Shown one piece after another: positions 1 through 45,440 of a stretch of DNA of 45,440 nt. The first letter of the stretch is position 1; every line of letters begins with the position of its first letter. Below the pieces are notes generated by a model, which saw only the letters and a list, made by a program, of their open reading frames with translations, was not told the DNA's origin and searched no databases. A program made the translations under genes and the position numbers. The stretch comes from an uncultured Ferrovum sp. (GTDB lineage Bacteria; Pseudomonadota; Gammaproteobacteria; Burkholderiales; Ferrovaceae): assembly GCA_903909215.1 (NCBI GenBank), contig CAIVUX010000022.1, positions 71,609 through 117,048 on the forward strand, written 5' to 3'.

Positions 1-1
1 G

Positions 2-406
2 CAAGAGTATCAACGTCTGGACGTCGCTCGTCAGAAGCTGCTTTTTGCCATCCGCACCACATTGGATCGACAGCGCGCCCGTTTGGGTTTAATGGGGCAA
101 CGTCTTATTCATCCTGGTGAGCGCTTAACCGCACAAAGCAATGCCTTACACTCTTTAAAACAACGCATGTCCCGTGCGGGAAAAGCCTTGCTGGAGCGCC
201 GCGGACTAACCTTACAACGTCTGCAGGCGGGGTTATTGCACCTTAACCCAGAAGCGGTATTGACCCGCGGGTTTTCCATCGTACGCAACAGTGCAGGGGT
301 TATTGTGCGCGACAGTGGCGATGTGGCAGTGGGGGAAGCGGTTGATTTGGCGTTTGCCACCGGCCATGCAGCCGCTCGCATCACCAAACGATCGTATGAT
401 GAGTAA
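2..406 (+). CDS. xseA: Exodeoxyribonuclease VII large subunit, C-terminal part (5' end outside window)
   Basis: This is the last 134 codons of a reading frame that is already open at the window edge, so the start and the N-terminal OB-fold lie upstream. XseA is the catalytic large subunit of exonuclease VII, which with XseB degrades single-stranded DNA into short acid-soluble oligonucleotides. The visible part is a charged helical stretch (coiled coil typical of the XseA C-terminal half) followed by the conserved tail LNPEAVLTRGFSIV, then a small beta-rich end (VAVGEAVDLAF...GHAAARI) characteristic of the family. Its TAA stop directly abuts the stop codon of miaA on the opposite strand, with no intergenic space. 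Identification is from family motifs; confidence is high despite truncation. Confidence 0.9.
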   Translation, partial: QEYQRLDVARQKLLFAIRTTLDRQRARLGLMGQRLIHPGERLTAQSNALHSLKQRMSRAGKALLERRGLTLQRLQAGLLHLNPEAVLTRGFSIVRNSAGVIVRDSGDVAVGEAVDLAFATGHAAARITKRSYDE

Positions 407-1339
407 TTAATGCTGTTCTAGAAAGATGCGGGCGCGCTGTAACAGCTCGGCTGGGGCCTTAGGGTCCTGGTTATTGAAATGTTCCAAACCAGCCCAGGAC
501 CGCAGCCAAGTCATTTGCCGCTTGGCCAATTGCCGCGTGGCAATGACGCCCTTCTCGCGCATCTCGTCCCATGTCAGTTCGCCGTCTTGGTATTGCCACA
601 TTTGCCGATACCCCACGCAACGCATGGCGGGCATGTTGGCACGCAATGCATAGCGTTCACGCAATACACGCAATTCATCATCTAACCCCTCGTCTAACAT
701 GGCGTTAAAACGCTCAGCAATACGCTCATGCAATACTGCCCGATCTTGCGGCTGCCAACCCAAGCAGAGCAATTCCGCTTGCAAGGGCTGGCGCGAACCG
801 CTGTGGTGATAGCTGGATAAGGTACGCCCCGAGGTGCGATACACCTCTAAGGCGCGCTGAATGCGCTGCGCATCGGTGGTTTTAAGGCGCTCTGCTGTAT
901 CGGGGTCCAGCGCAGCCAATTCCGCATGCAGTGCGGGCCAGCCCCGTTGCACCGCCTCTTCATCTAACGCCTGTCGTATACCCATATCCGTACCCGGCAG
1001 CGCATCTAACCCTTCGCGTAACGCTTTAAAATAAAGCATCGTACCCCCCACCAAAAGGGGCACGCGACCGCGCGCCACAATATCTTTCATGGCGGCTTGT
1101 GCGTCTGCGCAAAAACGTGCCGCCGAATAGGATTCTATGGGCTCAATGCAGTCCAATAGATGGTGGGGATAACGGGCGCGGATGACGGGGCTGGGTTTTG
1201 CGGTGCCCACATTCATGTGACGATACACAGCAGCCGAATCCACAGAGATGATTTCCAAAGGCAGCTGGTCGGCCAAGCTGAGCGCCAAAGCGCTCTTCCC
1301 TGAGGCTGTGGGCCCCATCAAAAACAGAGCGCGCGCCAT
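407..1339 (-). CDS. miaA: tRNA dimethylallyltransferase
   Basis: MiaA transfers a dimethylallyl group from DMAPP to N6 of A37 in tRNAs that read UNN codons; it acts in the cytoplasm. The 310-residue product has the N-terminal P-loop MGPTASGKSALAL (about residues 8-20), the DSAAVYRHMNVGTAKP segment that follows it in the family, the LLVGGTMLYFKAL motif near residue 100, and the C-terminal region with GYRQMWQY. The length is normal. The ATG overlaps the amiC stop codon by one base (TAATG), which suggests translational coupling within a tsaE-amiC-miaA operon. The start region lies just downstream of the palindromic repeat that ends amiC, so a strong RNA hairpin would sit immediately before miaA. 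The function call is secure; coupling is inferred from the overlap. Confidence 0.97.
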   Translation of the reverse strand: MARALFLMGPTASGKSALALSLADQLPLEIISVDSAAVYRHMNVGTAKPSPVIRARYPHHLLDCIEPIESYSAARFCADAQAAMKDIVARGRVPLLVGGTMLYFKALREGLDALPGTDMGIRQALDEEAVQRGWPALHAELAALDPDTAERLKTTDAQRIQRALEVYRTSGRTLSSYHHSGSRQPLQAELLCLGWQPQDRAVLHERIAERFNAMLDEGLDDELRVLRERYALRANMPAMRCVGYRQMWQYQDGELTWDEMREKGVIATRQLAKRQMTWLRSWAGLEHFNNQDPKAPAELLQRARIFLEQH

Positions 1340-2652
1340 TAGCGCTCTTTAGGGGTCAGACCCCGGGGGGGTCTGACCCCAATTTGGTTGGTTGCCAGAT
1401 AGTGCTGAATGCCCATTAAAATGGCATGCGCCAATTTATCTTGGTAACGCGCATCATTTAGGCGCCGCTCTTCATCAGGGTTGGTGATAAAGGCCGTCTC
1501 CACCAGAATGGAGGGAATGTCCGGGGACTTTAGGACGGCAAAGCCGGCTTGTTCTACCTGACCTTTGTGCAAGTCATTCACCTGACTGAGTTCGCCCAAT
1601 ACGGCATGGGCCATTTTAAGGCTGTCGTTAATGGTGGCGGTTTGCGATAGGTCAAACAAGGTTTGTGCCAGATAGGGTTCTTTGACGTTGGTGTTAACCC
1701 CCCCAATTAAATCGGCTTCGTTTTCGTGTTTGGCCAACCAACGCGCCGCCACAGAGGTGGCGCCTCTCTCAGAGAGCGCGAATACCGAAGAGCCCCGAGC
1801 GTCCCGATTAATAAACGCATCGGCGTGAACGGATACAAATAAATCCGCATGCCCATGTCGCGCTTTGGCGGTGCGCTCTTGCAGCGGGATAAAGTAATCG
1901 CCATCGCGCACCAAGAGTGCGCGCAGGTTGGGTTGTGCATCCACGAGTGCTTTTAAACGCCGCACAATAGCCAAGGTGACATTCTTTTCGTGGGTGCCTG
2001 CACGACCATGGGCACCGGGATCTTCGCCGCCATGTCCGGCATCTAAAGCGATGGTGATGCGTCGCTCGGCACCACTCCTGCTCGGAGGGGTGGGGACACT
2101 TATTGCGGGAGCGGGTGTTCCCATCACGCTGGGCGTCACTACAGGAGCTGTTGCAACATCCGCGGCTAATGGGGGTGACGCTCCCATGCTTTTTTGCTCT
2201 AAGAGGGTCATTAGGGGGTCGACCACCGGAACCTCAGGGTACACATCCAACATTAACCGGTAACCGTATTGGGCCACGGGTTTAATGAGCATGGTACTGG
2301 CCTTCACGCGCGCTTTTAGATCAAACACCACACGCAGCACGCCGGGTTTGAAATGTCCCACGCGAATACTTTTGATGTAAGGATCATCGCTTTTAAGGGC
2401 CTGAGCCATATCGTCCAAGGCTTTGCTGCTGTCCACTCCCTCCAAATCCAACACCAGACGATCGGGGTTTTCAACGGTGAACAATGTGCTTTGAAATTCT
2501 GTGCGTGCCTCAAAGGCCACGCGCGTGTATTCCTCCGCGGGCCAAAAACGGACGGATTCAATCTGTGAATGGGCCCACAGCGGTAAGGCGCACGCCAACA
2601 ACGCCCCAGCGCTGAACGCTAGGCGCAAAAATGAGGCAGTCGTGCGAGGCAT
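1339..2652 (-). CDS. amiC: N-acetylmuramoyl-L-alanine amidase, periplasmic (AmiC type)
   Basis: This enzyme cleaves the bond between muramic acid and the stem peptide and is used to split daughter cells at the septum. The 437-residue protein begins with a Sec-type signal peptide (residues 1-28, ending LPLWAHS). An AMIN domain follows at about 30-135 for envelope localisation, then a low-complexity Pro/Ala/Thr linker to about 195, and an Amidase_3 domain at about 198-420. Zinc-binding motifs are visible: LDAGHGGEDPGA, SVHADAF, and the catalytic VETAFITN near the end. The last 13 residues, GVRPPRGLTPKER, are unlike the family; ten of them are encoded by a copy of the GGGGTCAGACCCC palindrome. 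The gene overlaps the end of tsaE by 34 bp and the start of miaA by 1 bp. The tsaE-amiC order is common in Proteobacteria. AmiB versus AmiC cannot be settled from sequence alone. Confidence 0.93.
   Translation of the reverse strand: MPRTTASFLRLAFSAGALLACALPLWAHSQIESVRFWPAEEYTRVAFEARTEFQSTLFTVENPDRLVLDLEGVDSSKALDDMAQALKSDDPYIKSIRVGHFKPGVLRVVFDLKARVKASTMLIKPVAQYGYRLMLDVYPEVPVVDPLMTLLEQKSMGASPPLAADVATAPVVTPSVMGTPAPAISVPTPPSRSGAERRITIALDAGHGGEDPGAHGRAGTHEKNVTLAIVRRLKALVDAQPNLRALLVRDGDYFIPLQERTAKARHGHADLFVSVHADAFINRDARGSSVFALSERGATSVAARWLAKHENEADLIGGVNTNVKEPYLAQTLFDLSQTATINDSLKMAHAVLGELSQVNDLHKGQVEQAGFAVLKSPDIPSILVETAFITNPDEERRLNDARYQDKLAHAILMGIQHYLATNQIGVRPPRGLTPKER
1352..1380. repeat. Palindromic repeat copy 1, inside the 3' end of amiC
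   Basis: Left arm GGGGTCAGACCCC at 1352-1364, spacer of three bases, and right arm GGGGTCTGACCCC at 1368-1380. The arms are perfect reverse complements of 13 bp. On the amiC strand the element is read as GVRPPRGLTP, close to the C-terminus. In mRNA it would form a very stable stem-loop just before the miaA start codon. Confidence 0.95.
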
Positions 2653-3116
2653 TGTTGTCCTATGGGTGTGGCGGCGCTGATGTGAATGCGTCGACCTTGT
2701 TCTTCCACATGCAATTCAATTAAAAGATCCGCTGGGGACAGCCATGATTCGGCACGTTCGGGCCATTCCACCAAGCACACGCTGGTGTCATTAAACAGCT
2801 CGCGAAAGCCCGCATCTTCCAGCTCGTCGGGATGATTGATGCGATAAAAATCAAAGTGGTAAATAGTTAAATGAGGCAGATTATAGCTTTCAAGCAAGGG
2901 ATAGGTGGGGCTTTTAACTGCCCCTTCAACCCCCAAACCATGCAACAAACCGCGCACCAAGCTGGTCTTGCCGGCGCCCAACTCACCGCGTAAGGACAGC
3001 TGCAATCCCGGGCGGATCATAGCCGACCAAGCGCGCCCACAAGCCTCGGTGGCTTCCGGATTGGGTAAAAAATAATGTTGTGAGTCGGTCACAACAACCG
3101 GGCTTTCTTCGGTCAT
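2619..3116 (-). CDS. tsaE: tRNA threonylcarbamoyladenosine biosynthesis ATPase
   Basis: TsaE is the small P-loop ATPase that works with TsaB and TsaD to make the t6A37 modification in ANN-decoding tRNAs. The 165-residue product has the Walker A motif RGELGAGKTSLVRGLL (about residues 42-57), the VKSPTYPLLESY segment, the Walker B-like YHFDFYRI, and the family signature VCLVEWPERAESWL. It is slightly longer than the usual 150 or so residues because of a short C-terminal tail that overlaps the amiC start by 34 bp. The overlap implies it is the first gene of a tsaE-amiC-miaA transcription unit. It diverges from queG across about 76 bp. The identification is firm. Confidence 0.95.
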   Translation of the reverse strand: MTEESPVVVTDSQHYFLPNPEATEACGRAWSAMIRPGLQLSLRGELGAGKTSLVRGLLHGLGVEGAVKSPTYPLLESYNLPHLTIYHFDFYRINHPDELEDAGFRELFNDTSVCLVEWPERAESWLSPADLLIELHVEEQGRRIHISAATPIGQQCLARLPHFCA

Positions 3117-3192
3117 ACTCTGCTCTTTTGCATTATTCTAACCCCCCATCCAATCACAGGCTGGGGCCTCGCGCAATAGGATCCATGGGCCC

Positions 3193-4251
3193 ATGAACCA
3201 AATCCCTTCTCCGCAAGCCCTCAAAAAGGCCCTCAAAGCCCAGGCCAAAGCCTTGGGATTTGACGAACTGAGTGTATCCGAACCCGACTTGCGTGAAGCC
3301 AGCGCGCATCTTAAAGCCTGGATAGCTGCAGGACATCATGGTGAAATGGCCTTTATGAACACGCACCAGGCCCTGCGCGCGGAACCAGGCGCCCTGCATC
3401 CGGGCACGGTACGCGTGGTGAGCGTGCGCATGCCCTACCTTACCCACAGCACTGAGGCCGCGCAGGCGCAACTTGATGAACACGCTCAGGGTTACATATC
3501 GCGCTATGCCTTGGGGCGCGATTACCATAAGGTGCTGCGTGGGCGCTTGCAACAGCTGGCCGATCAATTAACAGCGCTTGCAGGGCCTTTTAACTATCGC
3601 GTGTTCTCTGATAGCGCGCCTGTATTAGAAGTGGAAATTGCCCGTCAAAGCGGCTTAGGTTGGCGCGGCAAACACACCTTACTGCTCAACCGAGAGGGAG
3701 GATCTTTTTTCTTCTTAGGCGAAATTTTTACAGATCTGCCCTTGGCCGTGGATGCCCCCATAGACAATCATTGCGGCACTTGCGACGCCTGTATCACCAT
3801 TTGCCCCACGCAAGCCCTGCTAGGACCCTATCAACTGGATGCACGCCGCTGCATTTCCTATCTCACTATCGAACTAAAAAGCGCTATTCCAGAAGCGCTG
3901 CGTCCCTTAATGGGCAACCGCATCTACGGCTGCGATGATTGCCAATTGGTATGCCCCTGGAACCGCTTCGCCAAACTCTCCGCCTTACCCGATTTTGTCA
4001 CCCGTCCAGCACTCAAAAATGTCTCTCTGGTCACGCTTTTTGCTTGGGATGAGGACCGATTTAATGGCGAGCTGGCCGGTTCTGCCATTCGCCGCATCGG
4101 TCATGAGCGCTGGCTGCGCAACATCGCTGTGGCCTTGGGCAATGGTCCTGCCACGCCTGAAGCGCGTAGCGCGTTAGCCCAGCGCCAAAACCATCCCTCC
4201 GAATTAGTGCGTGAACATGTGAACTGGGCACTGCAACAGCTGTCGGAGTAA
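3193..4251 (+). CDS. queG: Epoxyqueuosine reductase
   Basis: QueG catalyses the last step of queuosine synthesis, reducing epoxyqueuosine in the anticodon of GUN-decoding tRNAs, using cobalamin and two 4Fe-4S clusters. The 352-residue protein has the N-terminal DUF1730-type region (MAFMNTHQALRAEPGALHPG, then YISRYALGRDYHKVLR). A ferredoxin-like core follows with CGTCDACITICPTQAL near residues 196-211 and CDDCQLVCPWN near 244-254, supplying the cysteines for both clusters. A short HEAT-like C-terminus follows (RRIGHERWLRNIAVALGN). The length is typical. It diverges from tsaE, a frequent neighbour in Proteobacteria. The start ATG has only a weak ribosome site (GGATCC upstream). The dsbD start follows after a single base, so the two are likely co-transcribed. 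Confidence 0.96.
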   Translation: MNQIPSPQALKKALKAQAKALGFDELSVSEPDLREASAHLKAWIAAGHHGEMAFMNTHQALRAEPGALHPGTVRVVSVRMPYLTHSTEAAQAQLDEHAQGYISRYALGRDYHKVLRGRLQQLADQLTALAGPFNYRVFSDSAPVLEVEIARQSGLGWRGKHTLLLNREGGSFFFLGEIFTDLPLAVDAPIDNHCGTCDACITICPTQALLGPYQLDARRCISYLTIELKSAIPEALRPLMGNRIYGCDDCQLVCPWNRFAKLSALPDFVTRPALKNVSLVTLFAWDEDRFNGELAGSAIRRIGHERWLRNIAVALGNGPATPEARSALAQRQNHPSELVREHVNWALQQLSE

Positions 4252-4252
4252 A

Positions 4253-5896
4253 ATGAGCGATATGACCTCCCCTGCCCAACAAAATCACGGTAAAACGGCT
4301 GCTTTTTTACTGGCCGCTTTTTTTATATGCCTGCTGGCGTTGCCCGCGTTGGCCGATGTTTTTCCGCGTCCTGCCGTCCCGGCCGCAGTGGCGCCCAATG
4401 CCCAGCGCACCTTTCTGATGCCCGAAGAGGCTTTCCATGTGGCAGTGGAGCGCACTGCAGCACAGACCATCGTGGTTCGCTTCACGCCTGCAGATGGGTA
4501 TTATCTGTATCGTGACCGCATTAAAATAACAACCGGTTCCACTAACGCTGGGGCGCAATTGGTTTTTCCTACAGCAGAGAGCAAAGAAGACCCCTCTTTT
4601 GGCCATGTGTGGGTCTATCACCACCCTTTTGAAGTAGTGGCCACTTGGCCGCAAAACGTTCCAGAACAATTGGCTATTGGTTATCAAGGTTGCGCCGAAC
4701 GTGGCATTTGCTACCCGCCCACTACCGTCAATTTTCAATCTGGGCCAGCCGGTTTTAAACCCGTGGTGCTGGGTGGCGAGCCCTTGGTCGCCACGCTGCA
4801 TGCAGATTCAACCAACCCCAATGATTTTTTATCCTACCTTAAAGGAGCCAGCACACCGTGGGTGCTGGTCACCTTCTTTGGTTTTGGTTTGTTGTTGGCC
4901 TTAACACCCTGCGTGTTTCCCATGATCCCCGTGCTCTCCAGCATTATCGCCGGACAAGGGGTTAGCACGCCGTGGCGTGGTTTCACGCTCTCGCTCAGCT
5001 ATGTGTTGGGTATGGCGCTCACCTATGCGCTGGCCGGTGTTTTGGCAGGATTATCAGGAACATTGCTCTCCAATGCGTTACAAACCCCACCTGTCATCAT
5101 CGCCACGGCATTGCTATTCGTACTATTGGCCCTCTCTATGTTTGGTGTGTACCACTTGCAGTTGCCCCACGCTTGGCAAAATTATTTTCATACCCAAGCC
5201 GCGCGCCATCCAGGGGGTCGGTATATGGGCGTGGGCTTGATGGGTGCGCTGTCTGCTCTGGTGATTGGCCCTTGCGTGGCCGCCCCTTTGGCCGGTGGCT
5301 TACTCTATATCGCAGAAACCCATAATGTGGCGTTGGGGGGTAGCGCGTTATTTCTCATGGCCATGGGTATGGGCGTTCCGCTCTTGGTGGTGGGCACATC
5401 CGAGAGCATCTTATTGCCCCGAGCCGGGCGTTGGATGGTGTGGGTAAACCGTTTTTTTGGAGTGCTGCTGCTGGCCGTAGCGGTATGGATGGTGGCCCCG
5501 CTGTTGGGCGCAAAATTCTCATCCCATAATGGCCCACTCTTTGAACCCGTGCATTCGGTGGCGGAATTGGATCAGGCCCTGGTGCGCGCGAGCGCGGCAC
5601 ACCAACCTGTATTGTTAGATTTTTATGCTGACTGGTGTGTGTCCTGCGTGGAAATGGAACGTCAGGTGTTCTCGCAACCGGAAGTTAAAACCACTATGGA
5701 AAAGGCCTTGCTGCTGCGCGCGGATGTAACGCGCAACGAAAAGGGCGATCAAGAATTATTGGCGCGCTTTGGTTTGTTTGGTCCGCCGGGCACCATTTTA
5801 TTTGACCGCAACGGGCATGAGCTCAACAATCAACGGATGGTGGGTTATGTGCCCGCACCGCAATTCCTAACCCATCTGCAAGACGCCTTTCAGTAA
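4253..5896 (+). CDS. dsbD: Thiol:disulfide interchange protein (inner-membrane electron transporter)
   Basis: DsbD passes reducing power from cytoplasmic thioredoxin across the inner membrane to periplasmic DsbC/DsbG and cytochrome c maturation proteins. All three parts are visible in the 547 residues. After a signal sequence (about 15-35), an N-terminal domain carries the cysteine pair GYQGCAERGIC (Cys147 and Cys153). A central domain of about eight membrane helices has the redox cysteines in LALTPCVFPMIPV and VIGPCVAAPLAGG. The C-terminal thioredoxin-like domain holds FYADWCVSCVEME. Length is close to the usual 560-600. It starts one base after the queG stop; the first ATG is taken, with an in-frame ATG three codons later as alternative. 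A disulphide function in cytochrome c maturation would fit, but no ccm genes are in this window. Confidence 0.95.
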   Translation: MSDMTSPAQQNHGKTAAFLLAAFFICLLALPALADVFPRPAVPAAVAPNAQRTFLMPEEAFHVAVERTAAQTIVVRFTPADGYYLYRDRIKITTGSTNAGAQLVFPTAESKEDPSFGHVWVYHHPFEVVATWPQNVPEQLAIGYQGCAERGICYPPTTVNFQSGPAGFKPVVLGGEPLVATLHADSTNPNDFLSYLKGASTPWVLVTFFGFGLLLALTPCVFPMIPVLSSIIAGQGVSTPWRGFTLSLSYVLGMALTYALAGVLAGLSGTLLSNALQTPPVIIATALLFVLLALSMFGVYHLQLPHAWQNYFHTQAARHPGGRYMGVGLMGALSALVIGPCVAAPLAGGLLYIAETHNVALGGSALFLMAMGMGVPLLVVGTSESILLPRAGRWMVWVNRFFGVLLLAVAVWMVAPLLGAKFSSHNGPLFEPVHSVAELDQALVRASAAHQPVLLDFYADWCVSCVEMERQVFSQPEVKTTMEKALLLRADVTRNEKGDQELLARFGLFGPPGTILFDRNGHELNNQRMVGYVPAPQFLTHLQDAFQ

Positions 5897-5920
5897 ACCA
5901 ACTGTTGCCCTATTAAACCC

Positions 5921-6469
5921 TTACTCTAAGCGAATGAAATGTTCGCGGTAATGTTTTAACTCGTTAATGGATTCCAAAATATCCGCCAACGCTTCATGGC
6001 GGCCCAATTTTTTAAAAGAACCATAAACAGACGGCTTCCACCGTTTGGCCAGCTCTTTAAGAGTGCTGACATCCAAATTGCGATAATGGAACGCACGCTC
6101 TAACCTTGGCATGTAATGGGCCAAGAAGCGACGATCTTGGCAAATAGAATTGCCGCACATAGGCGATTCGCCCAGCGGCACATACTGCGCAATAAACGCC
6201 AACACCTGTTCTTCTGCTTGGGTTTCTGTAAGGGTGGAGGCCTTAACGCGCTCAGTTAAACCAGAGCGGCCATGGGTTCCTTTGTTCCATGCGTCCATAC
6301 CGTCCATCACCGCATCCACTTGATGCACCACCCATACCGGCGCTTCAGCTACAATCTCCAACTGATTATTGGTGATGACCACCGCAATTTCAATGATCCG
6401 GTCCGCTGCGGGGTCCAACCCCGTCATTTCCATGTCCACCCAGATGAGGTGATTCTTGTCTTGTGCCAT
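5921..6469 (-). CDS. orn: Oligoribonuclease
   Basis: Orn is a 3'-5' exoribonuclease of the DEDDh family that degrades di- and short oligoribonucleotides at the end of RNA decay, and also pGpG in cyclic-di-GMP turnover. The 182-residue product shows the Exo I motif [11 protein letters not shown] near residues 10-20, Exo II around [11 protein letters not shown], and the Exo III region [23 protein letters not shown] at the C-terminus. Length is typical. It diverges from the M48 protease gene across 64 bp that contain a short perfect hairpin. It converges with dsbD with 24 bp between them. The orn/M48 pairing is a familiar arrangement in Betaproteobacteria. Confidence 0.97.
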
Positions 6470-6494
6470 AATTGCGTTTTCACATCCTTAATTA

Positions 6495-6512
6495 AGCGCC
6501 CGATTGGGCGCT
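6495..6512. promoter_or_regulatory. Perfect 7-bp hairpin between divergent orn and M48 protease genes
   Basis: AGCGCCC at 6495-6501 and GGGCGCT at 6506-6512 form a perfect stem with a GATT loop, flanked by A+T-rich sequence. It sits 26 bp before orn and 21 bp before the protease start. It has no T-run typical of a terminator in either gene's direction of use. It could be an operator or a 5'-leader structure; the function is not known. Confidence 0.35.
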
Positions 6513-6533
6513 ATTAACCACGGTTAACTATCC

Positions 6534-7793
6534 ATGACGCATGACGCACTGCTGTTTAATCAGGCTTTCTTACTGTTGTTGGCGGCAGTTACCGCCACTC
6601 GTTGGTGGTTGGCAGTGCGGCAAATTCGCCATGTCAACGCGCATCGCAATCAGGTGCCCAGCGCCTTTCGCTCCCGCATCAGTTTAGCCGATCACCAAAA
6701 AGCGGCCGATTACACCTGTGCAAAAGTTGATCTGCGCATCATACACACCCTGGTCGACACTCTGCTACTGTTACTGTTCACCGTGGGCGGCTTACTGGAT
6801 ACCTTAAACTTGCAATTGAACACCCTGCTTAGCTCAGGCTGGGCGCATGATTTGGTCTTGGTGGGCAGCGTGTTGTTGATCAGTGCCGTCATTGAAATGC
6901 CCTTAGGCCTGTATAGCACCTTTCGTTTAGAGGCGCGCTTTGGCTTTAATCGCATGACGCTGCGCCTGTACCTCATGGACCTGCTGCGCGAATTATTGGT
7001 CACGCTCACTATTGGCGTTCCCGTGTTTTTAAGCGCTGTGTGGATGATGAATTCCTTGGGTTCGCTGTGGTGGTTATGGGCCTGGGTGGCCTGGATGGCG
7101 TTTAATGTTTTGGTACTGGCCCTCTACCCCACGCTCATAGCCCCGCTCTTCAATCGCTTCTCTCCGCTGCCTGAGGGTGAGTTGCGTCAACGTGTGGAAA
7201 CCTTGTTGCAGCGTTGCGGTTTTCGCTCCAGCGGGCTATTCGTCATGGACGGTTCGAAGCGCTCTAACCATGGCAATGCGTACTTCACAGGCTTTGGCAA
7301 AACCAAACGAGTGGTTTTTTTCGACACCTTGTTAGAACGCTTAACCCCTTCCGAAACAGAAGCGGTATTGGCCCATGAGTTGGGTCATTTCAACGGTCGC
7401 CATGTGTTGCAACGCATTGTCTTATTATTTGCATTGAGTTTGGTGTTTTTAGCCGCCTTAGGCGCTCTCAAAGAAGCGCTTTGGTTTTATCAAGGGTTGG
7501 GGGTCAGTACCCCGGGCACAGCTTTATGCTTAATCCTTTTTATGTTAGTGGCGCCACTGTTTACCTTTGTGCTGCAACCGCTCATGAGCCTGTACTCCCG
7601 TCGTCATGAGTTTGAGGCCGATGCGTACGCTACCCGTCACGCCTCAGCCGCTTTGCTTGTCAGCGCCTTAGTTAAGCTGTATCAAGACAACGCCTCCACT
7701 CTAACACCGGATCCCGTTCATTCTGCGGTGTACGATTCACACCCCCCCGCTTCGGTGCGTATTGCACGCATCGAAGCCTTATCACGGGCGTGA
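6534..7793 (+). CDS. M48 family membrane zinc metalloprotease (Ste24/CAAX protease 1 type)
   Basis: The 419-residue product has the two-part organisation of bacterial Ste24-like proteases. An N-terminal half carries four or so membrane helices, with the family segment LGLYSTFRLEARFGFNRMT near residues 122-140. A peptidase M48 domain follows. The zinc site is AVLAHELGHFNGRH (about residues 280-293; HEXXH), and the third ligand is the glutamate in RRHEFEADAYA (about 361-371). Further hydrophobic segments lie between them. Such enzymes probably take part in inner-membrane protein quality control; substrates are not known. The stop overlaps the rsgA GTG start by four bases (GTGA), so the two genes are translationally coupled. 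A link to lipoprotein or prenyl processing is not supported by the sequence. Confidence 0.9.
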   Translation: MTHDALLFNQAFLLLLAAVTATRWWLAVRQIRHVNAHRNQVPSAFRSRISLADHQKAADYTCAKVDLRIIHTLVDTLLLLLFTVGGLLDTLNLQLNTLLSSGWAHDLVLVGSVLLISAVIEMPLGLYSTFRLEARFGFNRMTLRLYLMDLLRELLVTLTIGVPVFLSAVWMMNSLGSLWWLWAWVAWMAFNVLVLALYPTLIAPLFNRFSPLPEGELRQRVETLLQRCGFRSSGLFVMDGSKRSNHGNAYFTGFGKTKRVVFFDTLLERLTPSETEAVLAHELGHFNGRHVLQRIVLLFALSLVFLAALGALKEALWFYQGLGVSTPGTALCLILFMLVAPLFTFVLQPLMSLYSRRHEFEADAYATRHASAALLVSALVKLYQDNASTLTPDPVHSAVYDSHPPASVRIARIEALSRA

Positions 7794-8674
7794 GTAACCT
7801 TTTTACGGGGACAGTTATGGCGTCTTTCGGGCGCCGCTTTGAAGTAACGTTGCAAGAAGGTACGGCCCTAAAATGCGTGCGTCGCGGCAAGCGCACCGAC
7901 GTAGCCTGCGGGGACAAGGTGGATGTGGCATTAACCGGCCCGGGCGAGGGGGTTATTGAAAGCATTCACGAACGACACACCTTGTTGTACCGCGCTGATG
8001 CTTGGCATGAAAAACTATTGGCCGCCAATGTGGACCAAGTGCTGGTTGTGGTGGCGCCAGAGCCCTCCTACAGCGACGAATTGCTTACCCGCACCTTGGT
8101 GGCTGCCGATGCGGCAGGAGTAACACCCATGATTGTGCTCAACAAAACCGATCTCGCAGATGCTGCGGCGCGCGCCAAGGAGTCCTTGCAGTATTACGTT
8201 GAATTGGGTTACCCGCTCATCACTTTATCGGCCAAGCAAAACAGTGACGCTCTGCGCCCCATTCTGCAAAATAAAATCAGCCTCTTGGTAGGGCAATCCG
8301 GGATGGGAAAATCCACGCTCATTAATGCGTTGCTGCCCGATGCGGGCGCACGCACCAATGACATTTCCACCGCACTGGATTCAGGACGCCACACCACCAC
8401 CAATGCGCGCTGCTACCCCTTGAATGAGCGCAGCGCCATTATCGACTCGCCCGGTTTGCAAGAATTTGGCTTACACCACTTAAGCAGCAATGCCACAGAA
8501 GGGTATTTTAGAGAATTTTCAGGATTGCTGGGGCAATGCCGTTTTCAGGATTGCCGCCATCAAAACGAACCCGGATGTGCGCTTAAAGCCTTCGCGGCCA
8601 ATAACCCACAGCGCGAAACGCGCTTGCGCTACCTAATTGCCTTGCAACAAGTAGATCGTACGCCCCACTACTGA
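7790..8674 (+). CDS. rsgA: Ribosome small-subunit-dependent GTPase A
   Basis: RsgA is a circularly permuted GTPase that helps late maturation of the 30S subunit. The 294 residues comprise an OB-fold (about 1-70), then the GTPase motifs in permuted order: G4 NKTD, G1 GQSGMGKSTL, G2 region with TTTNARCY, and G3 DSPGLQEF. A C-terminal zinc knuckle is formed by CRFQDCRHQNEPGC. I take the GTG that overlaps the upstream stop (GTGA), because the first OB strand (GTVMASFGRRFEV) begins before the next ATG at 7817. The stop lies one base from the convergent stop of the CobD/CbiB-like gene. The identification is firm. Confidence 0.96.
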   Translation: MSNLFTGTVMASFGRRFEVTLQEGTALKCVRRGKRTDVACGDKVDVALTGPGEGVIESIHERHTLLYRADAWHEKLLAANVDQVLVVVAPEPSYSDELLTRTLVAADAAGVTPMIVLNKTDLADAAARAKESLQYYVELGYPLITLSAKQNSDALRPILQNKISLLVGQSGMGKSTLINALLPDAGARTNDISTALDSGRHTTTNARCYPLNERSAIIDSPGLQEFGLHHLSSNATEGYFREFSGLLGQCRFQDCRHQNEPGCALKAFAANNPQRETRLRYLIALQQVDRTPHY

Positions 8675-8675
8675 A

Positions 8676-9578
8676 TTAGCCGCCCACCATGGCCGCAATC
8701 GTCATCAACCCAATCACCACCAACCACACCACCAATGTGCGCCAAAACATGCCCTCCGCACTGCGCAGATGATCGGTGTCGGGGGCTTCACCCACACCCA
8801 ACTCCAGCCCGCCATATAGGCGTGACGTTTGCGTAGAGTCGCCCAACCGAATACCCAAAGCCCCTGCCGCGCTGGCCAAGATGATGCGCGGTGATGAGCC
8901 GCTGTCTGTGGCTTGTGAGCGCCAGCAAAATAATGCGTCTTCAAAATTACCCACAATGGCAAAAGCCATGGCCGTGAGACGCAAGGGCAACCAATCTAAA
9001 TAGTAAAAAGCTTTTTGTGCAAAACGTCCAAAATCATTATTACGATCATTGCCCCATTCGCGGCTTAAAAGCATGGCCATCACATACAGCAAGGCCCCCG
9101 TGGGGCCAGGCAGCAAGCAGTACCAAAATAAAATAGCCAGCAAGTGGGCATGAATATCCAGCACGGCCAATTCAATGCCACGTGCCACCAGTTCCGACAA
9201 ACTGGGTGGGCTTAATGCCGGGAACCCTAAACGCTGGGCCACCACTTCAAGGTGATGTTGACGCAGGTCGCTTTGCAGGGCGGAGAGGCGCTGTAACACA
9301 CTCTTAAAATCGATAACCAAACTCAATACCACCACATCGGCCACCCAACCCAACCCCAATCCCATCCGACCCAGTCCAAAGCTAATGGCTTCAGCCACCA
9401 TCAACACCGGCAACACGGCCACCCACCAGGCCAAAATGCCATGATGCCGCTCACCTGAATTAAGCAGTGCATCTAGGCTGCGAATGTAGCGCTGAAACAG
9501 CGCAAAAACCCGGGGCTGCGCCGCTGCGCCACGGTGCTGCTCAACAAATAAAGCGATCAAGATCGAAATAAAATTCAT
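8676..9578 (-). CDS. CobD/CbiB-like integral membrane protein
   Basis: The 300-residue product opens with MNFISILIALFVEQHRG and has four to five hydrophobic segments: at about 50-75, 80-95, 150-185, 200-220 and 278-298. The N-terminus, the WWVAVLPVL region and the NRNNDFGRFAQKAFYYLDWLP segment match what is usually annotated in Betaproteobacteria as 'CobD/CbiB family' (related to AmpE). Classical CbiB makes adenosylcobinamide, but no cobalamin genes lie nearby, so a role in B12 synthesis is not supported here. It is encoded 51 bp downstream of the unknown gene at 9630-10664, in the same direction, and probably shares its transcript. Location next to rsgA and the M48 protease is a common betaproteobacterial pattern. 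The biochemical function is unknown. Confidence 0.75.
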   Translation of the reverse strand: MNFISILIALFVEQHRGAAAQPRVFALFQRYIRSLDALLNSGERHHGILAWWVAVLPVLMVAEAISFGLGRMGLGLGWVADVVVLSLVIDFKSVLQRLSALQSDLRQHHLEVVAQRLGFPALSPPSLSELVARGIELAVLDIHAHLLAILFWYCLLPGPTGALLYVMAMLLSREWGNDRNNDFGRFAQKAFYYLDWLPLRLTAMAFAIVGNFEDALFCWRSQATDSGSSPRIILASAAGALGIRLGDSTQTSRLYGGLELGVGEAPDTDHLRSAEGMFWRTLVVWLVVIGLMTIAAMVGG

Positions 9579-9629
9579 GGTTCAACACCCCATTAGATTC
9601 TCTGAGGTTAGCACAAACCGCTGGTTTGC

Positions 9630-10664
9630 TCATGGAGGAAGTTTTCGCGCGCTCCAAATCTTCTTTTTATACTGACCTGAAGCACTGGGCACCAACCCAA
9701 TGGTAAAAACCTCAACACGATCGCCGATATTGACCTCTTCACGCAGTAAGGCGCGCTGCAAATCCACCCCTGTATGGCGAACGGTTTGCATCTCGTCCTC
9801 CAGCTCTGCAAAAAAAGTTCGGTATTTTCGCCCTGAGGGATCAACGCGCTCCACATAGCCTGTTTTACGCAAAATGCCATTATGTTGCACCACTACCGGC
9901 GGCACTACGAGATTGGGATAGATTTTTTCTGACGTGGCTGCTCCATTGCCCCGCTCCTCATGGGCCCTTATTTCAGCCAAGCTGCATTCATGCGTGGTGG
10001 TGCGTTTCTGCACATCGCTGGGTTCTCCACCTGGGGCCGCACAAGGCGGTAATAAGCGCCATGGTTTTTGATTGACTAAGTTATCAGGGATCTCGGCTTC
10101 AATGAGTTGCGTGGCCTCTGTAAGGGAGCGCTCCATAAACTGCACCACTGAGAGGTCCTGCAAGGACTCAAATTGCAACGCTTCGTCGGGCAAAGCCACA
10201 CGCCCCCACTCTTGTGCCACAGCGCCGGGGGCGCTGCCCTGTCTGCGCAGTCGCGCGCCCACTTCCCCTGCACGCAAACGCAGACGACGCACCACAAACG
10301 CCCCATGACGACGTTTCAAGGCTTTATAGTCCAGCCAAATCACGCGCGTAACGCGCCCTTGTTTGCGATAAAATCGTCCCACCACGCTAAAGCCTGCGCC
10401 ATAGCGAATCAATACCTGACTGGGGTGGGGTTGCGTATCCTCAAGCGCCGTCGTCGCCACCCTCTCAAGCGATAGTGGCGCAGCAACACTGACTTCACTA
10501 AGGCGGGCTGAACCCTTCGCTTGCACCGCCACAGCATCACGTTGCACCTTCATTTGCCGATCCCAATCCACAGGCTGTAAGGAGTGGCGCCAGCGCTGGC
10601 GTAAGACTTGGGTGCTGTACCACGCACCGCGCATCAGGGTTTGAACCAAGGCGTAAGCAATCAT
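9630..10664 (-). CDS. Unrecognised 344-residue protein with a C-terminus like a plasmid relaxase/primase-associated domain
   Basis: I do not recognise the whole protein. The N-terminal 250 residues are basic and low in hydrophobic stretches, apart from MIAYALVQTLMRGAWY; they contain many Arg (RVTRVIWLDYKALKRRHG, VVRRLRLRAGEVGARLRR). The last 85 residues read as a compact beta-rich domain: a G-x(5)-G opening, then FFAELED, GVDLQRALL, NIGDRVEVFTIG and a closing KKKIWSARKL. That order (aromatic-F-x-x-LE, GVDL-x-RAL, GD-x-V, K-x-x-W) resembles a domain I associate with conjugative relaxase and primase polyproteins (LPD7/TraC-like). No relaxase His triad, primase or helicase motif is seen, so this may be a domesticated fragment. 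It diverges from mnmC across 83 bp and probably heads an operon with the CobD/CbiB-like gene. The domain assignment is an inference. Confidence 0.7.
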   Translation of the reverse strand: MIAYALVQTLMRGAWYSTQVLRQRWRHSLQPVDWDRQMKVQRDAVAVQAKGSARLSEVSVAAPLSLERVATTALEDTQPHPSQVLIRYGAGFSVVGRFYRKQGRVTRVIWLDYKALKRRHGAFVVRRLRLRAGEVGARLRRQGSAPGAVAQEWGRVALPDEALQFESLQDLSVVQFMERSLTEATQLIEAEIPDNLVNQKPWRLLPPCAAPGGEPSDVQKRTTTHECSLAEIRAHEERGNGAATSEKIYPNLVVPPVVVQHNGILRKTGYVERVDPSGRKYRTFFAELEDEMQTVRHTGVDLQRALLREEVNIGDRVEVFTIGLVPSASGQYKKKIWSARKLPP

Positions 10665-10747
10665 GAATCACTGTAAGGCAAGCGCGCTATGGACAAGCGT
10701 GCAAACAATTAAACGCCGTAACGCTGTTCGGTGGGTACAATTCCCCT

Positions 10748-12703
10748 ATGACCGCCCTCCCCCCCGCCCGACTCTTGTTTGACCATGGCGTGCCCCGCTC
10801 TGTGGACTTTGATGATGTGTATCATTCAGCGGATGGCGCTGTGGCGCAAGCTGAAACCGTGTTCTTGGGTGGCAATGGTTTGCCCGAGCGTTGGCAAGAT
10901 GGCGGCTCGTTTCAGATTTTAGAAACTGGTTTTGGGCTGGGGGTTAATTTTTTGGTGACCTGGCACCATTGGCAAAACCTAGGATTCCACCTAGGGGTCA
11001 GACCCCCCATGGGGTCTGACCCCACTTTAAACCCCGTTCTGCACTTTGTGTCTTTTGAAAAACATCCCCTCACCCGCAAAGACTTGGCGCAGGCCTTAGC
11101 CCCCTTCACGCAACTGGCTCTGCTGGCGCAACAGTTACTGGCGGTTTGGCCACCTCTGGTGAGTGGCTATCACCGCTTGGAATTTGATCAAGGCCAAGTG
11201 GTATTAACCCTCATCCTGGGAGACATTCAAAAAACATTACCGCAATTGCGCATGGCAGCAGATGCTATTTATTTGGATGGTTTCTCCCCTGATAAAAACC
11301 CACACATGTGGGATGCCCCCTTATTTCATAACCTAGCCCGCCAATGCCTGCCCACCACCACCTTGGCCAGCTGGACGGTGGCGGGGCATGTGCGCCGTGC
11401 ACTAGAAGCCGAAGGGTTTACAGTTAGCCGGGAATCGGGTTTTGGGCAAAAGCGTGAACGCTTGGTGGCATTGTTTAATAAAATTCCAGCCGCAGCCTTT
11501 GCTCACATGGCCACCCCCGCACGCAATGCCGTGGTGGCGCATCACGTAAACCCCACCCGAAACACCCGTCATGCATTGGTGGTGGGGGCAGGGTTGGCGG
11601 GATGCCTTACGGCCGAAGCGCTGTCGCGACGGGGTTGGCGCGTAGACCTACTGGACGCGCACAGCGGCCCCGCGCAAGAAGCCTCAGGAAATCCTGCGGG
11701 CATTCTGCGCCCCATGCTCTCGCAAGACGACAACCGCGCCTCACGTTTGAGTCGTGCAGCCTTCTTACACGCTGCACGGCTGTTGCAAAGCCTTAACCAT
11801 ACCGGAATACTGCAATACAAGCTTTGCGGTGTGTTGCATTTGGCCGCAGACGCAGAACAAGAAATATTGCAGCGTGCCGCCATTGACCATCAAGGTGTGG
11901 CCCCTCTGTATGCACAATTCCTAGAACGCTCTGAAGCCACCGCCTGCGCAGGCATTAAAACCGAACATGGTGGTTGGTATTTTCCACAAGCGGGTTGGGT
12001 AAACCCCATAAGCCTTTGTCAGGCAGCATTGCGCTCGGCAGGAGAGCGGGTACATAGTCATTGGAATAACCCTATCGCGGGTTTGCACCGTGAGGGCAAT
12101 CACTGGCACGCCACAAATTCAGAAAGCGCTGTATTGGCAAAAGCCCCAGTGGTTATTTTAGCCACCGGCTCACACGTTTTGCCGCAAGCCGCCCATTTAC
12201 CGCTGCAATCCATTCGCGGGCAAATCACCCAATTGGGGTCAGACCCCTTTGCCCCGGGCACACCTGTATTGTGCTTGTCGGGCTACGTTATCTCAGGCTT
12301 ACCCTCGGGCATTTGCATTGGCGCCACTTACGACAACGACACCAACCCCAATCCCACGCTGAACAGTGAACAAGAAAATCTAGCGCGACTCAAACGACTG
12401 TTGCCCGACTTGGCAGATTTGGGGTCAGACCCCAAATCGGGGTCTGACCCCAAGAGCAACCCCAAGAACAGTCCCATAGGCGCCCGTGTGGGATTTCGTG
12501 CGGTATCGCAAGACCGAATGCCCATTGTGGGCGGCCTGCCCACTCACGAGGGGTTGTATACACTAATGGGGTTGGGGTCTCGAGGATTGGTGCTGGGCGG
12601 GCTTTGCGCTGAGCTGATAGCGGCACAGCTGAACGGTGAACCGCTGCCGCTGGAAATCGAACTGGCGGAGGCGCTCTCCCCTCAACGTTTCAGTAAATAT
12701 TAA
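10748..12703 (+). CDS. mnmC: Bifunctional tRNA 5-methylaminomethyl-2-thiouridine biosynthesis protein
   Basis: MnmC finishes mnm5s2U at the wobble base of Lys, Glu and Gln tRNAs: the C-terminal FAD domain removes the carboxymethyl group and the N-terminal SAM domain methylates. The 651 residues show both parts: ILETGFGLGVNFL (SAM site, about residues 57-69), LHFVSFEKHPL and DAIYLDGFSPDKNPHMW; then the FAD-binding ALVVGAGLAGCLTAEAL (about 277-293), ASGNPAGILRPML and the final AVSQDRMPIVGGLP...GLGSRGLVLGGLCAE. Two full palindromic repeats and one single arm lie inside the gene and are translated in frame: GVRPPMGSDP at 83-92, GSDP at 497-500, and GSDPKSGSDP at 559-568. The two full insertions fall in places that appear to be variable loops. 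A TACAAT lies 7 bp before the ATG, so the leader may be very short. Confidence 0.96.
   Translation: MTALPPARLLFDHGVPRSVDFDDVYHSADGAVAQAETVFLGGNGLPERWQDGGSFQILETGFGLGVNFLVTWHHWQNLGFHLGVRPPMGSDPTLNPVLHFVSFEKHPLTRKDLAQALAPFTQLALLAQQLLAVWPPLVSGYHRLEFDQGQVVLTLILGDIQKTLPQLRMAADAIYLDGFSPDKNPHMWDAPLFHNLARQCLPTTTLASWTVAGHVRRALEAEGFTVSRESGFGQKRERLVALFNKIPAAAFAHMATPARNAVVAHHVNPTRNTRHALVVGAGLAGCLTAEALSRRGWRVDLLDAHSGPAQEASGNPAGILRPMLSQDDNRASRLSRAAFLHAARLLQSLNHTGILQYKLCGVLHLAADAEQEILQRAAIDHQGVAPLYAQFLERSEATACAGIKTEHGGWYFPQAGWVNPISLCQAALRSAGERVHSHWNNPIAGLHREGNHWHATNSESAVLAKAPVVILATGSHVLPQAAHLPLQSIRGQITQLGSDPFAPGTPVLCLSGYVISGLPSGICIGATYDNDTNPNPTLNSEQENLARLKRLLPDLADLGSDPKSGSDPKSNPKNSPIGARVGFRAVSQDRMPIVGGLPTHEGLYTLMGLGSRGLVLGGLCAELIAAQLNGEPLPLEIELAEALSPQRFSKY
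10994..11023. repeat. Palindromic repeat copy 2, in frame inside mnmC (methyltransferase half)
   Basis: Left arm at 10994-11006, four-base spacer, right arm at 11011-11023; both arms are perfect. The 30-bp element falls exactly on codon boundaries and encodes ten residues, GVRPPMGSDP. It lies between the helix after the SAM-binding motif and the strand LHFVSFEK. Confidence 0.95.
12235..12247. repeat. Single arm of the palindromic repeat inside mnmC
   Basis: A perfect 13-base arm GGGGTCAGACCCC with no partner arm. It is read as LGSDP in the FAD domain. It may be a solo site, or a copy whose second arm was lost. The same peptide GSDP is produced by copy 3 nearby. Confidence 0.75.
12421..12451. 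repeat. Palindromic repeat copy 3, in frame inside mnmC (oxidoreductase half)
   Basis: Left arm at 12421-12433, five-base spacer, right arm at 12439-12451, both perfect. Arms plus spacer keep the same frame (18 bp apart), so GSDP is encoded twice: GSDPKSGSDPK. It precedes the conserved ARVGFRAVSQDRMP segment of the FAD domain. Confidence 0.95.
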
Positions 12704-12732
12704 ATAGAATCATTCATGAAACATAGAATCAA

Positions 12733-14388
12733 CTATGCGGACTTCAGCATCTCTGCGGCATGACGGCGTGTAGTGGCTGTGATGGATAAGCCGCCCAACA
12801 TGCGTGCCACTTCTTCGATACGCTCAGCCCCATCCAAGCGCGCAATGGCACTGGTGACGCCTGAGGCGGTTTCGGTCTTTGTCACAGTAAAATGATGTTG
12901 GCCCCGTGAGGCCACTTGTGGCAAATGGGTAACACACATCACTTGGTGGCGCTGACCCAGCTCTTCCAGTAAGCGCCCCACAATTTCTGCCACACGCCCG
13001 CCAATACCGCTGTCTACTTCATCAAAAATCAGTGTGGGTACAGCGGCCACTGCTGATAAGGCGGCTTGAATGGCCAAGCTGATGCGCGACAACTCACCAC
13101 CGGAAGCCACGCGCGCTAGTGAAGCGGGGGCTTGCGCGGCGTGAGTAGACACCAAAAATTCAACTTCATCTAAACCGCTGACACTACCCGCCTCGACCCG
13201 CGTCAGTTGCACGACAAATTCACCATTTCCCATAGCCAGCCCCGCCAGGGTTTCGGTAATGGCTTTTCCCAACTGCACTGCGGCCTTTACGCGTCGAGCA
13301 GACAACGCCTCCGCCACTACGCGATAGGCTATTTCAGCGCTGCGCGCATTGGCTTCCAATTCTTCACCAGAACCCAAAGCACTTAAGGCTTCTAATCGTG
13401 TTACAGAATCATGCAAGCGTTGCCCCAAGGCCTCAGGCGCCACACGGTAGCGACGAGCAGCGGCCATAATGGCCGCCAAACGCGCTTCCATTTGTTTTAA
13501 GCCGGCATCATCGCTTTCCACGCCCAGGGCGTAACGACGCAAGGCATGGACGGCTTCATCCACTTGAATATGGGCCGAGGTAATTAGATCAAGACTGTCT
13601 TTTAAGGCGGGGTCGAACTCCACCAGCTCCTGAAGTTTTTGGCTGGCGGCTTCTAGGCGCGCCAATCCTGACCCCTCTCCATCGGCCAGTGAATCTAAGG
13701 CAAACGCGCCGCCCTCAAGAAGCGCGTTGGCATGAGCCAGGCGTGCGTGCTGAGTTTGCAATGCAGCCCAGCCTTCCGAACTAATATCCAAGGCCATCAA
13801 TTCACGCACCTCATCTTGCAGATGGGCGCGCTCTTCACTTGACGATTGGGCACGCGTACTCCATGTGGCCAATAATTTTTCCGCTTGCTGCCAGGCATTC
13901 CAGCCTTGACGCACCGACTGCACATCAGGCATGACACCGGCGTAGGCGTCTAATAAATCCCGTTGGTTGCTGGTTTTTTGTAAGGATTGATGGGCATGCT
14001 GGCCATGAATATCAATCAGCCATTCGGATAAGGTTTTTAACTGCTGCACCGGTACACTACTGCCATTAATGAAGGCGCGTGATTTTCCTGCACGATCTAC
14101 TACACGGCGCAACACGCAAGCACCGTCCGCCTGTAATTGGTTTTCATCTAGCCACGCATAAGCAGGGCTGCCCACAGCGATGTCGAACTCAGCACTGATC
14201 TCAGCGCGCTCGCAGCCCGCGCGCACCACGCCCGCATCTGAACGCGCGCCCAGAGCCAAGGAAAGCGCTTCAATGAGGATGGATTTTCCAGCGCCCGTCT
14301 CGCCTGTGAGTACCGTGAAACCATGTTCAAATTCCAAATCCAGCGCGGGGACAATTACAAAGTCGCGAATGGAGAGCGCACGCAGCAT
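12733..14388 (-). CDS. recN: DNA repair protein RecN
   Basis: RecN is an SMC-like ATPase that acts early in recombinational repair of double-strand breaks. The 551-residue product has the Walker A motif TGETGAGKSILIEAL near residues 29-43 and a central coiled-coil region of several hundred residues. The ABC signature RVASGGELSRISLAIQ and Walker B TLIFDEVDSGIGG lie in the last third, followed by QVMCVTHLPQVAS. The reading frame is open for 31 more codons upstream, but that part overlaps nadK and is unlike RecN. The ATG at 14388 gives the standard N-terminus MLRALSIRDFVIV. The stop of nadK lies 10 bp upstream, so nadK and recN form an operon. No LexA box is evident between them. mnmC converges 29 bp away. 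Confidence 0.96.
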   Translation of the reverse strand: MLRALSIRDFVIVPALDLEFEHGFTVLTGETGAGKSILIEALSLALGARSDAGVVRAGCERAEISAEFDIAVGSPAYAWLDENQLQADGACVLRRVVDRAGKSRAFINGSSVPVQQLKTLSEWLIDIHGQHAHQSLQKTSNQRDLLDAYAGVMPDVQSVRQGWNAWQQAEKLLATWSTRAQSSSEERAHLQDEVRELMALDISSEGWAALQTQHARLAHANALLEGGAFALDSLADGEGSGLARLEAASQKLQELVEFDPALKDSLDLITSAHIQVDEAVHALRRYALGVESDDAGLKQMEARLAAIMAAARRYRVAPEALGQRLHDSVTRLEALSALGSGEELEANARSAEIAYRVVAEALSARRVKAAVQLGKAITETLAGLAMGNGEFVVQLTRVEAGSVSGLDEVEFLVSTHAAQAPASLARVASGGELSRISLAIQAALSAVAAVPTLIFDEVDSGIGGRVAEIVGRLLEELGQRHQVMCVTHLPQVASRGQHHFTVTKTETASGVTSAIARLDGAERIEEVARMLGGLSITATTRRHAAEMLKSA

Positions 14389-14398
14389 AATATGGGGG

Positions 14399-15271
14399 CT
14401 AGAGTTTGGTTCCCCAGCGCAACTTTTCGCGCAACATGGCGAAATAGCTGTGCAGGGGCGGATGAAGCAGGTGTATGCCATCTTCGGCGGGGGTAATAAT
14501 TAAGCGATCATCGGGCATCAATTCAAAATGACCTTGCACATCAAAATTGGCAAAAGCGCCTTCGCCCTTTTGCAAAATAACTTCCACGGTACTGCGCTCG
14601 CTTAACACAATAGGCCGATTGCTTAAGGTGTGCGGACAAATGGGCACCAATACGATGGCCCCCAAATCAGGATGAATAATGGGACCCCCGGAAGACAGCG
14701 CATAAGCAGTAGACCCGGTGGGTGTGGCCACAATAAGTCCATCCGAACGTAAGCTGTAAACAAATCGCCCATCCACATACACTTCCATTTCAATCATGCT
14801 GCCGCGCGCACCCTTGGTGATCACCACATCATTCAAGGCCACTGTTTGCAACACGTCTTTTCCATCACGCCACACATGGGTTTTAAGCAAGGTGCGCTTT
14901 TCTTCCTGAAACTGTCCTGCCAACACATCGCTTAGCATGGTCTCCATGGACTGGGCGGGAATATCGCTTAAAAAGCCCAGTTTCCCCAAATTAATACCGA
15001 TCAACGGCACATTTTGGCAGGCCAGCGCGCGCGCTGCAGAAAGCATGGTGCCATCACCCCCCAATACCACCACTAAGTCCGCGTGGGCGCTAATTTCCTC
15101 CAAATCCACCACGGGGGCTCGGTTGGGGGCTAATGCCGCTGCAGAACGATTATCCAACACCACAGACAAGCCACGCGCTTCAAGAAAGGCGATTAATTTC
15201 TCTAAAGGGCCCGCTAGGGATTGACTATCGTACTTGCCAACCACGGCAATACGTTTAAAAGAGGATTCCAT
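14399..15271 (-). CDS. nadK: NAD kinase
   Basis: NadK phosphorylates NAD to NADP in the cytoplasm. The 290-residue protein carries the signature LVVLGGDGTMLSAAR near residues 68-82 and INLGKLGFLSDIP near 93-105. VALNDVVITKGARG follows near 143, as does the glycine-rich region IVATPTGSTAYALSSGGPIIHP near 180-200. Length matches proteobacterial NadK (about 290-300). It is transcribed away from hrcA, with 35 bp between the two start codons, so the promoters must overlap or lie within the coding sequences. The pairing of nadK-recN with the divergent hrcA heat-shock cluster is a standard betaproteobacterial arrangement. Confidence 0.97.
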   Translation of the reverse strand: MESSFKRIAVVGKYDSQSLAGPLEKLIAFLEARGLSVVLDNRSAAALAPNRAPVVDLEEISAHADLVVVLGGDGTMLSAARALACQNVPLIGINLGKLGFLSDIPAQSMETMLSDVLAGQFQEEKRTLLKTHVWRDGKDVLQTVALNDVVITKGARGSMIEMEVYVDGRFVYSLRSDGLIVATPTGSTAYALSSGGPIIHPDLGAIVLVPICPHTLSNRPIVLSERSTVEVILQKGEGAFANFDVQGHFELMPDDRLIITPAEDGIHLLHPPLHSYFAMLREKLRWGTKL

Positions 15272-15306
15272 GTGCGGAATTAAACCACAGATTGAGGTAA
15301 AATGAA

Positions 15307-16329
15307 GTGATGTTAAATGACCGCGCCCGCTCCTTACTGAAAGCCCTGGTAGAACGCTACATTGAAGATGGCCAGCCCGTGGGCTCCCGCGCCCTCTCCA
15401 AAGTATCAGGGATGGATCTGTCTGCAGCCAGTATTCGCAATGTCATGGCCGATTTAGAGGAATTGGGCTTTATTGCCAGCCCTCACACCTCCGCCGGACG
15501 CGTTCCTACCCCACGCGGCTATCGGTTTTTTGTGGACAGCCTGCTAACCATTAAACCCATTGCCGCCGATACCCTTAATCAATTAGAAGAACATCTGCAC
15601 CCAGCCGACCCGCAGCAATTGGTTTCGGCGGCTTCGCAAATGCTCTCCGAGCTGACTGCCTTCGCTGGTATTGTGCGCACACCCAAACGCCGCGTAGAAG
15701 GGTTTCGCCATTTAGAATTTTTACGCTTGGCAGAAAAGCGCTTGCTGTTGATTATTGTGACTTTGGAAGGGGATGTGCAAAACCGAGTGATGATTACAGA
15801 ACGTGCGTACACCCAAACAGAGTTAACGCGCGCGGCCACCTACCTAAACGAGCATTACACCGGCAGTGATTTTCTAAAAATTCGCGATAGCCTGCACACT
15901 GAATTACAAACCCTAAATCGCGACATTCAAAGCCTCATGGAAACCGCCATGGAAGTGGGCAGTGCGGCGTTGCGAGAACGGCAAAATGATTATGTATTAA
16001 CGGGTGAAACACGCCTCCTGGTGCATCAGGATGTATCGCAAAACATGGTTCATCTGCGTCGCCTCTTTGACGCCTTCGAACAAAAGACTGGGCTCATGCA
16101 GCTCTTGGACATGAGCCAGAGTGCTGAGGGTGTTAAGATTTTTATCGGCGGCGAATCGGGTTTAATCACCTTCGATGAGTTCAGCGTGGTCACGGCCCCC
16201 TACGAAGTAGATGGCCAAGTGGTGGGCACCTTGGGCGTGGTGGGCCCCACCCGCATGGCCTATGAACGCATCATCCCCATTGTGGACGTTACCGCCAAAT
16301 TACTCTCTAGCGCACTCTCTCAACATTAA
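15307..16329 (+). CDS. hrcA: Heat-inducible transcription repressor HrcA
   Basis: HrcA represses class I heat-shock genes by binding the CIRCE operator and is kept active by GroEL. The 340 residues include the N-terminal winged helix ([23 protein letters not shown]), then [18 protein letters not shown] and [23 protein letters not shown]. The C-terminal domain includes [19 protein letters not shown] and [21 protein letters not shown]. Two starts are possible: the GTG given here, 8 bases after GAGGT, or the ATG directly following at 15310. I find no recognisable CIRCE sequence (TTAGCACTC-N9-GAGTGCTAA) upstream of any gene in the window, so its targets here are not evident; groESL elsewhere is the likely main target. 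hemH starts 2 bp after its stop. Confidence 0.96.
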
Positions 16330-16331
16330 TC

Positions 16332-17438
16332 ATGGCACGCTACTTTCCCGAACCCGATACTGTTCATGGCACACCGCTTAAAACCGGTGTGTTGGTGGTT
16401 AACCTTGGCACGCCGGACGCCCCCGAAAAAGGGGCTCTGCGCCGTTATCTCAAGCAATTTTTAAGCGATCCACGGGTGGTAGAAATTTGGCGCCCTCTGT
16501 GGTGGCTTATTTTAAACGGCATTATTCTCAACACCCGCCCGACAAAATCGGCACATAAATACGCCACCATTTGGACTGCCGAGGGCTCGCCTCTGCGCGT
16601 GAATACCGAGCGTCAAGCCATGGCGCTGGCCACCCGGCTGCGCGACCATGCGGCCTCCCCTGTGGCAGTGGCTTATGCCATGCGCTACGGCCAACCCTCC
16701 ATTGAGGCGGGTGTGGCACAACTCAAAAAAGACAACTGTGATCGTATTTTATTGCTGCCGCTCTACCCGCAATATGCTGCCAGCACCACTGCCTCCTCCA
16801 TGGACGCTCTCTTCGCGGCCTTGGCACGCTGGCGCAACGTGCCCGGCATTCGTGTTGTGCGCCATTATCACGACCACCCCGCCTACATTAGCGCCTTAAA
16901 AAACAGCGTCGAAGCCTATTGGGCTGTGCACGGTCGCCCCGATAAATTGGTCATGAGCTTTCATGGGGTGCCGCGCTACACCTTAGACAAAGGCGATCCC
17001 TACCACTGCGAATGCCTTAAAACCGGGCGCTTGCTGGCGGAGTCTTTGGGGTTGCATGCCGATCAATATGTGGTGTCATTTCAATCTCTCTTTGGTCGCG
17101 CCGAATGGGTTAAACCCTATACCGAAGCCACGGTGCGCCAATTGGCCAAAGCTGGCGTGGGCAATGTGCATGTGATCTGCCCAGGTTTTCCAGCGGATTG
17201 CCTAGAAACCTTAGAAGAAATCGCCATGGAAGTAAAAGCCGCCTTTCACTCCGACGGGGGCCGTGAATATCATTACATCCCCGCCTTGAATGACAGCCCG
17301 GCCTGGATTGGTGCACTAACTGAAATCGCCCTAGACCATTTGGGTGGTTGGTTGGACCCCCGCTGGACGCCACAACAGGCCCAATTAGAGGCCGAACACA
17401 CGCAAAATCGCGCCTTAAGCGCCGGCGCACTTCGCTAA
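16332..17438 (+). CDS. hemH: Ferrochelatase
   Basis: HemH inserts ferrous iron into protoporphyrin IX, the final step of haem synthesis. The 368-residue protein shows [13 protein letters not shown] at about 19-31, [12 protein letters not shown] at about 116-127, [17 protein letters not shown], and the catalytic-histidine segment [22 protein letters not shown] near 207-228. [17 protein letters not shown] and [16 protein letters not shown] near 280-295 complete the pattern. The length is typical of the betaproteobacterial form. It lies two bases after hrcA, so the two are almost certainly co-transcribed, and hemH in the middle of the heat-shock cluster is the usual order in this class. The sigma32-type promoter for grpE starts 24 bp after its stop. 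Confidence 0.97.
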
Positions 17439-17462
17439 ACCTCGTCTTTTTAACCTCCACCC

Positions 17463-17490
17463 CTTGAACCTTAGGGGTCAGACCCCATAT
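17463..17490 (+). promoter_or_regulatory. Sigma32 (RpoH) heat-shock promoter upstream of grpE
   Basis: CTTGAA at 17463-17468, a 14-base spacer and CCCCATAT at 17483-17490 match the sigma32 consensus (CTTGAA, about 14 bases, CCCCATNT) at every position. The spacing equals that of the E. coli dnaK P1 promoter. The -10 element is built from the end of the left arm and the ATAT spacer of a palindromic repeat. The start site would fall in the right arm, about 30 bp before the grpE ATG. Confidence 0.8.
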
Positions 17491-17503
17491 GGGGTCTGAC
17501 CCC
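17474..17503. repeat. Palindromic repeat copy 4, between hemH and grpE
   Basis: Left arm at 17474-17486, spacer ATAT, right arm at 17491-17503; both arms are perfect. It overlaps the sigma32 promoter, and its right arm would form the first bases of the grpE transcript. It could also act as a hairpin in the hrcA-hemH-grpE read-through transcript. Confidence 0.95.
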
Positions 17504-17527
17504 AAACTTTTAATTGGAGATTGTGTA

Positions 17528-18058
17528 ATGGAACCCAACACCCCCGAAAACCCGGATGCAGCCCCCGAGGCCGCCGCTATTCCAGAAATGACGTTGGAAC
17601 AGGCTTTGGCAGCCCTCAATGCAGCCGAAGAAGCGGCCCGAGAAAAAGAGGATGGTTGGTTACGTGCCAAGGCTGAAACCGAGAACGTGCGCAAGCGCGC
17701 CGCTCAAGACTTGGTCCACTCACGTAAATTTGCCGTGGAATCGTTTGGTGCCGAGCTGCTGGCTGTTATGGATAGTCTAGAAGCCGCGCTTGCAGTAAAA
17801 GAGGCCGCCCTCGACACTTATCGCAGCGGGGTAGAGCTCACAGCCCGCCAACTGACCAGTGCTTTCGAGAAATTCAACATCAGCACCATCAACCCCGTAA
17901 ACGAAAAATTTGACCCCAATCGCCATCAGGCCATTGCCAGCCTAGAAGACGCTAGCGTAGCTCCCGGCACGGTGCTATCCGTTTTGCAGCGCGGTTACGC
18001 CTTGCACGAGCGGGTTCTGCGCCCAGCCTTGGTAACAGTGTCCAAGGCCTTGGGGTAA
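17528..18058 (+). CDS. grpE: Nucleotide exchange factor GrpE
   Basis: GrpE releases ADP from DnaK and acts as a thermosensor of the chaperone system. The 176-residue product has an acidic, Ala/Pro-rich N-terminus, then a long helix (EEAAREKEDGWLRAKAETEN). The conserved middle is NVRKRAAQDLVHSRKFAVESFGAELL, and the C-terminal beta-domain has NPVNEKFDPNRHQAIASLED and VLSVLQRGYALHERVLRPALVTVSK. The frame is open further upstream into the palindromic repeat, but the ATG at 17528 is preceded by GGAGA at 17516-17520 and gives a normal N-terminus. The gene is bracketed by repeat copies 4 and 5 and driven by its own sigma32-type promoter, as well as probable read-through from hrcA-hemH. Confidence 0.96.
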   Translation: MEPNTPENPDAAPEAAAIPEMTLEQALAALNAAEEAAREKEDGWLRAKAETENVRKRAAQDLVHSRKFAVESFGAELLAVMDSLEAALAVKEAALDTYRSGVELTARQLTSAFEKFNISTINPVNEKFDPNRHQAIASLEDASVAPGTVLSVLQRGYALHERVLRPALVTVSKALG

Positions 18059-18063
18059 TCCGT

Positions 18064-18093
18064 GGGGTCAGACCCCTAGGGGGGTCTGACCCC
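18064..18093. repeat. Palindromic repeat copy 5, between grpE and dnaK
   Basis: Left arm at 18064-18076, spacer TAGG, right arm at 18081-18093; both arms are perfect. It starts 5 bp after the grpE stop and ends 14 bp before the -35 of the dnaK promoter. It may act as a transcript-end hairpin for grpE, though no T-run follows it. Confidence 0.95.
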
Positions 18094-18107
18094 AATAAAA
18101 CAGACCT

Positions 18108-18135
18108 CTTGAATTTGAGCAAAACAACCTTATTT
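18108..18135 (+). promoter_or_regulatory. Probable sigma32 (RpoH) promoter upstream of dnaK
   Basis: CTTGAA at 18108-18113 is followed by a 14-base spacer and CCTTATTT at 18128-18135. The -35 is perfect and the spacing is the same as at the grpE promoter. The -10 is weaker (CCTTATTT against CCCCATNT). It lies 42 bp before the dnaK ATG, which has a GAGGT ribosome site. Confidence 0.6.
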
Positions 18136-18176
18136 ACTGTGCATGAGAACATTTAAACTTTTTTGAGGTAGACAAC

Positions 18177-20120
18177 ATGGGCAAGATTATCGGTATTGAC
18201 TTGGGCACCACCAACTCCTGCGTTTCCGTTATGGAAAACGGCAAGCCCAAGGTGATTGAAAACGCTGAAGGCACTCGCACCACCCCCTCCATCGTGGCCT
18301 ATATGGACGACGGTGAGGTGATTGTGGGTGCGCCAGCCAAACGCCAAGCCATCACTAACCCACGCAACACCTTGTTTGCAGTGAAGCGGCTCATCGGCCG
18401 TAAGTTTGCCGAAGACATGGTGCAACGAGACATCAAGATGGTGCCATACAGCATCGTCAAGGCCGACAATGGCGATGCTTGGGTAGAAGCCCAAGGCCGC
18501 AAAATGGCGCCCCCAGAAATTTCGGCCGCGGTTCTGCAAAAAATGAAAAAAACCGCCGAAGATTACTTGGGCGAAGAAGTGACGGAAGCGGTCATTACCG
18601 TGCCCGCCTACTTTAACGACAGTCAACGGCAAGCCACCAAGGATGCAGGACGCATCGCAGGCCTTGAAGTAAAGCGCATTATTAACGAACCCACTGCAGC
18701 GGCTTTGGCCTTTGGGATGGATAAGAAAGAAGGCGACCGCAAAATTGCCGTCTATGACTTGGGCGGCGGCACCTTTGATATTTCTATTATTGAAATTGCC
18801 GAAGTGGATGGCGAGCATCAATTTGAAGTGCTCTCCACCAACGGCGACACCTTCTTGGGTGGCGAAGATTTTGATATGCGTATCATTGATTTCTTGGCCG
18901 ATGAGTTTAAGCGTGAAAACGGTCTTGATCTGCGCAAGGACGTGTTGGCCCTGCAACGCCTAAAAGAAGCAGCAGAAAAAGCCAAGATTGAGTTGTCCTC
19001 ATCGCAACAAACCGAAGTAAACCTGCCCTACATCACCGCCGATGCTTCAGGACCTAAGCATTTGGTGGTGAAGATGACGCGTGCCAAACTGGAAAGTTTG
19101 GTGGAAGAATTGATTGCCCGCACCATTGGCCCTTGCGAAATGGCCATCAAGGATGCAGGCGTGAAAATCAGCGACATTTCTGACGTTATTCTGGTGGGCG
19201 GTCAATCGCGCATGCCTAAAGTGCAAGATCGCGTGAAAGAAATCTTTGGTCGCGAACCGCGCAAAGACGTAAACCCCGATGAAGCGGTGGCCATTGGCGC
19301 CGGCATTCAAGGCGGTGTGCTGCAAGGCGATGTGAAAGACGTATTGCTGTTGGATGTGACGCCCTTGTCGCTGGGCATTGAAACTTTGGGCGGCGTGATG
19401 ACCAAGCTGATTCACAAGAACACCACTATTCCCACCAAGGCTTCGCAGGTGTTTTCTACTGCCGATGACAACCAGTCCGCCGTGACCATTCATGTGTTGC
19501 AAGGCGAGCGTGACATGTCCTCGGGCAACAAGAGCTTGGGTCAATTTAACCTCAGCGATATTCCGCCCTCACCGCGCGGCATGCCGCAAATTGAAGTGAC
19601 TTTTGATATTGATGCCAATGGTATATTGCATGTTAATGCCAAAGACAAAGCCACGGGCAAAGAAAACAAGATCACCATCAAGGCTAATTCTGGTTTGTCG
19701 GAAGGGGAAATTCAACGCATGGTGAAGGATGCAGAAGAGCATGCGGAAGAAGATAAGAAAACCTTAGAAGCGGTAAACACGCGCAACGGCTTAGAAGCCC
19801 TTATTCACAGCGTTACCAAAACACTAAAAGAACATGGCGACAAGATTACTGCAGAAGAAAAAACTAAGATTGAAGAGGCCTTGAAAGACGCAGAAGAAAC
19901 CTTAAAAGCGGATAAGCTGGAAGAGATGCCCGCCAAGACCGAAGCGCTTTCCACCGCCAGCCATGTATTGGCCGAGAAGATGTACGCCGATGCGCAAGCA
20001 GCGGCCGGCGCTGCGCAAGGGGGTGCCCATAGCGACGGAACAGCAGCTGCTGGCAGCACCCATAAAAATGAAGACAATGTTGTTGATGCTGAGTTTGAAG
20101 AAGTGAAGGACAAAAAATAA
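18177..20120 (+). CDS. dnaK: Molecular chaperone DnaK (Hsp70)
   Basis: DnaK binds exposed hydrophobic segments of unfolded proteins in an ATP-dependent cycle with DnaJ and GrpE, and it also controls sigma32 stability. The 647 residues show the ATPase motifs [15 protein letters not shown] (4-18), [15 protein letters not shown] (about 195-209) and [13 protein letters not shown]. The inter-domain linker [19 protein letters not shown] follows, then the substrate-binding domain and a lid ending in [15 protein letters not shown], close to the canonical C-terminus. Length is normal (E. coli 638). The start has GAGGT 8 bases upstream. It has its own heat-shock promoter between grpE and dnaK, and dnaJ follows after 91 bp. 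Identification is certain. Confidence 0.99.
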
Positions 20121-20183
20121 TCGGCATTGCCGCAACCCGGCCGGCATTCCCTTACGCGCTTAACCCGCGCCTAACGGGTTGTC

Positions 20184-20204
20184 GGCCCTTTCGCATTTCG
20201 GGCC
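20184..20204. other. Short inverted repeat in the dnaK-dnaJ gap
   Basis: GGCCC at 20184-20188 can pair with GGGCC at 20200-20204 across an 11-base loop, 8 bp before the dnaJ ATG. A second pair, AACCCG at 20162-20167 with CGGGTT at 20175-20180, lies just upstream. These could attenuate transcription or mask the dnaJ start in mRNA. Neither has a terminator T-run; the function is not shown. Confidence 0.25.
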
Positions 20205-20211
20205 TTTGATC

Positions 20212-21354
20212 ATGAGTAAACGCGACTACTACGAAGTTTTGGGGCTTAACCGGGACGCTTCTGAAGAAGAAATCAAGAAGTCATACCGCAAGCTGGCCAT
20301 GAAATACCATCCGGATCGTAATCCAGACAACGCCAAAGCCGAGGGCCAATTTAAAGAGGCTAAGGAAGCTTACGAAGTCCTTTCCGATAGCGAAAAGCGC
20401 AGCGCCTATGACCGCTTTGGTCATGCTGGTGTAGATCCTAGCCAAGGAGGCGGCCCCGGCGGCCCCGGTTTTGGGGGCGTGGGCGGCGGCTTTTCTGACG
20501 CCTTTGGTGATATTTTTGGCGATCTGTTTGGCCAAGCAGCGGGGCGCGGACGTCAAAGCGGTGGCATGTATCGCGGCGCCGACCTGCGCTATAACTTAGA
20601 AATTGGTCTGGAAGAAGCGGCACGTGGCACGGAAACACAAATTCGTATTCCAGCTATGGAAACTTGCACCACCTGTAATGGCTCGGGCGCTAAGCCGGGT
20701 ACACAGCCTGTTACCTGCGGCACCTGCGGAGGACAAGGCCAAGTGCGTATGCAACAAGGCTTCTTCTCCATTCAACAAACCTGCCCTGTTTGTCACGGGG
20801 CCGGAAAAACCATTGCCAGTCCTTGCGTGGATTGTAAAGGCGTGGGCCGCGTTAAGCGTTACAAAACACTCTCCGTTAAAATTCCTGCCGGCATCGACCA
20901 AGGCGACCGTGTCCGCTTAACAGGTGAGGGTGAGCATGGTGTGGCGGGGGGGCCGCCAGGAGATTTGTATGTGGTGGTGCAGATTCGCCCGCACAGTGTC
21001 TTCGAACGTGAAGGCTCGGATTTGCATTGCGAAATGCCCATCAGTTACGGGTTAGCGGCTTTGGGTGGCGAAATAGGCATTCCCACGCTAGACGGACAAG
21101 CCAAGCTCAAGATTCCACCCGAAACGCAAACCGGGCAAGTATTCCGCTTGCGTGGCAAAGGAATTAAAGCCTTGCGCAGCAGTGGTTATGGCGACTTAAT
21201 GTGTCATGTCACAGTAGAAACACCGGTGCATCTTACGGAGGCGCAAAAAGAATTGCTGCGTCAATTAGAAGCGTCTACGCTGGGCAGCGATACCCATAGT
21301 CCGCGCGCCAAAACCTTCATGGATAAGGTGCGAGAATTCTTTAACTCGCCGTAA
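20212..21354 (+). CDS. dnaJ: Chaperone protein DnaJ (Hsp40)
   Basis: DnaJ delivers substrates to DnaK and stimulates its ATPase. The 380 residues contain the J-domain with [10 protein letters not shown] (HPD at about 33-35), a Gly/Phe-rich linker ([23 protein letters not shown]), and the zinc domain with four CxxCxGxG modules: [24 protein letters not shown] and CVDCKGVG. The C-terminal substrate-binding domains close with [29 protein letters not shown]. The frame is open 11 codons further upstream but the ATG at 20212 gives the standard [11 protein letters not shown] start. The stop codon abuts that of cysS on the opposite strand with no space between. Class A DnaJ with all motifs intact. Confidence 0.98.
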
Positions 21355-22761
21355 TTAACCGCGTCGCCATGTGGTGCCCAAAGGACCGTCTTCCAGCGTC
21401 ACCCCTTCAGCCAACAGGGCATCGCGAATACGGTCTGATTCGGCAAAGTTTTTAGCCCAGCGCGCAGCCTTACGTTCAGCAATGAGTGCTTCAATACGTG
21501 CCGCATCCGCACCGCTATCGGCCAACAGGGCTTGCACACGTCCGGCCCCCTCTTGGGTCCAGCGCGTGGGGTCTTTTTCCAACAACCCCAGCACACCGCC
21601 TAAGCGAAACAATTGCGTGGCCGCCGCGTCACTGGCCGAAGAGTCGCTAAGCGCACGGTTGGCGTCACGTGCCAAACCAAACAACACCGCCACTGCCTCT
21701 GAGGTATTTAAATCGTCATCCATGGCTTCTTTAAATTGTTGCGCTGCAGGGTCGCTCCAATCAATCGCGCCAGCGGACAAATTGCGCCCGCGCAAGGCCG
21801 TATACAGCGTATTTAGAGCCTGACGGGCGTCTTCCAAATGAGCGTCCGTGTAATTGAGAGGGCTGCGATAATGTCCACGCAGCAAAAAGAAGCGCACCAC
21901 TTCTGCATCAAATACTTTCAACACATCGTCGATAGTGAAGAAGTTGCCCAGTGACTTAGACATTTTTTCATTCTGGACACGCAGAAATCCGTTGTGCATC
22001 CACACGTTTACAAATTGATGGCCATGAGCACCTTCGCTTTGCGCAATTTCATTTTCATGATGCGGAAATTGCAAGTCATGCCCGCCACCGTGAATGTCAA
22101 AATGCGCGCCTAAAAAACATTCACTCATGACCGAACATTCAATATGCCATCCCGGCCGTCCATCGCCCCACGGAGAGGGCCATGAGGGCTCGCCGGGTTT
22201 AACAGATTTCCACAATACAAAATCAAGCGGGTCTTTTTTGAAACCATCCACCGCAATACGCTCACCGGCGCGCAAATCTTCTAACGATTTGCCGGAGAGT
22301 TTTCCATAGCCTGGAAAATCGCGCACCGAGTAATACACATCCCCATTAGCGCCCGTGTACGCCAAACCGCCGGTGATCAGCGTTTCAATCATGCGGATCA
22401 TGCCCGGCACATGGTCGGTGGCGCGCGGCTCAAACGTGGGAGGCAGGACCCCCAACAAGGCTAAATCCGCATGCATGGCCTCAATCATACGATTGGTCAG
22501 CTCGCCAATGGATTCGTGGTTTTCGGCAGCGCGGGCAATGATTTTGTCATCAATATCGGTAATGTTGCGCACATAGGTGACGACGTAACCGGATATTTTT
22601 AACCAGCGAAATACCACGTCAAAGTTAACCAACATACGGGCGTGGCCCAAATGGCAGCGATCATAGACGGTCATTCCGCACACGTACATACGGACTTTTC
22701 CGGGTTCAATGCTCTGAAATGGGGCGCTGCTGCGCGTTAAAGAGTTGTACAGACTGAGCAT
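21355..22761 (-). CDS. cysS: Cysteinyl-tRNA synthetase
   Basis: CysS charges tRNA-Cys in the cytoplasm. The 468-residue product shows the class I signature [15 protein letters not shown] (HIGH-like, about residues 36-50) and KMSKSLGN (about 268-275). The zinc ligands are Cys28 in YVCGMTVYD, the Cys in HIECSVMS, and the His pair in [15 protein letters not shown]. The C-terminal helical domain ends in [13 protein letters not shown], typical of the family. Length is normal. It converges on dnaJ with directly abutting stop codons and diverges from the TPR protein gene. The cysS-TPR-ppiB-lpxH neighbourhood is typical of Betaproteobacteria. Confidence 0.98.
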
Positions 22762-22803
22762 GGGTTTAATAGGCGCCCCTCCAAGTTAACCTGAAAACAG
22801 GGC

Positions 22804-22833
22804 TTGGAATGTGACGCAGTTTGTTGATATAAT
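22804..22833 (+). promoter_or_regulatory. Sigma70-like promoter upstream of the TPR protein gene
   Basis: TTGGAA at 22804-22809 and a perfect TATAAT at 22828-22833, separated by 18 bases, lie 43 bp before the start codon of the TPR gene. The 114-bp gap between cysS and this gene is A+T-rich around the -10. The match is good for the -10 and moderate for the -35. Confidence 0.5.
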
Positions 22834-22875
22834 TAAAAAATATGGCAATAAAACAATCTAAGAGTATATCACGAT

Positions 22876-23493
22876 ATGGTTTTTAGCCTCTCGCGTTGCG
22901 GTCACGCTTTAACATTTTGGGTGATTTTGTTTCCCTTAGCCACTTGGGCCGCTGAGCCCGTCCCTACCCCTACGGATCCGCCCATTGATGCGGCTCCGCT
23001 AGCAATCACCCCTGTGGCCACCCCAAGCAACGTAGTCACCGCCCAACCCATGGCTACAGACGTGGCAGCGGCTAGCGTTAAAAGTATTCAGAAGCTCTAT
23101 AACGACGGCAAAACCCAAGAGGCTTTGGCAGCGGCCAACCAATTCTTAGAACAGAACCCCCGTAATGGTGGCGTGGCTTTTATAAAAGCCCAGGCACTAA
23201 CTCAATTAGGTCGGGTCGATGATGCCATTGCAGTCCTTGAGGCCCTCATTGAAAGCTTCCCTGAAATGGCGGCACCTTACAATAATTTGGCTGTGCTCTA
23301 TGCCAGCCAAGGGCGCTTGGATGATGCCCGTAAAACATTAGAAACCGCCTTGCTGGTACAGCCCAATTACGCCACCGCATATGAAAACTTAGGCGATCTA
23401 TATCGCGCCATGGCGCGTCAAGCCTACGACAGCGCCTTAAAGCTAGACAGCACCAACACCGCATTAAAAACCAAAGCAGAAAAAGTCAATTAA
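22876..23493 (+). CDS. Secreted tetratricopeptide-repeat protein
   Basis: The 205-residue product begins with a signal peptide (hydrophobic [14 protein letters not shown] at about 13-26; likely cleavage before EPVP). A Pro/Thr/Ala-rich spacer follows to about residue 65. Then come three TPR-like units: [20 protein letters not shown], then [20 protein letters not shown], and [20 protein letters not shown]. Last comes [27 protein letters not shown]. TPRs mediate protein-protein contacts; no catalytic motif is present. It probably acts in the periplasm, but its partner is unknown. It lies 11 bp upstream of ppiB and is likely co-transcribed with ppiB and lpxH. The same placement, before one or two cyclophilin genes, is familiar in Betaproteobacteria. 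Confidence 0.8.
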
Positions 23494-23504
23494 CAGGAGA
23501 AATC

Positions 23505-23996
23505 ATGGTCCGTCTTAAAACCAATATGGGTGATCTGGTACTAGAACTAAACGCTGAAAAAGCACCCGCAACCGTTGCCAACTTTTTAGAATATGTGGCT
23601 TCAGGTTTTTATAACAACACCATTTTTCATCGGGTGATTGATGGCTTCATGATTCAAGGCGGTGGTTTTGAGCCCGGCATGAAGCAGAAGAGTACGCGCG
23701 AGCAAATCGAGAATGAAGCAGCCAATGGTTTAACCAATGATCTCTACACCATCGCCATGGCGCGCACTTCTAACCCTCATTCTGCCACCGCACAATTCTT
23801 TATTAACATTAAGAAAAATGATTTTTTGAATTTTCGCAGCGCCAGCCCTGATGGTTTTGGTTACTGCGTATTTGGAAAAGTTGTGGAAGGGCAAGATGTG
23901 TTGGATAAAATTAGAGCGTTACCCACTGGCAACCGCGCAGGGCACTCCGATGTTCCTACCACAGATGTGGTCATCGAAAGCGCTACCCTGGTCTGA
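23505..23996 (+). CDS. ppiB: Peptidyl-prolyl cis-trans isomerase, cyclophilin type (cytoplasmic)
   Basis: Cyclophilins catalyse proline isomerisation during folding. The 163-residue product has no signal peptide, which fits the cytoplasmic PpiB. Active-site segments are [15 protein letters not shown] (about residues 42-56), [17 protein letters not shown] (about 84-100) and [17 protein letters not shown]. The start has an AGGAG ribosome site 6 bases upstream. It sits 11 bp after the TPR gene and 6 bp before the lpxH start. In many Betaproteobacteria this locus carries a second, periplasmic cyclophilin (ppiA) just upstream; here there is only one. Confidence 0.95.
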
Positions 23997-24002
23997 GGTT
24001 CC

Positions 24003-24731
24003 GTGCCCCACGCGCTCTTCATTTCCGACCTGCATTTAAGCGAAGAAACCCCAACCACGCGCAAGCGTTTTCTGGAGTTTCTAAGCGGTCCTGCACGCGA
24101 GGCTGAAGCGCTTTACATCTTAGGCGATCTGTTTGAATTCTGGGTGGGTGACGATGACATCCCCACCCCTTTTAACCGTAAAATTGTCGACGCCCTTGCC
24201 GCACTCTCCGCATCGGGAACAGCCTTGTTTATTATGCACGGCAACCGTGATTTCTTATTGGGAACCGCCTTTGCTAGCGCCTGTAGAGCCACATTATTAA
24301 CCGACCCCACGGAATTGACGCTGTACGACACCCACACTGTTCTGTGTCACGGGGACACGCTGTGCACCGGGGACACGGCCTATATGACCTACCGCAAACA
24401 AGTGCGCAGCAGTGCATGGCAAAGGCAGGTGTTGGCCCTACCTTTGGAAGAACGCCATAAAATGGCACGCGAAGCCACCGACATGAGCAGTAAAGCGAAG
24501 AAAGGCAAAAGCGCAGAAATTATGGATGTGGCACTGCACACGGTAACCGACTTACTGCGTAAGTATGAATTCCCGCGCCTCATTCATGGCCACACCCATC
24601 GACCAGCACGTCATGTGTATCATTTAGACGATCACAGCTGTGAGCGTTGGGTACTTACCGATTGGACGGCTACTCGTGCGGGATATCTGTACTGCGACTC
24701 TGAGGGGTGTCGCGCTATTCCACTGCCCTAA
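24003..24731 (+). CDS. lpxH: UDP-2,3-diacylglucosamine diphosphatase
   Basis: LpxH hydrolyses UDP-2,3-diacylglucosamine to lipid X, the fourth step of lipid A synthesis, at the inner face of the inner membrane. The 242-residue product is a calcineurin-like phosphoesterase with the full metal-binding set: FISDLHLSEETP (D and H, about 6-17), YILGDLFEFWVGDDD (about 37-51), MHGNRDFLLG (about 78-87), LCHGDTLCTGD (about 112-122) and LIHGHTHRPARH (about 195-206). The start is GTG, supported by GAGGT just before it, which overlaps the end of ppiB. The stop overlaps the metZ stop by four bases (CTAA). All family motifs are intact. Confidence 0.97.
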   Translation: MPHALFISDLHLSEETPTTRKRFLEFLSGPAREAEALYILGDLFEFWVGDDDIPTPFNRKIVDALAALSASGTALFIMHGNRDFLLGTAFASACRATLLTDPTELTLYDTHTVLCHGDTLCTGDTAYMTYRKQVRSSAWQRQVLALPLEERHKMAREATDMSSKAKKGKSAEIMDVALHTVTDLLRKYEFPRLIHGHTHRPARHVYHLDDHSCERWVLTDWTATRAGYLYCDSEGCRAIPLP

Positions 24732-25900
24732 TCCAAACCGCGCGCCAAATCATGCTGCAGGTCTGCCAAAGATTCCAGCCCCACTGAAACACGAACCATT
24801 TCAGGGCCAATACCCGCTGCCATGCGCACCTCATCAGACAAGCGTCCATGAGTGGTCGTGGCCGGATGGGTGATGGTGGTTTTGGTATCGCCCAAGTTAG
24901 CGGTAATCGAAATCACTTTTGTGGAATCAATCACCTGCCAAGCCTTCTTCTGCCCGCCTTTCACATTAAAGGCGACCATAGCACCGCCGCCGCTTTGCTG
25001 ACGCTGGGCCAACTCATGTTGCGGGTGTGATTTTAGCCCGGGATAAACTACACGCGACACTGAGGGGTGTTGTTCTAACCAAGAAGCCAGGGCTAATGCC
25101 GTGGCGCTTTGCGCATCCATACGAATGCGTAAGGTTTCCAGCCCTTTTAACAGCACCCAAGCATTAAAAGCGCTTAGGGTGGGGCCCGCGGTTCTCAAGA
25201 AATGTGCGATGCCCTCCCCTAATAGGGCTTGCGAACCCACAATAGCGCCACCCAATACACGCCCTTGTCCGTCTAAATATTTGGTAGCGGAATGAATCAC
25301 GATGTCTGCGCCCAGATCAAGTGGACGTTGCAAAATAGGCGTGCAGAAACAATTATCTACCACCAACGTGGCTTTCGCGGCATGGGCCATGTGCGATAAC
25401 GCTTTAATGTCCACCAACTCCATAGTGGGGTTGGACGGTGTTTCCAAATAAAACATACGCGTGTTGGGGCGCACCGCCGCTTCCCAAGCCTTCAGGTCAC
25501 TTAAGGCCACAAACGATGTTTCCACACCAAAGCGCGCCATGATGTTGGCAAACAATTGCACCGATGCACCAAAAATACTATGCGAGGTGACGATATGATC
25601 GCCCGCCTTTAAAAGCCCCATGACAGTGGTCAGAATAGCGGACATGCCGCTGGCGGTGGCGATGCAGGACTCACCACCTTCTAAGGCCGCCAAGCGTTCT
25701 TGAAAAGCGGTTACGGTGGGGTTGGTGAAGCGCGAGTAAATATTGCCCGGTTCGCGGTTGGCAAAGCGCTCTGCCGCCTGTTGGGCATTGTTGAACACAT
25801 AACTTGAGGTGAGGTAAAGCGCCTCAGAATGCTCGTTGAACTGACTGCGATGAATACCGGCCCGAACGGCCAAAGTATCCAGATCTAATTTATCTGTCAT
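24728..25900 (-). CDS. metZ: O-succinylhomoserine sulfhydrylase
   Basis: MetZ makes homocysteine directly from O-succinylhomoserine and sulphide, a PLP-dependent step in methionine synthesis that bypasses cystathionine. The 390-residue product has the Cys/Met-metabolism PLP fold: YSRFTNPTVTAFQERLAALEGGE, GMSAILTTVMGLL, YLETPSNPTMELVDI, VVDNCFCTPILQRPL and the PLP lysine in IHSATKYLDGQGRVLGG. The ATG at 25900, preceded by AGGT, gives MTDKLDLDTLAVRAGIH; an upstream TTG eight codons earlier is less likely. Its position after purF matches the metZ position in other Betaproteobacteria and supports MetZ over MetB. The stop overlaps that of lpxH. It is the last gene of a long minus-strand run. Confidence 0.92.
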   Translation of the reverse strand: MTDKLDLDTLAVRAGIHRSQFNEHSEALYLTSSYVFNNAQQAAERFANREPGNIYSRFTNPTVTAFQERLAALEGGESCIATASGMSAILTTVMGLLKAGDHIVTSHSIFGASVQLFANIMARFGVETSFVALSDLKAWEAAVRPNTRMFYLETPSNPTMELVDIKALSHMAHAAKATLVVDNCFCTPILQRPLDLGADIVIHSATKYLDGQGRVLGGAIVGSQALLGEGIAHFLRTAGPTLSAFNAWVLLKGLETLRIRMDAQSATALALASWLEQHPSVSRVVYPGLKSHPQHELAQRQQSGGGAMVAFNVKGGQKKAWQVIDSTKVISITANLGDTKTTITHPATTTHGRLSDEVRMAAGIGPEMVRVSVGLESLADLQHDLARGLD

Positions 25901-25928
25901 GGTGAATACCTGGTAAAAAAACAATTCA

Positions 25929-27455
25929 TCAGGATGATTCTACCGCACTCAGATTAAGATCGAGTTGTTGGGCCGAATCGCCATCAGAAAAAGTTTCGCC
26001 ATCGCGTCGACTGGCTTCAATGCCGGCTAAGTATTCCGCTGTGATATCACCGGTAATATAGTGGCCATCAAAACAGGACGCATCAAATTGAGTGATGCCA
26101 GAATTCTTCCCGCCCACGTCATCAATCAAATCAGAAAGGTCTTGATAGAACACCGCGTCTGCGCCAATCTCTAGGGCAATCTCGGTATCCGTACGTCCGG
26201 TGGCCAAGAGTTCGTGGCGAGACGGCATATCAATACCATACACATTAGGGAAACGTACGGGGGGTGCGGCGGATGCAAAATACACTTGCCGTGCACCACA
26301 ATCTCTGGCCATCTGAACAATTTCACGGCTGGTAGTCCCCCGCACAATGGAATCATCCATCAACAACACATTCTTGCCCTTAAACTCAAAACCAATGGCA
26401 TTGAGTTTTTGGCGTACCGATTTTTTACGCTCCGCTTGGCCGGGCATAATAAACGTGCGGCCAATGTAGCGATTCTTAATAAACCCTTCGCGATAGGGCA
26501 CGCCCAACTTCAATGCCAATTGCAAGGCGCTGGGGCGACTGGTGTCGGGAATGGGGATGACCACATCAATCACAATATTGGGGCAGATGCGGCGGATTTT
26601 TTCACCCAAACTCTCGCCCATCCTAAGCCGTGTTTCGTACACCGAAATGCCGTCCATTACCGAATCAGGACGAGCCAAGTACACGTATTCAAAAATACAA
26701 GGGTTCTTTTGTGGCGCATCAGCGCATTGGCGGTTATAGAAGTTTCCGCTCTCGTCAATCAATATCGCCTCGCCAGGCTCTACATCGCGCAGCAATTGAA
26801 AACCCAAGGCATCTAAAGCGACGCTTTCGGAGGCCACCATAAACTCGGTGCCCATGGCGGTAACGTTGCGGCCGATGACCAGCGGTCTGATGCCATGCGG
26901 ATCACGAAAGGCCAATAAGCCATGCCCCACAATCAAAGCCACCGTGGCATAAGCGCCATGGCAGCGGCGGTGCACCTGCGAGACGGCTTTAAAAATAGCG
27001 GCGGGATCCAGCTTATGGCCTTCAGCAGCCTCTTGCAGCTCATGGGCCAGCACGTTAAGCAGCACTTCAGAATCGGAATTGGTATTCACGTGGCGACGAT
27101 CTTGTTCAAAAATTTCAGCGCGCAAATGATCGGAGTTGGTGAGGTTGCCGTTATGGCCCAATACAATACCAAAGGGGGAATTAACGTAAAAGGGTTGGGC
27201 TTCGGCGGGAGAACGGGCCGAACCGGCGGTGGGGTAACGACAATGGGCGATGCCCAGATTGCCCTCTAGTCCGCGCATGTCACGGGTACGGAACACATCA
27301 CGCACCAAGCCTAAGCCTTTATGCATGTGGAAAGTATTGCCGTCGGCGGTAGCAATGCCCGCCGCATCCTGACCGCGATGCTGCAGCAATTGCAGTCCGT
27401 CATAGAGCAACTGATTAACGGGTGTTTTGGCAACGATTCCGACAATTCCGCACAT
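25929..27455 (-). CDS. purF: Amidophosphoribosyltransferase
   Basis: PurF commits PRPP to purine synthesis by forming phosphoribosylamine from glutamine. The 508-residue protein begins MCGIVGIV, so Cys2 becomes the catalytic N-terminal nucleophile of the class II glutaminase domain (residues 2-240), with [19 protein letters not shown] and GHNGNLTN. The PRTase domain carries [28 protein letters not shown] and the PRPP loop [18 protein letters not shown] (about 360-377), followed by [19 protein letters not shown]. No propeptide precedes Cys2, as in the E. coli type. It follows cvpA, the usual cvpA-purF order, with 72 bp between. metZ begins 28 bp downstream. Confidence 0.98.
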
Positions 27456-27527
27456 AGTGCCGCAAGCTCCCGGATCAAATTGGGTTCAAGACTTGCGTAT
27501 TCTACCCTGTCCTGAGCAGTACTGTGT

Positions 27528-28034
27528 CTAAAAATAGATGCGCTGGCGTATAGCGTTGGGCAAATAAGGGGTAATGAGTTGGTATCCCCACATTAAGGCG
27601 GGGGTGGAATAGGCTTTTTTCCAAGCGGTTTGCGTGGGGATGGGCGTTAAGCCGGCCAACATTGCCAGGGCCAAGAGGATTAAATAACCGCGCAATGCGC
27701 CAAATAGCGCGCCCAGCAGACGATTCAGCCCACCCAACCCCACGCTCTCCACCAAGGAGCTAAGACCGTAACCCAGTAATGTCATGAGAATAAGGCCCAG
27801 CACAAACAAGCTGATGTAAGCCGTTACCCATTGGCCCATTTCGTTACTGATGATATGGGCCAACCAAGGCACCACCATGGGACTGGCGTAGCGTGCCAAT
27901 AAAAACGCTACCGCCCAACTGGACAAGGCTATTAATTCCTTAACGTAACCACGCATTAAACCAAAAGCTATGGACAACAGCATCACGATCAACGCCACAT
28001 AATCCACCCAGGTTATGGAGTTTAATAAGTCCAT
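27528..28034 (-). CDS. cvpA: CvpA family inner-membrane protein
   Basis: The 168-residue product has four predicted membrane helices (about 12-30, 32-50, 68-90 and 105-125), with family motifs WVDYVALIVMLLSIAFGLMRGYVKE, LSSWAVAFLLARY and LGGLNRLLGALFGALRGY. CvpA was named for colicin V production and has been linked to purine repression and envelope stress, but its molecular role is not settled. The start overlaps the stop of the SPOR protein gene by one base, and purF follows after 72 bp, the classical pairing. Confidence 0.92.
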   Translation of the reverse strand: MDLLNSITWVDYVALIVMLLSIAFGLMRGYVKELIALSSWAVAFLLARYASPMVVPWLAHIISNEMGQWVTAYISLFVLGLILMTLLGYGLSSLVESVGLGGLNRLLGALFGALRGYLILLALAMLAGLTPIPTQTAWKKAYSTPALMWGYQLITPYLPNAIRQRIYF

Positions 28035-28651
28035 CAGTGCGCTTGAATGACTGCGGCAACGCCAATTTTTTCTAGGCGGGCTTTCATGTCTGCGGCTTCT
28101 GCGCGATTGGCCACGGGCCCCACGCGCACATGGGTGCGATCACCGTTCTCATGGTGAACCACTTCACTGACCGTATGAATGCCTTGCTTATTAAGACGTT
28201 TGGCCAAAGACGCTGCCCGATCTGGATTAGAAAACACACCCACTTGCAGCATCATGCCGCCGGCTGCAGGTGTTGCGCTATCTGCAGGCGTCGTGGTTGG
28301 TGTGGGTGGCGTGGGTGGCGTGGGTGTTGGTAGGGTGGATGCAGAAGCAGTCGGGGCAGCAACAGTCGTGTTTGGGGCAACCATCTGGGCGCCCACATCC
28401 ACAGTCAAGGGTTTGGCAGTGGGTTCCGCCTCAGTGATGACGGGAATGGGGTTGGGACTGGGCAGTACCACGGCAGTGGGCAGTGAGTCGGGTGCAGGCT
28501 CTGTGGCTTCAGGGAGTTTAGGGGTTGTCGCATGATTGAGAATCATGGGCAGCAGCAACACCACCATAAGCATAATAATAGCAGCCCCAATCATGCGGTG
28601 ACGCCCCTGACTGCGCAATGCTTGCTCTTGCGATGTTAAAGACGGCTTCAT
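28034..28651 (-). CDS. SPOR-domain membrane protein (DedD-like)
   Basis: The 205-residue protein has a short cytoplasmic N-terminus and one membrane helix ([19 protein letters not shown], about 23-41). A periplasmic linker rich in Pro, Thr and Ala runs from about 42 to 128. A C-terminal SPOR domain (about 130-205: [21 protein letters not shown] ... [25 protein letters not shown]) ends the protein. SPOR domains bind denuded septal peptidoglycan, so the protein probably acts at the division site, as DedD does. The linker contains a short tandem [10 protein letters not shown] stretch encoded by a G-rich 9-bp repeat. It overlaps accD by 4 bp and cvpA by 1 bp. In related genomes folC usually lies between accD and this gene; here it is missing. 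Confidence 0.88.
28300..28335. repeat. Short G-rich tandem repeat in the SPOR protein linker
   Basis: The plus strand holds about two and a half copies of a 9-base unit related to GTGGGTGGC, with four GGG tracts separated by 6, 6 and 8 bases. On the coding (minus) strand it gives [10 protein letters not shown]. It could slip during replication or form a G-quadruplex on the plus strand; neither is shown. Confidence 0.6.
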
Positions 28652-29517
28652 GCAACAATAGCCTCAGCCTGTGTCAGTTGACTCAACAAATTAGTGATTC
28701 GCTCGCGCATCATGCGGCGGTCCACAATCATATCGATGGCGCCTTTTTGCAATAAAAACTCAGAACGCTGAAACCCTTCAGGCAATACTTCACGCACGGT
28801 TTGCTCAATCACCCGCGGTCCTGCAAACCCAATTAGGGCATTGGGCTCGGCAATGACCACATCGCCAATCATGGCAAAACTGGCGGATACGCCTCCCATG
28901 GTGGGGTCTGTCAGCACTGAAATAAAGGGCAAACGTGCGGCAGAGAGGTGTGTGAGGGCCGCACAGGTTTTGGCCATCTGCATCAGCGAGAGCAACCCTT
29001 CTTGCATGCGCGCGCCACCACTGGCCAAAAAGCATACAAAAGGCAACTTCTGGTCCACCGCTGCTTCTACTGCACGTACAAAGCGCTCGCCTACCACAGA
29101 GCCCATGGAGCCCCCCATAAAGTCAAACTCAAAGGCTGCGGCCACCAAAGGCAAACCATTCAGTGTGCCCTGCACCACCACCAAGGCATCCGTTTCGCCG
29201 GTGTTTTGCGTGGCTTCTTCCAGGCGCTCACTGTAGCGCCGACTGTCTTTAAATTTTAAGGTATCCACAGGCGTTACTTCAGAGCCAATTTCAAAGCGGC
29301 CCTCAGGGTCTAGAAAGCCATCTAAGCGGGTGCGCGAATTAACGCGAATGTGGTGATTGCATTTGGGGCACACATGAAAGTTACTTTCCAGATCGGAACG
29401 ATACAGAACCGCTTCGCAAGAACCGCATTTCACCCACAACCCTTCAGGCACAGAGCCCTTGCTGTTATGCTTGTCGCGTTTAATGCGGGGGGGGAGTAAT
29501 TTTTTAAACCAACTCAT
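28648..29517 (-). CDS. accD: Acetyl-CoA carboxylase carboxyltransferase subunit beta
   Basis: AccD, with AccA, transfers the carboxyl group from biotin to acetyl-CoA to form malonyl-CoA. The 289-residue product starts [13 protein letters not shown] and contains the N-terminal four-cysteine zinc ribbon ([11 protein letters not shown] and [12 protein letters not shown], about 29-60). The carboxyltransferase core has [58 protein letters not shown] and [16 protein letters not shown]. Length is typical. It lies 3 bp downstream of trpA and overlaps the SPOR protein gene by 4 bp (ATGA). The trpA-accD link is well known in Proteobacteria. Confidence 0.98.
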
Positions 29518-29520
29518 TGA

Positions 29521-30318
29521 TTAGGCGTCCATGGCTATGCGAAATTGATTCAGGAGTGCGCCCACGCGCGCCGGTACTTCAGCTGCTGCGCTGGCTTCTA
29601 TTTCTTCCACAATGCGAGACCCCACCACCACAGCATCGGCCACTTCTGATAATAAACGGGCTGTGGCGCCATCGCGTATTCCAAAACCCACGCCTATCGG
29701 CACTTTTGCAACGGCTTTGATACGACCGATTTGCTGGGCCACATCCTTAACATCAATGTTGCCCGCACCGGTCACGCCACGCAAGGACACATAATAAATG
29801 TACCCAGTAGCCATTTCAGAAATTTCGCGCATGCGCGCGTCTGTAGATGTGGGTGAGAGCAAAAAAATAGAATCCACATGACGCGGGGCCAGATGGAGGG
29901 CCAAATCGCGCGCTTCGTCTGGTGGATAATCTACAATGAGCACGCCGTCCACACCCGACTCAGCACAAACTCTTGCAAACTCAGCGCGTCCCATTTGTTC
30001 TACCGGGTTAGCATAGCCCATCAGTACCAAAGGCGTTTGATCGTCTGTTTTGCGAAATTCTGCAGCAGCATGCAACACATCACGCAAACTGACGCCGTTT
30101 TTAAGGGCGCGCTCGCTAGAACGTTGAATGGTGGGGCCGTCCGCCATGGGGTCGGAGAACGGTACGCCCAACTCAATTAAATTGGCTCCGCCTTTCACCA
30201 TGGCATGCATGGTGGGCACACATAATGCCAAGGTGGGGTCGCCCACAGAAAAAAAAGGGATGAGCGCTTTGCGCCCCTGGCTGGATAATTGTTTAAATGT
30301 AGCTGAAATTCGCGACAC
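29521..30318 (-). CDS. trpA: Tryptophan synthase alpha subunit
   Basis: TrpA cleaves indole-3-glycerol phosphate to indole and glyceraldehyde-3-phosphate; indole is channelled to TrpB. The 265-residue TIM-barrel protein has LIELGVPFSDPMADGPTIQ (catalytic Glu in LIELG, about 47-65), PLVLMGYANPVEQMG, VLIVDYPPDEA (catalytic Asp, about 125-135), LLSPTSTDARM, YYVSLRGVTGA and VGFGIRDGATARLL. The ordering and residues are intact. It lies 30 bp after trpB and 3 bp before accD. No trp leader peptide or attenuator is seen, as expected for a betaproteobacterial trpFBA arrangement. Confidence 0.98.
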   Translation of the reverse strand: MSRISATFKQLSSQGRKALIPFFSVGDPTLALCVPTMHAMVKGGANLIELGVPFSDPMADGPTIQRSSERALKNGVSLRDVLHAAAEFRKTDDQTPLVLMGYANPVEQMGRAEFARVCAESGVDGVLIVDYPPDEARDLALHLAPRHVDSIFLLSPTSTDARMREISEMATGYIYYVSLRGVTGAGNIDVKDVAQQIGRIKAVAKVPIGVGFGIRDGATARLLSEVADAVVVGSRIVEEIEASAAAEVPARVGALLNQFRIAMDA

Positions 30319-30348
30319 ACATGACTCCTAAAAACAATCTGATCATTC

Positions 30349-31548
30349 TTACAGGGTTAAACCGCTGCGCTCGGCCACGGTGGCCATATCCTTGTCGCCT
30401 CGTCCGGATAAATTCACCAACAGAATTGTATCGCCACTCATGGTGGGCGCCATCTTCATGGCCTGCGCCACAGCGTGACTGGATTCCAAGGCCGGGATAA
30501 TTCCTTCCATACGGCATAAGGTATGGAAAGCGTGCAGCGCTTCATCATCATTAATGGCGACATATTCTGCACGGTGAGTGTCTTTTAGCCAAGCATGCTC
30601 AGGGCCTACACCCGGGTAATCCAGGCCTGCTGAAATGGAATGGGTTTCAATAATCTGACCATTGGCATCTTGGATTAAGTATGTGCGGTTGCCGTGCAAC
30701 ACACCCGGTGATCCGGCCGATAGTGAGGCTGCGTGGTGACCTGTGGCAATCCCTTCGCCACCCGCTTCTACGCCCATCAGGCGAACATCTGAATGGCCAA
30801 TGTAGGGGTAGAAAATGCCCATAGCATTAGAACCCCCGCCCACACAGGCCAACACCACATCGGGTTGACGCCCCACCATCTCGGGCATTTGTGTGAGGCA
30901 TTCCGTTCCCACCACAGAGTTAAAGTCACGCACCATCATGGGGTATGGATGAGGGCCCGCCACAGTGCCGATAATATAAAAAGTATTGTGCACGTTGGTA
31001 ACCCAATCGCGCATGGCTTCGTTTAACGCATCTTTAAGCGTTTTAGAGCCACTTTCCACAGGCACCACGGTGGCGCCCAACAACTTCATGCGATACACAT
31101 TCTGCGCTTGGCGTTTGATGTCTTCCGAGCCCATATACACCACACACTCCATGCCGTACCGGGCGGCCACGGTGGCGGTGGCTACCCCATGCTGACCGGC
31201 GCCAGTTTCTGCAATTACACGCGGCTTGCCCATGCGACGGGCCAACATGGCCTGCCCCACAGTGTTGTTCACCTTATGCGCACCGGTATGATTCAAGTCT
31301 TCGCGTTTCAAATAAATTTGTGCGCCCCCCAATGACTCCGACAAACGTTTGGCGTGATAAATAGGGCTGGGGCGGCCCACATAATGCTTAAGCTCATAGG
31401 CAAACTCCGCCTTGAATTCAGGATCATCACGATAGCGCAGATATTGTGTTTTTAATTCATCAATAGCGGCAATCAATGTTTCTGAAACGAAGGTGCCACC
31501 ATAGGGGCCAAAGTGCCCCTGGGGATCAGGCATGTCGTAAATCTTCAT
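30349..31548 (-). CDS. trpB: Tryptophan synthase beta subunit
   Basis: TrpB condenses indole with serine to make tryptophan, using PLP. The 399-residue product has the PLP lysine in [19 protein letters not shown] (about 80-98), [36 protein letters not shown], the phosphate-binding [13 protein letters not shown] (about 233-245) and [13 protein letters not shown]. The ATG at 31548 follows a strong ribosome site (GAGGAGTGAGG) and overlaps the end of trpF by 23 bp. A second in-frame ATG five codons on is possible but lacks that site. The enzyme belongs to the common TrpB1 type that pairs with TrpA. Confidence 0.98.
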
Positions 31549-32170
31549 TCCTCACTCCTCGTATAAATTCACGTATTAAAACAGGATCTTTAATGCCAGG
31601 GGACGATTCCACTCCGCTACTCACATCCACAGCCCAAGGCTTCACCGCCTGCATGGCAGCGACTACATTGTTCGGGGTCAGACCCCCAGATAAAATAATC
31701 GGCAAAGGACGTTTTTGTGGAACCAAGGACCAATCAAAAGATTGCCCGGTACCGCCGTGCACGCCTTCTACATAGGCATCCACCAGCAAAGCGCGTGCAC
31801 CCACATACTCAACTGCATATTGTAGCAAATCAAGATGGGGCGTCACCCGCGCCACCTTAATGTAGGGCTGGTTGTAACGGGCACATTGCGCAGGAGTTTC
31901 CTCTCCATGAAACTGCAAGACATCCAATCGCAGCACAGACAATACCGATTCAATGTATTGGGGTGAAGCGTTTACAAATAACCCCACCAAAGACACGAAA
32001 GGGGGAAGCGTTGCGGCAATTTCCAGTGCACAGGCCAAACCCACCGCGCGTGGACTTTTGTCGTAGAACACCAAACCCAAGGCATCCGCTCCCGCAGAGG
32101 CGGCGATCTCGGCATCTTCAGGACGGGTCATGCCGCAAATTTTAATGCGTGTGGCCATGGGGTGCGTCAT
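31526..32170 (-). CDS. trpF: Phosphoribosylanthranilate isomerase
   Basis: TrpF converts phosphoribosylanthranilate to CdRP in tryptophan synthesis. The 214-residue TIM-barrel protein has [18 protein letters not shown] (catalytic Cys, about 8-25), [38 protein letters not shown] and [21 protein letters not shown] (catalytic Asp). It also has [15 protein letters not shown] and [15 protein letters not shown]. Two starts are possible: 32170 (MTHPMATR...), overlapping truA by 29 bp, or the ATG four codons later at 32158. I list the longer form; neither has a clear ribosome site. The SGGLTP codons happen to match one arm of the palindromic repeat, most likely by chance. Confidence 0.96.
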
Positions 32171-32960
32171 CCAATGTTAGGGGTGAATCTATCCAACGGT
32201 CTTGAAAGGCGGGCAATTGCCACTTAGGGTCATAGCCCACCCCGGTTAAAATTAATCCATCTGGGGAAAACGTCGCTGCATTTAAACGGCGGTTGCGTGA
32301 GGTCAGCACTTCTTCAATCCATTGCGGTTTTTCACGGCCTGCCCCCACGGCCAGCAAAGCCCCCACCATGTTGCGCACCATATGTTGCAAGAACGCATCC
32401 GCCGTAAAGGAAAAAGCAAATAACGCCCCACGCTGAGATACGGCTGCCACATGCAGCGTTTTCACGGGGGTCTTGGCCTGGCACTCCGAACTGCGAAAAG
32501 CACTAAAATCGTGCCTCCCCAGCAAATACTGAGCCCCTTCGCGCATCAAACCCAAGTCCAACGGATGATGATACCACCCCAGTTTTCCAGCCATCAACGC
32601 CGGGCGTACAGAGTGGTTGAGCAAACGATACAGATACGAGCGGTAGTGCGCCTCAAAGCGCGCATGAAATTCATTGGGTACCGGATGGGCCCACAGTACT
32701 GCCACGGTAGTGGGCAGCAATCCATTTACACCACGCACCCACGCCGTCAAGGGTCGCTCTATGGGGGCGTCAAAATGCACCACCTGCGCACTGGCATGCA
32801 CACCGCTATCGGTACGTCCTGCGCACACCACATTCACATTTTCCATGGCAATGGCGGACACTGCGGTTTCTAAGGCCTCTTGCACAGAAGCCTTACCTGG
32901 TTGGCGTTGCCAGCCACAAAAGGCAGTGCCATCATATTCCACTCCCAGCGCGATGCGCAT
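32142..32960 (-). CDS. truA: tRNA pseudouridine(38-40) synthase
   Basis: TruA isomerises uridines 38-40 in the anticodon arm of many tRNAs. The 272-residue protein begins MRIALGVEYDGTAFCGWQRQ and holds the catalytic aspartate in CAGRTDSGVHASAQVVHFD (about 46-64). VNGLLPTTVAVLWA, FHARFEAHYRSYLYRLLN, RHDFSAFRSSECQAKTPVKTL and FLQHMVRNMVGALLAVGAGR follow, all hallmarks of the family. The length is typical. It lies 8 bp downstream of the FimV-like gene and its end overlaps trpF. The location between fimV/asd and trpF is standard in Betaproteobacteria. Confidence 0.98.
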   Translation of the reverse strand: MRIALGVEYDGTAFCGWQRQPGKASVQEALETAVSAIAMENVNVVCAGRTDSGVHASAQVVHFDAPIERPLTAWVRGVNGLLPTTVAVLWAHPVPNEFHARFEAHYRSYLYRLLNHSVRPALMAGKLGWYHHPLDLGLMREGAQYLLGRHDFSAFRSSECQAKTPVKTLHVAAVSQRGALFAFSFTADAFLQHMVRNMVGALLAVGAGREKPQWIEEVLTSRNRRLNAATFSPDGLILTGVGYDPKWQLPAFQDRWIDSPLTLDDAPHGHTH

Positions 32961-32968
32961 GATGTGTT

Positions 32969-33439
32969 TTAACGTCCTTCCAAGAGCGCCAAGGCCGCAC
33001 GCCGGGTTAGGGCATCGCCGTGATTCATAATCGGTGCGATGGCCTCACGCGCACCTTCCGCATCACCCTTCCACATGCAATAGCGGGCCACCACAATCAG
33101 CTCATCATCGGTGAGGTCTTGCAATGAGCCGGGAACGGGGGTTGCACTTAAAACAGGCTCTTGTTTGGGCACTAAAATAGGCAAACCCACTTCAGCCAAG
33201 TCTTCGCGCGAGACGCCCAATTTTTTTTCAAATGCGGCGTTGTGCAACGCATCTGAATTAAAAGGTGCGCGGGCCATACGCCATATCATCCACAAAAACA
33301 AACCCACCCCCACCAACACACCCACCAGCGCTGTTTCAGTACTATGGGCCAACAACGCGTCATTAACCTCATTAATCCATGACACCTCTAACAGACCGGC
33401 CAGCAACACATTCATCCAATCATTGAGTTGTTCCAGCAT
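32969..33439 (-). CDS. Short FimV-like membrane protein
   Basis: The 156-residue product begins [18 protein letters not shown] and has one strong membrane segment (TALVGVLVGVGLFLWMIWRMA, about 37-57). A charged spacer follows, then a C-terminal helical region LTDDELIVVARYCMWKGDAEGAREAIAPIMNHGDALTRRAALALL (about 108-155) that resembles the C-terminal FimV/TPR-like domain. Full-length FimV (polar organisation, type IV pili) has several hundred more residues with a LysM domain; none of that is present. I start it at the ATG overlapping the asd stop (TAATG), not the longer open frame, because the upstream 18 codons overlap asd. Its position between asd and truA is where fimV normally sits. It is either a reduced FimV or an unrelated small protein; function not known. 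Confidence 0.7.
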   Translation of the reverse strand: MLEQLNDWMNVLLAGLLEVSWINEVNDALLAHSTETALVGVLVGVGLFLWMIWRMARAPFNSDALHNAAFEKKLGVSREDLAEVGLPILVPKQEPVLSATPVPGSLQDLTDDELIVVARYCMWKGDAEGAREAIAPIMNHGDALTRRAALALLEGR

Positions 33440-34566
33440 TACGCAGCCACCAAGATGCGCAACATGCGGCGCAGCGGTTCGGCGGCGCCCCATAAGAGCT
33501 GATCGCCCACGGTGAAGGCGCCCAAATATTCAGGACCAAAAGCCAATTTATGCAGTCGCCCCACCGGCACACTTAACGTGCCATTCACAGCAGCTGGGGT
33601 TAATTCACGCTCGCTGTCTTCGCGGAGATTGGGAATGACTTTTACCCAATCATTGCCGTTGGCGATTGTGCGCTCAATCTCACCCATGGGAATGTCGCGC
33701 TTTAATTTAATGGTGAGGCCTTGGGCATGGCAACGCATGGCGCCAATTCTGACACATAGACCATCCACGGGAATGCTGCCGGGGCTGCGAAAGGCGGGTA
33801 AGCCTAAAATTTTATTGCACTCCGCACCACCCTTCCATTCCTCGCGAGTCTGACCATTTTCAACCGTTGAATCAATCCATGGAATAAGACTGCCCGCCAA
33901 AGGCACATTACGGAAGTGGTTCATGGGCAGCGTGCCACTGCGCAGTTTTTCTGCAACCTGACGGTCAATATCCAAAATGGCAGAAGCCGGATCCATCAAA
34001 AGCGGTGCCACCTCTTCATGCAGGGCGCCCATTTGTTGCAGCAATTCGCGCATGTTCTGCGCACCAGCCCCTGAAGCCGCTTGATAGGTCATGGCCGACA
34101 CCCATTCCACACAACCGGCGCGGAATAAACCGGAAAGTGCCATAAGCATTAAGCTCACCGTGCAGTTGCCGCCGATGAAATCACGCGCGCCGCGCGCCAG
34201 CGCCTGATCAATCACATCTCGGTTGACGGGGTCTAAGATAATAACGGCATGATCTTTCATGCGCAGACTGGAAGCCGCATCAATCCAGTAACCCTTCCAG
34301 CCCATGGCACGCAAAGGGCCAAATACTTCGGCGGTGTAATCGCCTCCTTGGCAGGACAAAATAACATCCATAGAAGACAGACGCGTCAAATCGTGGGCAT
34401 CTTGCAAGGGTGCGCTGCCGCGACCCACGTCGGGACCAGGCGCACCCGCTTGCGAGGTGGTAAAAAACACCGCATCAATCACATCAAAGTCGCGTTCTTC
34501 TTGCATGCGCGCTAAAAGCACCGAGCCCACCATGCCGCGCCAACCCACTAGTCCTACTGTTAACAT
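33439..34566 (-). CDS. asd: Aspartate-semialdehyde dehydrogenase
   Basis: Asd reduces aspartyl phosphate to the semialdehyde, feeding lysine, diaminopimelate, threonine and methionine synthesis. The 375-residue product starts [21 protein letters not shown] with the NADP-binding loop. It has the active-site cysteine in [19 protein letters not shown] (about 130-148), [19 protein letters not shown], and the catalytic histidine in [17 protein letters not shown]. The start at 34566 is preceded by GGAGGGG; the frame is open 34 codons further up, but that part is unlike the family. The protein is of the long gram-negative type. It lies 28 bp downstream of leuB and overlaps the FimV-like gene by one base. 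Confidence 0.97.
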
Positions 34567-34594
34567 AACCCCTCCTTCACAATACGCTGTGCGT

Positions 34595-35665
34595 TCAAGC
34601 GCGTAAGGCGGCCACCACAGCATCGCCCATTTCGCTGGTGCTGGAAACTGTTTCACCCTTCGTGGCAATATCGGCGGTGCGCAAACCCTGCTCCAGAACC
34701 CCCTCTACAGCGCGCTCAACACGCTGGGCCAAATCGGCGCGGCGCAAGGAATATTGGAACATCATAGCCAAGGATAAAATCTGCGCCAAAGGGTTGGCAA
34801 TGCCGCGCCCAGCAATATCCGGTGCGCTGCCGTGAATGGGCTCAAAGAGCCCCAAACCCGCCGCATTAAGTGATGCGGAAGGCAGCATACCGATGGAGCC
34901 TGTCAGCATAGAGGCTTCATCAGAGAGAATATCGCCAAACAAATTGCCCGTCACAATCACGTCAAACTGTTTGGGGTTGCGCACCAATTGCATAGCGGCA
35001 TTATCCACCAACATATGTGTCAACTTCACATCGGGATACTCGGCCGACACTTCCACCACCACATCACGCCAGAGCTGTGTGGCTTCTAACACATTCATTT
35101 TATCTACCGAGCACAATTCGCGGCGCCGTGCGCGGGCGGCCTGAAAACCCCAATGCGCCACGCGCCTGATTTCTTCTTCGTCATACACCATGGTGTTGGT
35201 GCCCACACGCAATCCCGCTGCGTTTACCGCAATGCCGCGCGGGTGACCGAAGTAAATATCACCGGTCAGTTCGCGCACAATCATGATGTCCAGCCCCGCC
35301 ACCACTTCCGGTTTTAAAGTAGAAGCACCGCTTAGTTGGGGAAACACCCGCGCCGGGCGCAAATTGGCAAACAAATCCAATTCTTTGCGCAAGCGCAATA
35401 GGCCGCGCTCAGGGCGCAGTTCGCGAGGTAAGGTGTCGTATTGCGGACCGCCAATGGAACCAAACAAAATGGCATCCGACATCTGGCATAGTTTTAATGT
35501 GGCCTCAGGCAATGGGTCGCCATGATGGTCTACCGCTATACCGCCCACATCCGCCGCCGTGGTTTCAATATCCAGGCCTTCACTTTTAAAAAGCGCCAAT
35601 ACCTTGAGGGCTTCAGCAACAATTTCAGGGCCGATGCCGTCACCGGCCAATACCGCTATTTTCAT
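34595..35665 (-). CDS. leuB: 3-Isopropylmalate dehydrogenase
   Basis: LeuB oxidises and decarboxylates 3-isopropylmalate in leucine synthesis, using NAD. The 356-residue protein has [79 protein letters not shown] (catalytic Lys), [40 protein letters not shown] and [18 protein letters not shown]. The ATG at 35665 overlaps the leuD stop by four bases (ATGA) and gives the standard N-terminus. The leuC-leuD-leuB order is normal. No frameshift or missing residue is seen. Confidence 0.98.
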
Positions 35666-36309
35666 TGAGAGACTCCAAACAGCCAAGGTTCACGTTGGGC
35701 GCGCAGCACTTCATAGGCGCGAATGTCATCGGCATGACGCAAGGTTAAGCCAATTTCATCCAACCCATTGAGCAGACAATATTTACGAAATTCATCCACC
35801 GCAAAAGAGTGACTTACCCCATCTGTAGTGACCACAGTTTGCTTTTCCAAATCGATGGTCAGGCGATATCCCGGAAGGGCTGCCACCGCTTGGAACAATT
35901 GCTCAACCACAGCGGCCGGTAACACCACCGGCAACACACCGTTCTTAAAACAATTGTTGTAGAAAATATCAGCAAACGATGGGGCGATTAAGGCGCGAAT
36001 GCCAAAATCTTCCAGCGCCCAAGGGGCATGCTCGCGGCTGGAACCACAGCCAAAGTTTTCGCGCGTCAATAAAATTTCAGCACCTTGATAGCGCGCCACA
36101 TTCAGTACAAAATCGGGGTTAATGGGACGCGTGCTGCAGTCTTGTTCGGGCTGCCCTTCGTCGAGGTAGCGCAAGGCATCAAACAGATGCGGCCCAAACC
36201 CCGTGCGGCGAATGGATTTTAAAAACTGCTTCGGGATAATGGCATCGGTATCGACATTGGCGCGATCCATGGGGGCCACGAGTCCGGTTAATGTGGTGAA
36301 TTTTTTCAT
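35662..36309 (-). CDS. leuD: 3-Isopropylmalate dehydratase small subunit
   Basis: LeuD is the small (swivel-domain) subunit that pairs with LeuC to isomerise 2- to 3-isopropylmalate. The 215 residues include [24 protein letters not shown] (about 10-33), [22 protein letters not shown] (about 84-105), and [18 protein letters not shown] (about 109-126). All of these are conserved in the family. Length is normal. It begins 12 bp after leuC and overlaps leuB by 4 bp, so the three are surely one operon. Confidence 0.98.
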
Positions 36310-36321
36310 CGCACTCAGTCC

Positions 36322-37728
36322 TTAATTAAGCAAGGTACGCACATCAACAAAATGCCCCGCCACTGCAGCGGCTGCGGCCATTTGTGGGCTGACCAAATGG
36401 GTGCGCCCTCCCGGCCCTTGGCGTCCTTCAAAATTGCGATTAGACGTGGAGGCGCAACGCTCACCGGGCGAGAGATGGTCTTCGTTCATGCCCAAACACA
36501 TAGAGCACCCGGGGTTGCGCCACTCAAAACCGGCGGCCATAAAAATTTTATCAAGCCCTTCTGCTTCCGCGGCCAGCTTAACCAGACCAGAACCGGGGAC
36601 CACCAAGGCTTGGGTAATATTGGCCGCCACATGACGGCCTTTTAGCACAGCGGCAGCGGAACGCAAATCTTCTATACGCGAATTGGTACATGAGCCAATA
36701 AATACTTTATCGATAACAATGTCGCTAATGGGCATGTTGGCCGTGAGGTTCATGTACTGCAGCGCGCGCTCAATGCCTTCGCGTTTCGTGGGGTCCGCTT
36801 CTTTAAGAGGATCGGGCACGCGGGCATTGACCCCCACCACCATTTCAGGCGAGGTGCCCCAAGTGACCAAAGGCTCTATGGCGGCAGCGTTGAAGGTGAC
36901 CACCTTATCAAATACCGCACCCGCATCACTCACTAAAGTGCGCCAGTAGGTAACGGCCTGCGTCCACAGTGCATCCTTGGGAGCAAAGGGCCGACCTTCT
37001 AAATAATGGATGGTGGTGTCATCCACCGCAATCATTCCTGCGCGTGCACCGGCTTCAATGGCCATGTTGCATAAGGTCATGCGCCCTTCCATAGACAGCT
37101 CACGAATGGTAGAACCCGCAAACTCAATGGCGTACCCCGTACCCCCTGCGGTGCCCATATGACCAATAATGGAGAGCGCCACGTCTTTGGCGGTGACACC
37201 TTGAGGCAACGCGCCTTCCACCACCACTTGCATGGTTTTGGCTTTGCGGGAGAGTAAGGTTTGCGTGGCCAACACATGCTCTACTTCAGAAGTGCCAATG
37301 CCCATGGCCAAGGCTGCGAAGGCGCCGTGGGTGCTGGTGTGAGAATCGCCACACACCACAGTCATACCCGGCAGCGTGGCACCTTGTTCAGGGCCAATCA
37401 CATGCACGATGCCTTGGCGCACATCGCCCATGCGAAATTCGTTGATGCCGTAGAGCGCACAATTGTCATCCAAGGTGCTCACTTGCAAGCGCGAAATGGG
37501 GTCCGCGATGACGTCTTGATCGGTGGTGGGTGTGTTGTGATCGGTGGTGGCCAAAATAGAGGCCACGCGCCACAAAGGGCGGCGGGCGATGCGCAACCCT
37601 TCAAAGGCTTGAGGACTGGTCACTTCATGCACCAAATGGCGGTCGATATACAGCAAGGCGGTGTCGTCGGTTTCTTGACGCACCACATGCGCTTGCCAAA
37701 GTTTTTCGTAGAGTGTTTGTGGATTCAT
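36322..37728 (-). CDS. leuC: 3-Isopropylmalate dehydratase large subunit
   Basis: LeuC carries the 4Fe-4S cluster that dehydrates and rehydrates isopropylmalate. The 468-residue aconitase-like protein has [12 protein letters not shown] at the N-terminus, [33 protein letters not shown] (about 129-160), and the cluster cysteines in [15 protein letters not shown] (about 345-359) and [15 protein letters not shown] (about 404-418). [28 protein letters not shown] closes the protein. It heads the minus-strand run that continues to metZ. The 79-bp gap up to aroC contains a CATAAT-like -10 on the minus strand (37757-37762) but no clear -35 and no leucine leader peptide. Confidence 0.98.
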
Positions 37729-37807
37729 AACGTTACAGCCTTAAGATGACCGTAAATTATGACACAAAACAGGGCGCTCCGGACAGGGTTCGTGGGAGTA
37801 AAAAACC

Positions 37808-38908
37808 CTAACCGGCGCTTCCAGGGATAGGTGGGAAGGGAGCCACCACATCCGCATTCTGTGCCCGATGGCGCAGGGCATGGTCCATCAGGACCAACGC
37901 CAGCATGGCTTCTGCAATAGGCGTGGCACGAATGCCCACGCAGGGATCGTGCCGCCCCGTGGTGGCCACTTCGGCGGCCAGGCCCGCTACATCAATACTG
38001 TTGCGCGGCAACCGAATGCTGGAAGTGGGCTTTACGGCCAGGCTAACCCTAATGTTTTGTCCGGTAGAAATGCCACCCAGCACACCTCCCGCGTGGTTAC
38101 TCAAAAACCCTAAGGGGCTCATTTCATCACCATGCTCGGTGCCTTTCTGGTTTACGCTGGCAAAACCATCCCCTACCTCTACACCCTTGACGGCATTAAT
38201 GCTCATCATGGCAAAAGCAATTTCTGCATCCAAGCGGTCATACACAGGCTCGCCCCAGCCCACCGGTACGCCACTGGCTTCCACGTTAATGCGCGCACCA
38301 ATGGAGTCGCCCGATTTGCGCAGATCATCCATGTAGGTTTCCAATTTTTCTACCACACCCGCATCGGCGGCAAAAAAAGGGTTCTGATTGACGTCTTCCC
38401 AGTTTTTAAAGGGAATCACGTGCGGCCCCAATTGCGCCAAATAACCGCGAATTACCACGCCGTAACGAGCGTGCAACCATTTTTTGGCGATGGCACCCGC
38501 CGCCACGCGCACTGCGGTTTCGCGTGCTGAGGCGCGCCCTCCTCCGCGGTAATCGCGAATGCCGTATTTCTGCAAGTAGGTGTAGTCCGCATGTCCCGGG
38601 CGAAAAGCGCCGGCAATTTTGCTGTAGTCTTGACTGCGCTGATCTTCATTGCGAATCAGCAAGCCAATGGGCGTGCCAGTGGTCAGCCCCTCAAATACGC
38701 CCGACAAAATTTCCACACTGTCCGATTCGCGACGCTGAGTGACATGGCGCGAGGTGCCCGGTTTGCGTCGGTTAAGCTCTTGTTGGATGTCTTCCGCAGA
38801 AAGAGGCAGTCCGGGGGGGCAGCCATCCACCACACAGCCCAAAGCGGGGCCATGGCTTTCGCCAAAAGAGGTGACACAAAACAGTCGACCCAACGTATTA
38901 CCGGACAT
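37808..38908 (-). CDS. aroC: Chorismate synthase
   Basis: AroC forms chorismate from EPSP, the last shared step of aromatic synthesis, and needs reduced FMN. The 366-residue product shows the three family signatures: [19 protein letters not shown] (about 13-31), [18 protein letters not shown] (about 127-144), and [22 protein letters not shown] (about 330-351). The ATG at 38908 gives the standard [20 protein letters not shown]; the frame is open a further 50 codons upstream but that part is unlike AroC and overlaps the maeB start. No good ribosome site precedes it on this strand (AAGGAGG is present but on the opposite strand). It diverges from maeB across 111 bp. Confidence 0.97.
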
Positions 38909-38981
38909 ATTAAGGAGGCCTCGCCTAAAGGGTAGTGTTGAGTTTAACATAGGGGCTAGGATGGCCTGAAGTAAGCCCCGC

Positions 38982-38994
38982 GGGGTCTGCGCCC
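38982..38994. repeat. Decayed arm of the palindromic repeat upstream of maeB
   Basis: GGGGTCTGCGCCC matches the right arm GGGGTCTGACCCC at 11 of 13 positions. A CCCC two bases before it could be the remnant of the left arm. It lies between aroC and maeB, 26 bp before the maeB start. A chance match is possible. Confidence 0.45.
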
Positions 38995-39019
38995 ATCCGC
39001 AACTGCTTGAGGACTGATT

Positions 39020-41299
39020 ATGCAGGACGATTTGCGCAAAAATGCGCTGCATTACCACCGTTACCCCACCCCGGGAAAGATTGAAATATCACCCACCAAG
39101 CCCTTGGCTACGCAGGCGGATTTGGCCCTGGCCTATAGCCCAGGCGTGGCGGCAGCCTGCGAAGCCATTGTGGAGAACCCCGCAGAAGCGCGTCATCTCA
39201 CAGCGCGCGCCAATTTGGTGGGGGTGATTACCAATGGCACTGCGGTGCTGGGTTTGGGTGCTATTGGCCCTTTGGCCGCCAAACCCGTCATGGAAGGCAA
39301 GGCGGTTCTGTTTAAAAAATTTGCTGGTATTGACTGCTTCGACATCGAGTTAAATGAAACCAATGTGGATAAATTGGTGGATGCCATTGCCGCCATGGAG
39401 CCCACCTTTGGCGGAATTAATTTAGAAGACATTAAAGCACCGGAATGTTTTGAAGTGGAGCGCCGCTTACGCGAGCGCCTCAAAATTCCCGTCTTCCACG
39501 ACGATCAACATGGCACCGCCATTATTGTAGGTGCTGCGTTATTAAACGGCCTGCATGTGGTGGGTAAAAAAATTAACGAGGTAAAACTGGTTACCTCGGG
39601 TGCGGGGGCGGCTGCGCTGTCTTGCTTGGACATGATGGTAGCCCTGGGCGTGCCGCGCAAAAACATTTTCGTCACCGATTTAGCCGGCGTGGTGTATACC
39701 GGTCGTGTGGCGCTTATGGATCCCAACAAGGAGCGCTACTGCCAAGACACCACCGCGCGCACCTTGGCAGAAGTGATTCCCGATGCGGACATTTTCTTGG
39801 GCCTTTCCGCAGGCGGTGTGCTAAAACCTGAAATGGTAAAAGCCATGGCCGCACGCCCACTGATCTTTGCTCTGGCCAACCCCGACCCAGAAATATTACC
39901 CGCGGATGTGCGCTCTGTGCGCAGTGACGCCATCATCGCCACGGGTCGCTCCGATTACCCCAACCAAGTGAACAACGTGTTGTGTTTCCCCTTTATTTTT
40001 AGAGGGGCCTTGGATGTGGGCGCCACCACCATTAATGAGCCCATGAAAATTGCGGCGGTGCAAGCCATTGCAGATTTGGCCAAGGCCGAGCAATCGGACA
40101 TTGTGGCGGAAGCCTATGGTCAAGACCAAACCGCCTTCGGCGCGGATTACCTGATCCCCAAACCATTTGACCCGCGCCTGATTGTCAAAATTGCCTCCGC
40201 CGTGGCGCAAGCCGCCATGGACAGTGGAGTAGCCACCAGCCCCATCAGCGATATGGCCGCCTATCACGATAAGCTGAATCAATTTGTCTATCACTCAGGC
40301 TTGGTGATGCGCCCAGTGTTTGCACGCGCCAAAGCCTCACCGCGGCGCATTGTTTTTTCTGAAGGGGAAGACGAGCGTGTGTTGCAAGCGGTGCAGACCA
40401 TCTGCGATGAAGGCTTGGCCAAGCCGATTCTGATTGGTCGCCCCGAAGTGATTGAACTGCGTATTAAACGCTTGGGGTTACGCATTAAGGCAGGCCGTGA
40501 GTTTGAAATGGTGAACGTGAACTCCGATGCACGGTATCGCGAATATTGGCAGCTTTATCACCAAATGATGGAGCGTCAAGGCGTCACCCCGCACTTGGCC
40601 AAGCATGAGGTATACCGCGAGCCCACATTGACCTCCGCATTGATGGTGAAGCGCGGCGAAGCCGACGGCATGATTTGTGGTTGCATCGGCCGCTATGCAG
40701 AACATTTATATTATGTGCAAAATGTGTTGGGCCTAAAACCCGGTGTTTCTACCCCTGCCGCCATGAACATGCTGCTCAATCCCAAGGGGACGTTCTTTGT
40801 ATGCGATACGTATGTGAATGCAGACCCCACCTCAGAAGAGCTGGCAGACATCGTCACCATGGCAGCAGAGGAAGTGCAGCGTTTTGGGATTGTGCCGCGC
40901 GTGGCCATGCTCTCCCATTCCTCTTTTGGCAGTGCCGATACCCCTTCATCGCTTAAAATGAGACGCGCCTTAACCCTTGTGCAAGCGCGTCTACCAAAAC
41001 TTGAAATCGATGGTGAAATGCATGCCGATGCTGCCATTTCTGATGAAATTCGCCAACGGGTCATGCCCGGCTCGCGTTTAAAAGGCCGCGCCAATTTATT
41101 GGTAATGCCCACCATCGATGCCGCCAACATTTCCTTTAACTTAGTGCGCGTAATTGGTGACAACGTTACGGTAGGTCCTATTCTGTTGGGTATTAATGCC
41201 CCGGCCCACATTCTCACGCCCACGGCCACGGTGCGGCGCATTGTTAACATGACCGCGCTCACGGTGGTGGATGCGCAATCCCAAAATAGAACGCTATGA
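39020..41299 (+). CDS. maeB: NADP-dependent malic enzyme (MaeB type, with phosphotransacetylase-like domain)
   Basis: MaeB decarboxylates malate to pyruvate with NADP reduction. The 759 residues divide into an N-terminal malic enzyme half (about 1-420) with [89 protein letters not shown] and [17 protein letters not shown]. The C-terminal half (about 430-759) resembles phosphotransacetylase ([31 protein letters not shown] ... [16 protein letters not shown]). In E. coli the latter half is not an acetyltransferase but regulates the enzyme by acetyl-CoA. The start has GAGGA 7 bases upstream. Its end overlaps ldcA by four bases (ATGA). Confidence 0.97.
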
Positions 41300-42276
41300 A
41301 ACCCCCTATCCTTCCCCGTCGTTTAAAGCCCGGTGCCTGTCTGGGTATTTGCTCACCTTCCGGATTTATCAGCCAAACTGGTGCGCTGGATATTGCCTTA
41401 TTGTATTTAAGCGAACGCGCTTATCGCGTCATTGAAGCCCCGCACGCCCGCGATCGGGTGGATTATTTTGCCGGCACCGATTACGACCGCCGCCGTGATT
41501 TTGAACGTTTGGTGGCCAACACCCATGTGGACATGATTATGGCGGCGCGTGGCGGTTACGGGATGACGCGTTTACTACCGGCCCTGGATTTTGATGCCAT
41601 TGCCGAATCACGCAAATGCATTGTGGGATTTAGCGATTTAACCGCCTTACATTTGGCCCTGCTGGCCAAAACCGGCATGGTGACTTTTGCCGGCCCCATG
41701 GCCTGTCCTGATTTTGGACATCATCACCGCAGCCCCATGCATGACATTCATTTTGAAAAGATGCTGCAAAGCGCCACCCACACCACCCCCGCCATCAAAA
41801 TGCCTTTCTCGGCTTCCGACGGTGAAACCGGCCACATCCTGCGCGAGCAAGTGGGCTCTGGTATTGAAGGGGTTATTTGGGGTGGCAATCTGTCCATGAT
41901 TGCGCATTTGGTGGGCACGCCCTACATGCCGGATGTGGAAGATGGAATCTTATTTATTGAAGATGTAAACGAAGAACCCTTCCGCATTGAGCGCATGTTG
42001 CTCCAACTGCTGCACGCCGGCATTCTAGATAAGCAGCGCGCCATTTTGGTGGGACAATTTAATCGCTGCGAACCCACGCAAGCATCTGCTTCGCCTTACA
42101 CCTTGACGCGTGTGCTGGATTTCTTAAAAGGCTGGGTGAAATGTCCGGTGCTGCAAAACCTGCCCTTCGGCCATGTGCGCGACAAAATCACATTGCCCGT
42201 GGGGGGCCGCGCGCACATCACCTTATTGGATGAGCGTCACTATCAATTGGAATTGAGTCACTACAACGCGGAGTAA
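41296..42276 (+). CDS. ldcA: L,D-carboxypeptidase (murein recycling)
   Basis: LdcA removes the terminal D-alanine from tetrapeptides during cytoplasmic recycling of peptidoglycan. The 326-residue product is of the peptidase S66 family: GICSPSGFIS near residue 18, AARGGYGMTRLLPALDFDAI near 83-102, and the serine nucleophile in CIVGFSDLTALHLAL (Ser113). GVIWGGNLSMIAHLVGTPYMP, the glutamate in LFIEDVNEEPFRIERML (about 219-235), and the histidine in LPFGHVRDKITLPVGG complete the Ser-Glu-His triad. No signal peptide is present, as expected for a cytoplasmic enzyme. The start overlaps the maeB stop (ATGA). The distinction from microcin-immunity MccF enzymes rests on general similarity. Confidence 0.93.
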   Translation: MKPPILPRRLKPGACLGICSPSGFISQTGALDIALLYLSERAYRVIEAPHARDRVDYFAGTDYDRRRDFERLVANTHVDMIMAARGGYGMTRLLPALDFDAIAESRKCIVGFSDLTALHLALLAKTGMVTFAGPMACPDFGHHHRSPMHDIHFEKMLQSATHTTPAIKMPFSASDGETGHILREQVGSGIEGVIWGGNLSMIAHLVGTPYMPDVEDGILFIEDVNEEPFRIERMLLQLLHAGILDKQRAILVGQFNRCEPTQASASPYTLTRVLDFLKGWVKCPVLQNLPFGHVRDKITLPVGGRAHITLLDERHYQLELSHYNAE

Positions 42277-42286
42277 CTTCTACCGG

Positions 42287-42967
42287 TTAGTCTGGATCAA
42301 TGTCTTGGTTGGCGTCATTGCGAACAAACCCTTCATCATGAATCTCGAAGGTTTTTGCGGAAACTGGCTTTTGGTCTACTGCCAATACTTTCCAAACCAC
42401 AGTGCCATTCTGATCCTGGATCAGCAAGGGAATGCGGCTCGCCTCACTCCAGCAAATATGCGTGCTGTTGGCCGGCGCATCCTGGGTTAGGCTGTACCAT
42501 TTACAGGAAGCAATAGCCTTGAGGGCATTGCCAGGAGCCTCTTCTGACGTCAAATGATAGTTTCCCGCTGGGTGCTTCAGACCGTGAGCCAGATCAAACC
42601 AGTCTGTAAAATTTCCAATCCGATACAAGTTTGTCCTGTCGACCCGGGTGTGGATCTTCTTTTTTAAATCCAGAATGGACATGTGATATTCCGCATCGCC
42701 TGGCTTACGAAACGCGTAGACCTCAATGGCGTCATCAGTGGTGCGTTTAAGGCGACGCCCCTTGTCGCGCCACAATTCCAGTTGATGCGAAGTCCCGCGC
42801 GATAAAAACTGCGCTGTAAAGTGAAGGGAGTTGGACTCGCCTTTCTCGCTGAATGCTTGCTCAAACCTTAATTCGTTTGCCAAGGAACACGTGGTAATTG
42901 CCGACATTAGCAGCGCGAGGGTCCAAAACGTCAAACCCCGCGCGCTTTTCACAGATTTATTTTTCAA
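42287..42967 (-). CDS. Secreted protein of unknown function
   Basis: I do not recognise this 226-residue protein. It has a basic N-terminus and a hydrophobic segment (LTFWTLALLMSAITTCSLA, about 12-30) that looks like a signal peptide, probably cleaved after SLA before NELRF. The mature part seems to be one mixed beta domain with two cysteines (ASCKWYS and HICWSE) that could form a disulphide, and a C-terminal strand run VVWKVLAVDQKPVSAKTFEIHDEGFV. The overall look (strands reading 'ELWRDKGRRLKRT', 'AEYHMSILDLKKK') is that of a periplasmic beta-sheet lipid- or ligand-binding protein, but no family is assigned. It lies 37 bp downstream of the phosphodiesterase lipoprotein gene on the same strand and may share its transcript. 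It converges with ldcA. Confidence 0.65.
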   Translation of the reverse strand: MKNKSVKSARGLTFWTLALLMSAITTCSLANELRFEQAFSEKGESNSLHFTAQFLSRGTSHQLELWRDKGRRLKRTTDDAIEVYAFRKPGDAEYHMSILDLKKKIHTRVDRTNLYRIGNFTDWFDLAHGLKHPAGNYHLTSEEAPGNALKAIASCKWYSLTQDAPANSTHICWSEASRIPLLIQDQNGTVVWKVLAVDQKPVSAKTFEIHDEGFVRNDANQDIDPD

Positions 42968-43004
42968 CGATCAGTTCCATTTTTAAAATTCAAAATACCA
43001 TCAA

Positions 43005-45161
43005 CTAGTTGCGAACCGCTTTTGCATAATCGAAGTAGCGGTAAGTGAGGTTGTTCACCACCAAATCCTTCACCTGAAGGTTAATTGTATAACTGCCCGT
43101 AGTAAGAGCGGGGTCTTTGGTGGCACCCGTTAAATCGGTGGGCAGCTCAAAGGACAGCCCCGTGGCAGCGCTGGTGGGGTTAATCGTAGAGGCGGTGACG
43201 GTGGGGGTTGCGGCACTGGCAGGCAACATCAGCGCTTCGTTTAATACACGACCATCCGCCTGAGGCATGGACAGCCCCAACAAATAGGCCACGGTGGGCG
43301 CCACATCCACATTCCCTGAGGGGGTGGTGATGGCTGCATTTTTAAATGAGGGTCCGTTGGCAATGAGGGTGTTGTGCACATCATTGGGACCAAAACTGCC
43401 ATGCATCCCACGCTGGCCACCGGTACTCTCAAATTCAATGCCCTGCATACCCTGAATGGTTACGGTGTTGTCCCAGGCAAAGCTCACTACCACATCAGGC
43501 TGACCATTGTTCTGACGGGTGGCGTTTTCCAGATTTACATTGGCCATGGTCAAGGTACCTGGAATGGCACCGTAGCGACTGTCTACAAAAATGGCGCCAT
43601 ACTCTTCCCGTTGCTGCAAAGTTTTAACCAGATTTTTAACCGTAGTAGGATCGTGACTGGGTACATAAAAATAATCTGAGCCGCCGTTGGCTGCCACAAC
43701 AATGCCATTGGTTGGCAAAGTGCCGGCTGCTGGCACCTTAAAGCTGGCCACAGGCGTGGGAAGCGTGGAGCTGATGGCCTGATACATGGTGCCGGCAGTA
43801 GGGTTGCACAGCCCTGTGCTGTCTGTTTTCACAGTAACCGTAGCCACGCCACTGGCGTTTAATCCATACATAGCGGAAGTGGTGCATCCATTGCCGTCGT
43901 AGGCCTTGTAACCGCGATAGGTCAGCAAATCGGCGGAGCGTACATCCCCTGAAAAGGAATAGCCAGTGGCATTGTTAACCGCTGCGGTCATATCCAAAAC
44001 AGCGCCAGTGGTGCCACTGGTAGAACCGTTAACCACAGGACCGCTGGGTAATGTGGTGGACGCTGTAATGCTGCGCAAGGGGTATAGGGCAAGGGGGCCG
44101 GAAACACTGTTATGCCCATGGTCTGATACCACGACGATGTTGGTGCTGCTGTCCATACCATTGGCACGTAAAGCGGCAATCAATTCACCCAAACGCGCAT
44201 CCTGCGAACGCAAACCGGCCACGGCATTGGCTGTTCCTGGACCGTAACCATGTTCCACATTGTCTGGGGTACGGAACCAGATTAAGGAGAGCATAGGCTT
44301 CTTGTTGGGCAAAATGTATTGGGTAAAGATCGACATCATGTATTTATTGGCCGCATCTTCTGGCGCGCCCTGGGATCTGTCCGTAGAGTCACGGGCTGCA
44401 ATTGCCAAAGGTGCGGGGTTAGCAGGATCACTGAAAGCAGTGGTATTAAAGGTGACGTAACCGGCTTTTTTCGTGGGGGTACCATTAGAACCTGCCAGAG
44501 TCACTGCATCCGCACCAGAGAAGTTAAACGGGATGTTGGCAGGCAGCGCGTAACCGGCGGTTTGCAACTCAGTCACGAAGGTGCGGGGCAAGGCCGAGTT
44601 TTCATCGAGGAAATAACCGCCGCGATTCAAATCCTGAATATACGCTGCGCCGGCTTTCCCTACAGTGGCTGTCACCATATTGGCGCTTTGTGCGGTGGCA
44701 AACAGGCTTTTCACCAACAGCAATTGACCGCTGTAATAGGTGTTGAGGGTGGTGAGTATTTGATAGTCTTCAACAAAAACAGGGTCGGTGTAATCAGCAG
44801 CGGCCGATGAGCCCGATTGGGGTCCGGCAGGAATGGTGTTGCCCGTACCTTGCGGAGGCGTCCAGAAGGTGTTGCCGTAAAAGCCACTGGTTTTTGGAAA
44901 TGAACCCGTTGCAAAAGACGATCCATTCATCATGGTGAAGGTAGGGTATGTGGAATGGTTGTCGGTAAAGTTGGTACCCGTTTGGCGCAGTTCATATAAG
45001 TTTGGAGTGTCCGTTGCATTGACCGAATCAGGACGCAGACCATCCCACACCATAATAATGGTACGGGTGGGGGTTAATGTCACCGCGTTGCCACCGCCTC
45101 CACATGCGGATAGCAGTGTACAAAGGGCAGAAACGCCAATCAAGACTTTAGAAAACTTCAT
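43005..45161 (-). CDS. Lipoprotein of the type I phosphodiesterase/nucleotide pyrophosphatase (alkaline phosphatase) superfamily
   Basis: The 718-residue product starts with a lipoprotein signal (lipobox LLSAC, lipidated Cys20, then GGGG, so probably carried to the outer membrane). It carries the full metal site of nucleotide pyrophosphatase/phosphodiesterases: the aspartate in IIMVWDGLRPDSV (about 35), the probable nucleophile threonine in NHSTYPTFTMMNGSSFATG (about 70), WFRTPDNVEHGYGPG, VVVSDHGHNSV, and the distal histidine in GQRGMHGSFGPNDVHNTLIANGP. The middle holds about 150 residues rich in Ser/Thr/Gly (about 350-500), longer than in simple NPPs. It probably hydrolyses phosphodiesters or phosphate esters outside the inner membrane; the substrate is unknown. 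The start at 45161 has GAGGA 8 bases upstream; an ATG five codons earlier would include that site. It lies downstream of a 5S rRNA and terminator. Confidence 0.88.
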   Translation of the reverse strand: MKFSKVLIGVSALCTLLSACGGGGNAVTLTPTRTIIMVWDGLRPDSVNATDTPNLYELRQTGTNFTDNHSTYPTFTMMNGSSFATGSFPKTSGFYGNTFWTPPQGTGNTIPAGPQSGSSAAADYTDPVFVEDYQILTTLNTYYSGQLLLVKSLFATAQSANMVTATVGKAGAAYIQDLNRGGYFLDENSALPRTFVTELQTAGYALPANIPFNFSGADAVTLAGSNGTPTKKAGYVTFNTTAFSDPANPAPLAIAARDSTDRSQGAPEDAANKYMMSIFTQYILPNKKPMLSLIWFRTPDNVEHGYGPGTANAVAGLRSQDARLGELIAALRANGMDSSTNIVVVSDHGHNSVSGPLALYPLRSITASTTLPSGPVVNGSTSGTTGAVLDMTAAVNNATGYSFSGDVRSADLLTYRGYKAYDGNGCTTSAMYGLNASGVATVTVKTDSTGLCNPTAGTMYQAISSTLPTPVASFKVPAAGTLPTNGIVVAANGGSDYFYVPSHDPTTVKNLVKTLQQREEYGAIFVDSRYGAIPGTLTMANVNLENATRQNNGQPDVVVSFAWDNTVTIQGMQGIEFESTGGQRGMHGSFGPNDVHNTLIANGPSFKNAAITTPSGNVDVAPTVAYLLGLSMPQADGRVLNEALMLPASAATPTVTASTINPTSAATGLSFELPTDLTGATKDPALTTGSYTINLQVKDLVVNNLTYRYFDYAKAVRN

Positions 45162-45299
45162 CAATTTTGTCCTCATATAAAACCTGTGTGATAGAGAATA
45201 ACGCCATTGGAACTACAGACCGTGGTTCACGATACCGCAGCCATATTTCCGATTAAGGATAGTCTGATGAAGTTTTTATGAAACCCGATCTTCATAATA

Positions 45300-45335
45300 A
45301 AAAAGCCCCCACGCATTTCTGCGCAGGGGCTTTTT
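45300..45335 (-). terminator. Rho-independent terminator of the rRNA operon
   Basis: AAAAAGCCCC at 45300-45309 pairs with GGGGCTTTTT at 45326-45335, with an inner CGCA/TGCG pairing inside the loop. Read on the minus strand it follows the 5S rRNA and ends with a T-run, so it would stop rRNA transcription before the phosphodiesterase gene. The structure is symmetric and could work in both directions. Confidence 0.85.
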
Positions 45336-45357
45336 GTTGCCTTTTCAGGCGGTATGG

Positions 45358-45440
45358 GGAGTCTGGCGGTGACCTACTTTCGCATGGGTAATCCACACTA
45401 TCATCGGCGCAGTCTCGTTTCACGGCCCTGTTCGAGATGG
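45358..45440 (-). rRNA. rrf: 5S ribosomal RNA, 3' part (continues past window end)
   Basis: The reverse complement reads CCATCTCGAACAGGGCCGTG, then AAACGAGACTG, CGCCGATGATAGTGTGGATT, and GCGAAAGTAGGTCACCGCC. These match the middle and 3' half of bacterial 5S rRNA, including the conserved CGAAC loop and GAAAGTAGGTCA, and the pattern is close to Burkholderiales 5S. The exact 3' end is uncertain by a few bases because the 5' strand of helix I lies outside the window. It probably ends an rRNA operon entering from beyond the right edge. Confidence 0.9.

Follow-up and report, generated by a model that had tools for sequence, protein, structure and literature searches.

A predicted sigma32 promoter of grpE, probably inherited and overlain by a REP-like palindrome in an uncultured Ferrovum sp.

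The hemH-grpE region and its palindromic repeat

The window, which is the whole stretch of 45,440 nucleotides analysed here, comes from an uncultured Ferrovum sp. (contig CAIVUX010000022.1, positions 71,609 to 117,048) and contains the gene order hrcA-hemH-grpE-dnaK, as supported by NCBIfam. The upstream gene hemH (16332-17438), grpE (17528-18058, stop codon included) and dnaK (18177-20120) are all on the plus strand, and GGAG is found 8 bases ahead of the grpE start codon (ATG at 17528). No part of the window matched Rfam at the gathering scores, and no CIRCE-like site (the HrcA operator) was found in it at up to three mismatches to the consensus; hrcA itself is present in the window.

Ahead of grpE, on the plus strand, a -35 element CTTGAA (17463-17468), a 14-base spacer (17469-17482) and a -10 element CCCCATAT (17483-17490) match the sigma32 (RpoH) consensus at 13 of 13 positions, which confirms the claim of the earlier note that both the full consensus and the spacing of dnaK P1 are present. 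The -10 element of E. coli sigma32 is quoted as CCCCATNT or CCCCATWT in the part of PMC6687850 covered, and the dnaKp1 scaffold of the sigma32 open complex, as described in the portion of PMC10216364 covered, combines a consensus -35 element with a 14-base spacing, in agreement with the grpE site. That scaffold spans -39 to +15 with CTTGAA at -35 to -30, and counting from it places the predicted transcription start at 17498 on the plus strand. An in-frame ATG at 17489-17491 opens a longer grpE reading frame, but it lies upstream of the predicted start. When the window was scanned at spacers 11-16, the grpE site was the one match, and any match was obtained in 2 of 100 shuffles. A sigma70 promoter in the hemH-grpE gap was also considered and rejected, as the three matches in 15200-18400 were at chance level and none was in the gap.

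A perfect palindromic repeat of 30 bases, GGGGTCAGACCCC-ATAT-GGGGTCTGACCCC, occupies 17474-17503. The -35 element is native sequence and ends 5 bases before the repeat; within the -10 element, CCCC is the end of the left arm and ATAT is the loop, both as the earlier note had described them. The predicted start falls within the right arm, so that only 6 bases of the repeat would be transcribed into the heat-shock mRNA. On the opposite strand the palindrome also spells CCCCATAT, with only ATTAAA (two mismatches) as the -35 element.

We examined the genome to which the window belongs (1,534,657 bases in 51 contigs, 99.85% complete) for other sites of this type. Exact consensus sites with spacers of 12-16 were found at two places, grpE and clpB, and the reversed-pattern control gave none. 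Apart from the grpE site, exact CTTGAA-N14-CCCCATNT occurs in the genome only at clpB (L047, about 1501-1530, minus strand), where there is no repeat. Two further sites have one mismatch, the first just ahead of lon and the second inside a reading frame that, judged from its translation, we take for dethiobiotin synthetase; classical heat-shock genes (grpE, clpB and lon) thus lie downstream of three of the four best sites. At up to two mismatches there were 49 sites in the genome versus 29 in the control, so only the top of the list is informative and the two-mismatch sites are mostly background. RpoH is encoded in the same genome (TIGR02392, 387.1 bits; cut-off 323.1).

Conservation of the promoter among relatives

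The regions upstream of grpE were compared at 110 loci (30 and 80), taking 260-330 bases per locus if the contig extended that far. After two loci that were too short (L013 and L087) and 27 duplicate promoters had been removed, 81 distinct loci remained, including that of the window, and the best site of each was taken at spacings of 12-16. Of the loci with a named group, the nearest belong to Ferrovaceae and Ferrovum, and the others mainly to Methylophilaceae and Zoogloea. The site scored 13 of 13 in 27 loci, 12 in 39, 11 in 13 and 10 in two; at least 11 positions were therefore matched in 79 of the 81 loci with the window and in 78 of the 80 others, 26 of which are perfect. Letter shuffling gave 1,620 control regions, of which 1.2% attained a score of at least 11 and none a score of 12. 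The repeat unit, by comparison, was found upstream of grpE in none of the 80 other distinct loci and occurs only in the region of the window.

The same holds within the family Ferrovaceae. From 31 other genomes, three without a GrpE match and one cut at a contig end (L013) were set aside, and all of the 27 with a readable region upstream of grpE score 11-13 with a spacing of 13-15 (12-16 allowed). The lowest score is represented by CTTGAA-N15-CCTCACAT in G017 (11 of 13), a site identical to that of L094. A family comparison of 26 relatives had been restricted to spacings of 13-15, and the wider scan at 12-16 picked the same sites; the base after CTTGAA is A in 24 of these 26 versus C at the grpE site of the window. 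In the nearest genera (g3, g7 and g8, chosen by GrpE identity; a 13th genome, G027, has no GrpE match), 12 loci could be read, and their -10 element is CCCCATCT in seven and CCCCATAT in L006 only. Most of the loci seen from Methylophilaceae and Zoogloea likewise have the promoter without the repeat.

Since the promoter is present in relatives that do not have the repeat, the repeat did not create it. The earlier note had suggested that the promoter arose when the repeat landed beside a CTTGAA, and had itself named a promoter conserved without the repeat in the hemH-grpE gap of relatives as the observation that would speak against this; such conservation was what the comparison found. Taking sequence and conservation together, the grpE site is a sigma32 promoter, whose activity is predicted.

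Distribution of the repeat

Exact double units of the repeat are present in 81 copies (162 ends) in the genome of the window, five of them in the window itself. Lone half-units GGGGTCAGACCCC without a partner were also seen in the window at 12235-12247 and 31674-31686. Among the 32 genomes of the family, exact double units were found in two, namely the 81 copies above and a single copy in G023; among 300 sampled genomes of the order, a sample that does not contain G023, they were again found in two, the genome of the window and G291 (three copies). The repeat has therefore expanded in this lineage alone, as far as the genomes searched show. The copies in G291 (C4:12364, 12930 and 32349), which belongs to another family of the order, have arms and loops (ATGC and GTAC) as in the genome of the window, which hints at mobility or transfer.

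The outer flanks extend the palindrome by at least 6 bases (6-19) in nine of 52 copies examined (for example L039:1501, L043:1501, L059:64, L160:1501 and L180:801), whereas random pairing gave a mean of 0.35 and a maximum of three such copies. The extension is mostly specific to each copy. In L180, and in part in L160, it looks like a nested unit copy; L059 and L165 are close to the ends of their contigs. The flanks of the grpE copy do not extend the palindrome.

A RAYT transposase was considered as the mobiliser of the repeat and rejected, as a search for Y1_Tnp (PF01797) gave no match in the genome of the window, with a control that was positive in five of 14 genomes. The 13-base repeat unit was not found in the literature searched; matches to its first 10 bases were, judged from the listing, none on bacteria, and the combination of Ferrovum with 'extragenic palindromic' returned no literature. 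The part of PMC4886054, on Ferrovum genomes, that was covered does not mention the repeat.

Overlay of the ancestral promoter

The distance from the -35 element to the start codon is 65 bases in the window and 53-59 bases in the 12 loci read from the nearest genera (43-73 over 27 loci, in some of which the start codon is uncertain). A clean insertion of 30 bases 3' of the -35 element into the gap of these relatives would give about 83-89 bases. The observed length therefore suggests that the repeat is largely a replacement rather than a clean insertion, as far as lengths can tell given the variation of the leader from genus to genus; less probably, the ancestral gap was shorter and received a clean insertion. 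In the window, 24 bases lie between the repeat and the ATG, and 11 bases between the start of the -35 element and the repeat. In the 12 nearest relatives, the first base of the -10 element lies 33-38 bases ahead of the ATG and 19-21 bases beyond the start of the -35 element, so that the repeat now occupies the ancestral position of the -10 element and leaves no space for it elsewhere.

These results indicate, with good probability, that an inherited RpoH promoter was overlain by the repeat in this lineage with its register and sequence kept. The earlier note had spoken of co-option, and the term stands only in a weak sense: the -10 element now lies within a repeat copy, by which an existing -10 element was apparently replaced without being destroyed, and the repeat was not its creator.

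How well a repeat copy suits the promoter was examined in the genome of the window. Of the 162 repeat ends, 23 spell CCCCAT by virtue of a loop of 4-5 bases with AT as its first letters, and six spell the full CCCCATNT. When the flanks of 104 ends (52 of the 81 copies) were scanned at spacings of 13-15, the grpE end alone had at least five of the six bases of CTTGAA, and four of six were found in 12 of 312 combinations of end and spacing. The earlier note had proposed looking for other repeats with ATAT loops after CTTGAA; the second copy with this loop (C24:34268) has no such -35 element, and grpE was left as the sole case. The fit to a promoter is thus not a habit of the copies seen, and an inherited -35 element and a suitable copy coincide at one site. 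Retention of CCCCAT may be explained by shared letters (recombination at CCCC), by selection for grpE expression or by luck.

It is also possible, although we regard it as the less probable course, that the ancestral -10 element itself survives as the central CCCCATATGG, kept in place while the arms formed or recombined on either side of it through the shared letters CCCC and GGGG. The occurrence of CCCCATATGG without the repeat at the same site in L006 (G013) and L025 (G029) is consistent with this, but these loci are from different genera and may be independent, and CCCCATCT is the form found in the nearest genera at seven of 12 loci. Likewise, the rarity of exact CCCCATNT at repeat ends means that a random copy would seldom fit, but the ATAT loop recurs at C24:34268 beside no such -35 element; and the flank-extended palindromes, an excess over the shuffled expectation that hints at growth in place, do not include the grpE copy.

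Possible effects of the hairpin

We also considered whether the hairpin is functional, such that it blocks or processes read-through from hrcA-hemH and leaves the heat-shock start beyond the hairpin as the only source of grpE expression. This seems unlikely. The full hairpin (17455-17515) does fold at -30.8 kcal/mol (z -5.8), and the predicted heat-shock leader (17497-17560) has no unusual fold (z -0.6); the openness of the ribosome site is 0.005-0.007 in the read-through transcript versus 0.18-0.48 in the heat-shock transcript. However, the openness is 0.008 when the repeat is removed, and when either the flanks or the repeat were shuffled 200 times, about equally low values arose in 17 and 13 cases, respectively. 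Masking of the ribosome site as an effect of the repeat was accordingly rejected, since the low read-through openness does not depend on the repeat and is not unusual among shuffled sequences; the read-through values among 15 relatives range from 0.019 to 0.52. Nor is the full stem followed by a run of T: the one terminator-like match there consists of the right arm alone, and the four such matches in 15200-18400 are within chance (4.2 expected). By extruding or snapping back, a palindrome centred on the -10 element could in addition make the firing of grpE depend on supercoiling or temperature, or it could bar read-through, a proposal to which we give little credence; if it were true, a mobile repeat would be an added layer of grpE control in this bacterium.

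A second copy of the repeat upstream of dnaK

Between grpE and dnaK, a second copy of the repeat with the loop TAGG (18064-18093) lies upstream of, and outside, a sigma32-like dnaK promoter, CTTGAA-N14-CCTTATTT (18108-18135, plus strand), which has no repeat inside. This promoter scores 11 of 13 in the window, and that of 19 relatives, CTTGAA-N14-CCCGATNT and similar, scores 11-12 of 13; no start of dnaK could be identified in L014. The operon therefore has a repeat bordering each of its two heat-shock promoters, and that of dnaK was left intact. The distance from the conserved end of grpE to the dnaK -35 element is 61 bases in the window (31 minus the repeat), 18-19 bases in 13 of the 19 relatives and 64-96 bases, with no repeat, in the other six. 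The second copy may be an insertion or a replacement, and the gap comparison decides neither, because some of the repeat-free relatives have an equally long gap.

Comparison with known systems

The grpE site resembles promoters of the sigma32 dnaK P1 type in its CTTGAA, 14-base spacer and CCCCATNT, in the heat-shock gene downstream and in the RpoH of its genome, and differs from them in that a dispersed palindromic repeat contains its entire -10 element and nine bases of the 14-base spacer. REP sequences, which are associated with RAYT transposases, are short, dispersed, hairpin-forming palindromes with many copies per genome. The repeat family at grpE shares these features in its own genome, but as no Y1_Tnp protein was found there, we call the repeat only REP-like.

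A closer parallel in arrangement is the 'Snyder promoter' of Neisseria, for which the part of PMC2649163 covered describes a native -35 element outside, and a sigma70 -10 element inside, a Correia repeat enclosed element. The grpE site too has a native -35 element and a -10 element wholly within a palindromic repeat, although for sigma32 rather than sigma70. Correia elements, as described in that part, are about 69-157 bases long and reported only from Neisseria, and the 30-base palindrome at grpE was set apart from them by this description. The 'Snyder promoter' is described there as generated by insertion, whereas the grpE promoter, which relatives have although they lack the repeat, is older than its repeat. 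That a chance landing beside CTTGAA supplied grpE with a -10 element that it did not have is very improbable: the -10 element does lie entirely within the repeat, and the frequency of CCCCAT at repeat ends makes such creation possible, but the idea is already refuted by the conserved promoter of all 27 readable family genomes and of most Methylophilaceae and Zoogloea loci seen, unless the lineage lost and regained its promoter, and no other of the 104 ends has a comparable -35 element.

The combination of a native -35 element with a -10 element borne by a repeat is thus already known for sigma70, and what is new here is modest, namely sigma32, a REP-like palindrome and a history of overwriting. 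In a limited search, no bacterial precedent for the insertion of a MITE into a heat-shock promoter was found among the titles listed.

Conclusions

We propose that grpE had an ancestral RpoH promoter, common to Ferrovaceae and other betaproteobacteria, and that in this lineage a copy of the REP-like palindrome came to lie over 17474-17503. The copy would have displaced the -10 element together with nine bases of the 14-base spacer and the beginning of the leader, with its arm end CCCC and loop ATAT falling exactly at the position of the ancestral CCCCATNT. RNA polymerase with RpoH would still read a perfect promoter and start near 17498 in the right arm, and selection on grpE would presumably have kept only an outcome in which register and sequence were preserved.

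At the grpE site, a dispersed palindrome clearly sits in the core of an important promoter whose sequence is unspoiled. This is also a caution that promoter elements borne by repeats should not be called newly created before relatives have been checked. The case suggests how repeats can come to resemble regulatory inventions, and it suggests a strong selective hold on heat-shock promoters.
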